DNA from: Clostridium sp. 12(A)
GTDB taxonomy: Bacteria > Bacillota > Clostridia > Lachnospirales > Lachnospiraceae
DNA: 64,000 bases
Direction: 5' to 3'
Assembly (NCBI GenBank): GCA_000526575.1
Contig: JAGI01000003.1
Coordinates: forward strand, 186,001-250,000
Shown here: piece by piece, positions 1 to 64,000 of the stretch
Position numbering within the stretch: the stretch's first letter is position 1
How the letters are laid out: every line of letters begins with the position of its first letter
Notes under the pieces: generated by a model
The model's database searches: none
What the model was told of the DNA's origin: nothing
What the model saw: the letters and a program-made list of their open reading frames with translations, nothing else
Program-made: the position numbers and the translations under genes

Positions 1-11
1 GGCACCTCCTG

Positions 12-1187
12 TTATTTTGCTACCTCATCTAAAAAGCTCTTGCCTGCAATGTCACCCTTTACTCCAAATAAATCAAGGACCGTAGCAGCTATGTCTGCAA
101 AGGTATCTCTTGTGCCAATGGAAACGCCTGCTTTGATTCCCTCTCCATAGATGAGCATTGGTGTGTATTCTCTGGAATGGTCGGTACTTGGAGTTCCAGG
201 GTCACAGCCATGGTCAGCGGTTATGATAAGGACATCATCTGCTCTCATGCCTTTCATGAATTCACCTAACTGCACATCGAAATCCGTAGCAGCCTGAGCA
301 TAGCCCTTTACATCGTTTCTATGACCGTATACCATATCAAAATCCACCAGATTCACAAAGCAAATACCTTTAAAGTCATCTTTTTGCGCTTCCAGTGTCT
401 TAATCATGCCGTCTGTATTATTCACAATAGAAGTTGTTTTATCAATTCCTTTTCCTGCAAAGATATCGTATATCTTTCCAATTCCAATGGTATCATAGCC
501 AGCCTCTTTCAGGCAGTCAAGCATGGTAGTCTTAGGCGGAAGAAGGGAAAAATCATGGCGGTGAGGAGTCCGTTTATAATCAGGATAAGTCCCCTCAAAT
601 GGCCTGGCAATTACTCGGCCAAGCCCGTGCTTTCCGGTCAGCAGCTCCCTTGCAATCTTGCAATAGCGGTAAAGCTCCTCTAGAGGAACCACTTCTTCAT
701 GAGCGGCAATCTGGAACACGCTGTCTGCCGAAGTATAAACAATCAAATCCCCAGTCTCTACATGCTCTTTTCCGAAATCTCTGATGACATCGGTTCCGGA
801 GTAAGGCTTATTACAGAGGATTCCTCTGCCCGTCTGCTTTTTAAATTCAGAAAGGATTTCCTCTGGAAATCCGTTGGGATAGGTGGGAAGAGGCTCTTCG
901 GATATAATTCCGGCAATTTCCCAATGGCCTATGGTGGTGTCCTTTCCCTGGGACTTTTCTGTCATGCGTCCGAAGGAACCCACAGGCATCTCTTCTTTTT
1001 CTCCTGCTGTTACGCCATCTATGTTGAACATTCCCAGTTTTTTCAAATTAGGGGTGTAATACTCGTCTGCTTTTGCAATGCTTCCTAAGGTATTGCTTCC
1101 TTCGTCATGAAATTTCGCAGCATCTGGTGCTTCTCCAATCCCAAAGCTGTCTAATACAATTAAAAATACTCTTTTTGTCTCTGACAT
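12..1187 (-). CDS. deoB: Phosphopentomutase DeoB
   Basis: Interconverts ribose-1-phosphate (or deoxyribose-1-phosphate) and the 5-phosphate, linking nucleoside salvage to pentose metabolism in the cytoplasm. The protein belongs to the alkaline-phosphatase-like metalloenzyme superfamily: an N-terminal LDSFGIGEAPDA segment supplies the first metal ligand, a central DFDMVYGHRND segment and a C-terminal TADHGCDPGTPSTDHSRE segment supply the other Asp/His ligands. The length of 391 aa is normal for the family. I prefer the second ATG (1187), because the first sits only one base after the AGGAGG. darA lies upstream on the same strand with a hairpin between them. The identification is firm. Confidence 0.96.
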   Translation of the reverse strand: MSETKRVFLIVLDSFGIGEAPDAAKFHDEGSNTLGSIAKADEYYTPNLKKLGMFNIDGVTAGEKEEMPVGSFGRMTEKSQGKDTTIGHWEIAGIISEEPLPTYPNGFPEEILSEFKKQTGRGILCNKPYSGTDVIRDFGKEHVETGDLIVYTSADSVFQIAAHEEVVPLEELYRYCKIARELLTGKHGLGRVIARPFEGTYPDYKRTPHRHDFSLLPPKTTMLDCLKEAGYDTIGIGKIYDIFAGKGIDKTTSIVNNTDGMIKTLEAQKDDFKGICFVNLVDFDMVYGHRNDVKGYAQAATDFDVQLGEFMKGMRADDVLIITADHGCDPGTPSTDHSREYTPMLIYGEGIKAGVSIGTRDTFADIAATVLDLFGVKGDIAGKSFLDEVAK

Positions 1188-1206
1188 ATTCATACCTCCT
1201 GTTACG

Positions 1207-1231
1207 AAAAGGGATTGCTCTGCAATCCCTT
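1207..1231 (-). terminator. Hairpin between darA and deoB
   Basis: A GGGATTGC / GCAATCCC stem with a 3-nt loop is followed on the minus strand by TTTT. It could end darA transcripts or attenuate read-through into deoB. The U-tract is short, so it may be leaky. Confidence 0.6.
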
Positions 1232-1241
1232 CGACATTTCG

Positions 1242-1577
1242 TCAAATTTTTTCAAATCTTTCCACATCTGTTACAAATATAGTAGCGCCGCCCAGTTCAA
1301 CCGTGGTCGGCATCATCATAAAACCAGAGGATACGGATGCCAGGTTGGGAGCCGGTACATTATATGTTATCTTCTGGCGTTTCCCACAGGTGTCTTTAAT
1401 CAGATTAATGACCAATTCTACCTGCTCGTCTTCTGTACCTATCATCAAAGTCGTATTTCCCTTTTTTAAGAAGCCGCCTGTAGTGGCAAGTTTTGTCACG
1501 CTGTACTGGTGTTCATTCAGTGCATCGGTCACCCGGTTTCCATCATCGGAGCTAACGATAGCATAAATTATCTTCAT
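1242..1577 (-). CDS. darA: Cyclic-di-AMP receptor DarA (PII-like, DUF970)
   Basis: Small PII-like trimeric signalling protein that binds cyclic di-AMP in Firmicutes; its output partner is still unclear in general. The frame can be read from 1613, but the family begins with a MKxIxAIV motif, and the ATG at 1577 has a good AGGTGGT ribosome site, giving 111 aa. Visible hallmarks are the opening MKIIYAIVSSDDGNRVTDAL, the TTGGFLKKGNTTLMIG loop and the ATIFVTDVERF C-terminal strand. It is transcribed toward deoB. A TATAAT-like -10 sits upstream but the -35 is poor. Confident call from sequence similarity. Confidence 0.9.
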   Translation of the reverse strand: MKIIYAIVSSDDGNRVTDALNEHQYSVTKLATTGGFLKKGNTTLMIGTEDEQVELVINLIKDTCGKRQKITYNVPAPNLASVSSGFMMMPTTVELGGATIFVTDVERFEKI

Positions 1578-1689
1578 ATCTACCACCTCACTTTTCATTT
1601 GGCAAAACTGCATTTATTAGATGGTTCTATTATAAAGCATAATCAGGAAAAATAAAACAACCAATCCTAAAATTTTTATAAGTTTTCTG

Positions 1690-2268
1690 TTAATAAGCAA
1701 GATTCTGCATTTTATAAAGAAGCTTTTGATAAATTCTCTCGCTCATCCATGGTTCATTCACCGCATGCAAGCATTCACTGAGCGCAAACCAGCCGACTGC
1801 ACTGTTTTCATCCTCTTTGTTATGGATAGGCAGTGTGTCATCCGCCTCCAACAGATACGTTACATTCAAATGAAGATGAGAAGAGACATAAGCTCCTTTT
1901 TTCTCATGACCGTCCACCGTGAGAATCTCCAGAGAAAAGATGTCCTTGCTCACCGGCACGACTTTGCTGATTCCGGTTTCTTCCATGGCCTCTCTAAGAG
2001 CCACCTTTAGAAGATCCTTTTCTCCGTCTGAGTGTCCTCCGGTCCAGGCCCAGGAACCATAGATGTTATGATAAGCCATCAGGGTTTTGGTGCGGGAGGG
2101 ATTTACCACCCAGCCGGAAGCCGATAGATGGGCCTCATCATTTTCCCTGTAAAAGCAGGAATCTCCCTGTCGCAGATAAGAAAGAATCAGCTCCTTATCC
2201 TTCTCCTCCTGTTCATTCCAAGGCTGAAACCGTTCTACATCATTTATCAGCTGTTCTCTTTGATTCAT
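1690..2268 (-). CDS. Nudix hydrolase
   Basis: Nudix-family pyrophosphohydrolase of unknown substrate. The Nudix box is intact (GGHSDGEKDLLKVALREAMEETGI: G-x5-E-x7-REAxEETGI) at about residues 76-98, in a 192-aa single-domain protein. The start at 2268 (MNQREQL) is preceded by AAGGGGA, while the longer start at 2289 has no ribosome site. Family members hydrolyse nucleoside diphosphates linked to another moiety, and nothing here fixes the substrate. It lies between darA and a divergent ferritin-like gene. Confidence 0.8.
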   Translation of the reverse strand: MNQREQLINDVERFQPWNEQEEKDKELILSYLRQGDSCFYRENDEAHLSASGWVVNPSRTKTLMAYHNIYGSWAWTGGHSDGEKDLLKVALREAMEETGISKVVPVSKDIFSLEILTVDGHEKKGAYVSSHLHLNVTYLLEADDTLPIHNKEDENSAVGWFALSECLHAVNEPWMSERIYQKLLYKMQNLAY

Positions 2269-2355
2269 GCTCTTTTGTCCCCTTTTCATCGTTTTTCAGG
2301 CATACTCTACCGCCTTAAGGATATATTTTATTGAATAAGTAAAACGAGGTGTTAT

Positions 2356-2949
2356 ATGAAATTATCTTCTCTTGTGTTTTCCGATCCTTCTCCATGGCCA
2401 CCCATAGAGATTGTATCCCAAAATGAACGGTACGCGGCCGCCATGTTATCAAACATTGGTGCCTGCAATTCAGAAATGTCTGCCATCAGCCTCTATGTCT
2501 ATAACAGTCTCATTACAAAGAATTTCTTTTTTGAGATTGCAGAGTGTTTTCACAAAATCAGTATGGTGGAAATGCGCCATCTAAATGCATTCGGTGAGCT
2601 GAGCGTTCTTTTAGGAGCAGACCCCAGACTTTGGAGCCGGCAAAACGGTCGGATGCAGTACTGGTCACCTTCCTGCAATCATTACCCTACCATCATTGGC
2701 GAGCTGGTGACCAACGCTCTTAATGGTGAGCTGGAAGCCATACGAAAATATCAGGCTCAAGCACAGTGGATCGATGACTGTAAGATTCAGGCCGTCTTAA
2801 ACCGGATTATCGCAGATGAACAATGTCACGTTGAAATATTCCGGCTTATTCTGGCTGAGCTAAACGGCGAAGCCCTGATTCAATCCACTGAATACAATGA
2901 GGCAGAGGAAGAATCAGAACTCACAGAAGATGAATATGAACCCTTATAA
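2356..2949 (+). CDS. Ferritin-like (bacterioferritin / CotJC-type) diiron protein
   Basis: A 197-aa four-helix ferritin-like protein. Carboxylate/His pairs typical of a dinuclear metal site are visible: an Glu in helix 1 (NSEMSAI), EMRH in helix 2, GELEAIRKYQ in helix 3 and EQCH in helix 4. The C-terminus is very acidic (EEESELTEDEYE). It may be a diiron or dimanganese oxidase/peroxide scavenger; proteins of this shape in spore-formers are often annotated bacterioferritin-like or CotJC-like. The start follows CGAGGTG. It is convergent with the MutS2-like gene, and a long inverted repeat lies at the junction. Confidence 0.72.
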   Translation: MKLSSLVFSDPSPWPPIEIVSQNERYAAAMLSNIGACNSEMSAISLYVYNSLITKNFFFEIAECFHKISMVEMRHLNAFGELSVLLGADPRLWSRQNGRMQYWSPSCNHYPTIIGELVTNALNGELEAIRKYQAQAQWIDDCKIQAVLNRIIADEQCHVEIFRLILAELNGEALIQSTEYNEAEEESELTEDEYEPL

Positions 2950-2964
2950 TCCCGGATTCTTAAC

Positions 2965-3003
2965 GAAGGCCTGGTCTTACTCTGTCCTGATTTCCAGGCC
3001 TTC
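2965..3003. terminator. Inverted repeat at convergent gene ends
   Basis: A perfect 10-bp inverted repeat (GAAGGCCTGG / CCAGGCCTTC, 19-nt loop) lies between the convergent ferritin-like and MutS2-like genes and covers the last codons of the latter. The placement fits a bidirectional terminator, though no clean U-tract follows. Confidence 0.5.
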
Positions 3004-4887
3004 CTGATATCCTTTTTCCATCTTGTGCCGTGCTTTCCTGTTTTCCACCGTATCAAAGATAATGGAAAAATCATAATCCTCGGGGTATAATTCAGCGGCC
3101 GGAACCAAAAGCTTTATCCGCTTGTGGTTAATCCATATTTTCTTATCCGGCAGCTGGACTTGCAAAACACCCTGGTCATTGACCGGCCTGCATACAATTC
3201 CCTTTTTCTTATCTGGCAATACATACACACTGTCACCAATGGTGAATTTAGTCAGTAACTCATCTTTATGCTGGGCACTGCTGATTCCTTCCCCCTTCTT
3301 GGCTTTTGGGGCCTTTTTCACTTTTTCCCATTCGATATCCCCATTGTTCTGATCCGATTCTTCCCACGCTCCGTAGGCATATCTTCTGGCTCTTTCAATC
3401 ATCTGTTCTGGCATACCAAGCCTAGTTGCTATGGCCAGCGCGCAGCTTTCTCCTGCCTCTCCGATTTCCATACGATACAGTGGTTTTAAGGTTTCCTCAT
3501 CAAAGGCCATACGCGCATTGGTGATTCCTTTTCTTTCCTTTGCATAGGTCTTTACCTCTGGATAATGAGTGGTCGCAAGGAACAGACACCCCATGTGCCT
3601 TAGTTCATCCAAAATAGCGATGGCGATTCCCATTCCCTCAGCCGGGTCTGTGCCTGATCCCAATTCGTCCAGGATAACAAGGCTCTCTTCTCCTGCCTCT
3701 TTTAAAATCTTCATCACATTGGTAATATGAGCCGAGAATGTAGATAGATTCTCCGTAATATTCTGCCCATCCCCTATATCACAAAGCACCTGTCGATTTA
3801 AGCAAAGCTCCGCTTCCTTACATGGTACATGAAGTCCGCATTGGGCCATAAGAGAAAACAATCCAACCGTTTTAATAGAGACGGTTTTCCCCCCTGTGTT
3901 TGGACCTGTAATAACAATACCTCTCTCCCTCTTTCCTAATTCAAAGTTGAGAGGGACCACGGTCCTTGGGTCCATAAATGGATGACGTCCTTCCACGATT
4001 CGTATGATGCGCTCCGAATTGACTACCGGCTCTGCCCCATTCATCTCCTGGCTCAGCCGCCCTTTGGCAAACAGGAAATCCAGCTTTTCCAAATAACGTT
4101 TGTTTTTCTCCAGTACCGGGAGATTATCTTCTACAAAGGCTGTCAGTGTATACAGAATCTTTCGTACCTCATTCTCCTCTTCAATGCGAAGAAGCTCCAG
4201 TTCACCATTCATGGCAGCAATAACGGCTGGTTCAATGAAGAGTGTGGAACCTGTAGACGACTGGTCAATTACACTGCCTGGAACAGAGGATCTATAATCT
4301 TTTATCACTGGGAGGCAGGTTTTTCCATTTCTTATGGTTATATAGGAATCTGAGAACCATTTTTTGTTTCCCCGCAAAATGGCTTCTGCTTTTGTTCTCA
4401 GGCGTTCCTCCATCCTGCCAATCTCCTGACGGACGTTTTTCAGGCTTTTGCTGGCATAGTCTTCCACTCTTCCATTTCGGATGCTTTCATAGATCATTCC
4501 TGATAAAGCCTCCAGAGGTTCTAACTCCAGCTCGTAATAGGGAAGACTTAATTCCAGATATTTGCATCGGTTCAAAAAATCTTTTAACCGCTTTACTCCA
4601 GTAAGCATTACGCCAATCTCCTCCAGCTCTTCAGCCATAAGGCAGCCTCCCTGTTTTGTTGTCGTTATAATAACAGAAAGGTCTTTCATAGCTACCGCAG
4701 GAGGAAGCCCCATGTTATCCAGTATAATCCTGGCTTCGGTGGTGTCCCGTATGCTCTTTTTTACTTCACTCTCCTTCTGACTTGGCATCAGAGTCCTGAT
4801 CTGTTCTTTTGCCGCTTCTGTATGGGATAAGTTTTCCAGTTTTTCTAATATACGATAAAATTCTAATGTTTGAAATGTGTGATTCAT
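2977..4887 (-). CDS. MutS2-like DNA-binding ATPase without Smr domain
   Basis: 636-aa member of the MutS2/MutS superfamily. The core and lever region spans about 1-300, followed by the ABC-type ATPase: Walker A GPNTGGKT at 328-335, ENLSTFSAHI signature at about 379 and Walker B LVILDELGSGTD at 403-414. Full MutS2 proteins are about 780 aa and end in a Smr endonuclease domain. This one stops after a KOW-like segment (GDSVYVLPDKKKGIV) and a charged tail, so the Smr nuclease is absent. MutS2 homologues suppress recombination and rescue collided ribosomes; which, if either, applies here is unknown. A short leader with its own promoter and terminator precedes it. Confidence 0.85.
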   Translation of the reverse strand: MNHTFQTLEFYRILEKLENLSHTEAAKEQIRTLMPSQKESEVKKSIRDTTEARIILDNMGLPPAVAMKDLSVIITTTKQGGCLMAEELEEIGVMLTGVKRLKDFLNRCKYLELSLPYYELELEPLEALSGMIYESIRNGRVEDYASKSLKNVRQEIGRMEERLRTKAEAILRGNKKWFSDSYITIRNGKTCLPVIKDYRSSVPGSVIDQSSTGSTLFIEPAVIAAMNGELELLRIEEENEVRKILYTLTAFVEDNLPVLEKNKRYLEKLDFLFAKGRLSQEMNGAEPVVNSERIIRIVEGRHPFMDPRTVVPLNFELGKRERGIVITGPNTGGKTVSIKTVGLFSLMAQCGLHVPCKEAELCLNRQVLCDIGDGQNITENLSTFSAHITNVMKILKEAGEESLVILDELGSGTDPAEGMGIAIAILDELRHMGCLFLATTHYPEVKTYAKERKGITNARMAFDEETLKPLYRMEIGEAGESCALAIATRLGMPEQMIERARRYAYGAWEESDQNNGDIEWEKVKKAPKAKKGEGISSAQHKDELLTKFTIGDSVYVLPDKKKGIVCRPVNDQGVLQVQLPDKKIWINHKRIKLLVPAAELYPEDYDFSIIFDTVENRKARHKMEKGYQEGLEIRTE

Positions 4888-4964
4888 CTCGTTCTCCTTG
4901 ATTTTAAATGATCGATAAGATTCTTAAAATCCATGGAGCATAAAGCAGCCGGTCTTTCAGACAA

Positions 4965-5173
4965 CAAAAAAACCTGAGAGATTACAAATCGACATCTCGC
5001 AGGTCATAAACCTAATCCGTCTGTTCTGTATCTTCATGGGCAAAACAGGTACACAAAGCTAAGGGCAGGTAAATATACCTTCCTTCCTGATTCCTGTTTT
5101 CAATATAAAATTGCTTTACGCTCCATGTTCAGACACAATTAACAAAAACACACATCCTATTCTTTTCTATTCT
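4965..5173 (-). ncRNA. Candidate structured leader or small RNA upstream of MutS2-like gene
   Basis: About 210 nt between a strong promoter and an intrinsic terminator, ending about 80 nt before the MutS2-like start. By eye it folds as a nested element: TGTCTG/CGTCTG-type arms (5130-5135 with 5018-5023), CATGG/CCATG (5123-5127 with 5035-5039), an 8-bp AAAACAGG/CCTGTTTT stem (5093-5100 with 5042-5049) and an apical AGGTA/TACCT hairpin. An alternative AGGT/ACCT pairing (5004-5016) competes with the terminator stem, as in attenuators. I do not recognise the family. It could be a riboswitch-like leader or a free small RNA. Confidence 0.5.
4966..5004 (-). terminator. Intrinsic terminator of the leader RNA
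   Basis: Eleven-bp stem with one mismatch (4994-5004 with 4972-4982), 11-nt loop, followed on the minus strand by seven T. It lies upstream of the MutS2-like coding region and downstream of a promoter, so it either ends a small RNA or controls read-through. Confidence 0.85.
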
Positions 5174-5179
5174 TTCATC

Positions 5180-5208
5180 AATATAACATATTAAGTCATT
5201 ACGGTCAA
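5180..5208 (-). promoter_or_regulatory. Sigma-A promoter for leader RNA / MutS2-like gene
   Basis: TTGACC (5208-5203), 17-bp spacer, TATATT (5185-5180) on the minus strand. It overlaps the end of the tandem Nudix gene and places the transcript start near 5173. Confidence 0.75.
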
Positions 5209-6236
5209 CGGTAATTTCTTGATTTCCACCAGTCAGCCAGCATAAGGATTTCCTTCTCATTGAGACAATGGTTTAAGGTGCCTGTCCTCATCTGTAGCAG
5301 ACATTCTTCATGGTCCATCCACAAAACAGATTCTACCTCGGCTGGATCAAGAATGAGCTGTGATTCTTCTACCGTTTTTTCGTAGGCATACACCTTACTG
5401 ACCTCACGGTTAAAGAAGCTCCTGCCATAAAATTCTCTTTTATCAAGCTCACTTCGAAGCCCTACAAAGGAAAGCTCATCTGGTGCTGCCTCTATGCCCA
5501 GCTCTTCTTTCAGCTCTCTGACTGCGGATTCCAGATAGTCACTTCCTGCTGTTAAGTGTCCCGCTGAAGAAACGTCATAACAACCAGGGTAGGAATCCTT
5601 GTTTGCACTGCGTTTTTGCAAAAGAACATCAAAACCATTTGTTCCATTCGGCCTTATGATCCAGACATGGGCGGTGCCGTGAAGAATACCTTCCCGATGC
5701 ATGAAAAACCGGGCCATGACTCTTCCGGTCAGGCTCCCGTCTGTATGTCTTTCATCCAGCAGCTCCATTGCTTCTCCATTTAACACGGCAGCGGATAGGC
5801 GTTCCCCCTGATAGACCAGCTTCAGCGAAAAAAATGGCAGTTCATCCTTAAGCAGTTCAAAGAAAATCAGATCTCCTTCCCACAGAGGAAGCTGTCCTGT
5901 TTTTTCCTTTGGTACCCACTCTAAGCTGCCCTCATTGCATTCAATAAGAGTTCCTTTAAAATCGTCTGAGGTATATAAAAACATATATTCATCAGGATAC
6001 TCATCGGATACAAACGTTATAATTCCTCTTTGCCGATAGGAATGAAGGGTGAGTCCTGTTTCCTCTTTCACTTCTCTTAACAGGCAATCCTCCGGACTTT
6101 CACCTTCCTCCAGATGTCCTCCGACCCCAAGCCACTTATCCTGGTTCATATCCTGTTTTTTCTTGATCCGGTGCAGCATCAGATAACTGCCATCCTGTTC
6201 GATATAACACAGGGTCGTAAGATTTTTATGAGCCAT
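5205..6236 (-). CDS. Tandem Nudix protein (MutT-like + IPP-isomerase-like)
   Basis: 343 aa with two Nudix domains. Domain 1 (about 1-150) resembles 8-oxo-dGTP diphosphatases and has an intact box GHLEEGESPEDCLLREVKEETGL. Domain 2 (about 175-343) resembles the IPP-isomerase-like Nudix group (HVWIIRPNG...LLQKRS...GCYDVSSAGHL); in its box the usual first Glu of G-x5-E is Ser (GHLTAGSDYLESAVRELKEELGI), while REL-EELGI is kept. The start overlaps the end of the upstream membrane-protein gene by a few bases, indicating coupled translation. A likely role is sanitising oxidised or unwanted nucleotides; the substrate of domain 2 is unknown. Confidence 0.82.
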   Translation of the reverse strand: MAHKNLTTLCYIEQDGSYLMLHRIKKKQDMNQDKWLGVGGHLEEGESPEDCLLREVKEETGLTLHSYRQRGIITFVSDEYPDEYMFLYTSDDFKGTLIECNEGSLEWVPKEKTGQLPLWEGDLIFFELLKDELPFFSLKLVYQGERLSAAVLNGEAMELLDERHTDGSLTGRVMARFFMHREGILHGTAHVWIIRPNGTNGFDVLLQKRSANKDSYPGCYDVSSAGHLTAGSDYLESAVRELKEELGIEAAPDELSFVGLRSELDKREFYGRSFFNREVSKVYAYEKTVEESQLILDPAEVESVLWMDHEECLLQMRTGTLNHCLNEKEILMLADWWKSRNYR

Positions 6237-6651
6237 CTGTTTTTGCCATTCCTTCCTGTTCTTTGATTACCACATCCTCATTGGAATCCGTGTCTATACA
6301 CGCATCCCCGCTATCTGTATCCCCTACCTGAATCTGAACCACACAGTTGGTCTTTTCTTCGTCATAGAATACCGGTATCCGGTAAAGGCCAGGAGTGTTA
6401 AAGTCGCATTGAGACAAATCAAAACTGAATTTTGTATGATCATAGAGTTCCCTGGAAAAATACCCGTCTGCATTTAAATCAAGTGCCTTGCCGACATTGG
6501 TCCTGGCGTAAAAGGTAGTAGTGACATTCTTATCAAAGATAGGTTTTGTCTTGTTTTTCATGATCTGTGTTAACAGAATCATAGCCGATGCCAGAGCAAA
6601 TACTCCAAATAGACTGAATCGAATCCACTGTTTTCTTTTATTTTGTTCCAT
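6226..6651 (-). CDS. Membrane-anchored protein of unknown function
   Basis: 141 aa from the ATG at 6651, which has a GGAGGAG site just upstream; the earlier ATGs at 6669 and 6663 lack one. One N-terminal transmembrane helix (about residues 10-30, WIRFSLFGVFALASAMILL) is followed by an extracellular domain of about 100 aa rich in Asp/Thr, with beta-strand-like segments and no motif I recognise. The end overlaps the start of the tandem Nudix gene, so the two are probably co-transcribed. Confidence 0.65.
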   Translation of the reverse strand: MEQNKRKQWIRFSLFGVFALASAMILLTQIMKNKTKPIFDKNVTTTFYARTNVGKALDLNADGYFSRELYDHTKFSFDLSQCDFNTPGLYRIPVFYDEEKTNCVVQIQVGDTDSGDACIDTDSNEDVVIKEQEGMAKTDGS

Positions 6652-6728
6652 TTTCTCCTCCATACTCATATTAGTTTCTTATTTATCATTGGAATGCAGA
6701 CCATTTGGCTTCGATCCCCCCCTTTTTA

Positions 6729-6774
6729 GAAAAAGCCCGACTGCAGGTTATCTTATGATGACTGCAGTCAGGCT
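6729..6774 (-). terminator. Intrinsic terminator with no clear gene upstream
   Basis: Thirteen-bp stem (6762-6774 with 6734-6746, one G-T pair), 15-nt loop, then TTTTTC on the minus strand. No convincing coding gene lies upstream on this strand before the MerR gene, which has its own terminator. It may end a small RNA or simply shield the membrane-protein gene. Confidence 0.7.
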
Positions 6775-7449
6775 GTATACCTGAAAATCAACCCGGCTGA
6801 TTCTGGATCATTTGCTTTTTTCCGTGACTTGGAAGACAATTCCATCGCAGTCTATCTTATCACAGAATCTTAAGAATCATCTGTCTTGTTCCCTTAAGAT
6901 TTTCTGAATTTCGCATCATTATTAATGCCAATCAGTTCGCAGGAGCATATAGCTCAATGTTGCGATGCTCCGCCGCCTTCAGAGACTCTTATTGGCTAAA
7001 ACCATACTTCATTCAGGCCGCAGAAGAATTCGTCCGTTTGGTTTCAGGCACTTTTCCATCTTTGTTTTGTATATAAAAATAAAAGATTAACATCTACAAA
7101 CGACAACAATACCTTTCCATTATTGTTAAGCATCCATTGCCTAACATTTACAGAATAAAAATTAAAGTGTTGTAATTCACTGCCCACTATTAATATATGA
7201 TTTCTTCCTCATCCCAGTGTGCATGGATACCAGAGTGTTATAAACAACAAGGAAATATAACACTTATATTCTAAATACTTAAACATTTGAAAGAATTAGA
7301 GAAACCCATCTAATAATATTTCGGAACATTCTAGAATTTATTAAGGATTTGGTTGAGATTTTTACGAAATTATGCAAATATCTTACTTGTAACCATGGCT
7401 GGGCCTGTATCACCAGCCACCAGGGTATTACTTTTGAATTGAACTCCAT
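6775..7449. other. Gap without a recognisable gene
   Basis: About 675 bases. The only frame of note (7279-7521) covers the MerR terminator and has no family resemblance. Minus-strand hairpins such as GGAGCAT/ATGCTCC (6945-6975) and an AATCTTAAG/CTTAAGATT repeat (6867-6902) are present. Together with the orphan terminator they leave room for an untranslated RNA, but nothing is proven. Confidence 0.5.
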
Positions 7450-7488
7450 AAAAAGACCGGCCAATGGTGGAAAATTCATTGGCCGGTC
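7450..7488 (-). terminator. Terminator of the MerR-family gene
   Basis: Perfect 12-bp stem GACCGGCCAATG / CATTGGCCGGTC (7477-7488 with 7455-7466) followed by five T on the minus strand, 34 bases after the stop codon. Confidence 0.93.
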
Positions 7489-7521
7489 TATGATATTTAC
7501 AGGATTAAATCTTTGAAACAA

Positions 7522-8262
7522 TTAATGGCTATTTCCATAAATTTTCATTGCCTGAGATAAAAAAACAGACAGTCCTTCTCCGTACTGGTCAATATTTTTC
7601 AGGAAACGTTCATCAGCCACGTACAGCTGCCCAAGGCCGGCAAATGCCTCCAGAGAATATTGATATCCGAAATTTTTATTAAAAAATTGGTACATATGGT
7701 CCATGGCATCCTGAGCGATCTTAGAATCCGGCTGTTCAAACCGTATCTTTCCAAGCTCTCTAAACAGCTCTTCCATGCCTTCTGCCACCTGTTTTTGTTC
7801 CTGAGGAGACATGGAACTTATTTTTGCATTGCTTTCATCAACTGCTTTGTCTCCCCAAAGACGGCGAGCCTCCTCTTCGTACGGATTATCACCCATTATA
7901 AATCCAGCAAACTTTTCTTTTTGCGTCATAGCTTCTTCTCCCTTCCACGACCTCATGGTCTTTTCCAGTGTATCCAGCATGATATTTATTCGCTTTTTTT
8001 CATGCAGAAGGTATTTTTTCTGCAGCTTAAACGCCTCTTTTTGATTGAAATCAGGGCTGGATATCATCCTTTTAGTATCTGCAAGAGAAAATCCACAGGC
8101 TTTAAAAAACAGAATCTGCTGCAGCAAATCCAAATCATGTTCTGAATATTCCCTGTAATCATTTTCCGGATTCCGGTCGGGGCATAGAAGCCCTATTTTG
8201 TCGTAATGATGAAGTGTGCGCACACTCACCCCTGTTAAAACAGCAACTTCATTGGTATTCAT
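7522..8262 (-). CDS. MerR-family regulator with TipAS domain
   Basis: 246-aa transcription activator. Residues 1-70 are a MerR winged helix (MNTNEVAVLTGVSVRTLHHYDKIGLL), then a coiled coil, then a TipAS-like antibiotic/drug-binding domain (about 110-246). Family members bend promoters with an over-long 19-bp spacer, usually including their own, in response to a bound small molecule. The start at 8262 follows AAGGAGGG; a longer frame from 8301 runs through the ribosome site. Its own promoter has exactly this spacer, implying autoregulation. The ligand cannot be inferred. Confidence 0.88.
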   Translation of the reverse strand: MNTNEVAVLTGVSVRTLHHYDKIGLLCPDRNPENDYREYSEHDLDLLQQILFFKACGFSLADTKRMISSPDFNQKEAFKLQKKYLLHEKKRINIMLDTLEKTMRSWKGEEAMTQKEKFAGFIMGDNPYEEEARRLWGDKAVDESNAKISSMSPQEQKQVAEGMEELFRELGKIRFEQPDSKIAQDAMDHMYQFFNKNFGYQYSLEAFAGLGQLYVADERFLKNIDQYGEGLSVFLSQAMKIYGNSH

Positions 8263-8286
8263 CGGATTTCCCTCCTTGCAGTATCT

Positions 8287-8317
8287 ATGATAGAGTATCA
8301 CGTAACGTAGGAGTCAA
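8287..8317 (-). promoter_or_regulatory. MerR-type promoter with 19-bp spacer
   Basis: TTGACT (8317-8312), 19-bp spacer holding an ACGT-T-ACGT palindrome, TATCAT (8292-8287). The long spacer and central dyad are the hallmark of MerR/TipA-controlled promoters. Confidence 0.85.
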
Positions 8318-8326
8318 GAGCATATT

Positions 8327-8800
8327 TTAATTATTTTGACTGCATTTGATTGCATCAATGGCCAGCACGACCATAAGTGCCAGAAGACTGTCCTCCATAT
8401 CAGGCACATCAATGATATAAGTATCTGTAAAATGGAATAATTGCTTTTCAATTACGGCTACTGTTTTTCCAGTAGATGACATAATTTGATAATCCCACTC
8501 AAAAAAGCTGCCTTCCACTCTCCAGCCTTTAAAGTCTACGGAAAAGGAGGGCTTAAAGAACGTGAACTCCTTGCGGATAGTTCCTATGGTCTGACCGTTC
8601 ACCTGTATGTCAAAGCAGGGAAGAAATGAGATAATATGCTCTCTTAAGGTGGCTAGATGGTTATCATACCGATCATAAATTTGAAGCTTGTGCCCCCAGG
8701 CTGGCGTTCCTTTTACCGTATAAATGGTATTTCCACTTTCGTCGTAGATGTCATAGCTGTCAAACCAGGAGAAAAAGCGTTGTTTGAACATTAATTTCAT
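8327..8800 (-). CDS. LURP-one-related / YxjI-like protein
   Basis: 157-aa protein with the beta-strand-rich pattern of the LURP-one-related (tubby-like) fold: MKLMFKQRFFSWFDSYDIYDESGNTIYTVKG at the N-terminus, repeated D-x-x-G-x turns, and a C-terminal hydrophobic helix (LLALMVVLAIDAIKCS). Function in bacteria is unknown; membrane or phospholipid association has been suggested for the fold. The ribosome site is AAAGGGAG. The gene lies just upstream of the MerR promoter, on the same strand. Confidence 0.72.
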   Translation of the reverse strand: MKLMFKQRFFSWFDSYDIYDESGNTIYTVKGTPAWGHKLQIYDRYDNHLATLREHIISFLPCFDIQVNGQTIGTIRKEFTFFKPSFSVDFKGWRVEGSFFEWDYQIMSSTGKTVAVIEKQLFHFTDTYIIDVPDMEDSLLALMVVLAIDAIKCSQNN

Positions 8801-9062
8801 AAAATTGCTCCCTTTCCTAACATTTCATTCTTTTTCCTTCATGTATCATCTAATTCCATTGGATTTTATTATTATTCACTCCATTATTATAACAGAATGC
8901 AGACTTTTTACATACTATTTTAAAAGATACTTTATGAAAGCTGCAGTGCTACTAAATTTATAAAACGTTTTTCTTCCTCTCCTGTTCCTAATATTTCTGC
9001 AAAAACATGGAAAGTGATAAACGATAATTTACTGACATTTTTCTAAAATGTTACTTAGGGTA

Positions 9063-9089
9063 CAAAAATTCAATTTTGTTCATAAAATA
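9063..9089 (+). promoter_or_regulatory. Sigma-K-like promoter for collagen-like gene
   Basis: AC at 9062-9063, 17 bases, then CATAAAATA (9081-9089), matching the sigma-K -10 pattern CATA-NNN-TA with an AC at the -35. It fits late mother-cell expression of a spore-surface protein. The rest of the 8801-9060 gap is AT-rich with no gene seen. Confidence 0.6.
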
Positions 9090-9132
9090 TATAGGCATGA
9101 TCATTTGCAGGATCTTGTCTAAAACATCTTGA

Positions 9133-11364
<2,232 letters not shown>

Positions 11365-11374
11365 TTTATTGAAA

Positions 11375-11412
11375 GCTGGGCATTAGCTGACCAAAATCAG
11401 CTGGTGTCCAGC
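11375..11412 (+). terminator. Hairpin after collagen-like gene
   Basis: Sixteen-bp stem with three G-T pairs (11375-11390 with 11397-11412) and a 6-nt loop, 10 bases after the stop codon. No T-tract follows, so it may protect the 3' end more than terminate. Confidence 0.5.
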
Positions 11413-11517
11413 TATTCTTCAAGCACAGCACCCATTTTTATAGTGGTTAGCCGTGAAGCAGATAAAGCAGATAGAGCCAATGTCAGCTACGAATATGAGA
11501 GTCTTTAAACAATGAAA

Positions 11518-11561
11518 GCTGCCAATTAACAGGATCACTACTGTTAATTGACAGCTTTTTT
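11518..11561 (+). terminator. Intrinsic terminator of collagen-like transcript
   Basis: Fifteen-bp stem with one mismatch (GCTGCCAATTAACAG / CTGTTAATTGACAGC) followed by six T. Confidence 0.92.
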
Positions 11562-11604
11562 ATCATTTGCAGAACATGCTATGTAAAATAATTCTGATAT
11601 AAAA

Positions 11605-11832
11605 CTACATCATGGCTGGTAGAACAGCCGTTGCAATAACAAGCAGTAGATTTAATATCATACCAACCAGGGCACCAATTCCTGCAGCCTTAGATGACTT
11701 TGGATTTGTTGTTTTCCAAACAAGAAATAAAATCAGTCCCACAAGCGGAATAAAGAAACCTAAAACGCCCCACCAGTTACTCCCCTTTTGTGTTTCTTCT
11801 ACACTTACTCTTTGCTCAATTGTACTCTCCAT
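11605..11832 (-). CDS. Small membrane protein
   Basis: 75 aa from the ATG at 11832 (AAGGAGAGT directly upstream; the longer frame starts at a GTG inside that site). An N-terminal soluble stretch (MESTIEQRVSVEETQKGSN) precedes two transmembrane helices (WWGVLGFFIPLVGLILFLVW and AAGIGALVGMILNLLLVIATAV) separated by a short basic loop. It resembles the small two-helix membrane proteins common in Clostridia. Function unknown. Confidence 0.7.
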   Translation of the reverse strand: MESTIEQRVSVEETQKGSNWWGVLGFFIPLVGLILFLVWKTTNPKSSKAAGIGALVGMILNLLLVIATAVLPAMM

Positions 11833-11982
11833 ACTCTCCTTCACCTTTCCATAAATATGTAAACCATAAAGTTCCGCTTACATTATAGAACAAAAAACGA
11901 CATTGTTGTTAAATATGTAACAATTAACCGTTTTGATGTAATAAATAGCAGATCTTAAATAATTTCCGGTCACACATACTGC

Positions 11983-12017
11983 AAAAAAAGCCCGGCAACC
12001 ACGAGATAGCTGCCGGA
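11983..12017 (-). terminator. Terminator of nth transcript
   Basis: CCGGCA / TGCCGG stem with flanking pairs, followed on the minus strand by GC and seven T, just after the nth stop codon. Confidence 0.9.
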
Positions 12018-12023
12018 CCATTT

Positions 12024-12668
12024 TTATGATTCTATTTTTTTATCACACCACTCTTCCAGTACGCACTCCCCGCATCTTGCCTTTCTTGAGGTACAGACTG
12101 CCCTGCCATGGTAAATCAATTGAAAATTGATCCGGTTCCAGTGTTCCTCTGGTAAAACTTTTTGTAATTCCAGCTCTACCTGCACTGGATTTTTGCCCGC
12201 TGCCCAGCCAAGGCGCCTGGATATTCGGAATACATGAGTATCTACCGTAACGCCTGGTATTCCATAGGCATCAGCCAGGAATAAGGTGGCAGTTTTTCTT
12301 CCAACTCCTGCAAGGCTTAGGAGCCCTTCCATACTTGTGGGGACCTCTCCGCCAAAATTCTCTACAATCTGCTGACAGCATTTCTTTAAATTCTTTGCTT
12401 TATTTTTATAAATCCCCACGGAACGGATTGAATTCTCAATTTCCTCCACAGATGCTTCTGCCATATCCTTTACGTCAGGAAATCGTGTAAATAGCTGAGG
12501 AAGCGTCTCTTCCACCTGCTTATCGGTACTTTGGGCGCTGAGCATAATGGCCGCCAGCAGCTGCCAGGGCTGCCGGTGATAAAAGCCCTCCTTTGTGACT
12601 CCATAAACCTCGTCTAATTTATCCAGAGTCAGTTTCAAACGCTCTTTATTTATTTCTCCCTTTTTCAT
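12024..12668 (-). CDS. nth: Endonuclease III (DNA glycosylase/AP lyase)
   Basis: 214-aa base-excision repair enzyme removing oxidised pyrimidines. The helix-hairpin-helix (about LLSLAGVGRKTATLFL) with its catalytic Lys (GRKTA), the VDTHVFRISRRLGW segment with the catalytic Asp, and a C-terminal 4Fe-4S cluster (C-x6-C-x2-C-x5-C: CTSRKARCGECVLEEWC) are all present. The start follows AAGGAGAATAC. It lies 56 bases downstream of the endonuclease Q-like gene on the same strand, and the two probably form one repair operon. Confidence 0.96.
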   Translation of the reverse strand: MKKGEINKERLKLTLDKLDEVYGVTKEGFYHRQPWQLLAAIMLSAQSTDKQVEETLPQLFTRFPDVKDMAEASVEEIENSIRSVGIYKNKAKNLKKCCQQIVENFGGEVPTSMEGLLSLAGVGRKTATLFLADAYGIPGVTVDTHVFRISRRLGWAAGKNPVQVELELQKVLPEEHWNRINFQLIYHGRAVCTSRKARCGECVLEEWCDKKIES

Positions 12669-12724
12669 ATGTATTCTCCTTCTGCCGCCGGATAATTCCC
12701 TTTTAACATCTACTAAGCTCTCTG

Positions 12725-13966
12725 TTATTCTATCTCTCCAGGCTCAAAAAGCTTTATGGTTCCGTATTCCCCGTCATATCCCGGACTGCATATCACCTTT
12801 TTCGCTCTAATCCGGGCGATACCTTCAGCGATCCATTCATTTGAGACCTTTTTGATTTCTTCAATGGGTATGTCTCTTAATATAGAAAATTCTGATCCAA
12901 GAGAATATAGTAGTTCCTGGTATTGATTTTGTACACGTTTGCTGGCTGTGGTATAGCCTGTGGAAGCTGCAACCACCTCCAAAAGGGGAACCAGACTTTC
13001 AAAAGGCTTTGCCCCCGGTAGCAGGACCTCCTCATTACGGTCGGCTAGCTGCTGGATTCTATGAGACACACCTGTGGTCAGCTTTTTGCCACAGACCGGG
13101 CATTTGCCATGGTAAGCCTTTGCCTCATCAGGAGAAAGGCATAGACCACATTTTCTATGACCATCATAGTGATATTTTCCCTCCTCCGGGAAAAATTCAA
13201 TGGTGCCGGATAATCCAGTTCCTGTATTGATAGCTTTTTTAAGCCCCTCATAGGATAAGTCTATATCCATAAGGTTGGCTTCTCTTCCCATCTTAGAAGG
13301 AGAATGGGCATCGGAGTTAGAGATAAGCTGGAATCGGTCAAGAGCCGACAGCTTTCTGATCATGGGCGGATCCGAGGAAAGCCCGGTTTCCAGCGCATGG
13401 ATATGAGGAGTTAAATCTTCAAAGCATTCCTCAATGGTATCAAAGCCAGAGAATGCGCCGAATAAGGAAAAATGAGGCGTCCAGATATGGGCTGGGAAAA
13501 ATATGGCCTCAGGGCATGATTCTAATGTCATTTCCAGCAGATCCCGGCAATCAAGGCCTAAAATGGGACGTCCATCGGAGTGAAGATTTCCGATTGCTTC
13601 TAAATTCACAGAAAGGCGCTCAGCTTCTTCCAGTCCTGGAAGGAGGATTACGCTGTGGACCTTTCTCACTTTTCCATGTTTTTTATATATAGTACTGATT
13701 TCCCCTGATATTACGAACCGTGGAGTTCTCATTTGTGGCCGGTATCCCGGTTCCAGACAATATTCTTCTTTTAACCGGTATAGTCCATCTTCTGCTGGAA
13801 CCAGCTTTTCCTTTAACTCTTCTCTCCATGCTCTATGAGTGAAATCTCCAGTTCCTAATAAATCAATTCCTTTTCTTCTTGCCCATAAATCCAGATATTC
13901 CGGGGTGCATTCCTTGCTGGTTGCTCTGGAATAATGGGAATGAATATGTAAATCTGTAATGTACAT
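12725..13966 (-). CDS. PHP-domain endonuclease Q-like protein
   Basis: 413 aa. The N-terminal PHP phosphoesterase domain has clear metal ligands (DLHIHSHYS at 5-13, GTGDFTH near 40, H near 105, SNSDAHS near 226). A four-Cys zinc-ribbon (CGLC...CPVCGKKL, about 275-300) and a helical C-terminus follow. This order matches EndoQ (COG1379/TIGR00375), which nicks DNA 5' to deaminated bases such as dU and hypoxanthine. Activity in this organism is inferred. It is paired with nth. The ribosome site is AGGTGAG. Confidence 0.82.
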   Translation of the reverse strand: MYITDLHIHSHYSRATSKECTPEYLDLWARRKGIDLLGTGDFTHRAWREELKEKLVPAEDGLYRLKEEYCLEPGYRPQMRTPRFVISGEISTIYKKHGKVRKVHSVILLPGLEEAERLSVNLEAIGNLHSDGRPILGLDCRDLLEMTLESCPEAIFFPAHIWTPHFSLFGAFSGFDTIEECFEDLTPHIHALETGLSSDPPMIRKLSALDRFQLISNSDAHSPSKMGREANLMDIDLSYEGLKKAINTGTGLSGTIEFFPEEGKYHYDGHRKCGLCLSPDEAKAYHGKCPVCGKKLTTGVSHRIQQLADRNEEVLLPGAKPFESLVPLLEVVAASTGYTTASKRVQNQYQELLYSLGSEFSILRDIPIEEIKKVSNEWIAEGIARIRAKKVICSPGYDGEYGTIKLFEPGEIE

Positions 13967-13989
13967 GTTCTCACCTGCTTTTTATAGAG

Positions 13990-14011
13990 AAAAGGGGCAT
14001 TATCTGCCCCT
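13990..14011 (-). terminator. Hairpin in the endoQ-like leader
   Basis: AGGGGCA / TGCCCCT stem with a 5-nt loop and TTT-C tail on the minus strand, about 25 bases before the start codon. Possible weak attenuator. Confidence 0.45.
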
Positions 14012-14129
14012 GTCCAAACTGAAATAGTTTCCTGGCTTCCTTTTTCTGCCGTGCCAGTCCACTTCGCTCCTGTTTTACTTTCTCCTGCTGTAATTTTAAA
14101 GTATGCTGTGTTTTTATCTTTGTAATTTT

Positions 14130-14135
14130 ATTATA
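14130..14135 (-). promoter_or_regulatory. Candidate -10 for endoQ-nth unit
   Basis: TATAAT on the minus strand about 165 bases upstream of the coding start; the matching -35 (TTCCAT at a 17-bp spacing) is weak. Confidence 0.4.
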
Positions 14136-14251
14136 GCACGGCTGTATTTTCCATGGAAGCCCCATCTTTTTCCTTGAAAACTGGTCATAATTGACTGTAA
14201 GATTTTTTTATGCTAGGATATGCCTATCAATCAGGAGAAAGGATTTTTCAG

Positions 14252-14479
14252 ATGAATATCATGAATTTAATGCAGTTAAAAGAAGCCTGGGGCGTGTTTA
14301 AAGAAAATCATCCTAAATTCCCCTTGTTTTTAAATGCTGCTTCAAAAAACGGTCTAAAAGAAGGAAGCGTGGTGGAGATTACTATCACACCTCCGGAAGG
14401 AAAAAGCATTACCACCAACATAAAGATAAAAGAATCAGACTTAAAGCTTTTTGATCAGTTAAAATCCGCATTCAAATAG
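14252..14479 (+). CDS. Small conserved-looking protein of unknown function
   Basis: 75 aa from ATG 14252 (GAAAGGA eight bases upstream); an upstream in-frame ATG at 14210 has no ribosome site. The sequence (MNIMNLMQLKEAWGVFKENHPKFPLFLNAASKNGL...VVEITITPPEGKSITTNIKI...FDQLKSAFK) is a helix-strand-strand-helix pattern with no membrane segment. Codon use and layout look genuine. Function not recognised. Confidence 0.62.
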   Translation: MNIMNLMQLKEAWGVFKENHPKFPLFLNAASKNGLKEGSVVEITITPPEGKSITTNIKIKESDLKLFDQLKSAFK

Positions 14480-14606
14480 ACCGCCTCTGTAAAAAACATT
14501 GTTGTATTTACCAAAATATGGTACAATGAACCAATCATTATGGTAAAAAGCTTCGCTATGGTCCATATTGCGGCCTGCGAACTACAACAGGAGGATTAAA
14601 AACGGA

Positions 14607-15617
14607 ATGAAACATTCTATAAAAATATTTGCCGTTGCATTGCTTCTGTCCTTCTCATTGACCCTGTCTGCTTTTGCCGGAACCTGGATGGAGGATTCTA
14701 ACGGGTGGCGCTGGCAGGAAAAGGATCAACTCTCCCCTGTATCTTCCTGGGAATGGATTGATTCCAATGAGGATGGAATGTCAGAATGCTATTATTTTGA
14801 TGAAAACGGATATCTGCTTACCAATACTACCACCCCCGACGGCTACACGGTCAATGAAAATGGAGCCTGGGTGGCTGATGGCATGGTAAGACAAAGAGCT
14901 GCCAACCCGTCTGCCGCTGCCTCTGCTAAAAAGGAAGGTAGAGAGCTCTATTATCAGGCGATCAAGAAAAGCTCGGAACTTCAGGGGCTGGATATCAGCG
15001 GTGATATTCACATGAGCCTTTCTTATACTGATATGGAAGTTCCCATTTCCATGAAGCTGCGCTTACAATACCATGACATCAATACTCCCAACATGGAATT
15101 TCTTTCGGAGACAGCGATGCAGATGATGGGATCAAAGGACGCCCATCAATCCTTTTATAAAGATGGTACCTACTATTCCAACGGCGGCACTCATAAAAAG
15201 TATAAGATGAAGATCGGCCATGAGGATATGACGAAGAATTTAACTCTTGGTGGATTGACCGGCCAGTTCTTTGCATTTATTGACAATGTTCAGATAGCAG
15301 ATGGTGATTCAGGAAGTAAGACCATCGTATATTCCAGCAGCGGAGACGGAATGGAACCATATCTCAGTAATATTAATAATGAAATATGGCCGCTTCTCAA
15401 TGAGCTAGACTTCAAGATAAACCGAATCAGCGGCAAAGCAGTTCTCACCCCGGAGGGATATTTCTCCAAGGAGGACATCACGATTGATACCACCATGGAA
15501 GAGGATGGGGAGACGGCTGGTTTTACCATGAACATCAGGCTGGATTATAACAACCCAGGCCAGGCTGTAACCATTAATTTTCCTTCTACCGATGGGTATG
15601 AAGTAGTCGTTTATTAA
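14607..15617 (+). CDS. Secreted protein with cell-wall-binding-type repeats
   Basis: 336 aa from ATG 14607 (AGGAGG site). Signal peptide about 1-25 (MKHSIKIFAVALLLSFSLTLSAFA-G). Residues 26-100 hold Trp/Gly-rich choline-binding-type repeats (GTWMEDSNGWRWQ, WEWIDSNEDGMSECYYFDENGYLLTN, ENGAWV). The rest resembles DUF6612-type lipoprotein domains: beta-rich with Met-rich strands (DIHMSLSYTDMEVPISMKLRL). It probably sits on the cell surface. It is a single-gene unit closed by a strong terminator. Confidence 0.75.
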   Translation: MKHSIKIFAVALLLSFSLTLSAFAGTWMEDSNGWRWQEKDQLSPVSSWEWIDSNEDGMSECYYFDENGYLLTNTTTPDGYTVNENGAWVADGMVRQRAANPSAAASAKKEGRELYYQAIKKSSELQGLDISGDIHMSLSYTDMEVPISMKLRLQYHDINTPNMEFLSETAMQMMGSKDAHQSFYKDGTYYSNGGTHKKYKMKIGHEDMTKNLTLGGLTGQFFAFIDNVQIADGDSGSKTIVYSSSGDGMEPYLSNINNEIWPLLNELDFKINRISGKAVLTPEGYFSKEDITIDTTMEEDGETAGFTMNIRLDYNNPGQAVTINFPSTDGYEVVVY

Positions 15618-15634
15618 CACAATACATTAATTGC

Positions 15635-15672
15635 AAAAGGGAGGAAACCAGCCGATGGTTTCCTCCCTTTTT
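15635..15672. terminator. Bidirectional terminator
   Basis: Perfect stem AAGGGAGGAAACCA / TGGTTTCCTCCCTT flanked by A and T runs, between the convergent secreted-protein and MFS genes. Confidence 0.95.
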
Positions 15673-16852
15673 ATGCTTTAAGCTTTAACCGTAGCAGATA
15701 TCTTACACTGATTACAAAAAGTATGGGAAATAGGACTGCTGCCAGAATTCCCATTTTCAAATTGTTACCTAGAATACCTGAGACCTGACCCACAAGGGTG
15801 GGGCCTGAAGAACAGCCTAAGTCCCCGGCCAGGGCAAGAAAGGCGAACATAGCCGTTCCCCCGCCCCGAATGGAGGCTGATGCCATACTAAAGGTGCCAG
15901 GCCACATGATCCCAACGGACAGACCACATATTCCACAGCCAATCAGCCCCAGTGCCGGATGAGGTGACAGGGAAATTAGAATATAGGACGCAATACATAA
16001 AATACCGCTGTAGGTCATCATTTTTCCCAAATCGATTTTTTCTCCGTACTTACCGTAAAGGGCTCTTGACGTTCCCATCATAGCTGCAAAAAACATAGGG
16101 CCTGCAAGATCACCAACCGCTTTTTTCACCTTAAGGCCCTCTTCGGCAAAGGCTGAGGCCCACTGGCTTACCGCCTGTTCGCCGGCTCCGGCACAGACCA
16201 TTAGTATCATAAATACCCAGAATATCTTTTTCCCTATAAGGGTCCTAAAGGAGATCCCCTCATCTTCCTTTATAAGAGGTGCGATTGGGACACGGAAGAA
16301 AGTAATCATGTTATAGAGCGGTATCAGCGCCCAAAAAAGGGCCAGTATCCTCCAGTTATCCACACCCAGTAATACGAAAAACACGGTGGAGATGAGAACC
16401 ACACCAACATGGCCCCAGCAGTAGAAGGAATGTAGCATGCTCATAGCCTTTTCCTTATTTTCCGTGGGACATGCCTCTACCACAGGACTTACTAAGACCT
16501 CTAAAAGTCCCCCGCCTGCTCCATAAATCATTACCGCTCCTAAAAGTCCGGTCCAGGGATTAGAAAAAAATCCTGGAAGTACCACAAGGGAAACAAGACC
16601 AAGGGCACATAGAGCAAGGGCTGTAATCATGGAAATCCGGTATCCTACCTTGTCAATCACGCCCGCTGACAACAGATCCACCAATAGCTGGATACCAAAA
16701 TTAAAGGTAACAAGAAGGGCTATCCGGGATAATGGTATGTCGTATTCCTTTTCAAACGTAAGAAACAGAAGCGGTACAAAATTGTTAATTATGGCCTGTA
16801 CAATATAGCTCATAAAGCAGGCGCGTATGGTTTTATTATAATCCTGACTCAT
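15671..16852 (-). CDS. MFS transporter
   Basis: 393 aa from the ATG at 16852 (GGGAGGAAAG site); a longer frame to 17020 overlaps the divergent AraC gene and is unlikely. About 12 hydrophobic helices are visible, with a basic loop after helix 2 (DKVGYRIS) and a broad resemblance to sugar/FucP-like carriers. It is divergent from an AraC regulator, which probably controls it. The substrate is not evident. Confidence 0.82.
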   Translation of the reverse strand: MSQDYNKTIRACFMSYIVQAIINNFVPLLFLTFEKEYDIPLSRIALLVTFNFGIQLLVDLLSAGVIDKVGYRISMITALALCALGLVSLVVLPGFFSNPWTGLLGAVMIYGAGGGLLEVLVSPVVEACPTENKEKAMSMLHSFYCWGHVGVVLISTVFFVLLGVDNWRILALFWALIPLYNMITFFRVPIAPLIKEDEGISFRTLIGKKIFWVFMILMVCAGAGEQAVSQWASAFAEEGLKVKKAVGDLAGPMFFAAMMGTSRALYGKYGEKIDLGKMMTYSGILCIASYILISLSPHPALGLIGCGICGLSVGIMWPGTFSMASASIRGGGTAMFAFLALAGDLGCSSGPTLVGQVSGILGNNLKMGILAAVLFPILFVISVRYLLRLKLKA

Positions 16853-16907
16853 TACTTTCCTCCCTGGTCTCATTTGTTGTATTATAACGCATAATAAAAT
16901 CTGATTC

Positions 16908-16937
16908 TTGCAAGATATGGCCAATTTATGATATAAT
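16908..16937 (+). promoter_or_regulatory. Promoter of AraC-family gene
   Basis: TTGCAA (16908-16913), 18-bp spacer, TATAAT (16932-16937), then AAAGGAG before the start. It sits in the short divergent gap to the MFS gene, so regulation is likely shared. Confidence 0.65.
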
Positions 16938-16966
16938 CTAGCCATTCTTTCAAAGGAGAACCATTT

Positions 16967-17884
16967 ATGCAAAGCACTAGAATACAGACAGACGAATCCA
17001 TGATGGAGCTTGCCTCCCATGGCTCAAAGGGTTTTCCTCTGCAATATTATTACGAAGACGTAGGTCAATTTGAAAACCGATGCATTGACTGGCACTGGCA
17101 CAGGGAGTTTGAGCTGGTTTCCGTTACAAAGGGCATTGTACAATGCTCCATCGGCAACATCAGTCACATACTGGAAGACGGGGATGGCTTGTTTATTAAT
17201 TCAGGAGCCATACATCGGTACGCTTCTGCAGGAAGTGCGGTGATTCCCAACGTGGTATTTTCACCAGAATTCATGGCACCGGAGGGAAGTCTGATTTATG
17301 AGCAGTACTTATCTCCCTTTCTCTCTTCCGGTATTTCTCATATCGTTTTAAAATCCATGATTCCCTGGCAAAAAAGCATCCTTAACAATCTTTTAAAGCT
17401 TTACAGCACCTGTGAGAATAAGGGGTCTGCCTGGGAACTTAAAACCCATACTTTGATCTGCCAGATATGGACAGAGCTATATGAACACCGAAACGAATTA
17501 GTCACCATGGAAAATACGGGAACCAACCGTATCTCCCAGGCCCGTTTTCGACGCATGACCATGTTTATTGAAGAAAATTACAGAAGGAGGCTTACGCTAG
17601 ATGATATTGCTGCCTCGGTAGGTGTTAGTAAACGAGAGGCACTTCGCTGCTTCCAATGCTCCGTTCCCTTATCTCCCATTGAATACCTTAACAAATATCG
17701 GCTGAAGCAGGCCTCCAACCTCCTTCTTTCTACGGGCTATTCCATAAGCACAATAGCAGAATCCACAGGATTTGAGAGTACCAGCTACTTTGACCGCTTG
17801 TTTAAAAGAGAGTTTCACACGACGCCCAGAAAGCATAGAAATGCCTTGAAAAGGCAGGAGAAAGATATGGATAAGCAATTATAA
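16967..17884 (+). CDS. AraC-family transcription regulator
   Basis: 305 aa. The N-terminal cupin-like sensing domain contains WHWHREFELVSVTKGIVQCSIG and GDGLFINSGAIHRY. Two helix-turn-helix motifs lie at the C-terminus (LTLDDIAASVGVSKREALRCFQ and SISTIAESTGFESTSYFDRLFKREF, about 205-295). This is the usual layout of sugar-responsive AraC regulators. It is divergent from the MFS gene, a typical regulator-target arrangement. Confidence 0.88.
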   Translation: MQSTRIQTDESMMELASHGSKGFPLQYYYEDVGQFENRCIDWHWHREFELVSVTKGIVQCSIGNISHILEDGDGLFINSGAIHRYASAGSAVIPNVVFSPEFMAPEGSLIYEQYLSPFLSSGISHIVLKSMIPWQKSILNNLLKLYSTCENKGSAWELKTHTLICQIWTELYEHRNELVTMENTGTNRISQARFRRMTMFIEENYRRRLTLDDIAASVGVSKREALRCFQCSVPLSPIEYLNKYRLKQASNLLLSTGYSISTIAESTGFESTSYFDRLFKREFHTTPRKHRNALKRQEKDMDKQL

Positions 17885-17900
17885 TAAGCTGCATATAACT

Positions 17901-17962
17901 AAAAACAGCTCCCCCTCACCAAAACCGTTTTCCTGCTGAAAACTGTCCCGGTGAGGGGGAGC
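17901..17962. terminator. Long terminator hairpin between AraC and small membrane gene
   Basis: Thirteen-bp perfect stem GCTCCCCCTCACC / GGTGAGGGGGAGC (17908-17920 with 17950-17962) with inner pairing. On the minus strand it ends in TGTTTTT, serving the small membrane gene; it also follows the AraC gene on the plus strand. Confidence 0.85.
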
Positions 17963-17990
17963 ATTGATATATTCAAAAGAGAATATAAGT

Positions 17991-18194
17991 CTATCTGGGA
18001 TGAATGATAAATCCTATGAAAAAGAACAGGAAAAAGTAAATCAGAACCAGAAGAAAGCAGATTTCTCCTGCCACGCGGATTTTAATAATTCTTATCCCCT
18101 TGGTCCATTTATAAAAATAATAAGATATTAATACAATTCCAAATGTGCCAAGCGAAATAGGCAGCCAGGCCATGATAAGAAAAATAAGATTCAT
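17991..18194 (-). CDS. Small two-helix membrane protein
   Basis: 67 aa with two transmembrane helices (LIFLIMAWLPISLGTFGIVLISYYF and ICFLLVLIYFFLFFFIGFII) separated by a basic loop (KWTKGIRIIKIR). The start has an AGGAGT site. It follows the ABC transporter genes on the same strand after 68 bases and may be part of that unit. Function unknown. Confidence 0.65.
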   Translation of the reverse strand: MNLIFLIMAWLPISLGTFGIVLISYYFYKWTKGIRIIKIRVAGEICFLLVLIYFFLFFFIGFIIHPR

Positions 18195-18262
18195 CGTTTT
18201 ACTCCTGAAGAACTTCCTTTTCTTATCTTCTCCCTTTTCCTTTCACTTATAAGCCGTGTTTA

Positions 18263-18916
18263 TCAGAATTGCCTTTTCTCCATGATTTTAACAGAAAAAC
18301 AATAGGAAATACCATATATCACGGCACAGATGCATGCCAAAATCCCAAAAAAGGGCGCTGGCTTTATGGTTCCTAACTGACGGAACGCTGCTGTTATATT
18401 CAAATTATTTAACTCAAAGAGTTTTGCAATGCCAAATACAACGGCAAAGATAGTTATGGATACGCCGAACAAGGCGATTCTTCCCTTTTCAATTCCAAAT
18501 TTAAATTGAATGGGAAGATTCACTGCACAAAATAATTGTACCACAAAAAGATACATAAGCGCACCCGGAAGAATTTCTCCCATATCCATATTCTTTCCTA
18601 CCAATGATTTTATGAAAACAACAGCTAAGAACAAAATCCAGACAGTGAGACTTACAAGGATTCCAAACCCGTACTTTTCCCTTACATAATCTCTTCTGCT
18701 ATAGGGCAGGGTGAAAAGAAAAGAGAATCCATTTTCAAACTCATCATAGCTGATGGTGGTAAATGTGAACATCATACACATCAGCGTCATATACCCGATG
18801 ATATATGCGGGATTAAAATTAGCGAACAGCAGCAGTGCGCAGATCATTGCAAACATGATGTAAAATTTCGCCTGGTTCTTAAACAAAATCAAATCCTTTA
18901 TAAAGAATCCTATCAT
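18263..18916 (-). CDS. ABC-2 type transporter permease
   Basis: 217 aa with about six transmembrane helices and the ABC-2 permease pattern (FKNQAKFYIMF at the N-terminus, then SFLFTLPYSRRDYVREKYG, a typical coupling segment). It overlaps or abuts the upstream ATPase gene and is the last component of a GntR-ATPase-permease unit of the YtrA type, often involved in response to cell-envelope-active peptides. The substrate is not known. Confidence 0.85.
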   Translation of the reverse strand: MIGFFIKDLILFKNQAKFYIMFAMICALLLFANFNPAYIIGYMTLMCMMFTFTTISYDEFENGFSFLFTLPYSRRDYVREKYGFGILVSLTVWILFLAVVFIKSLVGKNMDMGEILPGALMYLFVVQLFCAVNLPIQFKFGIEKGRIALFGVSITIFAVVFGIAKLFELNNLNITAAFRQLGTIKPAPFFGILACICAVIYGISYCFSVKIMEKRQF

Positions 18917-19764
18917 ATCCGCTCACCTCGAATCATTAATGTCAGAATCTCATCAATGGTCCCTTTCTCCATAACGAGATCAGGATAGTTACGAGTATAA
19001 TACCCCTTTTGGTCGGTCAGGCAATAGTAGCCGTAGGCTTCTTTCCTGCGTCTGATGATATGCTGATGATCCAGCTCTTCATACTGTTCTTTGGTAGCCT
19101 TTAATAATCCATAACGGTCAAGGAGCACATCTGTCTCTTCATGGAGAACGATTCGTCCCTGATCAAGCAAGTAAACATCATCACAAAGAGTCTCTAAATC
19201 CTTTGATATATGAGAACTAATGAGAATGGATCGGTCTCCTTCCTGCATATAAGCTCTGATGTAGTCAAGAAGTTCATCTCTGGCAATGATATCAAGCCCT
19301 GCGGTAGGCTCATCTAAGATCAGTATTTTCGCCTGGTGAGACATGGCTGCAATCAATTTAAGCTTTGCTTTCATACCAGTTGAAAATTCCTTGATTCTCT
19401 TGTGAAAAGGAAGTCCTGCATCTCTGCATTTTTGCTCAAATTCTTCTTTATTGAATTTTTTATACAAATTCTTTAAAAAGATAGATATATCAGAAAGGGT
19501 GAGATAGCCGCTGAATCCGGAATCGTAAAGTACGACCCCAATTTCTTCCCTTTCTTTCGCAGTCAGATCCTTGGGTTCCTTGTTAAGGATTCTTATCTTA
19601 CCTCCATCGACTGAAATAAGCCCCAGGGCTGACTTAAATATCGTTGTCTTTCCTGCTCCGTTAGGTCCTACCAGTCCGGTAATGTATCCTGTACGCAGCT
19701 CCAAAGAACAATCCAGACTGTAACCGTCATACTGCTTCTGTACGTTTTCCATTGTTAGCATCAT
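18913..19764 (-). CDS. ABC transporter ATP-binding protein
   Basis: 283 aa from the ATG at 19764 (GGAGGA, six bases upstream). Walker A GPNGAGKT (near 37), Q-loop region, signature FSTGMKAKLKLIAAMS (near 130) and Walker B ILILDEPTAGLD (near 150) with the H-loop SSHIS are all present. It is followed by a ~70-aa tail typical of single-permease exporters. The start lies two bases after the GntR gene stop, and the permease start overlaps its own end. Partner of the downstream permease. Confidence 0.93.
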   Translation of the reverse strand: MMLTMENVQKQYDGYSLDCSLELRTGYITGLVGPNGAGKTTIFKSALGLISVDGGKIRILNKEPKDLTAKEREEIGVVLYDSGFSGYLTLSDISIFLKNLYKKFNKEEFEQKCRDAGLPFHKRIKEFSTGMKAKLKLIAAMSHQAKILILDEPTAGLDIIARDELLDYIRAYMQEGDRSILISSHISKDLETLCDDVYLLDQGRIVLHEETDVLLDRYGLLKATKEQYEELDHQHIIRRRKEAYGYYCLTDQKGYYTRNYPDLVMEKGTIDEILTLMIRGERI

Positions 19765-19766
19765 AA

Positions 19767-20138
19767 TCAATCCTCCAAAATGATACGAAACATCTCTGTT
19801 ATGTCCTCGTCACTCATACCACAGCTCCTGCCCTTGCGAATGGCTGTCTCTAAGTCTGATTCCACTTCTTTTCTCTTCTCTTCCAATATCAAGCCTTGAT
19901 TGGTGCAGGCTACAAAGCTTCCTTTCCCATGCACGGTTATGACAAAGCCCTCCTGCTCCAGTACGTCATAGGACTTTTTTACAGTCAGTGCACTGACTCT
20001 CAGTTCCTTTGCTAGACTGCGTACAGATGGAAGAGATTCTCCTTCTTTTAACTGGCCCTCCATAATAAGGCCCTTGATTTGTTCCACCGCCTGCTCATAG
20101 ATCGGCTGCATGGAAGAGTTATTTATAATGATCTTCAT
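19767..20138 (-). CDS. GntR/YtrA-family repressor
   Basis: 123 aa from ATG 20138 (GAGGGGG upstream). An N-terminal winged helix (QPIYEQAVEQIKGLIMEGQLKEGESLPSVRSLAKELRVSALTVKKSYDVLEQEGFV) and a short YtrA-type dimerisation tail are visible. YtrA-group regulators repress their own operon with an ABC transporter. The promoter of this gene lies inside a 21-bp perfect inverted repeat, an obvious binding site. Confidence 0.92.
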   Translation of the reverse strand: MKIIINNSSMQPIYEQAVEQIKGLIMEGQLKEGESLPSVRSLAKELRVSALTVKKSYDVLEQEGFVITVHGKGSFVACTNQGLILEEKRKEVESDLETAIRKGRSCGMSDEDITEMFRIILED

Positions 20139-20154
20139 AAATTTCCCCCTCGAC

Positions 20155-20203
20155 AAACAGCATATAACAGTTGACCAAAAATGTCAACTGTTATATGCTG
20201 TTT
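20155..20203 (-). promoter_or_regulatory. Promoter inside a 21-bp inverted-repeat operator
   Basis: Arms 20155-20175 and 20183-20203 are perfect inverted repeats with a 7-bp centre. On the minus strand TTGACA (20187-20182), 17 bp, TATGCT (20164-20159) fall within it, so a bound GntR repressor would cover both promoter elements. Confidence 0.88.
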
Positions 20204-20229
20204 ATTTTAAACCTGATGTAATTAATTGT

Positions 20230-21906
20230 TTACTTTTTTAGCTGAAACTGGAAAATCAGATTACGAAGGGACTGGGCCTGACCGGTAAGCTCCTCACTGG
20301 AAGCAGAATTCTCTTCTGCCGTGGCAGCATTTACTTCTACTACCTGAGAGATCTGGCCGATACCGTTGTCAATCTGTCTGGCTGCCATTGCCTGATCCTT
20401 TGATGCAGAAGCAATGCTCTCCACCTTGTTCATAACAACTTCTGTTCTTTCTACAATAATACTCAAGCCCTTAGCGGCTGTATCAGCGATTACAGCCCCC
20501 ATCTCCACTGCCTCCAGAGAATCTTCGATTAACTGGGTGGAGGTCTTTGCTGCATTGGTACTCTGGCTTGCTAAGAGGCTTACCTGGTTGGCAACAACTG
20601 AAAAGCCTTTGCCTGCTTCACCGGCTCTTGCCGCCTCAATGGAAGCATTAAGTGCCAGGAGGTTCGTCTGAGATGCAATATCATTGATGGTATTGATGAT
20701 CTTATTAATTTCCTGTGAGGTATTTCTGATTACCTCCATAGCACGGACCATCTCCTGCATGTTTTCATTTTCAAGATTGATACTCTTTGTAACATTCGTC
20801 ATCTCATCGCTGATTTCAACTGCATTCTGCGCATTCTCAGAAATTCTTCCGGACATATCTGCAATGGTATCGGAAAGGTCTTTTACAATGGCCGCCTGAT
20901 TGGCTGCGCCTTCTGCCAGGGTCTGAGCGGAACCTGCGATCTGCACGGATCCCATGGAAACTTCATCAGACACCTGACTGATATCTCCCAGACTCTGGGA
21001 AATCTTAGTGGTAAATAATTTCAGGGACTTTTCGATATTTCTAAAATCTCCTAAAAATTCATTTTTAAAATTCACATTAAAATTACCGGATGCCATGCTG
21101 CCCATAACGGAATCAATATCCTCGATATAGGATGCAATCTTTTGAATGGAGACCCTTAAGCTGTCTGCCACCTGCCCGATTTCATCGTTGGATACATATG
21201 TAATTTCCGTATGTAAATTTCCTTCTGCAATGTCTTTTGAAGCTGTCTCAAGCTCTCTAAGCGGAACCACTATACTGGCGGAAAGCCGTCTTGCCATAAC
21301 AATGGCGGTAACCAGTGAGATTACGGAGAAAACAGCTAGTAGTACTGAGGCAATATTCTCCACGACCTGGCTTGTTTCAAATTGCTGCAGGGCTTCCTTA
21401 TCAGATCTTGTACCTGTGTTATCAAGGGCATCTGCAAGCATTTCAGAAGATTTATTATAATCTGTATTATAAAAGCTGATGGCCTGCTTCGTCTGTCCGT
21501 CTTCTACCAGTTGAACGAAATGATAAGTATCTTCTTTAAATTTGCTCACGGCCTCAGTTAAGCTCTGTGATATTTGTTCGTCTTTTAGATTTGTTTTAAT
21601 CACGTTGATATAACCGTCGATTTTTTCAAATCTTTTGTCAAAATCTTCTTTTTGTTCTGCTGTCACAGCCGGATCATTGGAAATGACTGCCCAAAGCATA
21701 CGCTTGTTAATGGTCTGTACGTCTTTTCGAATTTCCATCTGTTGTTTTGTGGTCTCATATTGTACGTGAAAAAAGGTATTGAAATGATTACCGATCTTAC
21801 GAAAGCTTACGAGTGAAAAAACTGAAGAAAGAAAAATGATTAATACAAGGACTGCAAATACAAGATTCAATCGACGGGAAATTTTAAGTCTGCTGCTCTT
21901 TTTCAT
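20230..21906 (-). CDS. Methyl-accepting chemotaxis protein
   Basis: 558-aa transmembrane chemoreceptor. TM1 is about 12-32, a four-helix-bundle extracellular sensor about 35-185, TM2 about 187-207, HAMP about 210-262, and a cytoplasmic signalling domain to the end. The hairpin tip is conserved ([35 protein letters not shown]). It detects an unknown ligand and signals to CheA/CheW, which are not in this window. The start follows GGGGGAG; a TTGAAA-16-TATAAT promoter lies near 21965. Confidence 0.93.
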
Positions 21907-22136
21907 AAGTGCTCCCCCTTTATCCTAAGATATGGAATTAGTAAATATATACAATATTATTATATCAATTATCTGCCATTTTTCAACATATTTTGCAGAA
22001 TATTACAATTCTTTAAGGTTGTATTCTATTTATTATAGAACCCACCTAACAAAGGCACATACACATTAACATTTATTAAGAACAAGCCTCTGCTTTTCTA
22101 AATTTCCATGGATTCATATGTCGAAAAATGTCAACA

Positions 22137-22182
22137 CAAAAGGGCCGATGCCACCTACCGTTAAATGGCATGCTCCGGCCCT
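22137..22182 (-). terminator. Terminator of tocopherol-cyclase-like gene
   Basis: AGGGCCG ... CGGCCCT outer stem with an inner ATGCCA/TGGCAT stem, ending in TTTTG on the minus strand. Confidence 0.85.
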
Positions 22183-22187
22183 CTGAT

Positions 22188-23219
22188 TTATATGACTCCT
22201 GATTCGTATTCAAAGCTTACATAGTCACTGGAAAGGTCAAAAATCTGGTCCTCCCCTTTATACAAAAGAAATCTTCCCCGGAGCAGATGACCTTCCTTAA
22301 TAAAGCGGGTCATTCCTCCCTTTCCGGGAGCCATGAGTTTATGAGCAAAGGTAGGTATCTCTCGTTTTCCCTGGCTGCTTAAATAGACCTTTAAGGTATA
22401 CTTCCCCTGTTTTAGAACAACCGAAGTCCGTCTTTTGCATATGACCTTTACCCCAAGATAGGTGGCAAAGCGGTATTCTCTTCCCTTATAATGAATGACG
22501 CAGATGCAGCCCTCAAAGCTAGCTCCCATAAACGGGATACTGGCAACCGATACCATGATGGAGGCTGGCTCCTTAAACCGGTTGCATTGAATCCAAAGGT
22601 AATCTTTGGGAAAGGCTCTTCCTTTGTCGCCTTCCATGTATCCTTTTTCTCCTTCAAAATCTAACACCGTTCCATTTATCATGACTCTCCCATGAAGGGT
22701 ATGAGACATGCTGATTACCTGGTGCCTGCATTCCATAAAGGGCATTAGCTCAAAGGGTCCCATAATGGAATACCGCAGAGGGCTGATGGGACCGTAATGA
22801 ATGATTCCCTGAAGGTCGATATCCTTTGATCTTACATTTAAGCGAATCCCGCGATGGGAGAAAACATTAGGGCCCAGCATGATTCGGTTTTGTCTTCTGT
22901 CAACCAGATAATCCTCCTCGGAAAAATGGAGGAAATAAGAGGTCTCATTCCAGATAATCTGCAAAAAAGGGTGCCTGGTTCCATTTTTCTCCACGCTGAT
23001 ACCAGGAATCAGCGCCAGTATACTATCCTTGTTCTGATGCTTAAAATACCAGCCTTCAAAAAATGCGAAGTTTGCGTTGGTATAAAAAGTGGTAACACAG
23101 GAATCTCTTAAGCTGTCCCTTAACAAAACGGTTCTTCTTTGAAGCTTTTGATTGAAACGTCTTATCTCGCCCATGCTTTCCGGCCTTTTGTGCATGGTAC
23201 ATTTCTTATGTTGCGGCAT
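22188..23219 (-). CDS. Tocopherol-cyclase-like family protein
   Basis: 343 aa. The N-terminal FFEGWYFKHQN motif, IPGISVEKNGTRHPFLQIIW and the later KGYMEGDKGRAFPKDYLWIQCN segment are characteristic of the tocopherol cyclase-like family (PF14249), a lipocalin/AttH-like fold. Firmicutes do not make tocopherol, so the bacterial role is unknown and the name only marks homology. The first ATG follows GGAGACTGAGGA. Single-gene unit. Confidence 0.75.
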   Translation of the reverse strand: MPQHKKCTMHKRPESMGEIRRFNQKLQRRTVLLRDSLRDSCVTTFYTNANFAFFEGWYFKHQNKDSILALIPGISVEKNGTRHPFLQIIWNETSYFLHFSEEDYLVDRRQNRIMLGPNVFSHRGIRLNVRSKDIDLQGIIHYGPISPLRYSIMGPFELMPFMECRHQVISMSHTLHGRVMINGTVLDFEGEKGYMEGDKGRAFPKDYLWIQCNRFKEPASIMVSVASIPFMGASFEGCICVIHYKGREYRFATYLGVKVICKRRTSVVLKQGKYTLKVYLSSQGKREIPTFAHKLMAPGKGGMTRFIKEGHLLRGRFLLYKGEDQIFDLSSDYVSFEYESGVI

Positions 23220-23330
23220 TTGTCCTCAGTCTCCCATCTGTTCATTTTTCTGTATCAGTTAAACATAGGGTTACCAGATTTCATGCTCCGTAGTCAGCAT
23301 ATGGAGAGAAAGTATGATAGAAAAAAGCCT

Positions 23331-23363
23331 CGCCGGCAAATCGTTGATTTACCAGTGAGGCTC
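23331..23363 (-). terminator. Terminator of ldh
   Basis: About 16-bp stem with a 3-nt loop, followed by six T on the minus strand. Confidence 0.92.
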
Positions 23364-23369
23364 CTGATT

Positions 23370-24326
23370 TTATATTCCTTTTAAGACCTTGTCCGTATAT
23401 TCCCGAATTATCTCCGCAGAGCTTCTAAATCGCTCCAGCTCTTCTTCTGTCATGTGTATCTCAAGTATGTCTGCTGCCCCTGTCCGATTTAAAATCGTAG
23501 GAACTCCGGCATACACTCCGTTTTGACCGTATTCACCTTCTAACAGCGTGGAAACCGGGATGATCCGGTTCTCATCGTAAAGAATTGCTTTGATGATTCC
23601 GGCGCAGGTGGTAGCGATTCCATAGTAAGTGGTTCCCTTTCTCTGATAGATCTCCCAGCCTTCCCGGACTGTTTTCTTTACGATTTCATCAAGATCCACA
23701 TCACCCAGCATGTCCTTGTTATCATGAATAATATCCTGGAATGGCTTTCCTGCTACGGTTACGGTAGACCAGGGAACCATCTGGGAATCACCGTGCTCTC
23801 CCATGGAATAGGCATAGATGCTTCTCGGATCAACGTTCACCAGTTCTGCAATGAAGTTTTGAAGTCTTGAGGTATCAAGAGCACTTCCGGTTCCAATAAC
23901 CTGATTTTTAGGAAGTCCTGATAATTGATATACGTAATGAGCCATAATATCGACTGGGTTTGAAACAACGATGAAGATGCCGTCAAAACCGCTTGCCATA
24001 ATGGGGTCTACAATGGTCTTTACTATCTTTGCGCTGACTTCTAAGGTATCAAGTCTGGTCTGACCCTTTTGGGGCGGTGCTCCCGCTGTAATTACTATAA
24101 TATCGGCATCTGAGCAGTCCTTATAGCCTGCCACACGGACCTTTACGTTGCGGTCCAGATACTTAATCGTATCGCGAAGGTCAAGTACTTCTCCCAGCGC
24201 TCTCTCTTCATTAATGTCAATCATCAGGATCTCATCACAGATTCCCTGAGTCACAAGGCTGAATGCGGTTGAAGAGCCTACGAGACCGCAGCCGACTATG
24301 GCTATTTTTGATGTTTTTATCTTCAT
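23370..24326 (-). CDS. ldh: L-lactate dehydrogenase
   Basis: 318 aa, NAD-dependent reduction of pyruvate to L-lactate in fermentation. The Rossmann motif is GCGLVGSS (residues 12-19) followed by the NAD-selective Asp (MIDIN). Substrate Arg/Asp residues and the catalytic His lie in GEHGDSQMVPWS (near 178); QTRLD, with its Arg, matches the mobile loop region. In this family GxPxxxxxRxD/L at the loop separates lactate from malate enzymes, and here the sequence PPQKGQTRLD supports lactate. A good promoter precedes it. Confidence 0.93.
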   Translation of the reverse strand: MKIKTSKIAIVGCGLVGSSTAFSLVTQGICDEILMIDINEERALGEVLDLRDTIKYLDRNVKVRVAGYKDCSDADIIVITAGAPPQKGQTRLDTLEVSAKIVKTIVDPIMASGFDGIFIVVSNPVDIMAHYVYQLSGLPKNQVIGTGSALDTSRLQNFIAELVNVDPRSIYAYSMGEHGDSQMVPWSTVTVAGKPFQDIIHDNKDMLGDVDLDEIVKKTVREGWEIYQRKGTTYYGIATTCAGIIKAILYDENRIIPVSTLLEGEYGQNGVYAGVPTILNRTGAADILEIHMTEEELERFRSSAEIIREYTDKVLKGI

Positions 24327-24350
24327 CTGTCAATTCCTTCTTTATGTTTA

Positions 24351-24390
24351 GAGTCATGATTATCATAACTCAAAAACTAAAAATTATCAA
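24351..24390 (-). promoter_or_regulatory. ldh promoter with palindrome over the -10
   Basis: TTGATA (24390-24385), 17 bp, TATGAT (24367-24362). The -10 is inside a 9-bp inverted repeat GAGTCATGA-TTA-TCATAACTC (24351-24371), a candidate repressor site. Confidence 0.7.
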
Positions 24391-24399
24391 AGGAATTTT

Positions 24400-25236
24400 C
24401 TACAGATGTTCCACCAATCCTTCCAGCTTTTTCGCTGTGGCATTTAACTCACTGATAGAATTTACAATGTTCTTAAATTCCTGGGTTTCCTCATTAAAAA
24501 TGGTGTTGGATTCGGTGATTCTGCTGTTGATGACAGTAATAGAAGCATTGATGCTTTTTAAAACCGTATCAATCTGACCAATGGAATCGTTGGTGGAGGC
24601 AGACATCTTCCTGATCTCACCTGCAACTACGGTAAAGCCTCTTCCTGCTTCTCCTGCTCTTGCTGCTTCAATGGCAGCATTGAGACCTAACAGGTTTGTC
24701 TGTGTGGAGATATCTTTTACAAAGTCCAGAATACCATCGGTATTTCTTGTGCTTTCATTGGCTTCATTTACCTTCACGGATATTTCGGAATTCATATTTT
24801 TTAATTGTTCAATTCCATTAGAAACACTTTTTGTAGATTCTGCAATCTGAGTGATTCCTGCTGATAAACTATTAACGATTCTGACCAGGTTATTTCTTTT
24901 TTCCAGACTTTTTCCAAGGGTCAAAACCCCAATCACTTTTCTGCCCTTATCAAAAATGGGAACCGCATAGGACTTAAACGGGATTCCGTAAACCGTTGCC
25001 GGCACATCCAGTACTGTCACCCTCCCGCTGTTAAGGCTCTCTCTGATGGCACCCCCTGCAGGGATTAAATCTCCTGGAGTGATATGGAATCTTAACTGAT
25101 TGCCATTTTCCACCAAAATAAATTTCTCTGTGTCTGTTAATGCGAAAGCAACATCATCATCAAATAAGCTGGATAAATACGGAATCACCTCATAAAATGA
25201 GTCCAATAACTGGTGCTCTGTGGTAAAATTGTTCAT
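24400..25236 (-). CDS. Soluble chemoreceptor-like protein with short signalling domain
   Basis: 278 aa from ATG 25236; the longer frame starts inside the GGGGGAAGG ribosome site. Residues 1-120 form a small sensor domain ([22 protein letters not shown]...[19 protein letters not shown]), PAS/Cache-like. The rest is a shortened MCP signalling coiled coil with the tip motif ([38 protein letters not shown]). It has no transmembrane helix and is shorter than standard receptors, so it may sense intracellular conditions. Confidence 0.82.
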
Positions 25237-25320
25237 AATACCTTCCCCCTTCATTCGTTAAGCCGTCTTATGTAATTTCCTGGACAGATACTTAAAATTT
25301 ATCATTTGTAAAATAATTCT

Positions 25321-25349
25321 ATTTTAGTATATCCTTGGAAGTATGTCAA
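25321..25349 (-). promoter_or_regulatory. Promoter of soluble chemoreceptor gene
   Basis: TTGACA (25349-25344), 17 bp, TAAAAT (25326-25321) on the minus strand, about 85 bases before the start. Confidence 0.72.
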
Positions 25350-25377
25350 TGCGAAGGGCTACAAGCTTTTAAATATT

Positions 25378-26097
25378 TTAGGATAAAATTGGGGAAATGT
25401 AACGGCCCGGTTTTTGTCCATAATAAGCATTGGCCCCATGCTTCCTTAAGTAATGCTTATCAAGAAGCTCTCTTGGGGCTGGCTTCACATGGGGGTTGAT
25501 CTGTTCACACCTGGCTGCCATTTTTGCCACTTCTTCTAAAACCACACTATGATGAACTGCCTCCCTGGCATTCTTTCCCCAGGCAAACGGCCCGTGATTT
25601 TTACAAAGACAAGCTGGAACTGCCATATAATCCTTATCTTTATAATAATCTGCAATCAAAATTCCTGTATTCTTTTCATAGGCACCGTTTATCTCCGCTT
25701 CATTCAGACAGCGAAGACAGGGAATTTCTCCATACATATAATCGGCATGGGTGGTGCCGTAGCATGGAATCCCTCTTCCAGCCTGAGCCCAGCTGGTGGC
25801 CCAGGAGGAATGAGTATGTACCACTGCCCCAATATTTGCAAATGCCTTATAAAGCTCCAGATGAGTGGGCGTATCAGAGGATGGATTTAGGCTCCCCTCT
25901 ACAATATTCCCCTCCAAATCCACCACGACCATGTCCTCTGGATGCAGCTTTTCGTATTCTACTCCGCTTGGTTTAATCACGAAATACCCGCTCTTTCTAT
26001 CAATAGCACTTACATTTCCCCAGGTAAATGTCACCAGTCCATACCTAGGCAAATCCATGTTTGCTTCATAAACCTGAAGCTTTAAATCTTCCAGCAT
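25378..26097 (-). CDS. ulaF: L-ribulose-5-phosphate 4-epimerase (UlaF/AraD type)
   Basis: 239-aa class II aldolase/epimerase converting L-ribulose-5-phosphate to D-xylulose-5-phosphate, the last step of anaerobic ascorbate breakdown. Visible signatures are GNVSAID, KPSGVEYEKL, SSDTPTHLELYKAF, the zinc motif VHTHSSWATSWAQAG and the third His in KNHGPFAWG. The length is typical. It is the last gene of the ula operon, 13 bases after the beta-propeller gene, with a strong GAGGAGGAG site. The name could be araD by sequence; the operon context favours ulaF. Confidence 0.92.
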   Translation of the reverse strand: MLEDLKLQVYEANMDLPRYGLVTFTWGNVSAIDRKSGYFVIKPSGVEYEKLHPEDMVVVDLEGNIVEGSLNPSSDTPTHLELYKAFANIGAVVHTHSSWATSWAQAGRGIPCYGTTHADYMYGEIPCLRCLNEAEINGAYEKNTGILIADYYKDKDYMAVPACLCKNHGPFAWGKNAREAVHHSVVLEEVAKMAARCEQINPHVKPAPRELLDKHYLRKHGANAYYGQKPGRYISPILS

Positions 26098-26110
26098 ATT
26101 TTCTCCTCCT

Positions 26111-27160
26111 CTATGGTGTTATCCGGTACATGGCGATTTCATCGGTTTCACGGTTTGCACTAATTAGTAAATCATCACCATCCTTCATCAGATGGCACAC
26201 ATTTGCCGGACCGCAATCTCCATCTAGCACTTCCCACTGGTAATTGCTGATGTCCTTGTTCCAGGTAAACAACAGAAGGTTTCTTTCCCCTTGTCTATGA
26301 CCCACTACAAGACAAGGCCTTCCACACAAATTTCCTCCGTATATGGCATGGGTAAATTCTGCAGGTCTTTCATATTCATATACCTTTTGAAAACTACCAG
26401 CCTGTTTTTTATAGATAGAAATCTGATCCCCATGGAACGGAGATAATACCGCAAGCTCTTTTTCCCCATCTTCATCAAGATCCACAAGAACGGCATCACT
26501 GGAAGGAGTATGCAGCAATTCCCTTATCTCCCACGGTTCCCCCTTTACTGCTGGGGGAATGAATTGACAGATGCCTCCTTCAAATGAAACAAGCCCTGTT
26601 TCCACCCCCTCTTCCTCCACCCGGTAATATCCGTGGTTTCGAAGCATGTTATCCTTTATGATCTCAAAATCCAGGGGATTATCTTCATTCAAGCTGCTTA
26701 AGTCCTGAGGAAGTACAGCGGCATAAACCTTTCCAGGACTGGACCAGTCTTCTTTATATTCGTGACCAGATTTTAAGGTACAGGCTAATAAATAATGAAT
26801 GCCATTCCGTTTAAGAATATCAAACCGATGGATATGAGGAAGCTTTACCAGGGTTCTTATCTGCCAATCATCAGGGCCGACTGGCGTTACAATCACAATG
26901 CTGGATTCCCTGGAGTCATTAGGGGAATAAAATCTATGAGTCGCAAGAAATTGTCCGTCGGTTCCAGGAACCTGTACCATGGACATCGTACCCCCTGGCC
27001 CTTTCCATACGATGTCCACGACCTTGCCGTCCATATCAAAGAGCAGGCACCGCTCTTCTTTCTCCGCTGCCACCAGAAAATGTTCTTTTCCCTTGTAGTT
27101 TAAGGGTGCCACAGAATAACATTTGGTCAAATGCTCCAATACCTTTTTTTCTGCTTTCAT
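26111..27160 (-). CDS. Beta-propeller-like protein of unknown function in the ula operon
   Basis: 349 aa, no signal peptide. It contains repeating strand patterns with Asp-rich turns, including an FG-GAP/VCBS-like AVLVDLDEDGEKELAVLSPFHGDQISIYKK segment, and resembles a seven-bladed propeller. It sits between ulaE and ulaF with 13-base gaps on both sides, where E. coli-type operons have only pathway enzymes. It could be a sugar-processing or sensing protein. I do not recognise a catalytic motif, and it does not look like the missing decarboxylase (a TIM barrel). Confidence 0.68.
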   Translation of the reverse strand: MKAEKKVLEHLTKCYSVAPLNYKGKEHFLVAAEKEERCLLFDMDGKVVDIVWKGPGGTMSMVQVPGTDGQFLATHRFYSPNDSRESSIVIVTPVGPDDWQIRTLVKLPHIHRFDILKRNGIHYLLACTLKSGHEYKEDWSSPGKVYAAVLPQDLSSLNEDNPLDFEIIKDNMLRNHGYYRVEEEGVETGLVSFEGGICQFIPPAVKGEPWEIRELLHTPSSDAVLVDLDEDGEKELAVLSPFHGDQISIYKKQAGSFQKVYEYERPAEFTHAIYGGNLCGRPCLVVGHRQGERNLLLFTWNKDISNYQWEVLDGDCGPANVCHLMKDGDDLLISANRETDEIAMYRITP

Positions 27161-27173
27161 TCTAATCTCCCCC

Positions 27174-28019
27174 TTAACACTGCTTATTCAGTATTTCTGT
27201 CATTCGCCGGTTGGCATCATAAAGGTCTTTCATCCATTCCTCATTTCCGGTGAACCAAAATTCCGTGACGAATTTTCGAATGCCCAGTTCCCATGCTGTC
27301 TCTATGGCACGTTCAAAATCCACATGCCCCATACCAAAAGGAATCTCCCGGAACTTTCCAGGTACCGTTTCTTTTAAGTGCATGGCGACCAGATGCCCCT
27401 TTCCTGCTTTTAAATCATCAAGGGCATCGATTCCATATGTTTTTGCTGCATTTGTGATGTTTCCGATATCCGGATAGACGTTTAGATACATAGAAGATAC
27501 TAATTTTACATATTCCATGGACTTTTCCACTGTATTCATAAATTCCGTTTCCATGGTTTCAAATCCCAGTAAAACTCCGGCCTTTGCTGCGATTTCAGTG
27601 GCCTTTTTTAGATTATCCAGAAAATATTCTCTGGTATCCTCACTGGAATCCTCGTAATATACATCATAGCCTGCCAGCTGAATGATCCTCACTCCCAGGT
27701 CATCTGAAAGCTGGATGGCTTTTTTCATAATATCCATTCCTTTTTCCCGTATCTCAGGGTCATGGCTTCCAAGTGGATATTTTCGATGTCCGCTAAGGCA
27801 CATGGTACGTATGGGAAGTCCTACGATTTTCATCATACTGATGAGTTCCAGGCGCTCGGCCTGGGACATGGATAAGCGGCTCAGCTTTTCCTCTGTTTCA
27901 TCGATGCTGATTTCTACGAAATCATACCCGGCTGCTTTTGCCGCCTCCAGTTTTTCTTTCCATCCAAGCCAAGAGGGCATGGATTTCTCATATAATCCAA
28001 GGGTGTATGCCTTTTCCAT
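27174..28019 (-). CDS. ulaE: L-ribulose-5-phosphate 3-epimerase (UlaE/SgaU)
   Basis: 281 aa from ATG 28019 (GGAGGC site). Xylose-isomerase-like TIM barrel converting L-xylulose-5-phosphate to L-ribulose-5-phosphate. Signatures are YDFVEISIDE at strand 2, MCLSGHRKYPLGSHDP (family hallmark) and metal ligands in LLGFETMETEFMNT, DIGNI, HLKETVPG and FVTEFW. It lies 39 bases after the DeoR regulator gene in the operon. Confidence 0.93.
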   Translation of the reverse strand: MEKAYTLGLYEKSMPSWLGWKEKLEAAKAAGYDFVEISIDETEEKLSRLSMSQAERLELISMMKIVGLPIRTMCLSGHRKYPLGSHDPEIREKGMDIMKKAIQLSDDLGVRIIQLAGYDVYYEDSSEDTREYFLDNLKKATEIAAKAGVLLGFETMETEFMNTVEKSMEYVKLVSSMYLNVYPDIGNITNAAKTYGIDALDDLKAGKGHLVAMHLKETVPGKFREIPFGMGHVDFERAIETAWELGIRKFVTEFWFTGNEEWMKDLYDANRRMTEILNKQC

Positions 28020-28082
28020 AAATTTGCCTCCATACAGATGCAATCAAAATGGAAGCCCGGGCATTGTTCCACAATGATTGGT

Positions 28083-28844
28083 TTATCTATCCTTCCGTGA
28101 GACCACGTACACAGTTACGCCTTTTTCCCGTATGAGGTCAAGGGCTTCTGTGGATGCTTTTTCATCGGTAATCAAATACTTTATCTTGTCGATGGGACAG
28201 CTGACAAAGCTGCTGTTCTTCCCAATCTTCGTATGATCTGCCAGGACGTATACTTCCTGGGTCGCATGACTGACCATCATTTCATTGATGCTCACTTCAT
28301 TAAACAGTTCGGTCGTCATTCCATTTTCAGCGCTGATACCAGAGCATCCGATAAATGCCTTTTTCGCATAAATCGTCTGCAGATTCCTAAGAGCAAAATC
28401 TCCTACCATAGCTTCTTTTGGATAGCGCAGTTCACCGCCTGTCAGCACCACATTTACTTCCTGAGAGTGATCACAGTGAATGGCTTTTCCATTATTGGTT
28501 ATGACCGTAACATTGGAACAAGAGATATGCTCCAGTATTTTTAAAGCATTGCTGCTGGTATTGATAAACAGGGTGTCATTGTCTGTAACAAATCCTGCTG
28601 CAAACTCAGCAATCAGTTTCCGGTAAAGAGAAATCTCATCCATGGGGTTTTGGGATGCGACAGCCCCTCCGTGGGTGCGGACAAGAAGCTTTCTGTCTTC
28701 TAAATACTGTAAATCTCTTCGTATGGTTATCAGAGACACTTCTAATATATCCGCCAGTTCATCTACCCGCACCCTGGGATTCTTTTCCATCAATGCCAGG
28801 ATGCGGTTCCTTCTATTATCTACACAAGCTCGATCCTTTTTCAT
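28083..28844 (-). CDS. DeoR-family repressor of the ula genes
   Basis: 253 aa from ATG 28844 (GAGAGGG upstream; the longer frame begins at a TTG). An N-terminal DeoR winged helix (RRNRILALMEKNPRVRVDELADILEVSLITIRRDLQYLEDRKLLVRTHGGAV) is followed by the sugar-phosphate-binding DeoRC domain (FINTSSNALKILEH ... GCSGISAENGMTT ... ADHTKIGKNSS). It is embedded in the ascorbate operon, so it is most likely the functional counterpart of UlaR. Its own promoter carries the same ATGTTCGTT site found before ulaG. Confidence 0.9.
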   Translation of the reverse strand: MKKDRACVDNRRNRILALMEKNPRVRVDELADILEVSLITIRRDLQYLEDRKLLVRTHGGAVASQNPMDEISLYRKLIAEFAAGFVTDNDTLFINTSSNALKILEHISCSNVTVITNNGKAIHCDHSQEVNVVLTGGELRYPKEAMVGDFALRNLQTIYAKKAFIGCSGISAENGMTTELFNEVSINEMMVSHATQEVYVLADHTKIGKNSSFVSCPIDKIKYLITDEKASTEALDLIREKGVTVYVVSRKDR

Positions 28845-28880
28845 ATTCTTCCCTCTCAATTCACAAAGATAGGTTCATCA

Positions 28881-28934
28881 TACACATTATATCCTTTCAA
28901 GGAGCTTGTGTCACTTGTTTTATGTTCGTTTTGA
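28881..28934 (-). promoter_or_regulatory. Internal ula promoter with regulator-like site
   Basis: On the minus strand AACGAACATAAAA (28930-28918) lies just before GTGACA, 17 bp, TATAAT (ending near 28885). The site matches the copies ahead of ulaG, so the regulator-epimerase part can be transcribed and controlled separately. Confidence 0.65.
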
Positions 28935-28940
28935 TTGTAA

Positions 28941-29243
28941 TTAAAGAATTCCGTTTTCCCTCATCTTATCTTCCATTTCCTGAGGGGACATAATGTTCCG
29001 AAGTCCAATCACCAGGGTTCCTTTGTCCTGTGCACTCTTAAACATACTTACAAAATTCTGGGCACAAAATACCACATCGTACTGGGCCGCAGCTGTCTTT
29101 CCTTCGGAAAGGGCACAGTGATGGACCTTGGAAGGCTTTAACCCAACCTTATCAAGAACCTTCTGCATTGTCATTTTCATCATCAGGCTGGAACCAGCTC
29201 CGTTGGCGCAGCAAACCATAAAACTCATATTTTGTTTTACCAT
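28941..29243 (-). CDS. ulaB: PTS ascorbate-type IIB component
   Basis: 100 aa. IIB of the SgaT/UlaA PTS family, carrying the phospho-cysteine in MVCCANGAGSSLMMKMTM near residue 11. It receives phosphate from IIA and passes it to L-ascorbate during transport. It is adjacent to IIC (11-base gap). Confidence 0.92.
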   Translation of the reverse strand: MVKQNMSFMVCCANGAGSSLMMKMTMQKVLDKVGLKPSKVHHCALSEGKTAAAQYDVVFCAQNFVSMFKSAQDKGTLVIGLRNIMSPQEMEDKMRENGIL

Positions 29244-29254
29244 AATCCTTCTCC

Positions 29255-30739
29255 TTACTCCTGTTTCATTCCTTTAAGTTCTTTATAGGCTTCGTAATTC
29301 TCTGTAATGAGGAAATAGCCCTTTTTATCCTTGCGGTACTGAATCTGAGGAATCGCAATCAAAGCGGCAAATACAATGGCAACACCAGCATAGCTTAAGA
29401 ACTTCATGACTCCTGTCATAACAGGCCATACCACAGCCCAATCCCACATGCCAAGATATCCGCCGTAAGCAGCCATTCCTACCCAGCCAGCGATTAAGGC
29501 TGAACCAAAAACCTGACAGATGCCGGAAAAGAACGGAAGAAGAAGAGCCGCTTTAATTCCTCCTTTTTCATTGGCAAATACAGCTATGGTAGCATTATCA
29601 AAAAATACGGGCACGAAACCGCATATAACAAGGACTGGACTCTTTAATACAATAAGAGCGAGGATTGCAAGCATCTGTCCCACAAATCCTGCAAGGAAGC
29701 CAAGAGGAACTGCATTGGCAGAACCAAAACCGAATACAACGGCACAGTCAACTCCTGGGAGCGAGCCTGGAAGCAGCTTATCTGCGATTCCCTGGAAGGA
29801 GGCAGTCAGCTCTGTGACGAAGGTTCTGACACCAAGCTGTAAAATAGCCAGATAAACGGAGAAATATAAACAGGTTTGAATGACATAGAAGAACATACTG
29901 GCTCCTTCTTTCATGAACTTCTGCTCCACCAGATAATCCCTGCCAAGTACACAGAGGATGGTACCGAAGAACATCACCATAAGAATGGAGGTACAAACCA
30001 TGTTTTCATTGAAGATGGACATGAAACCTGGCAGCTCAATATCATCAATCTTTTTGATATCCTTACCATCTTTTCTCTTGCCAAACAGTTTCTCTGCCAG
30101 CCAGGTGTTAAAGGCAATCCCGAACATCTGCTGATGAGCCAGACAAAAGCCTGCTCCATCGGTCAGCTCCTGACAGGGCTTAATGGTCAGATTCGAACCA
30201 ACGGCCCAGTAGGCTCCCAGAATCAAGGCCATTACAATTAAAAGTGCCACATTGTTATGTAACAGGAACGGACAGGCAAAGAGAATCAGCCAGTAAGCAG
30301 TTGCAGCCTGCTGCACCTGTACGTGTCCGGTGGTGAATAAGGCTCTCATTTTTGTGATTTTACGAAATCTTACCAGCAGGATATTTACTATAAATGCAAT
30401 GAGAAGAAGAATCATGGCATTGCCGAAGGTTTTTCCAAAAACCTCTTCCACTCCTGCAGTTACTGCATTCTGGCCAAAGTAAGGATCAATTACCATGGCA
30501 TTCATGTTAAAACGGTCTTTCAACCCCACCAGCACAGGCCGGAAATTACTTACCAGACCGCCGGAACCAACGGTCAAAATTAAGTAACCCACAATTGCTT
30601 TTAATACTCCGGCAAGAACATCGTACCATGGTTTACCCAGCAGAATGTATCCGATCATAACGATCAATCCAATCATAAATGCCGGCTGCTGCAATACATT
30701 GACTGCAAAAAACGACCAAATCTTTAATAATACCTCCAT
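29255..30739 (-). CDS. ulaA: PTS ascorbate-type IIC permease (UlaA/SgaT)
   Basis: 494 aa from ATG 30739 (GGGAGGGG site). Multi-spanning PTS permease of the L-ascorbate family. Visible family features are the opening helix (MEVLLKIWSFFAVNVLQQPAFMIGLIVMIGYILLGK), GGLVSNFRPVLVGLKDRF, the TGHVQVQQAATAYW segment and VCGFVPVFFDNATIAVFAN. The uptake system phosphorylates L-ascorbate to the 6-phosphate, which the upstream-encoded lactonase opens. Substrate assignment rests on the neighbouring lactonase and epimerases. Confidence 0.93.
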   Translation of the reverse strand: MEVLLKIWSFFAVNVLQQPAFMIGLIVMIGYILLGKPWYDVLAGVLKAIVGYLILTVGSGGLVSNFRPVLVGLKDRFNMNAMVIDPYFGQNAVTAGVEEVFGKTFGNAMILLLIAFIVNILLVRFRKITKMRALFTTGHVQVQQAATAYWLILFACPFLLHNNVALLIVMALILGAYWAVGSNLTIKPCQELTDGAGFCLAHQQMFGIAFNTWLAEKLFGKRKDGKDIKKIDDIELPGFMSIFNENMVCTSILMVMFFGTILCVLGRDYLVEQKFMKEGASMFFYVIQTCLYFSVYLAILQLGVRTFVTELTASFQGIADKLLPGSLPGVDCAVVFGFGSANAVPLGFLAGFVGQMLAILALIVLKSPVLVICGFVPVFFDNATIAVFANEKGGIKAALLLPFFSGICQVFGSALIAGWVGMAAYGGYLGMWDWAVVWPVMTGVMKFLSYAGVAIVFAALIAIPQIQYRKDKKGYFLITENYEAYKELKGMKQE

Positions 30740-30756
30740 AAGAACCCCTCCCATGA

Positions 30757-31212
30757 TTAATTCAGATAATCTTCCTGAATCCTCAGTAAATCTTCCGGTG
30801 TCTGCGCCTGCATAAGCGCTTCCACCGCCCCTTCATTCATTAAAAGCTCCGACAGCTTTGTCATATTTTCCAGATGCTGCTCTGGATTGCAGGAAGCAAG
30901 GGTAAAAAACAGTTTTGCTTCCTTATCCTCTTCCCCTGGTGCAAAGCTTACTGCTTTATCCAGCTTCATAAATCCAATCGCAGTTTTGTGCACTCCCCTG
31001 GCACATTCCTGGGAATGAGGCATTGCAACATTTGGCATGATAATGATATATGGACCGTATTTCTTAATACAGCTGATAATATCTTCCTTGTAATTTGACT
31101 CTACGGTTCCATCTCTCTCTAATGTTTCACAGCTCATACGAACCGCTTCTTCCCAGTCAGCGGCCTCTCTGGCAAATTTATAATGTCCCTGTTCTACAAA
31201 TTCTTTTAACAT
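30757..31212 (-). CDS. ulaC: PTS IIA component (mannitol/fructose-like fold)
   Basis: 151 aa from ATG 31212 (GGGGAGGGG upstream). IIA protein with the phospho-His in PNVAMPHSQE (near 70) and the GVHKTAIGFMKL strand after it. It transfers phosphate from HPr to IIB. It is five bases from the ulaG stop, tightly coupled. Confidence 0.92.
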   Translation of the reverse strand: MLKEFVEQGHYKFAREAADWEEAVRMSCETLERDGTVESNYKEDIISCIKKYGPYIIIMPNVAMPHSQECARGVHKTAIGFMKLDKAVSFAPGEEDKEAKLFFTLASCNPEQHLENMTKLSELLMNEGAVEALMQAQTPEDLLRIQEDYLN

Positions 31213-31232
31213 CTGTCCCCTCCCCAAACGCT

Positions 31233-32336
31233 CTACAGACAGGCACGAAACGGTATATTCTGCGGAGCTTCAAAGCAATCTTCAAATCCTCTTGGGTGGT
31301 GATATGCTTTTTTCTCCCGATCCACAGGATAAACGTATTTCCCCCCCACTTCCCAGAAAAATGGTTGGAACTGATAATCAAGACGATCCTTTTTCATATC
31401 GTAGAGGACCCGGATCTCATTCACATCTGCCATGAAATTCGTCCAGACATCGTAATGAATGGGAATGACCACATCGCACCGTAATGCCTCTGCCATGCGA
31501 AGGATATCGCAGGAGGTCATCTTATCTGCCATTCCAACGGGATTTTCTCCGTAGGAGCCGAACGCTACATCTACCTTATGGTCCTTGCCGTGCTTTGCAA
31601 AATAAATGGAATAATGGGAATCTCCGCTGTGATAGATATTTCCTCCTGGTGTTTTAATCAGGAAGTTAACTGCCTTATCATCCATATCCACCGGGCATAC
31701 CCCTGTCAGTTCTTCTCTGTCCGGGCCAGTGGAATCTGTGGTTACGAGACATGTTCTGTCAAAGGAATCAAGTACAACGATTTCCATGTCCTTGATTTTA
31801 ATGGTATCTCCGGGACGAACAATCCTACATTGCTCTTTTGGAACTCCCCATTTAATCCAGGTTTCCACTGATTTTAGGGGTCCTATAAATGGAACTGGAA
31901 TCTCCTTTCCGTATTCATCTGTTGTTGTCAGCCCGCTCTGGATTACGTGAGCCGCATATTCTGCGCTCATGTGGTCCTGGTGATAATGGGTTGCCAGCAC
32001 CGCATCTACCTGACGGATTGCAAATGGGTCAATGACAAATGGGACTGCCCGCAAGTTGGGCTGCATGTTTCTGGCTCCGCACATGTTTGCCATCTGATGA
32101 CCTACTGCCATCTTTCCGTCTCCATGGGTGCGCTTTCCGTTTCCACACCATAAATCAATGGTCAGGTTACCGCCCCCGGGAGTCTTTAACCAGATTCCGG
32201 TACACCCCAGCCACCACATTGCCACGGTGCCGGGCTTTACTTCTTCCCTCTCAATCTCCTCATTTAACCAGGTTCCCCATTCTGGAAATGTGCTCATGAT
32301 CCAAGATTCTCTGGTTGTTTCGCTTACCTTGCTCAT
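31233..32336 (-). CDS. ulaG: L-ascorbate-6-phosphate lactonase UlaG
   Basis: 367-aa metallo-beta-lactamase-fold enzyme opening L-ascorbate-6-phosphate to 3-keto-L-gulonate-6-phosphate. The metal motif THYHQDHMS is near 118-126, with further His/Asp in [12 protein letters not shown] and VIPIHYDVW. The N-terminal sequence through the [20 protein letters not shown] segment is typical of UlaG and its length matches the family. First gene of the operon, with three copies of a likely operator upstream. Confidence 0.95.
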
Positions 32337-32370
32337 ACATCTTCTCCTTTGATCTTAATGTCTGTTTTTT

Positions 32371-32463
32371 ATGTTCATTTTATTTCTTAAGGTCATATTA
32401 ACATGGTTTATGATAGTTATCAACGTTTTTATATGTTCGTTTTTCCATTATATGTTCGTTAGT
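32371..32463 (-). promoter_or_regulatory. ula operon promoter with repeated operator sites
   Basis: TTGATA (32423-32418), 17 bp, TAATAT (32400-32395). Three AAYGAACATAWAA boxes flank it on the minus strand: near 32463-32450, 32444-32431 and 32381-32370. The same box occurs at the internal promoter before the DeoR gene. Confidence 0.7.
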
Positions 32464-32573
32464 AAAATTTTGTAACATTATACAGATTTTTGATGTTTTT
32501 TTGTGCACTTTTACAGGTTGTCTTTATATTAGATTCTTTGTTTTGGCTTATATATATGGATAAATCGGTAAAT

Positions 32574-32621
32574 AATAGAAACCTGGCTGGTCATGATATT
32601 ATGACCAGCCAGGTTTCTATT
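32574..32621. repeat. Perfect 21-bp inverted repeat
   Basis: Arms AATAGAAACCTGGCTGGTCAT and its exact complement, 6-nt loop. It lies between the metal-ATPase terminator and the ula promoter. There is no T-run on either side, so it is either a back-up terminator/insulator or a binding site. Confidence 0.75.
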
Positions 32622-32716
32622 GACATATTCATTTACTTTGCTTTATCTTTCTGTTTCTCAGTGTTGAGATAGATTAGTATCTTAAATTACTTCTTCTGCT
32701 TTCTATCATCTGCTTA

Positions 32717-32753
32717 TAGAAAATATGGGAGCAGATTTACATCTGCCCCCATA
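32717..32753 (-). terminator. Terminator of metal ATPase gene
   Basis: Thirteen-bp stem with one G-T pair (TATGGGGGCAGAT / ATCTGCTCCCATA), GTAA tetraloop, then TTTTC on the minus strand. Confidence 0.93.
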
Positions 32754-32761
32754 ATCATTGT

Positions 32762-34648
32762 TTATAAGTTGTGAACACGAAGTGCACGAATCGCATTTAA
32801 GACTGCGATTATCATAACTCCTACGTCTGCAAAGATTGCAAACCACATATTTGCGATACCGATTGCTCCAAGGCCAAGGCAGGCAAATTTGATTACCAAA
32901 GCAAGTGTAATATTCTGGTATACGATACGAATGCATTTGCGGGACATTTTAATCGCTTTTGCTATCTTCATCGGATCATCATCCATTAAAACTACGTCTG
33001 CTGCTTCAATTGCTGCATCCGATCCCATGGCTCCCATGGCGATACCAATATCTGCACGAGTCAGTACCGGTGCATCGTTGATTCCATCTCCAACGAAAGC
33101 AAGTTTTTCGCTATCCTGTTTTAGATTTAGCAATTCTTCTACTTTTGTTACTTTGTCTGCCGGAAGAAGCTCGCTGTAAACTTCGTCAATTCCAAGGGAA
33201 GCTGCTACCTGGTCTGCTACTGACTTTGCATCGCCTGTCAACATAACAGTCTTTTCAACTCCAGCATGTTTCAGTTCTCTGACTGCCTCTTTGGAATGAA
33301 GCTTTATAATATCAGAGATAACAATGTGACCTGCATAGGTTCCATTGATTGCCATGTGAATAATGGTACCTACGGAATGGCAATCCTGATAAGGAATGTT
33401 TAATTTCTTCATCAGTTTACTATTTCCTGCTGCAACTGTTTCCCCATCAACCTTAGCAATGATTCCATGGCCGCTGATCTCTTCAATATCTGTTACACGA
33501 TTACGGTCGATGTCTTTTCCATATGCTTTCTGTAAGCTTTTACTAATGGGGTGGGAGGAGGCACATTCAGCCAGAGCTGCGTATTCCAGCAATTTTTCAT
33601 TTTCAATCTCATTGTGATGCACACCACTTACTTCAAATACACCTTGTGTCAATGTACCTGTTTTGTCAAATACCACGTATTTTGCACGGGATAATGTTTC
33701 AAGGTAATTGGAACCTTTGATTAAAACACCTTCCTTGCTTGCTCCACCGATTCCGGCAAAGAAGCTAAGGGGAATACTGATTACAAGTGCACAAGGACAG
33801 CTGATTACAAGAAATGTCAGAGCCCTGTAAACCCAAACGTCCCACTGAGCTGGTACATTTAAAAATATCATCTGAACAAGGGGAGGCAGAATCGCCAGCG
33901 CTAACGCACTGTAACAAACAGCCGGGGTATAGATCTTTGCAAATTTTGAAATAAAATCTTCTGATTTAGATTTCCGTGAGCTGGAATTTTCCACAAGCTC
34001 CAGAATCTTGGAGACGGTAGATTCCCCAAACTCTTTTGTAGTCTGGACCTTTAACACGCCAGTCATATTGATACAGCCACTTATGATCTCATCGCCTTCT
34101 CTTGCATCTCTTGGCATGCTTTCTCCAGTCAATGCACTGGTATTTAAGGTGGATGTGCCTTCCTTTATAATACCATCAAGGGGCACCTTCTCGCCTGGCT
34201 GCACCACGATGATGCTTCCGATTTGGACTTCATCAGGATCAACCTTTTGAAGCTTCCCATCTCGTTCCAGATTTGCATAATCTGGCCTGATATCCATGAG
34301 AGCACTGATATTCTTTCTGCTCTTTCCAACCGCGTAGCTCTGGAACAGCTCTCCAATCTGGTAGAACAGCATAACGGCTATGCCTTCTACATAGTCACCG
34401 CTCTGTTCATAGATTGCTAGGATAAATGCTCCTAAGGTTGCCACAGACATCAAGAAGTTCTCATCAAATATCTGTCTGTTTAAAATGCCTTTTCCTGCTT
34501 TTTTCAATATATCGTATCCAATAATCAGATAAGCGGCAAAGTATAATACGAACTCTGCGATTCCTGTTACCGGAATAAAATGCAATACAATAAGCATCAC
34601 TGCTGAAATAACGATTCTAGCCAGCATTTTCTTCTGCTTTTTATTCAT
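32762..34648 (-). CDS. Heavy-metal P1B-type ATPase (Zn/Cd/Pb type)
   Basis: 628-aa metal-exporting P-type ATPase. TGES (actuator), membrane CPC motif (LVISCPCALVISIP), phosphorylation site DKTGTLTQG, HP motif (SSHPIS) and GDGINDAP are all present. No N-terminal metal-binding domain is fused; a separate HMA protein is encoded just upstream. The CPC and the C-terminal segment suggest Zn/Cd/Pb export, but specificity is not certain. The start follows AGGGAGGG. A divergent ArsR gene two genes away is the likely regulator. Confidence 0.93.
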   Translation of the reverse strand: MNKKQKKMLARIVISAVMLIVLHFIPVTGIAEFVLYFAAYLIIGYDILKKAGKGILNRQIFDENFLMSVATLGAFILAIYEQSGDYVEGIAVMLFYQIGELFQSYAVGKSRKNISALMDIRPDYANLERDGKLQKVDPDEVQIGSIIVVQPGEKVPLDGIIKEGTSTLNTSALTGESMPRDAREGDEIISGCINMTGVLKVQTTKEFGESTVSKILELVENSSSRKSKSEDFISKFAKIYTPAVCYSALALAILPPLVQMIFLNVPAQWDVWVYRALTFLVISCPCALVISIPLSFFAGIGGASKEGVLIKGSNYLETLSRAKYVVFDKTGTLTQGVFEVSGVHHNEIENEKLLEYAALAECASSHPISKSLQKAYGKDIDRNRVTDIEEISGHGIIAKVDGETVAAGNSKLMKKLNIPYQDCHSVGTIIHMAINGTYAGHIVISDIIKLHSKEAVRELKHAGVEKTVMLTGDAKSVADQVAASLGIDEVYSELLPADKVTKVEELLNLKQDSEKLAFVGDGINDAPVLTRADIGIAMGAMGSDAAIEAADVVLMDDDPMKIAKAIKMSRKCIRIVYQNITLALVIKFACLGLGAIGIANMWFAIFADVGVMIIAVLNAIRALRVHNL

Positions 34649-34685
34649 GATACGTCCCTCCCTTTATGATGATTTATTATATGCT

Positions 34686-34712
34686 TATTCGTTCATATGT
34701 TTGAATGAAAGG
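34686..34712 (-). promoter_or_regulatory. Candidate ArsR/CadC site and -10 before metal ATPase
   Basis: An imperfect dyad ATTCAAACAT/ATGAACGAAT lies just before TATAAT on the minus strand, similar in kind to ArsR/CadC operators. The -35 is weak. Confidence 0.45.
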
Positions 34713-34765
34713 TCACACCCCTTCCGCCTTCAGGCTTCCGGGGCGCATGTGTAACAGTATGCTGA

Positions 34766-34984
34766 TTATAATTCTATTTCACAATCAGGTTCTACCTTCT
34801 TGCAGGCCTTCAAAACATCCTGCATAACAGCTTTTGGCTCCTGGCCATCTTTGAATTCAACAATCATCTTTTGAGTCATGAAGTTTACAGTTGCTGCTTC
34901 AACGCCTGAAGTCTTTCTTGCTGCATCCTCCATAAGGTTTGCACAGTTTGCACAGTCTACTTCGATTTTATATGTCTTTTTCAT
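34766..34984 (-). CDS. Stand-alone HMA metal-binding protein
   Basis: 72 aa from ATG 34984 (AAAGGAATC site), the size of a single heavy-metal-associated domain. The metal motif is DCANCAN (C-x-x-C) at residues 10-13, and the ferredoxin-like pattern continues to ...FKDGQEPKAVMQDVLKACKKVEPDCEIEL. It probably takes the place of the N-terminal domain missing from the downstream ATPase and may hand metal to it. The usual GMTCxxC is replaced by EVDCANC. Confidence 0.88.
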   Translation of the reverse strand: MKKTYKIEVDCANCANLMEDAARKTSGVEAATVNFMTQKMIVEFKDGQEPKAVMQDVLKACKKVEPDCEIEL

Positions 34985-35018
34985 AATGTTGATTCCTTTC
35001 TGCTGATGGATTGTACGA

Positions 35019-35076
35019 TTAAGTACTTGTTTAATCTTTATGTGTGTAGTATAATTCAAGAAAAATTATAAGTCAA
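35019..35076 (-). promoter_or_regulatory. Promoter of HMA/ATPase unit with dyad in leader
   Basis: TTGACT (35076-35071), 17 bp, TATACT (35053-35048). A GATTAA-8-TTAATC inverted repeat (35019-35038) lies in the early leader, a candidate ArsR site. Confidence 0.75.
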
Positions 35077-35145
35077 TGCTATCGGCCCATACCCTACCAG
35101 AAGGGCGAAAAGCATTTCTAAATGGAATAAAAGGAGTGATGTTTT

Positions 35146-35511
35146 ATGAATCATATAGAACTTCCACATAATCACGGGGAAGAAAAAAAGCTGGAACATT
35201 TAAAAGTACAATTATCAGAAGTGGATCAATATCAGACGGTCTCAGACGTATTTAAGCAGCTAGGGGATACCACTCGAATCCGTATCTTCTGGTTATTATG
35301 TCATTGTGAGGAATGCGTCATTAACATTGCAGCCATGATGGAAATGTCAAGCCCTGCCATATCCCATCATTTAAGGCCTCTGAAAAACAGCGGGCTGATT
35401 GTGAGCCGCAGGGTGGGCAAAGAGGTTTACTATCGGGCTGCGGAGTCTGCACAGAGTAAATTATTGCATGAGATGATAGAAAAGGTAATGGAAATCACCT
35501 GTCCTAAGTAA
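35146..35511 (+). CDS. ArsR/SmtB-family metal-sensing repressor
   Basis: 121 aa. Winged helix with the recognition segment CVINIAAMMEMSSPAISHHLRPLKNSGLIVSRRVGKEVYYRAA. Possible metal ligands are the N-terminal His cluster (HIELPHNHGEE) and CHCEEC ahead of the recognition helices. Divergent from the HMA/ATPase genes, so it most likely represses them until Zn or Cd is bound. An AGGAGTG site precedes the start. Confidence 0.92.
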   Translation: MNHIELPHNHGEEKKLEHLKVQLSEVDQYQTVSDVFKQLGDTTRIRIFWLLCHCEECVINIAAMMEMSSPAISHHLRPLKNSGLIVSRRVGKEVYYRAAESAQSKLLHEMIEKVMEITCPK

Positions 35512-35524
35512 GGAGTTGGATTCT

Positions 35525-36379
35525 ATGGAAAAGCATGTGTTGTATCCTGGAATAGAATTGTTATTTTTTGATGTAAAAGGAGAAACTCTGCCCTATCATC
35601 ATGAAGCACTTGATACTATTATGGAGATTAATTATTGTAAGTCTGGCCGGATTGGTTGGAGTATAGGGAATGGGAACAATGTTTATCTTGGCCCTGGAGA
35701 TTTTTCCCTTCATACGATGAAGACATGTGCTGCATGTAATATTACCCTGCCCAATGGTTCTTATGAGGGGCTGACTATATTGGTGGACTTGAAACGATTG
35801 GATCAAAACCCGCCTGAACTTTTGTCCGGTACTGGTATTACAGGGGAATTTCTGTATGGGAAGTTTTGTGATAGGGGATATAGTTTGTCACTTTCGGGGA
35901 ATGAGGAGACGGAAAGCATCTTTCGGCCTTTTTTTGAGGAAGTGTCGGAGTTAAAAACGGTTTACTGGAAAATAAAGGCGGTGGAATTACTGCTATTTTT
36001 GAGTAAGCTTGAGATTAAGGAGAAGGAGCAGATATCAGAGTATCAATCGGAACAGATTGATATTATCAGGAAGATTCATGAGCAAATGGTTCATAATATG
36101 AATCAGCGATTTACGATCGAGTATCTTTCTAAGGAATATTTGATGAATCCTACTACTTTGAAACAGGTATTTAAGGCTGTTTATGGGACTTCTATTGCGG
36201 CGCATGTGAAAGGGCATCGTATGGAGGAAGCAGCGAGATTGTTGGTGGCTACGGATGATAGTATGGCTGAAATTGCGGACCAGGTTGGTTATTCGAGTCA
36301 GAGTAAATTTACTACGGCTTTTAAGGAGTATTTTGGGGAGTTGCCTACGGAGTATCGGAGGCGGAATAATGGGCATTAA
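35525..36379 (+). CDS. AraC-family transcription regulator
   Basis: 284 aa from ATG 35525 (AAGGAG nine bases upstream). An N-terminal cupin-like domain (YHHEALDTIMEINYCKSGRIGWSIGNGNNVYLGPGDFSLH) and two C-terminal HTH motifs (TIEYLSKEYLMNPTTLKQVFKAVYG and SMAEIADQVGYSSQSKFTTAFKEYFG). It follows the ArsR gene by 13 bases and may be co-transcribed with it. Related regulators often act on siderophore or metal transport genes; no target is evident. The 3' half uses many G-ending codons unlike its neighbours. Confidence 0.87.
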   Translation: MEKHVLYPGIELLFFDVKGETLPYHHEALDTIMEINYCKSGRIGWSIGNGNNVYLGPGDFSLHTMKTCAACNITLPNGSYEGLTILVDLKRLDQNPPELLSGTGITGEFLYGKFCDRGYSLSLSGNEETESIFRPFFEEVSELKTVYWKIKAVELLLFLSKLEIKEKEQISEYQSEQIDIIRKIHEQMVHNMNQRFTIEYLSKEYLMNPTTLKQVFKAVYGTSIAAHVKGHRMEEAARLLVATDDSMAEIADQVGYSSQSKFTTAFKEYFGELPTEYRRRNNGH

Positions 36380-36421
36380 CATAAGGCATTAGAGAGCTTA
36401 GCACAGAATAAAGGAATTATT

Positions 36422-36898
36422 ATGAAAGTAGAAAAAAAAATATTTATCTTTGCTTTACTTGCCACATGCATTTTAATATTAATTTATAAAAATAATACTA
36501 ACACTAAAGAGTATGAAATGATATCTAAAATGACTGAAAGTACATTAACTCCAAATAATTTTAGCGATATATCCATGTCGTTAGAGAACTTAGATAATAC
36601 TAAAATCACAGTGCGTATTAATTCTTCTGCTAATGATTCAGTTATACTTGGTGAAGATTATATCATTGAAGCAAAAAATGGACAAAGGTGGTACACTTTA
36701 CCCATTAATAAAGATATTATGTTTAATTCTATAGGGTATGAATTAAAAAAAGGAGCCAGCTTCCTGTGGTCCACTGATTATGATATTTTATATGGCAAAT
36801 TATCTCCAGGGAAATATCGAATGATAAAAAGTTTTAGAGTCGAACCACCACAGGGAAAACCTAAAGATTATTTTGTTAGTGTTGAGTTTACAGTATAA
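36422..36898 (+). CDS. Anchored Ig-like (Big_14-type) extracellular protein
   Basis: 158 aa. An N-terminal hydrophobic anchor (IFIFALLATCILILIY) is followed by one beta-sandwich domain similar to the Big_14 family (STLTPNNFSDISMSLENLDNTKITVRINSSANDSVILGEDYIIEAKNGQRWYTLPI ... LSPGKYRMIKSFR). The gene is markedly AT-rich against its neighbours, hinting at transfer. Function unknown. Confidence 0.68.
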   Translation: MKVEKKIFIFALLATCILILIYKNNTNTKEYEMISKMTESTLTPNNFSDISMSLENLDNTKITVRINSSANDSVILGEDYIIEAKNGQRWYTLPINKDIMFNSIGYELKKGASFLWSTDYDILYGKLSPGKYRMIKSFRVEPPQGKPKDYFVSVEFTV

Positions 36899-37199
36899 AT
36901 AAATACATACTCACCACACTTTTTAACTGACAGATATATTTTTTCATGTCGGCAAAGTAAAAACTCACAGAAAAGTAAACTATGTCAAAGCAATCAATAA
37001 ACAGCGGGTAACAAGCTTAAACAAATTTATAATATTCATATAGTCACCTGGAAATGAAGTATGTAAGTTTGTAAATGGAGCATGCAGGTTAGTTTTAGAA
37101 GAGAAAGAGGCTTCTTTTCAACTGATTAGTATTAAATTCAATTTTCTGAACATAAAATGATATGATCCCAGTGCATAGTGCAGGTGAGTGTGAGCTGTT
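36899..37199. other. AT-rich gap upstream of L,D-transpeptidase
   Basis: 301 bases without a coding frame. A ribosome site (AGGTGAGTG) and a weak TTCAAT-18-TATGAT promoter candidate (about 37137-37166) lie at its right end. No further structure seen. Confidence 0.4.
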
Positions 37200-38600
37200 A
37201 TGAATTATGAAAATATGAGCGCTTGTGAAAAACGGGAGGCCATAGAACTCCTGGGAATCATAGTTGCAGCTGTGTTGTTAGTGTATTTACTCATTTCTTT
37301 TTACTTCACCAGCCATTTCTTTTTTTCCACCACAATAAACGGAGCCGATGTATCTTTAAAAAACGAACGACAGGCGGATCAAAGTATAAGAAGATACACG
37401 GAAAATTATAGACTCCTTCTGATGGAACGAGAAGGTAAAACGGATGAAATTACCGGACTGGAAGCTGGACTGGAATACAAGAATAAAACATATGTAAAAG
37501 AGGCGCTTCATGAGCAGAAAGCACTTCGATGGATCGGATCATTATTTAAAAAGCAGAAATTTCTTTCGGAGAATTTATTTTCCTATAATGAGAACAAGCT
37601 GAATGTAACGTTCAATCAGTTAAACTGCTTTACACAGGCGAAAATACAACCTGAAAATGTGTCTTATCAGTTTATGGACGGACATTATCAAATGGTAAAG
37701 GAAATTTACGGAAATTGGGTTGAAAAAGAAAAACTGAAAGCTGCTGTAGCAGACTGCCTTTTAAAAGGAGAAACAAAACTTGACCTGGAAGCTAACTCCT
37801 GTTACATAAATCCCGTATATACCATGAAATCTTCCAAAGCCTTTAAAACCCTCAGGTATTTAAATAAATGTGCATCTACTCATGTCACTTATCTTTTTGG
37901 AAGTAACAGAGAAGTGGTTGATGGGAATGTGATTCAATACTGGATTACAGTAGATGAAAATCTGGATATTATGCTGGATAAGGATAAAGTCAGGGCCTAT
38001 GTGAAGGCTATGGGGAAGAAATATGATACCGTAGGCGTGAAAAGAAGTTTTAAAACCTCCCTCGGAACAATGGTAGATATTGAGGGGGGAATCTATGGCT
38101 GGAAGATTGATCAGGAAGCTGAAACATCGGCGCTGGCGGATCATATCAACTCAGGACGGACTCTTATAAAAGAACCTGCATATGTTCAAAGAGCAGTATC
38201 AAGAAATGGTAATGAAATCGGAGAAACATATGTGGAAATAAATATAACCAGACAGCATATGTGGTTCTACAAAGATGGCAGACTCATTGCCCAAGGCCCT
38301 GTGGTTACCGGAAATCCAAACAGGGGTAATGCCACAGTGACCGGAGCTTACATGCTAAATTATAAACAGGAAGGTGTATCGCTAACTGGACCTGGCTATG
38401 AAGCCGGTGTCCAATACTGGATGCCTTTTTACGGAAACATCGGAATTCACGACGCGAAATGGAGGCATGCTTTTGGGGGAGAGATTTATAAAAGGAATGG
38501 ATCTCATGGATGCGTGAATTCCCCCTATTATCTTGCTAAAGCAATATACGAATATATAGAATCCGGTATCCCAATTATTTGTTATGAGGAGAAAAAATGA
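37200..38600 (+). CDS. L,D-transpeptidase with PG-binding domain
   Basis: 466-aa cell-wall enzyme. It has an N-terminal transmembrane anchor (about 18-40), a PG_binding_4-type region (about 50-320) and a C-terminal YkuD catalytic domain. The active site is IGIHDAKW...NGSHGCVN with the catalytic Cys near 442. It forms 3-3 cross-links or attaches proteins to peptidoglycan and is usually insensitive to most beta-lactams. Single-gene unit. Confidence 0.93.
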   Translation: MNYENMSACEKREAIELLGIIVAAVLLVYLLISFYFTSHFFFSTTINGADVSLKNERQADQSIRRYTENYRLLLMEREGKTDEITGLEAGLEYKNKTYVKEALHEQKALRWIGSLFKKQKFLSENLFSYNENKLNVTFNQLNCFTQAKIQPENVSYQFMDGHYQMVKEIYGNWVEKEKLKAAVADCLLKGETKLDLEANSCYINPVYTMKSSKAFKTLRYLNKCASTHVTYLFGSNREVVDGNVIQYWITVDENLDIMLDKDKVRAYVKAMGKKYDTVGVKRSFKTSLGTMVDIEGGIYGWKIDQEAETSALADHINSGRTLIKEPAYVQRAVSRNGNEIGETYVEINITRQHMWFYKDGRLIAQGPVVTGNPNRGNATVTGAYMLNYKQEGVSLTGPGYEAGVQYWMPFYGNIGIHDAKWRHAFGGEIYKRNGSHGCVNSPYYLAKAIYEYIESGIPIICYEEKK

Positions 38601-38672
38601 GTAAATAAAATCACTATTATTTCTATAACGAGGCAGTTCACACCAGTTCGGAAAGTAATAAAGGAGATTAAA

Positions 38673-39977
38673 TTAACTTTTACTCCACATATCCAAAAAA
38701 TCTGTAGTTTCCTTCCAACTATTCAAACATGCATTTTGCCACTCTTTCACGTTTCCATTGCATTTTTTTAGGCTGGAGATAGATTGATAGGGTAAAGTAA
38801 TCATATGACCTGATTTTTCATAAGTGCAGTGCTTGTAATCATATCTAAAGTTTTTTTCATGTAGTCTTTTAACAGCTGTTTCGCAATGAAGAAAGGAGGG
38901 CCATATCGAATCTTCCGCAGAAGAAAGGAATAAAATAGGTCCACTTATTTTTTCTACCTCTAAATTTGCTTTATCTGTTTTTGCACTTGCTATTACCTGC
39001 TGATACATCCAACGGACAAGCTCCTTTTGGCCTAAGACTTTTTTGATTACCATTTTAATCATAACAGGGCAGGAAAATTTCAGGAAGGGCAGATCCTGTC
39101 CGCCATAAGTCCAGGACGAGTGGCGAGAAGGCATCATGCCTTTTAATCCTTCGTAAACATAACAGCTAGGTGTGTTGGCAATTACGCAGGAAAGTTCATT
39201 AAAAATAGAGGCTGCTGCCAGAGCATATTCTCCTCCTTTGGAACGTCCATATATTCCAATGTGATTTTCATCAACACTATCCTGTTGTTTCAACCATTGT
39301 ATGGAGTTTTCTATAATTTCAAGTGGTATTTGATTTAAGTCTGTTGAAATCCCCTTCATTCCAAAATAGCAGACTGCCAATGCAGAATATCCTCGTTGTG
39401 CCAGAATCTCAGCTATAGCCTGTGGCTTTTCTATCCTGCCTTCGCTTCCGCTTACGACAATTACAGTTGGTCTTTTTTTCACTATCCGTGAGGTGAAATA
39501 GCGTGCAACATAGCTTTTCTGAACTAATGCCTTGCTTTCTATTGTTTCATCACAAAACTGCCTGATACATTCTTTAGACGCCAGTACCTTCCCCTGTGAT
39601 TCTACTGTGAAGCAAATATGATAGCTTCTGTTTTCGCTGACGTCTGAAAGCGTTTTTAATGGCTTACTTTTATTAAGATGTTTCAATCTCATGGAATAGA
39701 AAAGCCCCATTCCATCACAAGCCTGATACGTCCCTTCCACTGGAGAGTCCTTCTCTAATGAGATATTACCATTATGGTCTGCTGTAAAAATACCATAAGA
39801 TTCCCATAGTGAGTTTTGTCCCTGCTCTGAAATTCCTGCATTTATACAATAATAATCACTTGTCACAGCTCGTATAACAACTTCTTGATTACTTTGCAAT
39901 CCACTGATTGTTATATCAACCGCTTCGTCTATGAATGACCTTGTGGGATTAATTTCTATAAGGCATTCTTTGTCCAT
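38673..39977 (-). CDS. Acyl-CoA thioesterase / BAAT-family hydrolase
   Basis: 434 aa from ATG 39977 (AGAAGG site). An N-terminal BAAT/acyl-CoA thioester hydrolase beta domain (about 1-125) is followed by an alpha/beta-hydrolase domain with the nucleophile in GRSKGGEYALAA (Ser where bile-acid amidating enzymes have Cys), Asp in SSAEDSIWPS and His in KSGHMITLPY. Ser favours thioesterase over amino-acid transferase activity. It is read from the end of the marR gene, so the two are co-transcribed. Confidence 0.85.
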   Translation of the reverse strand: MDKECLIEINPTRSFIDEAVDITISGLQSNQEVVIRAVTSDYYCINAGISEQGQNSLWESYGIFTADHNGNISLEKDSPVEGTYQACDGMGLFYSMRLKHLNKSKPLKTLSDVSENRSYHICFTVESQGKVLASKECIRQFCDETIESKALVQKSYVARYFTSRIVKKRPTVIVVSGSEGRIEKPQAIAEILAQRGYSALAVCYFGMKGISTDLNQIPLEIIENSIQWLKQQDSVDENHIGIYGRSKGGEYALAAASIFNELSCVIANTPSCYVYEGLKGMMPSRHSSWTYGGQDLPFLKFSCPVMIKMVIKKVLGQKELVRWMYQQVIASAKTDKANLEVEKISGPILFLSSAEDSIWPSFLHCETAVKRLHEKNFRYDYKHCTYEKSGHMITLPYQSISSLKKCNGNVKEWQNACLNSWKETTDFLDMWSKS

Positions 39978-39994
39978 TATATAACCTTCTTTCA

Positions 39995-40459
39995 TTAATA
40001 AAGAGGAACTCTTTCTTCATATCCCACCCAGTTGCTATCACCAAAAGCTGCGAATTTCTTAAGTAAATTCCATAACATCTGCAGTTCACTTTCATCAAAG
40101 TCTTTATACATCTCACTTAGATACGCAGTACCTCTTTTGTAGTAATCCTGTATAAAGGATTTACGATTCTCTGAGATCTGAATCTGTACTGCACGCTGGT
40201 CTGATTCACTTTTCTCGATTGTTACAAAGCCCTTTCTTTCAAGGGCTGCTACAAGCTTTTTTGCATTTTGTTTTGAATACCCCATCATGCTGGCAATTTG
40301 ATTGTAATTAGCTTTGTTTTTTGGTAAATGCATGATTGTTAAGAGTGCCATCCATTGTTTGACTGTAATGAAATCATCTAATTTGTCTCCTTCTGACTGA
40401 GCTTTATTAGATAAATAGAATATTGTTGATAGAATTTGTTGTAAGTAATATTGCTTCAT
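39995..40459 (-). CDS. MarR-family repressor
   Basis: 154 aa. MarR winged helix (FITVKQWMALLTIMHLPKNKANYNQIASMMGYSKQNAKKLVAALERKGFVTIEKSESDQRAVQIQISENG-type wing). Together with the downstream thioesterase it forms a two-gene unit under a promoter that contains a perfect palindrome, presumably its own operator. The ligand is unknown. Confidence 0.88.
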   Translation of the reverse strand: MKQYYLQQILSTIFYLSNKAQSEGDKLDDFITVKQWMALLTIMHLPKNKANYNQIASMMGYSKQNAKKLVAALERKGFVTIEKSESDQRAVQIQISENRKSFIQDYYKRGTAYLSEMYKDFDESELQMLWNLLKKFAAFGDSNWVGYEERVPLY

Positions 40460-40473
40460 AACTTTCTTCTCCC

Positions 40474-40528
40474 CATAATATAGACAAATAGTTGTCTATA
40501 TTATGGACTTTTGAATTGTTTTTGTCAA
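40474..40528 (-). promoter_or_regulatory. MarR promoter with 14-bp palindromic operator
   Basis: TTGACA (40528-40523), 17 bp, CATAAT (40505-40500). A perfect inverted repeat CATAATATAGACAA-ATAG-TTGTCTATATTATG (40474-40505) covers the -10 and the start site. Confidence 0.88.
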
Positions 40529-40589
40529 TGACTTTTATAGATATGCGTTAACATTTTAAGGAGTTAATATTTGTTTATGGTTCCAACAT

Positions 40590-40660
40590 AAAAAACAGGT
40601 TCTATACTGAAAGTTGGTGTTTGCTTAAAAAGCACACTTCTAACTTTCAGTATAAAACCT
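40590..40660 (-). terminator. Terminator of selO
   Basis: Long stem (ATACTGAAAGTT / AACTTTCAGTAT core, extended by AGGT/ACCT) followed on the minus strand by GTTTTTT. Confidence 0.85.
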
Positions 40661-40715
40661 TATAAGTTACGTATATGTTTATTACCAGTGATTTACATTT
40701 GGTCTAATTATCCAC

Positions 40716-42149
40716 TCAAGTCCCGCAAAATGTTTTATAATGACAAAACTCAGGTGCAGGCAACGCTGAGAACTCCTCTTGTTCAGGTGTATATCTATAA
40801 GGATTTTTCAAGGCATCGAGAAGCTTGTGCATTTTGCTTAAATCCCCCTCATTAGCAGCAGCCAGTGCCTCTTCAACCCTATGGTTTCTTGGAATAATAG
40901 CAGGGTTATGACTTTTCATAAGCTCTTTGCTTTCATCCTTTGAAATTGATTGTCGGCTAAGACGTGCTTGCCACCTCTCATGCCACTGATGATAATCAGG
41001 GCTGGAAAACAAATTCTGACCATCGTCTTTATCAAATGTTAAAGATTGGAATATCTTCGTATAATCCGCTTTGTGCTGTTGCATTAGTTGTAAAATGTCT
41101 TTAATCAAAGATAGATCTTCTACTTCGTTATTATACAAACCCAACTTGGCACGCATTCCAGATAGCCAATGTTCTTGATATAAGCTCTCAAATTTTGCAA
41201 GTTCTTCTTGTGCAATGCTAACAGCCTTATTCTTATCATCATGTAAAAAAGGTAGCAAGGTTTCTGCAAAACGTGCTAAATTCCAAACCGCCATCTTTGC
41301 CTGATTTTCATAGGAATAGCGGCCGTTAGTATCAATAGAACTAAAAACAGTAGTTGGGTCATAAACGTCCATAAATGCGCAGGGACCATAATCAATGGTT
41401 TCACCGCTAATGGCCATATTATCTGTATTCATTACACCGTGAATAAATCCAACCAATTGCCATTTAGAAATCAGAGATGCCTGCCGTTTAATCACTTCTC
41501 TTAACAGTTCCAGATATTTGTTTTCTAATGTAGCGATGCTTGGAAAATGGCGTTTGATAGTATAATCGGCTAAGCAGCGAACATCCTCCGATGTTCCAAA
41601 ATGTGAAGCATATTCAAAGGTTCCTACTCGAATATGGCTTGCTGCAACACGTGTTAAGACCGCTCCAGGCAGATATTCTTCGCGCGTTATAGTTTCTCCC
41701 GTTGTTACGACCGCTAAGCTCCTTGTTGTGGGAATACCTAATGCATGCATTGCTTCACTAATGATATATTCCCGAAGCATGGGGCCTAAAGCGGCTCGCC
41801 CGTCACCCCCCCTGGAGTATGGGGTTCGTCCAGAGCCTTTTAGTTGAATATCAAAACGTTCTCCTGAATCTGTTATTTGCTCACCAAGCAGAATGGCACG
41901 TCCGTCTCCTAACATGGTAAAATATCCAAACTGATGCCCGGCATATGCTTGTGCCAAAGGTTCGGCACCTTTTGGAATTTCATTTCCTGCAAAGACATCC
42001 AATTGCAGAGGTACTCCCAAAGAAGACGCCAATGGATGATTAAAAATAATAAGCTTTGGGGCACGCACAGTGGTTGGAGATTGATGCGTGTAGAAAATCT
42101 TCGGCAATTTAGTATAGCTGTTATTAAAATTCCATTTTCCCTGTTCCAT
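40716..42149 (-). CDS. selO: SelO/YdiU pseudokinase-fold AMPylase
   Basis: 477 aa, normal length. SelO proteins transfer AMP from ATP to Ser/Thr/Tyr of target proteins and are linked to oxidative stress in E. coli. Typical segments are [76 protein letters not shown] and [10 protein letters not shown] Cys near the C-terminus (KTFCGT) corresponds to the redox Cys/Sec position of the family. An AAGGAGGA site precedes the start. Confidence 0.94.
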
Positions 42150-42475
42150 TTTTTCATCCTCCTTAAGAAACAGTATATAAAACTCTCTTAGTATCTACCT
42201 ATTTCATTTTTTTATGTTTCAAATGCAGGGTTAACTTATCCATTTAGACAAGCTTTAAGACGAGTAGATTTAACTGAGTCTTATTGTTATGAATATTAAG
42301 CATATCTATAAGAATAAATAGAAATAAAATGAAACATCTTATACTCTACTTTAATATAGTTAATAGTAGATCTAGGATTAAAAAATAATTATAATTTTTT
42401 ATACTTATAGATATAGGTATTGGGGCTTATTTTTTATGTTTATAGCCTTTAAAGAAATATTTTATTGAGAACATT
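42150..42475. other. AT-rich intergenic region
   Basis: About 325 bases upstream of selO with no coding frame. It contains short AT inverted repeats (for example AAAAAATAATTATAATTTTTTAT near 42385) only. No promoter stands out clearly. Confidence 0.4.
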
Positions 42476-42613
42476 CTAATAGAGCAGAAAAATAAAATCT
42501 GGAGAATAATCAACTGCAACGACTATCGCTGCTTGTGAGCTTCCTAATTGTTCAGCCTCCATAACCAGAATTTCTAATTGATAGCTTACATTATGATCCA
42601 TACCAGTCCCCAT
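42476..42613 (-). pseudogene. Possible gene remnant (45 codons)
   Basis: A short minus-strand frame coding for MGTGMDHNVSYQLEIL...AEQLGSSQAAIVVAVDYSPDFIFLLY has protein-like composition but no ribosome site and no neighbours. It may be the tail of a decayed gene. I do not recognise it. 42614-42848 around it holds nothing clear. Confidence 0.3.
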
Positions 42614-42848
42614 GACCGAATTAAAACAATCACTACTAGCTTAAGCAAATACTACACTTTAATTTCTTACCAAAAGCTTCCTACTATGCTTACAATAGCT
42701 TCTGATCCGGAAGCTGCATATGAAGGTATGTTACAAGATGTATATTATTAGTTGGTACCCAGTACCATTCTTTGTTTTTCAAAAAGGGGAATGTCAACAG
42801 AATTCTTATAAAACATATGTATATGGTTACAAAGGTACCAATTTCTAT

Positions 42849-42893
42849 AAAAAAGGTTCGGGAACCTCTGTAAATACTAGGCATTCCCGAATC
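42849..42893 (-). terminator. Terminator, probably guaA's original one
   Basis: TTCGGGAA / TTCCCGAA stem (42884-42891 with 42857-42864) plus outer pairs, followed by six T on the minus strand. It lies immediately after the displaced copy of the guaA 3' end, so it most likely terminated guaA before the island inserted. Confidence 0.82.
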
Positions 42894-42898
42894 TGTTC

Positions 42899-42911
42899 AT
42901 TATTCAAACTC
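42899..42911 (-). repeat. Island attachment site, distal copy
   Basis: 13-bp sequence GAGTTTGAATAAT (minus strand), identical to the last codons, stop and next base of guaA at 52382-52394. It marks the left edge of the integrated island. Confidence 0.85.
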
Positions 42912-43174
42912 CTAATTTCAAACTTATTTTGTAGTATTTAAAGTGCTTTTATTTGTTTTTTTCAGTTCATTTATGCACTGTTTTTCCATATTATCTCAGT
43001 TTCCCTGAAAAAGTATTGTCATTTTATTTTCATACATATATAAATCTATTATTAATATATTTTAACTATACAGAAAAAAACAATATCATTAAAGCCACTC
43101 TGGAACCTTAAGAATTTTCATATCCTAATTATTTTAAAATCTACATTGAACTATTTCACTATAATTTGGTGATT

Positions 43175-43864
43175 TTAATTAAAACTTACTCCAATAGCTT
43201 TCAAAAACTTCTTTATATCAGTGATAGCTCCATTCTTACTTTTATGTGATTCAATATAATAATCGTCTACAATAATAGGCGCAAAAAATGGCCCACCATT
43301 GATATGTTTATTTTCTTTATTTATCAAATATCTTTTGCTTCCCGTTTTAAAAGGGATTTTTTGCTCAAATTCTATTTCTTGCATAATCAAATACTCAAAA
43401 ATTTTCCTATAAAACATTTTTACCGAGTTTGCTTCAATTCTGTTTCCTTCGATCTCAATTGAAAGCTTATTATCAGCACCTTCTTTCGTTTCTATTTCAT
43501 CCAAATCGACTTCCACTTTTTCAATCTTTTTCTTCAAAATCTGTTTAACTTCTTCTGATACAGTTGCATCATTATCAACATTCTCTCGAATAATATCAAG
43601 CATTTCCTTTTGTTTATTAATAATCATAGCCGTGACAAAATTATTTTCATCTTTATAATATTCTGGGGTATAGAAATTTTGTGGCTTCTTATATAGTATA
43701 AAGAAAAATAAAATTACAATCATTATAGGAAAGGAAATAACATACCAAATAAATATGCTTTGAATATTTTCTGGTAAAAATTTAATAACAACTGTTCCTG
43801 CAACTTCTGCAAGTGATGCAAATATCGAAATTATTCCTAATGGATTATCTTTCTTCTTATCCAT
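43175..43864 (-). CDS. Two-helix membrane protein beside the R-M system
   Basis: 229 aa from ATG 43864 (AAAGGAGTG). Two transmembrane helices lie at about 10-30 (LGIISIFASLAEVAGTVVIKFL) and 38-58 (IWYVISFPIMIVILFFFIL), then a helical linker and a C-terminal globular domain (about 130-229: KMFYRKIFEYLIMQEIEF...KTGSKRYLINKENKHINGGPFFAPIIVDDYYIESHKSKNGAITDIKKFLKAIG). That domain looks conserved-type but I cannot name it. It is last on the strand after the restriction genes, ~170 bases away. A role in defence is only a guess from location. Confidence 0.65.
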   Translation of the reverse strand: MDKKKDNPLGIISIFASLAEVAGTVVIKFLPENIQSIFIWYVISFPIMIVILFFFILYKKPQNFYTPEYYKDENNFVTAMIINKQKEMLDIIRENVDNDATVSEEVKQILKKKIEKVEVDLDEIETKEGADNKLSIEIEGNRIEANSVKMFYRKIFEYLIMQEIEFEQKIPFKTGSKRYLINKENKHINGGPFFAPIIVDDYYIESHKSKNGAITDIKKFLKAIGVSFN

Positions 43865-44033
43865 GTTATACACTCCTTTATTTTTGCTTATTATTGTTGA
43901 TATATTTCCACACCTATTAAAATAATGCAAAGGTAATATTATATTTGCATTACCTCATTTGTTTTTATTATGAACACTCTTTTATTATTACGGACTAATT
44001 GAATTCTTTATTTTCTTCAGCATTGCTATAGTT

Positions 44034-45921
44034 TTACTCTTTTTTTGTCTCATATAGCGACAAATCTTCTACTACCATCAGCATGTCATCTGGGCACGTA
44101 TCATAAATATTTTTATTCTCTATTAATGCTTGTGAAATAATCAAATCAATTTCCTGTTTCCATTCAGGTCCACCTTTGTCAGTTTTTGCTTCAAAGCAAA
44201 TATTGAATAATTTTAAAAATCTGGATGGATTAACTTCATTAAACTTAAACATGTATTGAAAGAATCTTGAAAATTGTTTTAGTGTAAATGGAACTATTTT
44301 TAATGCCATTTTTTCATCATCTTTGTTATACCATACACCTATTCTAAATGTTTCGGCAGTATTCGAGTCAACCTTATTAGCAATAAAAACTCCATATACA
44401 GGCTTTTTATTACTCATTACAAGATCTGCAACATGTCTTCTAACTGGCTCCCCTTCCATAGCCTCTTGCCTTGAATTAGTTGACATGGTTACTTCAACCA
44501 CAATTATGTAATCACTAAATTCAAAAATCATATCTGGCCCACCGCCTGGTGCCGTACCAACAGGTAAATAATCTTGATCAATATTAAACCCTCGAGCTTC
44601 ATATGGCTTATTTATAGTGTGATTAATTGCTAAAAACGCTCTCCATAACGTCCATTCTAAATAGGCTGCTGCTTCTGATTTTGGAACTTTAATGATGTAA
44701 TCTTCATCTAGTTCTTTCTCTTTTCCATTATTCGCTATCAACAAATTCATATACTCGAATATTTCTTGCCATTCGCTAACCTGCCTTTTTGCATATTGTT
44801 CCTCCTTGAATTTATCAATATCTTTTTTTAAATTATTGCGTACAATATTGATATTTTTTGCTGTATCTAAAGAAATATCCGGTATGGTATACTTCACTCC
44901 ATAATAATCAAGTTCTGAAACAAGATCCTGTAAAACCTGATTAGCCGTCTCAAAATTATCAGTTGGTAACTCGATACCATTACATAACTTTTTATATCTT
45001 TCTTTCAATGTTTCTGTACTAACAACATTTTTTACCAGTTCTACAGCAAGCGATTTATATTCTTGAACTAGGGTAAGACCACGACCTGATCTTTTAATTA
45101 TTCCCGTAGAAATCAAGTATCTCATATTCATATCTGCATAATCCTTAAAATTCACGCGCTGCTTTAAATATTTTTTCGAAATGTCATCAATTAATATACC
45201 ATCAAACTTTTTCTTATTTTGAGCATTTTTTCTATTTCCACGAATACTAAGAATCCGTTTGATAACCTGATTTATGTCATCCTTCGGTGTGCTTGTTTGG
45301 ACACATGTTGCAAATTCTATAAAATTAATCTTATATTCACCTGTAGCTTCTTCTAATTTCATCATAACCTTAAGAACCCACAACAAAGGCGAAAAGGTTG
45401 TATTGTCATCTAGTTTTTTCCATCGGGACAATTAATCCGCGTAAAAAACATTCTTGTTGAGCTGAAACAGTCTCTGCTGCATAAAAGGCTTGTCCGAGTG
45501 AAGTAATCCCATCTACAGGACCTAATTCATCTTGTGAAAACCCATCTTTAACAGTAACTTCTGGATACGTAAATCCATATTTATTAAACATCAATCTATA
45601 TTTACGAGTGATACTTGCGTCCGTATCTTTATTGAGATCTCCTCCAATTTCACCAGTTCTATATAATAGTTCCTTAAATGCAACCTGATCAGCTGGGTCA
45701 CGTAGTCTTCCAACTAAATTTGATTCAACATATACTTTAAATCCACTTGGAATTCTCCATGGATTTCTCACTCCGGTATTACCAATCAACCAAATTTCAA
45801 TTGGATTAACCACTATTCTTATTTTTTCTACTATTTTTTCACCATCAACGGTCTTTATCTTTTTTTGCTCTTTTACCTGATATGTATTTTCATCGATCTG
45901 TATTATTTCTGCCTTCGCCAT
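44034..45921 (-). pseudogene. AlwI-family type IIS restriction endonuclease, split by a frameshift
   Basis: Two overlapping frames together make one AlwI/N.BstNBI-like enzyme of about 630 aa. The first (45921-45406, 171 aa: NTGVRNPWRIPSGFKVY...KYGFTYPEV...ITSLGQAFY...ECFLRGLIVPME) is the N-terminal recognition part. The second (45431-44034) carries LDDNTTFSPLLWVLKVM..., the EWTLWRAFLAINH helix and the PD-(D/E)xK site GGGPDMIFEFSDYIIVVEVT. The frames join exactly if one A is removed from the six-A run (six T at 45414-45419). AlwI relatives cut GGATC or similar sites; specificity here is unknown. It is either inactive, phase-variable, or expressed by slippage. Confidence 0.82.
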
Positions 45922-47059
45922 CGTTATACCCCACAAAAATATATTCTTGTACATTATTACGAGTAGTATTTGTTCTTGTTCCAAAGCTATAAGTATATTC
46001 CACAGGAATAACTTCAACATTATCTTTGTATTTTTTAATTAATTCCACCATGTCACCCATGGATGGTAAACTATTTGATGAATATGATACGATTAAAATT
46101 GAATTTTTATATCTTTTAAAGATTTTATCAAAAGCATCTGAAGCTCCATCTTTTGTTGAAAAAGGAGTTGGATATGACTTGAACTTTTTTGTTTTAGTTT
46201 CTTCTTGAATTTCAACACCCTGCCAATCTCTTGCTAATCCTTCTACAAAGTGATATCTACGCACATATTCGTTATCAGACTTCGGAGTATAGTAAGGCGG
46301 ATCAATATACACTAAATCTGCCTTAACTTTCAGTTTCATTGAATCTTCATTGTAGGATTTGTTATGCTTTTTATTGCTAAACACGGCTTCATTTATTGTA
46401 ATTACAGCCTCTAAAAACTGTTCTTCAAATGACTTTTTTAAATCTTTTCTTCCATCGTCATATCTATCTCCTACATATGTAAATATCCCACGCGGTCTTT
46501 TTTTTGTACACGCTCTAATCAAAGCCTCCATTGCAATTGCATGTTTATACTTATTATCAATCAGCTTCAGATTGTTCCTTACAATATCTATAAATAAATT
46601 GTCTTCGTCTGAAAAATAAATACTTTTAAACTTATCTTGAACAAAACTATCCATATTCTCACTAGGTAGTAAAAGCTTTTTTGCCTCACTAATCGGTAAA
46701 ATTACCGTATTATTCTCAATTAAAGCTCGAGTCTTGATAGCGCTCATCGTCATATAATCATTACTTATAACTCTTTTATCATGTGATTTATACATATAGC
46801 TTACCACACCCGACCCCGAAAAAAGATCAAGTACTGTTGTAAATTCAAATCTTGATGATGCCATCCAAATAAAATCTAATAATTTTCTTTTTGATCCCAT
46901 ATATCTGGTCGTAGGAAATTTATTAATCTGATTTTCTATTAATTCTTTATTTTGTATAAGTTCTGACAATGATGTCTTCTCCTCTTCGTTTATCTCCACG
47001 ACTATTAATGTTTCTCCTTGTCGGTATAATTTCAATATTATAATTACCATATAGTTCAT
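45890..47059 (-). CDS. Adenine-specific DNA methyltransferase (D12 class), second of the pair
   Basis: 389 aa if read from 47059; the true start may be further in, because this end overlaps the first methylase by over 100 bases (an AAGGAG lies near 47013). SAM-binding motif DLFSGSGVVSY, MGSKRKLL at the N-terminus and catalytic DPPYY mark an N6-adenine methylase. Type IIS sites are asymmetric, so two methylases, one per strand, are expected. Its end overlaps the start of the endonuclease frame. Confidence 0.88.
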   Translation of the reverse strand: MNYMVIIILKLYRQGETLIVVEINEEEKTSLSELIQNKELIENQINKFPTTRYMGSKRKLLDFIWMASSRFEFTTVLDLFSGSGVVSYMYKSHDKRVISNDYMTMSAIKTRALIENNTVILPISEAKKLLLPSENMDSFVQDKFKSIYFSDEDNLFIDIVRNNLKLIDNKYKHAIAMEALIRACTKKRPRGIFTYVGDRYDDGRKDLKKSFEEQFLEAVITINEAVFSNKKHNKSYNEDSMKLKVKADLVYIDPPYYTPKSDNEYVRRYHFVEGLARDWQGVEIQEETKTKKFKSYPTPFSTKDGASDAFDKIFKRYKNSILIVSYSSNSLPSMGDMVELIKKYKDNVEVIPVEYTYSFGTRTNTTRNNVQEYIFVGYNDGEGRNNTDR

Positions 47060-47969
47060 GAACTAACGGATGATTGGAATTAGTTAGCATCACATAACAC
47101 CCCTTATCCACTAACTCTTCAACCTTTTTTGCAAGCTTTCTTTGATCTTCTTCATAAAATTGTTCTTTGGTATACCTTTTAAAATCGGAATTCTCCGAAA
47201 TCGGAACATATGGCGGATCTAAAAAAACAAAATCCCCCTTGTTAACATATTTATCTAATACTTGTAGATAATCTCCACATATGATCGCAGTATTTTTTAA
47301 TAACTTTGATGCCTTTCTAATTTTCTCTTCGTTACAAATATTTGGATTTTCATATTTTCCAAAAGGTGTATTAAAATAACCTTTTTTATTCAGCCTATAC
47401 AGGCCGTTAAAACAAGTTCTATTCAGAAAAATCATTCTTGCAGCAGCATCAATAGGATTAATATCTTTCCAATCTTTTGACCTAACTTCATAAAACATTT
47501 CTTCTTCATTTCTATACTTTTTCAAAGCATTTATAACTTTTTCGCAATTTTCTGCGACCTGTTTATACAAATTAATTAGTTCGGGATTTGAGTCAGCGAT
47601 TAATGAATTCTTAGCTCCTAAATAAAAAAATAAAGCACCTCCTCCAATAAACGGTTCTACATACCTTTCATAGTTTCGGGGCATTCTCTGAACAATATCT
47701 CCTAACATCTGTGTTTTCCCACCAGCCCACTTTAATATAGGAGTTGTAAATCCTTCTGTTTCTCTATTAACATTTATATCTACTTTTTCTTTTACATATA
47801 CTCCAGATTTTATTCGATGATCTACTGGCTTCTCAACCTCTTTCGGGATCGCCCATGCTTTTCCGAATCGTACTGCTCCAGTTATTTTATTCTCATTACA
47901 AAGCGTCTGTACTCTTCTAACTGATAAACCCCATTTATCAGCAACTTCTTTAATTGTTATGTATTCCAT
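46947..47969 (-). CDS. Dam-type adenine methyltransferase with N-terminal HTH
   Basis: 340 aa. Residues 1-50 are an excisionase/MerR-like helix-turn-helix (YITIKEVADKWGLSVRRVQTLCNENKITGAVRFGKAWAIPKE). Residues 75-340 are a Dam/D12 methylase with KWAGGKTQML, VEPFIGGGALFFYLG and catalytic DPPYVPIS. It protects one strand of the restriction site. The fused HTH could let the enzyme control its own promoter. First gene of the R-M operon, with a strong promoter upstream. Confidence 0.92.
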   Translation of the reverse strand: MEYITIKEVADKWGLSVRRVQTLCNENKITGAVRFGKAWAIPKEVEKPVDHRIKSGVYVKEKVDINVNRETEGFTTPILKWAGGKTQMLGDIVQRMPRNYERYVEPFIGGGALFFYLGAKNSLIADSNPELINLYKQVAENCEKVINALKKYRNEEEMFYEVRSKDWKDINPIDAAARMIFLNRTCFNGLYRLNKKGYFNTPFGKYENPNICNEEKIRKASKLLKNTAIICGDYLQVLDKYVNKGDFVFLDPPYVPISENSDFKRYTKEQFYEEDQRKLAKKVEELVDKGCYVMLTNSNHPLVHELYGNYNIEIIPTRRNINSRGDKRRGEDIIVRTYTK

Positions 47970-48005
47970 TTTTGTACTCCTTACATAATTGAAATCACCA
48001 TTAAA

Positions 48006-48034
48006 ATTATAAGCGTTATTGCGCCGAATATCAA
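48006..48034 (-). promoter_or_regulatory. Promoter of the R-M operon
   Basis: TTGATA (48034-48029), 17 bp, TATAAT (48011-48006), then AAGGAGT before the methylase start. Confidence 0.82.
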
Positions 48035-48189
48035 CTTAATTATAAATTCTTTTTTAGTTCTTACCGTGTCAAGAGCATCAAAGTTACCTTCAAAGCTTTT
48101 ATACTACTTACTTTTTAGATTTTTTTTAATAATGTACCTAATCAGTCCCATTAATATCCTGGTTTTTCTTATACTACCTCTCAAACTTC

Positions 48190-48719
48190 TTCTCCCAACA
48201 TTCCCTTTCCCAATTATTGACCTCCGCCTCATAGAGACTAACTTCCCCTGAAAACTTAATATAATCCTTGCCGAATATTCCGATATCCTGTTGCTTCAAT
48301 CGAAGACGATAACTGCAATTCCTAACTGCTCCTATGCATAGCCGCAATATTCAATTTCCTCTCTAGCACCCTCCTTTCCTTTGCCTTAAACACTGGTTGA
48401 AGTCCATCATATCGTGCCTTTAACGGATGAATTTCCTGCTTATCAAATGTCTTCATCTGCTGAACCACTCGCATAAATCGCTGCCTTTGTGTTTCAATTT
48501 ACTCATATCTTGCCGTATTTCTATGAAATACTGGCTTTGGCGTTAACAAAAACTTGCTAATAACTTCCTTCAAAAGAACTGTATAGCTGCTTCCACAATG
48601 CTTTTAAAGAAATAAGCAAATCCCCATATGACTTGATATAATCCTTTACCTTTTCCGAAATCTTCTCCTGCTTAATTATTATAATTTCTGCATTCACAAC
48701 TCCAGTCAATAATACTTCA
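48190..48719 (-). pseudogene. Multiply broken relic, unknown mobile-element gene
   Basis: Minus-strand fragments in different frames with protein-like, charged helical composition: ISEKVKDYIKSYGDLLISLKALWKQLY (near 48590-48680), FMRVVQQMKTFDKQEIHPLKARYDG (near 48400-48490) and FGKDYIKFSGEVSLYEAEVNNWERE (near 48200-48290). Stops and shifts separate them. They look like the remains of one coiled-coil-rich protein, perhaps a mobilisation/relaxase C-terminus. Identity is uncertain. Confidence 0.4.
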
Positions 48720-49298
48720 TCAACTTATAATTCCACTGCTTTTATTTTCCGTTTTGGGAACTGTGTTAACAACGTGCACCTCCATTCGTTGATATGACTT
48801 GCTGATAGTTACGGTAGTCTTCTCAAAATGAAATCTGATTTACTTAATGCAAGAAGTTTCCCCTTTCTCGGATTCCAATCCAATTGAGCATTCATTTGAT
48901 TATGGATGGTTTTGAGATATATTGGAGATTACTTATCTCCATTGTCTTTTTTAATCCTCATAATATCATTCTGTCATTGCACAACATCGCAAGACATGAT
49001 GTCCCGAAGCTTTTTATTTTTGAAGTAAGGAATAATCTTTTTACTTATTACATGCTTTTTTCTCAAAATTAATTTCGTTTCAGACACAGTTCAATATCTT
49101 TTAAATAAAGATCCTCAAAAGTTTCAAAGTTCATATCAAGTCTCTGCTCTTTTTGAAGTTTGAAGGCCCTCTCCTAGTCCTGAGCATCACTTTTCTTGGC
49201 AAAACTCTCTTTGTAGCCTGTTTTCGCTCCCCTGTCCAATCCTTAAAGTAAACCCTAACTTCCCATGTCCCAGACTTACTATTCCTATTAACTGACAG
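48720..49298 (-). pseudogene. Decayed tyrosine integrase
   Basis: Frameshifted remnants of a phage/ICE-type integrase follow the small excisionase-like gene: an N-terminal arm-binding segment SGTWEVRVYFKDWTGERKQATKR, then AQDWERAF-like and LDMNFETFEDLYLKDIE, a core-binding segment KKHVISKKIIPYFKNKKLRDI with MRIKKDNGDK, and TVTISKSYQRMEV. The catalytic R-H-R-Y part is missing. This is the element's own integrase, now dead. Confidence 0.72.
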
Positions 49299-49505
49299 TT
49301 AGCTCACCTCCCTTTTGTGCTCTTTGCTCGTACCTCTATAATTTTTCTCATACAAGTACTTAAGGCTTACCTTGCCAAACATAAAGATAAAACCACTTCG
49401 TTTTAATTGCTGTTTCATTTCCCTAATCACCTTGTAGGCATTGGATTGGGAAACTCTTAGTTCCTTTGCCACTTCTTCTGCTGCAATAAATAATTCTTTG
49501 TCCAT
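49299..49505 (-). CDS. Small excisionase-like HTH protein
   Basis: 68 aa. One helix-turn-helix (FIAAEEVAKELRVSQSNAYKVIREMKQQLKRSGFIFMFGKVSLKYLYEKNYRG) of the type found directly upstream of ICE integrases in Clostridia, where it acts as a directionality factor or regulator. Its stop abuts the integrase remnant. Intact, but its partner is broken. Confidence 0.72.
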   Translation of the reverse strand: MDKELFIAAEEVAKELRVSQSNAYKVIREMKQQLKRSGFIFMFGKVSLKYLYEKNYRGTSKEHKREVS

Positions 49506-49869
49506 TTGTTATTCTCCGTACTTTTATTATATTTCCGTTAATTTATAAACTGAATTATTTTTAATACGTAAGCTCATAAGCGAACTGTCAATAATTTATT
49601 AAAACTTAATTTCACTTCTGAACTGCTCGTAATATACTGCTTACCATAAAGTGAAGCCTTAAATATACACGGGAAAGGATTTTCTATCATGAAAAAAGAA
49701 ATGATCGGAAAAGGCATTAAAATGCTTAGTTGATAAATGGTATGACTGTAAAGAAATTTATAGATCTTGATACAGCTGAAAAATATATATTAAAAAATAT
49801 TTTGGAAGATTTGTAAGAATGGTTGAATGGAATTAGTTTTCTGACGATGTAAATGAATACTCTTATACG

Positions 49870-50428
49870 AATGAGAACAACGCCTCCGATATTTCAGACA
49901 GATTGTCGGATTAACACAAATGGAATTAGCAGAAAAGTGTGATCTAAGCGATTCTACCGTTCATAATTATTAACTTGGCAATCGTTTCCTGATTATGATA
50001 CAATTCATATATTATCTGCTGTATTAGAAGTAGTTAGTCTGGTATTTTCCAGAACATGCAATGCGAGTATACCTCATGCTATGCATAAATATTAGTTTGA
50101 CTTAGAAAACTATTATCTTATGGTACTCGTTGAAATTGATGGAAAAATGAATCTAACATTTGATACAAAGAAAGCAGAAAATCCGATTCAATCTCCTTCT
50201 TCCATTATGGAGCAGTTACTTCGTGCCTGGTCAAGATTTCATCAGATGTTTGAAGCTGGTGAAATAGATGAACAAACTTATCTGTTGTGGCAGATGAAAT
50301 TTCCAAACTACCCAACAGGCAGTCCAGACGATATATTTGGAGCTAAGTATAAAGGTGATGAAAACATCGACCAAAGAATGGCGGATGCTAAGAGGATGTA
50401 TCTAAAGACAAAGGTGGATAGAAAATAA
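49870..50428 (+). pseudogene. XRE-family regulator pseudogene
   Basis: The N-terminal HTH reads YFRQIVGLTQMELAEKCDLSDSTVHNY, then a TAA replaces an expected Glu codon and one base is missing before FPDYDTIHILSAVLEV. The C-terminal part (50120-50428: LVEIDGKMNLTFDTKKAENPIQSPSSIMEQLLRAWSRFHQMFEAGEIDEQTYLLWQMKFPNYPTG) remains open and looks like a short ORF, but matches the usual tail of these regulators. 49506-49869 holds only short broken frames. Confidence 0.62.
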
Positions 50429-50514
50429 GTTTATCCTTATAAATTGAAGTTACATAAATATATATAATGTATTCTCAAAATTTACATGTGCTATTGTAAA
50501 GGAGGAGTATACAA

Positions 50515-51463
50515 ATGAGTGATAAAACAAATGCTTTAAAAGAAAGTAGAAATATAAAAGAAACTTTCAGTAACATAGTAATGGTCCAGGAAATACAGCT
50601 TCAAATTTTGCTGATAAAGCAAAAGGAATTGTTGTTAAATCCAAAGATTCTGTGATTAATGCAGTAGATGCAAATGGAAATGGTGAAATTGATATTGAAG
50701 ATTTTATTATTCTTGGATTGCGTACACCTGGCATCCGTGCAGACCGAAGTGATTTTTTACAAAAGGAGTTAATGAAAAATTACCCTCAAGAAGTCATTGA
50801 TGATTTAATAATTTATAATCCAGCACATGAAAAAATACCAGCAAGTGAAATAGATAAAATTGTAGACAAAGTAATTAAGTTTAAAAGAAACTGCTTTACA
50901 GGAATCTATGCTGCTCTAGGGACAACTGGTGATTTTGCGATGGCAGCAATTATCCCGACTGATATTGCCCAATACTATGGCTATATGTTAAGAGCTACGC
51001 AGAAACTTATGAATCTACATGGATTTCCTGAATTAGACACTTCAGAAAAGGTCATAAGTTTGACTCTGAAATAATGAACTTTATAATAATTTGCTTAGGA
51101 ATTATGTACGAAGTACAAGGCACAAGTACTGCTTTGAAGGCAATGGCTACTGCATTAGGAAAAGGTGCTGAAAAGAAACTCTTACGGACTGCATTAACAA
51201 AAGGTACTATATATCCTATTGTAAAAAGTGTCTCGAAATGGTTTGGAGTCAACATGACAAAACAGGTATTTGCTGGCTTATTCAGAAAAGCGTTTCCAGT
51301 TGTTGGTGGGTTAATCTGTGGTCGAATTACATTTTTGTCCTTTAAACCTTGTTGTGACAAATTGAAAGAATCATTACAAGATACTTTATTAAGTAATCCA
51401 GATCATCATATGTCAGAGGATGAAACAATTATTAGTAATGATATTGAAATATGTGAAGAATAG
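50515..51463 (+). pseudogene. EcsC-like protein gene with EF-hand-type loop, broken by frameshifts
   Basis: Starts well (GGAGGAG, ATG at 50515, MSDKTNALKES). A frameshift near 50575 leads into NTASNFADKAKGIVVKSKDSVINAVDANGNGEIDIEDFIILGL, with a D-x-N-x-N-G-x-I-D-x-E-D calcium-type loop. Then FTGIYAALGTTGDFAMAAIIPTDIAQYYGYMLRATQKLMNLHG, an EcsC-like signature. A lost A near 51045 shifts frame again into KFDSEIMNFIIICLGIMYEVQG ... GGLICGRITFLSFKPCCDKLKESL. The full product would be about 310 aa. Function unknown; probably dead. Confidence 0.62.
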
Positions 51464-51689
51464 TAATTTAAGTTCGATGGATTCACTGATATAGAGCATT
51501 TTCAATGTTATCGTAAATTGAGAGGTAACAATGAAACTCATTACTCATCGAAAAGCAAATATCTAATCTCTAAATCAAATTTTTTTGATATATAATGTTT
51601 GATATAAAACTGATTACTAATATGATGTCCTTTTTTAATAAAGACTTAATCTATGATATTTGTGATAATACTATCACTGGAGGATTCCT

Positions 51690-52265
51690 ATGAATGATAT
51701 TTATGCGCACATTGTTGGTAATGCAGAAAGTAATAAAAAACTAACATTATCTGCTAAGGAATTGAACTATAGTACCAAGCAAATTAACAGATATTGTAAA
51801 TCTAAATTTAATCGCACTTATAAAGAATTGCAGTTTTTATTAATATCAGCCAGTATTCTAAGAAATATTATGAATAAGCAAGATATGAAAACCATTGCTA
51901 ACCTATTATTTGATGGTAATGTCTCTCAGCTATATGCGTACGTCAATAGATTTTCTGATATTCCTCCCTGTAAAATTATATTGACTGAAGGAGGTCATCG
52001 TATGACACAATGGCAAAAAAAGATATTTGAAGCTCAAGTTATTACCAAATTAGCAACATCTACTACAAATTTAACTTTAAAACAACTAGGTGCTCCAAGA
52101 TGTATTATACAAAGCTTGCGTTTAGCTGGTTATGATATCATATCTGTTCCAGGCAGATACAATAGTGGTTACAATTTAAGTAAATCATCTAAATCAAATT
52201 GTATAAACTGGATTAATAATATTAGAGTTAATAGATACGGTCTTAATCCCGATTTCACATTTTAA
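51690..52265 (+). CDS. Unknown protein with AraC-like helices, next to attachment site
   Basis: 191 aa, intact, with a GGAGGA ribosome site. The N-terminal half has an HTH-like stretch (LTLSAKELNYSTKQINRYCKSKFNRTYKELQFLLISA) reminiscent of AraC-type DNA binding; the second half is basic (KKIFEAQVITKLATSTTNLTLKQLGAPRCIIQSLRLAGYDII). It is the last gene before the attachment site at guaA, a place where recombination accessory genes often sit. I cannot name it. Confidence 0.55.
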   Translation: MNDIYAHIVGNAESNKKLTLSAKELNYSTKQINRYCKSKFNRTYKELQFLLISASILRNIMNKQDMKTIANLLFDGNVSQLYAYVNRFSDIPPCKIILTEGGHRMTQWQKKIFEAQVITKLATSTTNLTLKQLGAPRCIIQSLRLAGYDIISVPGRYNSGYNLSKSSKSNCINWINNIRVNRYGLNPDFTF

Positions 52266-52335
52266 CATTATTACTTTTAATTATTAAAGGGTTTTTACTA
52301 AAAAGTATTGCCATTTGATAGTCACGAAGCATAAC

Positions 52336-52378
52336 AAGAGCCTACGAACCCGCATAAATAATGGGTTTGTAGACTCTT
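52336..52378 (-). terminator. Island-supplied hairpin after guaA
   Basis: Sixteen-bp stem with two imperfect pairs (52363-52378 with 52336-52351), three bases after the attachment repeat. It replaces the original guaA terminator, now at 42849-42893. The T-tract is weak. Confidence 0.65.
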
Positions 52379-52381
52379 ATA

Positions 52382-52394
52382 ATTATTCAAACTC
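52382..52394 (-). repeat. Island attachment site within the guaA 3' end
   Basis: GAGTTTGAATAAT on the minus strand: Glu-Phe-Glu-stop of guaA plus one base. Exact copy of 42899-42911. The crossover keeps the guaA coding sequence intact. Confidence 0.85.
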
Positions 52395-53924
52395 AATAGT
52401 AGCCGGCGGCTTCCCAGTGCAATCATACAGCACCCGGTTTACGCCTTTCACTTCATTTACAATTCTTCTGGTCACGGTACCAAGAACCTCCCAAGGAAGC
52501 TCTGCAGATTCCGCTGTCATAAAGTCAGAAGTCAATACCGCACGAAGTGCAATCGCATAATCGTAAGTTCTCTCATCTCCCATACATCCAACAGAACGCA
52601 TGTTAGTAAGAGCTGCAAAGTACTGTCCTAATCCTTTATCAACGCCAGCTTTTGCAATCTCTTCTCTATAGATTGCATCCGCTTCCTGAACAATCTTCAC
52701 CTTTTCAGGAGTTACTTCACCAATAATACGAACACCAAGTCCTGGACCTGGGAATGGCTGGCGGTAAACCAGGTATTCCGGAATATCAAGTTCCAGACCT
52801 GCTCTTCTAACCTCATCTTTAAACAGAAGTCTTAAGGGTTCAATGATCTCTTTGAAATCCACATGCTCTGGCAGACCGCCTACGTTGTGGTGAGATTTAA
52901 TTACAGCGGATTTTCCAAGTCCTGATTCAATCACGTCAGGATAGATGGTTCCCTGTACAAAGAAATCTACAGCGCCAATCTTTTTTGCTTCATCTTCGAA
53001 TACACGGATGAATTCTTCGCCGATGATCTTACGCTTTCTCTCTGGATCTTCCACGCCCTTTAACTTGTCGTAGAAACGATCCTGAGCGTTGACACGGATA
53101 AAGTTTAAGTCATAGTGGCCTTCTGGTCCGAATACGGCTTCTACTTCATCTCCTTCGTTCTTACGGAGTAAGCCGTGGTCAACGAATACGCAGGTAAGCT
53201 GCTTGCCTACTGCTTTGGAAAGCATAACAGCAGCTACGGAAGAATCGACACCACCGGATAAAGCACAAAGTACTTTACCATCTCCAACTTTTTCACGGAT
53301 AGCCTGAATAGAAGTTTCTACAAAGGAGTCCATCTTCCAGTCACCGGAACACTTACAGACGTTGTAAACAAAGTTAGAAAGCATGGTAGTACCTTCCTGG
53401 GTGTGCATAACCTCAGGGTGGAACTGTACGGCATAGAGGCCGCGTTCTTCGCATTCCATGCCTGCAACTGGGCAGACGGGAGTGTGAGCGGTGACTTTAA
53501 AGCCTTCTGGTGCTTTTTCTATATAATCGGTATGACTCATCCAGCAGATGGTCTTGGAGCTGACATTTTTTAAGATTTTGCTGTCGGCTTCTACGTCAAC
53601 TTCAGTCTTGCCGTATTCACTGACAGGAGCTGTGTTTACCTTGCCGCCCAGCATATGTGCCATTAACTGAGAACCGTAGCAGATTCCCAGAATCGGGATT
53701 CCCAATTCAAAGAGCTCCTTTTCACAGCGAGGTGACTCTTCCTTATATGCACTGTTTGGACCACCTGTAAATATAATTCCTTTGGGATTTATTTCCTTAA
53801 TCTTGTCCAGTGACAGCGTGTGGGGATGAACCTCACAGTAAACATTGCATTCTCTGACTCTTCTGGCAATCAGCTGGTTGTACTGTCCGCCGAAATCCAG
53901 AACGATAATCATTTCTCTTTTCAC
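52383..53924 (-). CDS. guaA: GMP synthase (glutamine-hydrolysing)
   Basis: 513 aa starting at GTG 53924 with AGGAGG seven bases upstream; a longer frame to 53954 lacks a site. Converts XMP to GMP. Class I glutamine amidotransferase domain ([16 protein letters not shown] with the Cys; HPEV with the His), then ATP pyrophosphatase with the P-loop [13 protein letters not shown], and a C-terminal dimerisation domain ending [18 protein letters not shown]. It hosts the island attachment site at its very end. Confidence 0.97.
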
Positions 53925-53971
53925 GGGTATTCCTCCTAATTTCATCTTTGACAAATAGCGCTTTGGGTTAC

Positions 53972-54000
53972 ATTATATTCTACTTCCTTGGGCTTGACAA
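53972..54000 (-). promoter_or_regulatory. guaA promoter
   Basis: TTGTCA (54000-53995), 17 bp, TATAAT (53977-53972). The leader is only about 40 nt, too short for a purine riboswitch. Confidence 0.8.
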
Positions 54001-54381
54001 GCATTTTCGTGAATTCAAAAAAAACATGTGGAAAGTCACAAAATATTAGGTGTGACACTCCCAAACAGCCATCAAATAGCCAGTGGTAGCGCTTGACCTG
54101 TTTTCACGATTATTTCACAAATTGGTCAAAGTTTTATCACAAGAAACATTTATGATATTCCTTGTAAACGATTGAAGCATTTTTTCTCATAAATACTTTT
54201 TCATATCACGCTGGCAGAATCCCCCTTCTGCCGGCGTCTTCCTTTTCTTAGGAATATGATACATACCAACTGCTGCAATACATCACCGCACCTTGCATTT
54301 ACATTCGTAAATTTATCCCTGAATTTGACCTATTTATAATATGTTCCCTTGTTCCGATATATCATACCTGCTATGATACGG
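54001..54381. other. Gap between uvrA and guaA with a plus-strand hairpin
   Basis: No coding frame. A 12-bp stem (54208-54219 with 54226-54237) followed on the plus strand by CTTCCTTTTCTT looks like a terminator, yet no plus-strand gene precedes it. A short antisense or intergenic RNA is possible but unproven. Confidence 0.4.
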
Positions 54382-54445
54382 GAAAATCCCGCCTGTTGCT
54401 TTATACATCTGTCATTTCTGACAGGCATGTTACAAAAGGCGGAAT
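54382..54445 (-). terminator. Terminator of uvrA
   Basis: Outer ATTCCGCCT / AGGCGGGAT stem enclosing a CTGTCA-GAAA-TGACAG hairpin, ending in TTTT on the minus strand, about 30 bases after the uvrA stop. Confidence 0.78.
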
Positions 54446-54476
54446 CTTCAATATCATTATAGTTATAAAACCATAC

Positions 54477-57302
54477 TTATTCTAAATATTTCTTTATATA
54501 ATGGCCGGTGTAGGAATCAGGACAAAGTGCCACGTCTTCTGGTGTGCCCTTAGCAATGACGGTACCGCCCTTGTCTCCTCCTTCGGGGCCGATGTCGATG
54601 ATGTAATCCGCAGTCTTAATGACCTCCAGATTATGTTCAATGACAACTACCGTATTGCCGCCCTCTGAAAGCTTTCTTAAAATCTCAATCAGCTTGTGAA
54701 CATCAGCAAAATGAAGTCCGGTGGTAGGCTCGTCTAAAATGTAGATGGTCTTACCCGTTCCACGCTTGCTTAATTCTGTAGCCAGTTTAATTCTCTGGGC
54801 TTCACCGCCTGATAATTCTGTAGAAGGCTGTCCAAGTCGGATATAGGAAAGTCCTACATCATTCAGGGTTGATATTTTTCTTGAGATAGATGGTACATTT
54901 TCAAAAAACTTTACGGCTTCTTCTACCGTCATATCAAGAACATCATAAATGTTTTTTCCCTTATATCTCACATCTAGGGTCTCACGGTTGTAACGCTTTC
55001 CATTACATACTTCACAAGGAACGTAGACATCAGGAAGAAAGTGCATCTCTATCTTGATAATACCATCACCATTACATGCTTCACAGCGTCCACCTTTTAC
55101 ATTAAAGCTGAAACGGCCTTTGGAATAGCCCTTTGCCTTTGCATCAGGGGTGGAGGCAAATAAGTCACGAATCAAGTCAAATACACCTGTATAGGTGGCT
55201 GGGTTGGATCTTGGTGTTCTTCCAATTGGGGACTGATCAATGGCTATGATTTTATCAAGCTGATCCACGCCCTCCAGGGACTTATGCTTTCCTGGAACAG
55301 TTCTTGCCCGGTTTAATTTCTTTGCCAGAGCTTTGTAAAGAATCTCATTGACAAGAGAACTCTTACCGGAACCGGATACACCGGTGACACAGGTCATGAC
55401 TCCAAGAGGGAAAGAAACATCAATGTTCTTTAAATTATTCTCTTGTGCTCCCTTTACAGTCAGATATCCGGTTGGCTCTCTGCGCTCTTTTGGTACTGGA
55501 ATCTTAATGCGTCCGCTTAAATAAGCCCCGGTGACTGAATTCTTATTCTTCATGATCTGCTTTGCAGTTCCTACTGCAACAACATTTCCACCGTGCTCTC
55601 CGGCACCTGGACCGATATCCACAATGTAATCGGCTGCCATCATAGTGTCTTCGTCATGTTCTACCACGATTACGCTGTTTCCAAGGTCTCTCAGATGAAG
55701 AAGGGTCTTTAACAGCTTGTCATTATCTCTCTGGTGAAGACCGATACTCGGCTCATCTAAGATATAGGCAACGCCAACCAGTCCGGAACCAATCTGGGTT
55801 GCCAGACGGATTCTCTGGGCCTCTCCGCCGGACAGGGTTCCTGTAGCACGGCTTAAGGTCAGATAATCAAGACCAACATCAATGAGGAAGGAAACTCTTG
55901 CTCTGATTTCTTTTAATATCTGGTCACCAATGGCACGCTGCATAGGAGTCAGATTCATCTGGTCAAAGAACTCACGGAAGCGAACGATGGACATATTGGT
56001 GGCTTCATAGATATTTTTATCTCCTACCGTAACGGCAAGTGATTCTTTTTTCAGTCTCATGCCGCCGCAGGCTGGACATGGGGTGATGCGCATAAAGGTC
56101 TCATACTCAGCTTTGGAGGACTCAGAATAGGTTTCCCGGTATCTTCTGGCAACATTCTGCACCAGCCCTTCAAAGGCAACATCGTAGATACCTTCTCCTC
56201 GCTGTCCCTTATAATATACTTTTACTTCCTTTCCATTGGTTCCATGGATCAGGATGTCATGTACTTCTTTTGGATAATCCTCAAAGGGAGTATTCAGCTT
56301 AAAACGATACTCCTTTGCCAACGCATCCAGGACCGCGCGGGTATAGCTTCCCTTATCGGTACAGGACTGCCAGCCAAGAACGGTAATGGCTCCTTCATCA
56401 ATGCTAAGGCTCTTATCCGGAATCATCAGATCTTCGTCAAACTCCATCTTATATCCAAGACCAAAACAGTCCGGGCAGGCTCCAAATGGGTTATTAAAGG
56501 AGAAGCTTCTTGGCTCAACTTCGTCAATGCTGATGCCGCAGTCCGGGCAGGAAAAGCTCTGACTGAAATTAATCGGATTCCCATCTATCACGTCTACGAT
56601 CATAAGGCCATCTGCCAGCTCCATCACGGTCTCAATGGAATCAGTCAGACGCTTTTCTATGCCTTCCCGGATAGCCAGACGGTCTACTACGACTTCTATG
56701 TTATGTTTGATGTTCTTGTCCAGTTTGATTTCTTCAGACAGCTCATAGAGATTGCCATCAATTCGGACTCTGACGTAACCGCTTTTTCTGGAGTTTTCCA
56801 GTACCTTTGCGTGCTCGCCTTTTCTTCCGCGGACCACTGGAGCCAGAAGCTGAATCTTTGTTCTCTCCGGCAGCTCCATAATCTGATCTACCATCTGGTC
56901 TACGGTCTGTTTCCGAATCTCACGTCCACACTTCGGACAATGAGGAATTCCTACTCTTGCATAGAGAAGTCGTAAATAATCATAGATCTCCGTTACCGTA
57001 CCTACGGTGGAACGTGGATTACGGTTGGTAGACTTCTGGTCAATGGAAATGGCCGGCGAAAGCCCTTCAATGTTCTCCACGTCCGGTTTTTCCATCTGGC
57101 CCAAGAACTGTCTGGCATAAGAAGAAAGGGACTCCATATAGCGTCTCTGTCCCTCTGCGTAAATGGTATCAAAAGCCAGGGAAGATTTTCCCGAACCGCT
57201 TAAGCCCGTTAAAACTACCAGCTCATTCCTTGGAATATCCACGGAAACGTTTTTTAAATTGTGCTCATTGGCACCTCTTATCTTAATATACTGTTTTGCC
57301 AT
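54477..57302 (-). CDS. uvrA: Excinuclease ABC subunit A
   Basis: 941-aa damage-recognition ATPase of nucleotide excision repair. Two ABC modules: the first Walker A is [13 protein letters not shown] (near 31) with zinc finger CPKC...CPDCGI; the second Walker A is [15 protein letters not shown] (near 640) with zinc motif CEACNGDG...CEVCNGKRY. Signature sequences [12 protein letters not shown] and [12 protein letters not shown] and Walker B ILDEPS/ILDEPT are complete. A LexA box overlaps the promoter, so it belongs to the SOS regulon. Confidence 0.98.
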
Positions 57303-57400
57303 AATGTACTCCTGTTATCAACTAACATCCTGAATGGCACTGCCTCAGGATGGGGGCCTCCTCAGCCCGCTCCCTTATAACACAACAACTGATTTTTCCA

Positions 57401-57440
57401 ATTATATCACACTATTTTGCTTTTTGCAAACATTTGTTCG
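57401..57440 (-). promoter_or_regulatory. uvrA promoter with LexA (SOS) box
   Basis: TTGCAA (57429-57424), 17 bp, TATAAT (57406-57401). CGAACAAATGTTTG (57440-57427, minus strand) fits the Gram-positive LexA/DinR consensus CGAACrnryGTTyg and overlaps the -35. The leader also contains a CATCCTGA/TCAGGATG hairpin (57325-57351). Confidence 0.85.
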
Positions 57441-57971
57441 ATAATAAATCTACAATTTAGTCTTTCTGATCAAAGACCAGCAAACTCCATTATATATCAT
57501 ACAACAGAGAAAAATAACTATGAAATCGCATCCATTCCAGGATACATCAAGGAAGGCAAGAAGAAAAAGAATGAGGGATTGATATAAAATAGATACAAGA
57601 GTTGCCAAGGGGGAAACCCTGATTTTTCATATGCGAATGCACATAGAATGTAACGAAACACGCTCCATAAGTTCACAGGCTAATGGCATACGATATGATG
57701 TGATATGATGTGATGCGATGCGAAGTAAGATATAGTCGCTTTTCTTATTTATAGAGAAATAATATTTATTTATCAAGAAGAAAAGCTACTTTTCTTGACA
57801 TCCACCTTTCTATTATATATGATTTTATTAATTCTCAAAAAAATATTCTAAGATACGCGTTAGTACATTACATGTGCATATGCATATGCGTATGCTTGAA
57901 CACATGGGTGGGCACGTGTTGACAGCTTGCAGATTCTAACAAAAGGTGTATAAATACAAGGAGGAAAAGAC
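57441..57971. other. Gap with low-complexity repeats
   Basis: About 530 bases without a gene. Contains TGATATGATG-type direct repeats with GATGCGATGCGA (about 57687-57722) and an ATGCATATGC-type run (about 57871-57894). The right end carries AAGGAGG for the acetyltransferase. No clear promoter: a TTGACA near 57919 has no -10 at normal spacing. Confidence 0.5.
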
Positions 57972-58424
57972 TTGAGGTTTGAATATACGAATTCAGTCAG
58001 TCAGGATTTCATTTTACTGTGCCAGGAGCTGGATGAATCTTTAAATGAACAGGTTGGAGGAGAGAAGAACCGCTCTCAATATGCCCAGTACAATTATTTG
58101 GATGACATTAAAGATGTGATCGTGGCCTATGACAATGATTTACCCGTAGCATGTGCCAGCTTCAAACGGTATGATGAAGAATGTGCCGAGATAAAACGGG
58201 TTTATGTGCGTGATGAATATCGGGGTAAGGGAATATCTAAAAAGCTTATGGAACTGATTGAGGTCTATGCCAAAGAAAAAGGATTTCAAGCTCTGATACT
58301 GGAGACCGGCAGGCCAATGACCACGGCAATCCATTTATACCAGGGCATAGGGTTTGAGACCATTCCCAATTATGGGCAATATAAAGATATGACTGATTCC
58401 ATCTGCATGAAAAAGGTATTATAA
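57972..58424 (+). CDS. GNAT-family N-acetyltransferase
   Basis: 150 aa from a TTG start with AAGGAGG seven bases upstream. The acetyl-CoA binding motif A is IKRVYVRDEYRGKGISKKLMELIEVYAKEKGF (R-G-x-G-I, near 80-110), then LETGRPMTTAIHLYQGIGFETIPNYGQY. Typical small-molecule or protein acetyltransferase; the substrate is not evident. It is convergent with the Wadjet operon. Confidence 0.88.
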   Translation: MRFEYTNSVSQDFILLCQELDESLNEQVGGEKNRSQYAQYNYLDDIKDVIVAYDNDLPVACASFKRYDEECAEIKRVYVRDEYRGKGISKKLMELIEVYAKEKGFQALILETGRPMTTAIHLYQGIGFETIPNYGQYKDMTDSICMKKVL

Positions 58425-58444
58425 TTTACCTGCTTAATTCATAG

Positions 58445-58503
58445 AAACAGGGCCCAAGCAAGCGCATTGATCTATTGATCTGCACAGCTTAGGCCCTGTT
58501 CGA
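58445..58503. terminator. Bidirectional terminator between GNAT gene and jetC
   Basis: AACAGGGCC-AAGC / GCTT-GGCCCTGTT stem with a long loop; CGACTTTTTA follows on the plus strand and TTTC on the minus strand. It closes the jet operon about 45 bases after jetC. Confidence 0.8.
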
Positions 58504-58547
58504 CTTTTTATTCTATAATTTCTTCCTTATAAGGATAGATGTTCTTT

Positions 58548-61500
58548 TTAGCTCTCCACGTCCTCATCAAGCTCCTGCATCAGTTCCGGGAAGCTTTCCC
58601 GTTCAAATTCCTGTATGGAAATGGACTTCTTGTTTGGATTGGCGAAAACAAAGGTTTTGTCCACATTTTCCACGTAATTCTGGATTTTATCGTTGGTGGC
58701 ACTGATGATTGCCTGAAAGCCAAGACCACGGATCAGCTCGATACAGCTTGCTACCTTTTCTGCGTCCATTTTCGAAAATGCCTCATCAAGAACCACCAGG
58801 CGAATGGTAGGATTTCTTTGCACCTTTGGTGACTGGCTGATGCGGTAGGCCTGCGCAAAGCTTGCAAGAAGTGCCACATAAAGGGGGTTCTGGCCCTCTC
58901 CGCCGGAGTTTTTCTTAAGCATTTTACTTAAGCGGATTTTAATGACTTCATCTTCATTTTGCACTAGCTGCTGCATGTCAAAGGACAGATAGGTGCGGTA
59001 ATCTGCGTACCGGTCCATATTTCTCTTGGCTTCCTCCATCTGCTCCGGGGTGGCATTGTCTGGCGGGATGAAGATATTAATAAGGTCATTGATGATTTCT
59101 CCGTACTGATTTTCGTGCTCCATGGTGAACAGGTTCATCTGGTCATCCACAGAATCCGTTAATTGAGAGGGATTTACCTCCAGGGAGTCATCCATGAACA
59201 TGTCGTAATAACGGCCGTCCGGTCCCTTGTTCTTACCGATGACAAACTGGTATTTATCCTTACCGAAATCAAGACGGCTGATAATCCGGTTCAGTTCTTC
59301 CTTTCGCTGAATGGCATCCCGGATGGCACTACGTATCTTGAACATGAAATCGTCTTTAAAATGAAGAACGGCTGATTTCGCCTGCTCTGCTGCCATTTTC
59401 CGATACTCTTCCAGGTTTCCGCATTCCATCAGTTCCAGGAGTCTGTCGTATTCTTCATTGTCCTTTGAGGTAAGGGAGCAGTTTCTGTTGGGATATTTCC
59501 TTCCATACTCTCCTCTGGCAGAGACAAGAATAGAAAAGGCATCATCCCTTGCTTCCTCTGCCTTCTTTGACAGAGCATAGAACCGGTCCTTCAACCGGTC
59601 GTATCTCGGGATTTCTTCTGTCTCAAAATACGCTCTGCTTTCCTCTTCCAGCTCTTCCTCTGGTTCCAGGCTGCTTGTCTTCTCCACCAGCTGTGACTGA
59701 AGCTCCAGAATCTCTTTTTGATATCCTTCGATCTTACCGCTGCATTCAAAGATCAGCTTATCTAAGGCTCTTTGCTCTGCCCGCTTTCCGTCACACAGTA
59801 TTAAAATGGCTTCCCGCTCCTTTTCCCACTCGCTGACATTTTGGGCTTTTATTTTCTCAAGCTTCTGTTCCAGCTTCTTTTTTTCTTTTTCCTTTTGATT
59901 TAAGGAGTTCATATCCTGCTGCCATTCCAGATAAACGCTTGTTTCTTCTGATAAGGCTTCCATGGAAAGAATTCTCTGGCATTCTTTTAAGACCTCTTCC
60001 TGAGGCTTTTTCTCTTCCTCCATGGAAATAAGGCTCTTTTCCAGCAAACGGATTCTTCTGCGGACGCTGTCCTTGCCGATATAGGCAAATTTCGTGTAAT
60101 TGTCCGGATTCATATGCTGGAGCCGGAAGGTGTGATACAGCATGCAGTCTGGAGTCACTCCTACCTTGCAGCGGCGAAGCTCCTCCACGGTCAGGCATTT
60201 TACAACGCGGCCCAGGAGAAGATCGATGTAAGGCTGTAAGTAGGACTCACGCACCACGACCTCCTCGGACAACGCTCCTTCCATTACCTCACTGGTATGC
60301 TTTGACGCTTCCTCGGTATCCAGAACTGCCACGTTATAGTATTCGTTCCTATCTAGCTCTCCATAGATTTCAAGGGCTGTCTTAGCGTATGACGGAGATA
60401 TCACCAGAGACAGCTTGTGATTGCCCATGTAGCCCTCAACGGCATTTCTCCAGGTTTCGTCCCTGATATCCAGAAGGTCTGCTAAAACCCATACTTCTAC
60501 GGCTTTTCCCGTCTCTTCTAAAAGGCGCTTCTGGACATAGGCTCTGGCCCGTTCTAAATATTTGGGGTAGGCTTTATTGCCTGCTTTAAGCTGGGTCAGT
60601 TCTTCGCTTGTCTGGCGCTCTTTTTTGCGGATATCACGTAAGGTACCTTCCGCTTCTTTTTTGGTCTCTTCTGTCTCTTTTTGCATTTCAGCAATGGAAC
60701 GTTTTAACCGGATGAGAGTTTCCTCATCTGCTTCCTTTTTGCCAAATGCCTCGATATCCCAGATGGTCTGGTTTGCGGTGGTATCTTCTTCCACCCATTC
60801 CTTCAGCTTATCCGAGGTCTGGGACCATTTGACAGCACTTTTGTTTAAATGACCGATCAGTTCCTCAGTCGCATTCCACTGATTTTTTAAGTCCTCATAT
60901 CCGGTGGAAGAGATTCTTTTAAGAAGCTCTTCTCCCTGTAGCGTCAGATCTTTCACCTGACCTTCCAGGCTGGTCTTTTGCTCTTCCTGACGAAGGAGGT
61001 CTTCCTTTGCAAGCCCAGTTTTATCCGTCAAAGCCTGGATTCTTGTCTGGTAGTCCTTGATTTCCGCTTTCCGGAAAAAGTACATATTTTTATGAATCTG
61101 GTCATTGAACTCCTGGACCCGATTGTATTTATCCGATAGTTCCTTTAGAATACTGATCTCAACCGACGTATCCTCGATTTTCTTCCGCATGCGGCCATAC
61201 TGCATGACGCTTTCCTGCATATCCTCAATATGGATATCCTGGTCCATGCAGATGTATTCCTTTACGAAGTCCTCCAGCTTGATGTTCATTCGAAATGGAA
61301 TGGCCCGCTTAAAGAGCAGAGGAAATTTCTCTGAATCAAGGCCGCCTAAATATACATCATAGAGCTGTCTCCGAAACCGCTCATTATGGGAAGTTGCAAA
61401 ATACTCCTCCTTCGTATAATTAGAACGAAGGATTGCCGTAATTTCCTCTATGGTCATGGCCCGGTCAGCCGTCCGGTATCCATTGTCCCATAATGGCCCC

Positions 61501-61916
61501 TTGTGCCAGAAGAATTTTCTGGAGATTTCATTGGTGGAGGTCTCCACATCGAATACAACGCCAACGCACTGGAAGGCCTTTGTATCGGTTCGCTCCAGCT
61601 CCAGCACAATGTTGGTGGAGAAATTCTGGTTTCTTAAGTAGGCAAATTCATTGTTCTCTCCAATGTTCACCATGCCCCGCAGATATTCAATGAGATTTCG
61701 GTCGGAATCATCGGCAGCTGCTTTATTAAAGAAGCCACGACCATCGGTATTGGCATAAAGAAGAATCTGCATGGCATCGATGACCGTGGATTTTCCGCTG
61801 CCGGAATGACCAGTAAAGAAATTGATTTCTTTATGGAAGGACAAGGTTTTCCGGTTGATATAATGCCAGTTGTTTAACAGGATCCTGGAAAGAGCCTCAA
61901 ATTTCTGATTCGTCAT
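58548..61916 (-). CDS. jetC: Wadjet SMC-like ATPase JetC
   Basis: 1122 aa from ATG 61916 (AAGGAGAGG site). SMC/MukB-type ATPase: N-terminal INFFTGHSGSGKSTVIDAMQILLYAN (Walker A near 35), long coiled coils about 270-450 and 610-760 around a hinge, then the C-terminal signature NSGGEGQNPLYVALLASFAQAY and Walker B IRLVVLDEAFSKMDAEK. In Wadjet systems JetC with JetA and JetB forms a loop-extruding condensin that detects circular plasmids, which JetD cleaves. It overlaps jetB by 20 bases. No further gene follows before the terminator. Confidence 0.93.
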   Translation of the reverse strand: MTNQKFEALSRILLNNWHYINRKTLSFHKEINFFTGHSGSGKSTVIDAMQILLYANTDGRGFFNKAAADDSDRNLIEYLRGMVNIGENNEFAYLRNQNFSTNIVLELERTDTKAFQCVGVVFDVETSTNEISRKFFWHKGPLWDNGYRTADRAMTIEEITAILRSNYTKEEYFATSHNERFRRQLYDVYLGGLDSEKFPLLFKRAIPFRMNIKLEDFVKEYICMDQDIHIEDMQESVMQYGRMRKKIEDTSVEISILKELSDKYNRVQEFNDQIHKNMYFFRKAEIKDYQTRIQALTDKTGLAKEDLLRQEEQKTSLEGQVKDLTLQGEELLKRISSTGYEDLKNQWNATEELIGHLNKSAVKWSQTSDKLKEWVEEDTTANQTIWDIEAFGKKEADEETLIRLKRSIAEMQKETEETKKEAEGTLRDIRKKERQTSEELTQLKAGNKAYPKYLERARAYVQKRLLEETGKAVEVWVLADLLDIRDETWRNAVEGYMGNHKLSLVISPSYAKTALEIYGELDRNEYYNVAVLDTEEASKHTSEVMEGALSEEVVVRESYLQPYIDLLLGRVVKCLTVEELRRCKVGVTPDCMLYHTFRLQHMNPDNYTKFAYIGKDSVRRRIRLLEKSLISMEEEKKPQEEVLKECQRILSMEALSEETSVYLEWQQDMNSLNQKEKEKKKLEQKLEKIKAQNVSEWEKEREAILILCDGKRAEQRALDKLIFECSGKIEGYQKEILELQSQLVEKTSSLEPEEELEEESRAYFETEEIPRYDRLKDRFYALSKKAEEARDDAFSILVSARGEYGRKYPNRNCSLTSKDNEEYDRLLELMECGNLEEYRKMAAEQAKSAVLHFKDDFMFKIRSAIRDAIQRKEELNRIISRLDFGKDKYQFVIGKNKGPDGRYYDMFMDDSLEVNPSQLTDSVDDQMNLFTMEHENQYGEIINDLINIFIPPDNATPEQMEEAKRNMDRYADYRTYLSFDMQQLVQNEDEVIKIRLSKMLKKNSGGEGQNPLYVALLASFAQAYRISQSPKVQRNPTIRLVVLDEAFSKMDAEKVASCIELIRGLGFQAIISATNDKIQNYVENVDKTFVFANPNKKSISIQEFERESFPELMQELDEDVES

Positions 61917-62547
61917 CGCTGTCCTCTCCTTCTTCAAATGATTCTAACAGGCCCCTGACATCGTCACCAAAAAGCACCACATTGATACAGGGGTAGATGA
62001 TCAGCCGGCTGTCCCCTTCTAAGTCTTCCAAAAGGTCTAAGGGTTCCAGTACCTGATATTTCTTTAACAATGCTATGGTCCTTCTGATCTCAGTAGGCGC
62101 TGGCTGCTTTTTAAAGAGCCGGTAGCTTCCAAGCTTCTCGTGGATATCACTTAATGTAGTATAAACATTGACGCTTGTAGATACCTCTGCCATCTGTTCG
62201 GCGTAAATCAGCTTTAAAACAAGAAGATATAGGGTAGCAAGCTTTGGAAGCTTATCTCCCATGGTCGTTTCTCCCTGAATATAAATGATCCCAAGCTGGC
62301 TGTTTTCCAGAACGGATACACCGATTACGGCAAGATAGGAACGGATAAATTCCAGATGCTTGTTGCAGATTCGAAATTCCTGATTATAGGCAAAGCGTTC
62401 GGTCCGCTTATCGTACTTGTGCTCCAGCACAAAGGTCTGACGCAGGAGTATTTTTAAGCCGTCGGTGACTTCTCTTTTTTCCTCCTGGCTTAAAGCATCG
62501 TAATATGGGATCTGGCCGATGGCGCCAGCAGTCTCTTCGTATGTCAT
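61897..62547 (-). CDS. jetB: Wadjet KITE subunit JetB (DUF4194)
   Basis: 216 aa, DUF4194-type winged-helix KITE subunit (EKREVTDGLKILLRQTFVLEHKYDKRTERFAYNQEFRICNKHLEFIRSYLAVIGVSVLENSQLGIIYI). Bridges kleisin and SMC in the Wadjet condensin. The C-terminus is very acidic (EEGEDSDDESEI). The start overlaps the jetA stop (ATGA) and is preceded by GGAGGA, so translation is coupled. Confidence 0.93.
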   Translation of the reverse strand: MTYEETAGAIGQIPYYDALSQEEKREVTDGLKILLRQTFVLEHKYDKRTERFAYNQEFRICNKHLEFIRSYLAVIGVSVLENSQLGIIYIQGETTMGDKLPKLATLYLLVLKLIYAEQMAEVSTSVNVYTTLSDIHEKLGSYRLFKKQPAPTEIRRTIALLKKYQVLEPLDLLEDLEGDSRLIIYPCINVVLFGDDVRGLLESFEEGEDSDDESEI

Positions 62548-63905
62548 GATTCATTCCTCCTTACAAACACCAGCTTGGGGTAGCGGTATCTGCCATTGTC
62601 AATCAATTCCGGTTCGGGATTTTCCACTCCGTAAATGCTTTTTCGTCTTGTGGAATAATCATAAGCCAGAATCAGCATTTCAAAATCCTCTGCCGTTTTC
62701 ACCGTATGCTCTGTCACTTCCATACGGCCGTGATCCATATGGGATGCCAGATAGTTTTCGATCTCTTTTCGGCTGTAACGGTTCTTTAACCGATTTAAGT
62801 TTAAAATCTCCTGAGCTGTCAGCTCCACAGATTCCTCATCTGCTGCAAGGGTCTCTTTAAAGACAGACCTTGGCTTTCTTTTCTTATATAGAGCATGCTC
62901 CGATAAAATGGATACCTGAGATAAGTTCATCCGATTGCCAGTCTCCTGGATCGCAGCTTCCTGGTCCTCTGCCTCTGATAAATGATTTAACAGGCGGATG
63001 ACAAGGCCCTTCATGTTATCTTCCTGATTGAGCAGATAATTAAGCCTTGTTACGGTGGCCCGGATATACCTGGAATGCTCCTTATCCATGTTGGCGATCC
63101 GGTGTTCAATATCATCAAATCCCCGCTCAATCTGATCCAGCTTTTCTGAAACATCTGCTGCCGTTACTTTATTCCGGCTGCGGACGCTCATCTCTTCCAT
63201 CCACTGGACATCTTCCCGCATGGCGCTGATCCAACGCTTGATATCATTTTTATAGAGATAGAAATTATCAGAGGTTTTTAAAATGTGGTATTTCTTCTTT
63301 ACGATTTCTTCCACATAGCCTTCCAGATGATCCTTTAAAAGCTCTCCGTATGCCCGTTTTTCAAGAAGGCTTGCAAAGAACTTGTCCATGTTGTGAAGCA
63401 TGTCCTGAAGGGTCTTGTTGAGCCGTTTCGTGTTGACATAGGCCGTATTTAAGAGGCTGATGCTGGCTCTTGGATCATTTTTCAGGGAAAAGAGGATGGC
63501 GTAAATGTTCTGGATATAAATCTGGGTCTCATCTTCTTCGTCTGTGGTAAGCTTAAAAAATGCCTCAATCATAACAGCTGCATAATCAGGGATTACGATA
63601 TGGACTGTCATGGAGGCATAATCATCTACTTTTCGAAGCCAGCCGGCTCTTAACAGCCAGTTAAGCACTCTGGCGGCAGGGGGCTCCAGCTCATCGGCTT
63701 CCTCTTCCAATTCATCCTGCCAGATAACAAACCGTTTCTGGAGAAAATATTCGTCAAGCACCTGGAGACAGACCTCTCTGCTTAAAAAGTAGTTGCTGTA
63801 TTCATATTCTTCATTAATTCTCAGCAAAGCTTCTATGTAGGTAGACCGGTTGATGGAGCGGAACAATCCCCAAAAGCGGTCCGGTATTTCATTCATCAGT
63901 ATCAT
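62544..63905 (-). CDS. jetA: Wadjet kleisin subunit JetA
   Basis: 453-aa JetA-family protein (MNEIPDRFWGLFRSINRSTYIEALLRINEEYEYSNYFLSREVCLQVLDEYF...). It is mainly helical, with a middle coiled region (QIERGFDDIEHRIANMDKEHSRYIRATVTRLNYLL) and a C-terminal winged-helix-like part, as expected of a kleisin joining JetB and JetC. Two starts are possible (63905, or 63896 MNEIPDRF); GAGAGG lies about 13 bases before the first. The first overlaps the stop of an open frame from beyond the window. Confidence 0.9.
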   Translation of the reverse strand: MILMNEIPDRFWGLFRSINRSTYIEALLRINEEYEYSNYFLSREVCLQVLDEYFLQKRFVIWQDELEEEADELEPPAARVLNWLLRAGWLRKVDDYASMTVHIVIPDYAAVMIEAFFKLTTDEEDETQIYIQNIYAILFSLKNDPRASISLLNTAYVNTKRLNKTLQDMLHNMDKFFASLLEKRAYGELLKDHLEGYVEEIVKKKYHILKTSDNFYLYKNDIKRWISAMREDVQWMEEMSVRSRNKVTAADVSEKLDQIERGFDDIEHRIANMDKEHSRYIRATVTRLNYLLNQEDNMKGLVIRLLNHLSEAEDQEAAIQETGNRMNLSQVSILSEHALYKKRKPRSVFKETLAADEESVELTAQEILNLNRLKNRYSRKEIENYLASHMDHGRMEVTEHTVKTAEDFEMLILAYDYSTRRKSIYGVENPEPELIDNGRYRYPKLVFVRRNES

Positions 63906-64000
63906 AATTCGTTCGCTTCCTCTCCCGTCCTTCTGCTGTAATTCTTTCGTTTCAGCGGCATTTTTGCAGAAACGGACAAAAAGAAACGGCTATCATAGGT
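63902..64000 (-). CDS. 3' end of a possible upstream gene (partial)
   Basis: The minus-strand frame is open from the window edge for 32 codons (TYDSRFFLSVSAKMPLKRKN...GEEANEL) and stops at 63902, overlapping the jetA ATG as ATGA. This is the typical junction of co-translated genes, so another operon member may start beyond the edge. 32 codons is too little to identify it. Confidence 0.4.
   Translation of the reverse strand, partial: TYDSRFFLSVSAKMPLKRKNYSRRTGEEANEL

Follow-up and report, generated by a model that had tools for sequence, protein, structure and literature searches.

Downstream of guaA in Clostridium sp. 12(A), a block of AT-rich DNA ends in a second copy of the last codons of the gene, directly followed by a hairpin. 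This raises the question of what was inserted at guaA, and of whether this hairpin is the terminator that the gene possessed before the insertion, as the first-pass annotation had proposed, or the end of another mobile element. The locus was analysed in a window of 64,000 nt (contig JAGI01000003.1, positions 186,001-250,000, forward strand), to which the coordinates below refer. The reading that we favour, with a probability of about 0.86, is that a decayed integrative mobilizable element (IME), referred to as element A, was inserted at a guaA end already held by an older element, B, and that the newcomer supplied the hairpin now adjoining guaA.

Edges and Contents of the Island

The 13-bp sequence GAGTTTGAATAAT occurs on the minus strand at both edges of the island, with an offset of 9,483 bp between the copies, and the copy at 52382-52394 contains the guaA TAA; none of 100 dinucleotide shuffles gave such a pair. 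In the whole genome (4,605,255 bases) these are the only two sites, so that the precise island described in the first-pass annotation is borne out and the 13-mer, whose commonness had been proposed as a check, is not a common one. The enclosed DNA is AT-rich, as had been stated, with a G+C content of 26-35% in nine of the ten 1-kb intervals between 43 and 53 kb, compared with about 40-48% over most of the window; the last interval (0.385) includes guaA. The features of the island and its target gene are the following:

52383-53936, minus strand: guaA, glutamine-hydrolysing GMP synthase, the target gene, intact (NCBIfam NF000848, 1.8e-232)
52382-52394, minus strand: attL core GAGTTTGAATAAT, last guaA codons and stop (repeat search, genome-wide count)
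52334-52380, minus strand: hairpin A, element-borne, now adjoining guaA, of a family common to the G013 element (folding, comparison)
52307-52324, minus strand: decayed arm pair TGACTAT-CAAA-TGGCAAT with an 11-bp period at the guaA end, intact as TGACAATCAAATGACAAT in G013
51690-52265, plus strand: 191-aa ORF without Pfam or NCBIfam family (profile searches)
49730-50425, plus strand: relic matching a 275-aa protein encoded by the G013 element (266 aligned columns, 57.5% identity)
49302-49505, minus strand: xis-like gene (ICEBs1 excisionase model, 7.4e-10, under its cut-off), 78% identical to that of the G013 element
48747-49298, minus strand: integrase relic with stops, whose scattered pieces correspond to G013 integrase residues 1-141 and 195-242; a weak extra piece extends to 48630
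48147-48724, minus strand: MobA/MobL relaxase relic adjoining the integrase relic (match to the relaxase of the G013 element)
46947-47969, minus strand: adenine methyltransferase ORF that matches the N-terminal portion of a type II methyltransferase model (positions 12-286 of 643)
45890-47059, minus strand: adenine methyltransferase ORF that matches the C-terminal portion of this model (positions 277-643)
44034-46020, minus strand: AlwI-type restriction endonuclease, divided between two overlapping ORFs that match positions 2-122 and 136-560 of the model
43175-43885, minus strand: 236-aa ORF without Pfam, NCBIfam or PADLOC family (profile searches)
43015-43032, minus strand: distal arm pair TGAAAAT-AAAA-TGACAAT, decayed; the G013 pair is intact at the matching place
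42899-42911, minus strand: attR core GAGTTTGAATAAT (repeat search, comparison with relatives)

The island is thus bounded by direct repeats including the end of the target gene, as is typical of IMEs of the tyrosine-integrase type, and its cargo is an AlwI-type restriction-modification system whose nuclease gene is split. The integrase remains that had been noticed in it proved to be a relic carrying stops, and no intact island integrase was found anywhere in the genome, the other integrase matches being 26-29% identical. The relaxase is likewise a relic, and an open xis-like ORF is still present. Both att ends are retained (cores and decayed arm pairs) while integrase and relaxase are relics, an organization of the CIME type. 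Judged from its sequence, the stretch 42899-52394 is a decayed integrative mobilizable element, probably no longer able to move by itself.

A Related Element in the Same Genus

A same-genus genome, G013, harbors an 18.07-kb relative of the island with identical att ends. Its genes for an integrase, a NikA-like protein, a CHC2 primase and a MobA/L relaxase are open, and the integrase has the domains Arm-DNA-bind_4, SAM_3 and Phage_integrase, including the arm-binding domain of Tn916-class integrases; the window retains only a relic of this integrase. Besides this relic, the window contains those of the relaxase and of the 275-aa gene, plus xis, and the two elements also have in common the hairpin and the arm family at the guaA end. 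The G013 element has a TGACAAT arm pair at each end.

The G013 element and the window island also have AACTTTGAAATTAG / AAGTTTGAAATTAG in common ahead of the distal core; beyond this core lie hairpin C in G013 and hairpin B in the window. Since the distal ends are alike up to the core and then continue into different hairpins, the crossover would have occurred inside the core. The same comparison led us to reject a crossover inside the hairpin loop, which had been considered because the loop resembles the core plus inverted arms.

The Distal Hairpin and Its Flank

On the guaA strand, hairpin B directly follows the distal core, in a stretch whose fold is more stable than that of most of its shuffles (-15.9 kcal/mol, z -2.5, matched by 4 of 200), and hairpin A follows the core copy at guaA (-25.0 kcal/mol, z -5.9, 0 of 200). 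A simple terminator scan of the window listed neither, because their loops exceed its limit, and a search of 42000-53000 against Rfam was negative at E values up to 1. The hairpin centre was also tried as a genome-wide repeat and discarded (three near matches in the genome versus one for the reversed control). The flank contains:

42849-42893, minus strand: hairpin B, displaced, putative att end of an older element (folding, comparison)
42829-42840, minus strand: remains of the element B arm pair, which the G021 flank has in intact form as TGACACCCAAATGACACCC (comparison with G021)
42644-42808, plus strand: remnant of the element B integrase C-terminus, with one stop (54.5% and 58% identity, 55 residues)
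40716-42149, minus strand: selO, flank common to G021 (profile search, comparison)

For comparison, the regions behind guaA were retrieved from 20 of 23 same-genus genomes (a full match to guaA was lacking in G005, G011, and G019); they span about 19.7 kb, except for five shorter ones (G018, 506 bases; G022, 848; G016, 3,867; G001, 8,033; G003, 11,656). The simplest history would be that of one island inserted once, with 42849-42893 as the ancestral guaA terminator and plain chromosome beyond it. In agreement with it, the hairpin B family directly follows guaA in five of the 20 regions (G004, G008, G014, G015, and G017), and it follows the distal core in G021 as in the window. Relatives thus do have hairpins of this family directly behind guaA, whereas the full empty site, guaA-hairpin B-selO, was found in none of the 20. 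Among the 20 genomes searched, selO occurs only in G007, in the other orientation, and in G021, where the hairpin B-selO flank, with its arm pair intact, is located behind an unrelated 19.4-kb island.

What speaks against a native terminator is the DNA that accompanies the family. In all five genomes it is followed by a repeat pair with an 11-bp period, and in G004 and G017 a 456-aa tyrosine integrase is located directly behind this pair; the remnant behind hairpin B in the window matches the G004/G017 integrase (E 6e-14 and 3e-16). Moreover, in G015 a further hairpin (recognized by eye) lies about 1.5 kb behind hairpin B, beside a flank common to G002, and in G002 guaA is followed by a different hairpin without repeats and then by that flank. 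Hairpin B could still be native, with the element B integrase behind it by happenstance, but this version is disfavoured by the arm repeats, by the integrase scrap and by G002, whose hairpin is a different one. The single-insertion history is therefore already weakened and appears improbable. Because of the repeat pair, the integrase in G004/G017 and the remnant in the window, hairpin B is best read as the att end of an older guaA-targeting element, rather than as the old terminator of the gene.

Survey of guaA 3′ Ends

A total of 109 guaA regions was surveyed (the window, 20 same-genus regions, nine further relatives, and 79 genome_contigs loci; L059 was left out, being on the same contig as G017). 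The stop and enough sequence were available in 103, of which 96 were long enough for counting period-11 repeats. The set is biased towards close relatives of the window guaA, and was dereplicated for the pairing test only (24 hairpins). Exact direct repeats with an 11-bp period are present at 43 of the 96 guaA 3′ ends, versus a shuffle mean of 1.15, and at a control position in 2 of 82. In 39 of the 51 regions having a repeat of at least 6 nt, the centre of a hairpin lies about 26.5 nt behind the guaA stop, the other 12 being off this geometry; the first arm is 57-59 nt from the stop, except for a small class (L114, L119, and L108) whose arms are about one helical turn nearer. The hairpin stems vary in sequence with pairing kept. 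At least four T within 8 nt after the hairpin were found in only 27 of the 51.

These repeats look like the arm sites of an integrase, in an attachment site that also encloses the hairpin. Such repeated putative sites occur on both sides of the core in G013, as a near copy of the arm pair at both island ends in G021, and in decayed form in the window; G006 has an intact arm pair at its distal end, and the 4.2-kb insert of G014 has none there. Where 5 kb or more was available (55 regions), an integrase of the same class was found in 10 of the 19 with the full composite and in 5 of the 36 without it; of these five, L081, L098, L109, and L126 combine the repeat pair with a shifted hairpin, and the pair of G010 is decayed. 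The off-geometry regions, the limited number of T-tracts, the negative terminator scan, the distal end in G014 and these integrase counts weigh against the favoured reading.

It might be argued that the hairpin about 26 nt after guaA belongs to the host, kept by selection on the host, and that only the repeats are element-borne. Indeed, a hairpin is located at this place in 15 of the 45 regions without exact repeats; among these 15 are the window and further regions whose repeats have decayed, and several other repeat-free regions have their hairpin anywhere from 21 to 40 nt. In addition, the sequence of the hairpin goes along with the family of the element: A is found in the window and in G013, C adjoins guaA in G021 and G023 but lies behind the second core in G013, and B is beside guaA in five genomes and displaced in the window and G021. 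A host-owned hairpin therefore appears improbable as well. Finally, in an AT-rich region, where short two-copy repeats are often fortuitous, the 13-bp repeat and both hairpins might be suspected of having arisen by chance or from low complexity, with the true edges elsewhere. This is ruled out by the restriction of the 13-mer to two sites in 4.6 Mb and by the recurrence of the same edges around an independent relative in G013 and around another island in G021.

Proposed History and Possible Role of the Hairpin

According to the favoured reading of two successive insertions, a Tn916-class tyrosine integrase would have put element A into the last guaA codons, at a site then already occupied by element B, of which only the core, the hairpin, arm remains and an integrase scrap would now be left. 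The crossover would have taken place within the common core GAGTTTGAATAA, so that guaA would keep its reading frame and stop. The DNA directly behind the stop would then come from the newcomer, i.e., a putative terminator hairpin for guaA followed by the putative arm-site pair, and the hairpin formerly beside guaA would have moved 9.5 kb away; each insertion would provide a new hairpin for guaA and displace the earlier one. The island edges, the common element family, the tandem order, the arm pairs of G013, and the integrase scrap behind the displaced hairpin are all read directly in the DNA. The integrase probably binds the 11-bp-period repeats and the hairpins are putative terminators of guaA transcription; the islands thus appear to bring their own stop signal for guaA at each insertion.

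Hairpin, 11-bp pair and core at the guaA 3′ end would mark each inserted element, decayed or intact, and stacked insertions might be read in order without finding an integrase. This suggests a low-cost way of inserting behind a housekeeping gene, whose terminator the elements would supply. It is possible, albeit rather doubtful, that the hairpin is also a required architectural part of the attachment site. During recombination it would then bend, or be extruded, between the core and the arms; once integrated, it would stop the transcription of guaA and of a convergent integrase gene. One DNA segment, being both transcription signal and recombination structure, would thus be used by the recombination complex and also protect the host gene, and this would account for the ability of unrelated elements to keep stacking on guaA.

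Comparison with Known Systems

In phage lambda, attL and attP comprise the core, the H′ bend and the P′ arm sites. The guaA ends resemble them in the order core-middle site-arm sites and in scale; unlike in lambda, the middle site is a hairpin with a variable stem, and a bending protein is not known here. Tandem accretion at one att site reportedly occurs in ICESt1-related elements. In the accessible text of the respective reports, composites of Streptococcus salivarius and other CIMEs keep attL and attR, have lost recombination and mobilization genes, and are stacked on one gene end (PMC5704250, PMC7563491). The island is similar in all three respects; unlike in those composites, its stack is read from successive displaced hairpins, and both layers are decayed.

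IMEs and ICEs at the guaA 3′ end of streptococci and other bacteria have, in the available sections of the accounts, a tyrosine integrase and repeats corresponding to the gene end (PMC4701971, PMC5704250), and a 15-bp guaA repeat is given in the available part of another (PMC10383233). The island shares with them the integrase type, the insertion site and repeats containing just the gene end; an att-site hairpin or arm pairs of 11-bp period at a fixed distance are not described in those sections of the three. Terminator T1 of Tn916, near one end of the element, insulates the element genes from a host promoter, according to the accessible portion of PMC11658703. The island likewise has a hairpin, a putative terminator, near one end; unlike T1 as presented there, this hairpin lies between core and arm repeats at one fixed end of a gene, and the target gene would benefit from it as well. 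Within the openly available literature, no description of an att-site hairpin was found, and none of three hairpin-centre strings occurred in any paper.

Occurrence beyond the guaA Locus

The composite was not found in five 9-10 kb stretches around other integrases of the same genome, one of which, L238, has an 11-bp pair without hairpin. Relatives of the two integrases were found in viral_contigs at four and three loci only. Inspection of these loci by eye showed a dyad and an 11-bp pair beside a core-like GARTNNGARTGA in L221-L223, and guaA with hairpin B in L225.

Edges of the island

The analysis of the 13-mer GAGTTTGAATAAT (the core, i.e., the last codons and stop of guaA) revealed two copies, both on the minus strand, at 42899-42911 and 52382-52394, the latter containing the guaA stop. 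These are the only ones in the whole genome (4,605,255 bases), so that the exact repeat described in the first-pass annotation was confirmed and is not a common sequence. On the guaA strand, a hairpin comes after each copy, with -15.9 kcal/mol (z -2.5) at the distal one and -25.0 kcal/mol (z -5.9) at the guaA-proximal one. The DNA between the copies is, as had been stated, AT-rich (mostly 26-35% G+C) and holds integrase remains.

A decayed element and its relative

The same-genus genome G013 carries an 18.07-kb element that is bounded by guaA and another core copy and has, behind guaA, a hairpin and arm repeats of the island's type; the sequence preceding the distal core is nearly alike (AAGTTTGAAATTAG in the window, AACTTTGAAATTAG in G013). 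Its integrase shows Arm-DNA-bind_4, SAM_3 and Phage_integrase domains, and its other products include a NikA-like protein, a CHC2 zinc-finger primase, a DUF5906 protein, an actin-like protein and a MobA/MobL relaxase, after which comes cargo. The comparison with this element disclosed the following features in the window:

48147-48724, relaxase relic, directly beside the integrase relic
48747-49298, integrase pieces with stops, compared with the G013 integrase
49302-49505, xis, 78% identical to that of the G013 element
49730-50425, relic of a 275-aa protein of the G013 element

A first comparison with the G013 integrase found nothing past residue 242 in the window relic, and a second one added a weak piece, up to residue 277. 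The window's own genome yielded no intact copy of this integrase, the remaining matches there being 26-29% identical, and when the ORFs of 19 other same-genus regions were compared with the island, a single integrase was the only integrase match. Since the integrase, relaxase and 275-aa genes are relics, and the G013 relative carries these genes, the island is a decayed, CIME-like element, i.e., one keeping its att ends without its own recombination and mobilization genes.

The cargo differs from that of G013 and includes an AlwI-type system, whose endonuclease (44034-46020) is split across two overlapping ORFs; the two methyltransferase ORFs correspond to consecutive portions of a single model and together span nearly all of it. 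Perhaps the system methylates without restricting. In G013, the cargo adjoining the distal end (L052:13479-18230) may be a defence pair: one protein resembles a DNA methylase, and the other, of 975 aa, is a UvrD helicase that also has HTH and PD-(D/E)XK domains.

The displaced hairpin

The hairpin at 42849-42893 (hairpin B) had been taken for the pre-insertion guaA terminator, to be found directly after guaA in relatives. Its family does occupy that position in five of the 20 same-genus regions fetched (G004, G008, G014, G015 and G017); however, in all five it is followed by a repeat pair with an 11-bp period, and in G004 and G017 this pair directly precedes a gene for a 456-aa tyrosine integrase that is convergent with guaA. 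A remnant of the C-terminus of the latter integrase lies in the window at 42644-42808, plus strand (55 residues aligned at 54.5% and 58% identity, with one stop; E 6e-14 and 3e-16; E 4e-09 for its open part in a separate search). Judging from these neighbours, the displaced hairpin is most likely that of an older guaA element.

Up to the core, the distal end of the younger element hardly differs between the window and G013; behind the core, the window has hairpin B and G013 hairpin C. The exchange therefore falls within the core, on the 5' side of the hairpins, and every hairpin comes in with its own element. The guaA of G021 is 99% identical to the window's. Behind it comes an unrelated 19.4-kb island (with a match to a type I methyltransferase model), and then a second core, hairpin B, TGACACCCAAATGACACCC as an intact pair and a selO flank about 95% identical to that of the window over 1.8 kb. 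Two different islands have thus displaced the same B end, which lies ahead of selO.

In G007, selO is found 1.7 kb behind guaA, in the opposite orientation to that in the window and G021; this flank has thus undergone rearrangement among close relatives. In G008 and G015, a low-complexity stretch with GCATTC/TTCACATTC-type repeats separates hairpin B from the next flank, and an ORF resembling it follows a second hairpin B in G014.

A composite of hairpin and arms at guaA

In 96 guaA 3' ends, including the window's, exact repeats of 7 nt or more were counted 40-105 nt behind the stop. Period 11 occurred in 43 of them (shuffle mean 1.15), any other period from 7 to 20 in at most two; at a control position 500-565 nt behind the stop, period 11 was found in 2/82. 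Lowering the minimum repeat length to 6 nt gave 51 regions, the hairpin centre having a median of 26.5 nt behind the stop (quartiles 25.5-27.0) and the first arm quartiles of 57-59 nt. The full geometry was present in 39 of the 51, with 22 different 7-mer arm labels, several being register shifts or close variants; loci L108, L114 and L119 form a class of their own, with arms at 44-46 nt. For 24 dereplicated hairpins, standard pairs over 19 positions averaged 14.54, versus 11.78 when halves of different elements were combined (largest of 500, 12.79), indicating that the stems vary without loss of pairing.

A scan of 2,488,441 bases gave 43 composites, some being one site fetched twice, and none in the reversed sequence. 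A guaA-type core precedes 31 of the 33 distinct composites listed, which, since most of the scanned DNA was fetched by its guaA, shows association rather than genome-wide specificity; the two others (L048, L057) are near-identical unrelated sequences. Copies away from guaA occur in G021, G006, G013, L086 and L114, and L111 has a second full copy. At guaA, the att composite is general.

Putative arm sites and a possible mechanism

It is known that a lambda-like attP bears arm sites on both sides, and the guaA elements have the layout expected of it. G013 has the pair TGACAATNAAATGACAAT next to guaA and a second time some 130 bp ahead of the distal stop. In G021, two copies of TGGTACT lie at the guaA end, and the distal end has TGCTACT/TGGTACT; in G006, TGACACCCAAATGACACCC precedes the distal core; and the window has decayed pairs at both ends. 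No such pair was found at the distal end in G014.

The integrase would join attP and the guaA end within GAGTTTGAATAA, guaA would keep its own end, and the newcomer's hairpin would become its terminator; in G004 and G017, whose integrase gene is convergent with guaA, one hairpin could stop both transcripts. A terminator in Tn916 has been reported to insulate the genes of that element (PMC11658703).

The hairpin may also have a role in recombination, as would be suggested by the fixed position of its centre and by the class whose arms are closer by one helical turn. Pointing the other way, it also just fills the stretch from core to arms, and a hairpin-less 11-bp pair exists beside another integrase of the same genome. 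This pair, TGGTGTAAAAATGGTGTAA (L238:4581-4600; G000:C2, about 431.6 kb), has a 380-aa tyrosine integrase on one side and a pyrE-like gene (named by eye) on the other, and may be an instance of this arm layout at the 5' end of a gene.

Insertion of elements into guaA, repeats confined to the end of the gene and the stacking of elements are already known (PMC4701971, PMC5704250, PMC7563491, PMC10383233); no description of the hairpin-plus-arm composite was found in the literature searched. The hairpin centre CCAGTATTTATGCGGGTTT is present exactly in 79 IMG/VR viral contigs (L139-L217), and its letters reversed in none; in the phage contigs it often has short repeats on either side, in non-coding stretches (by eye, without a control).
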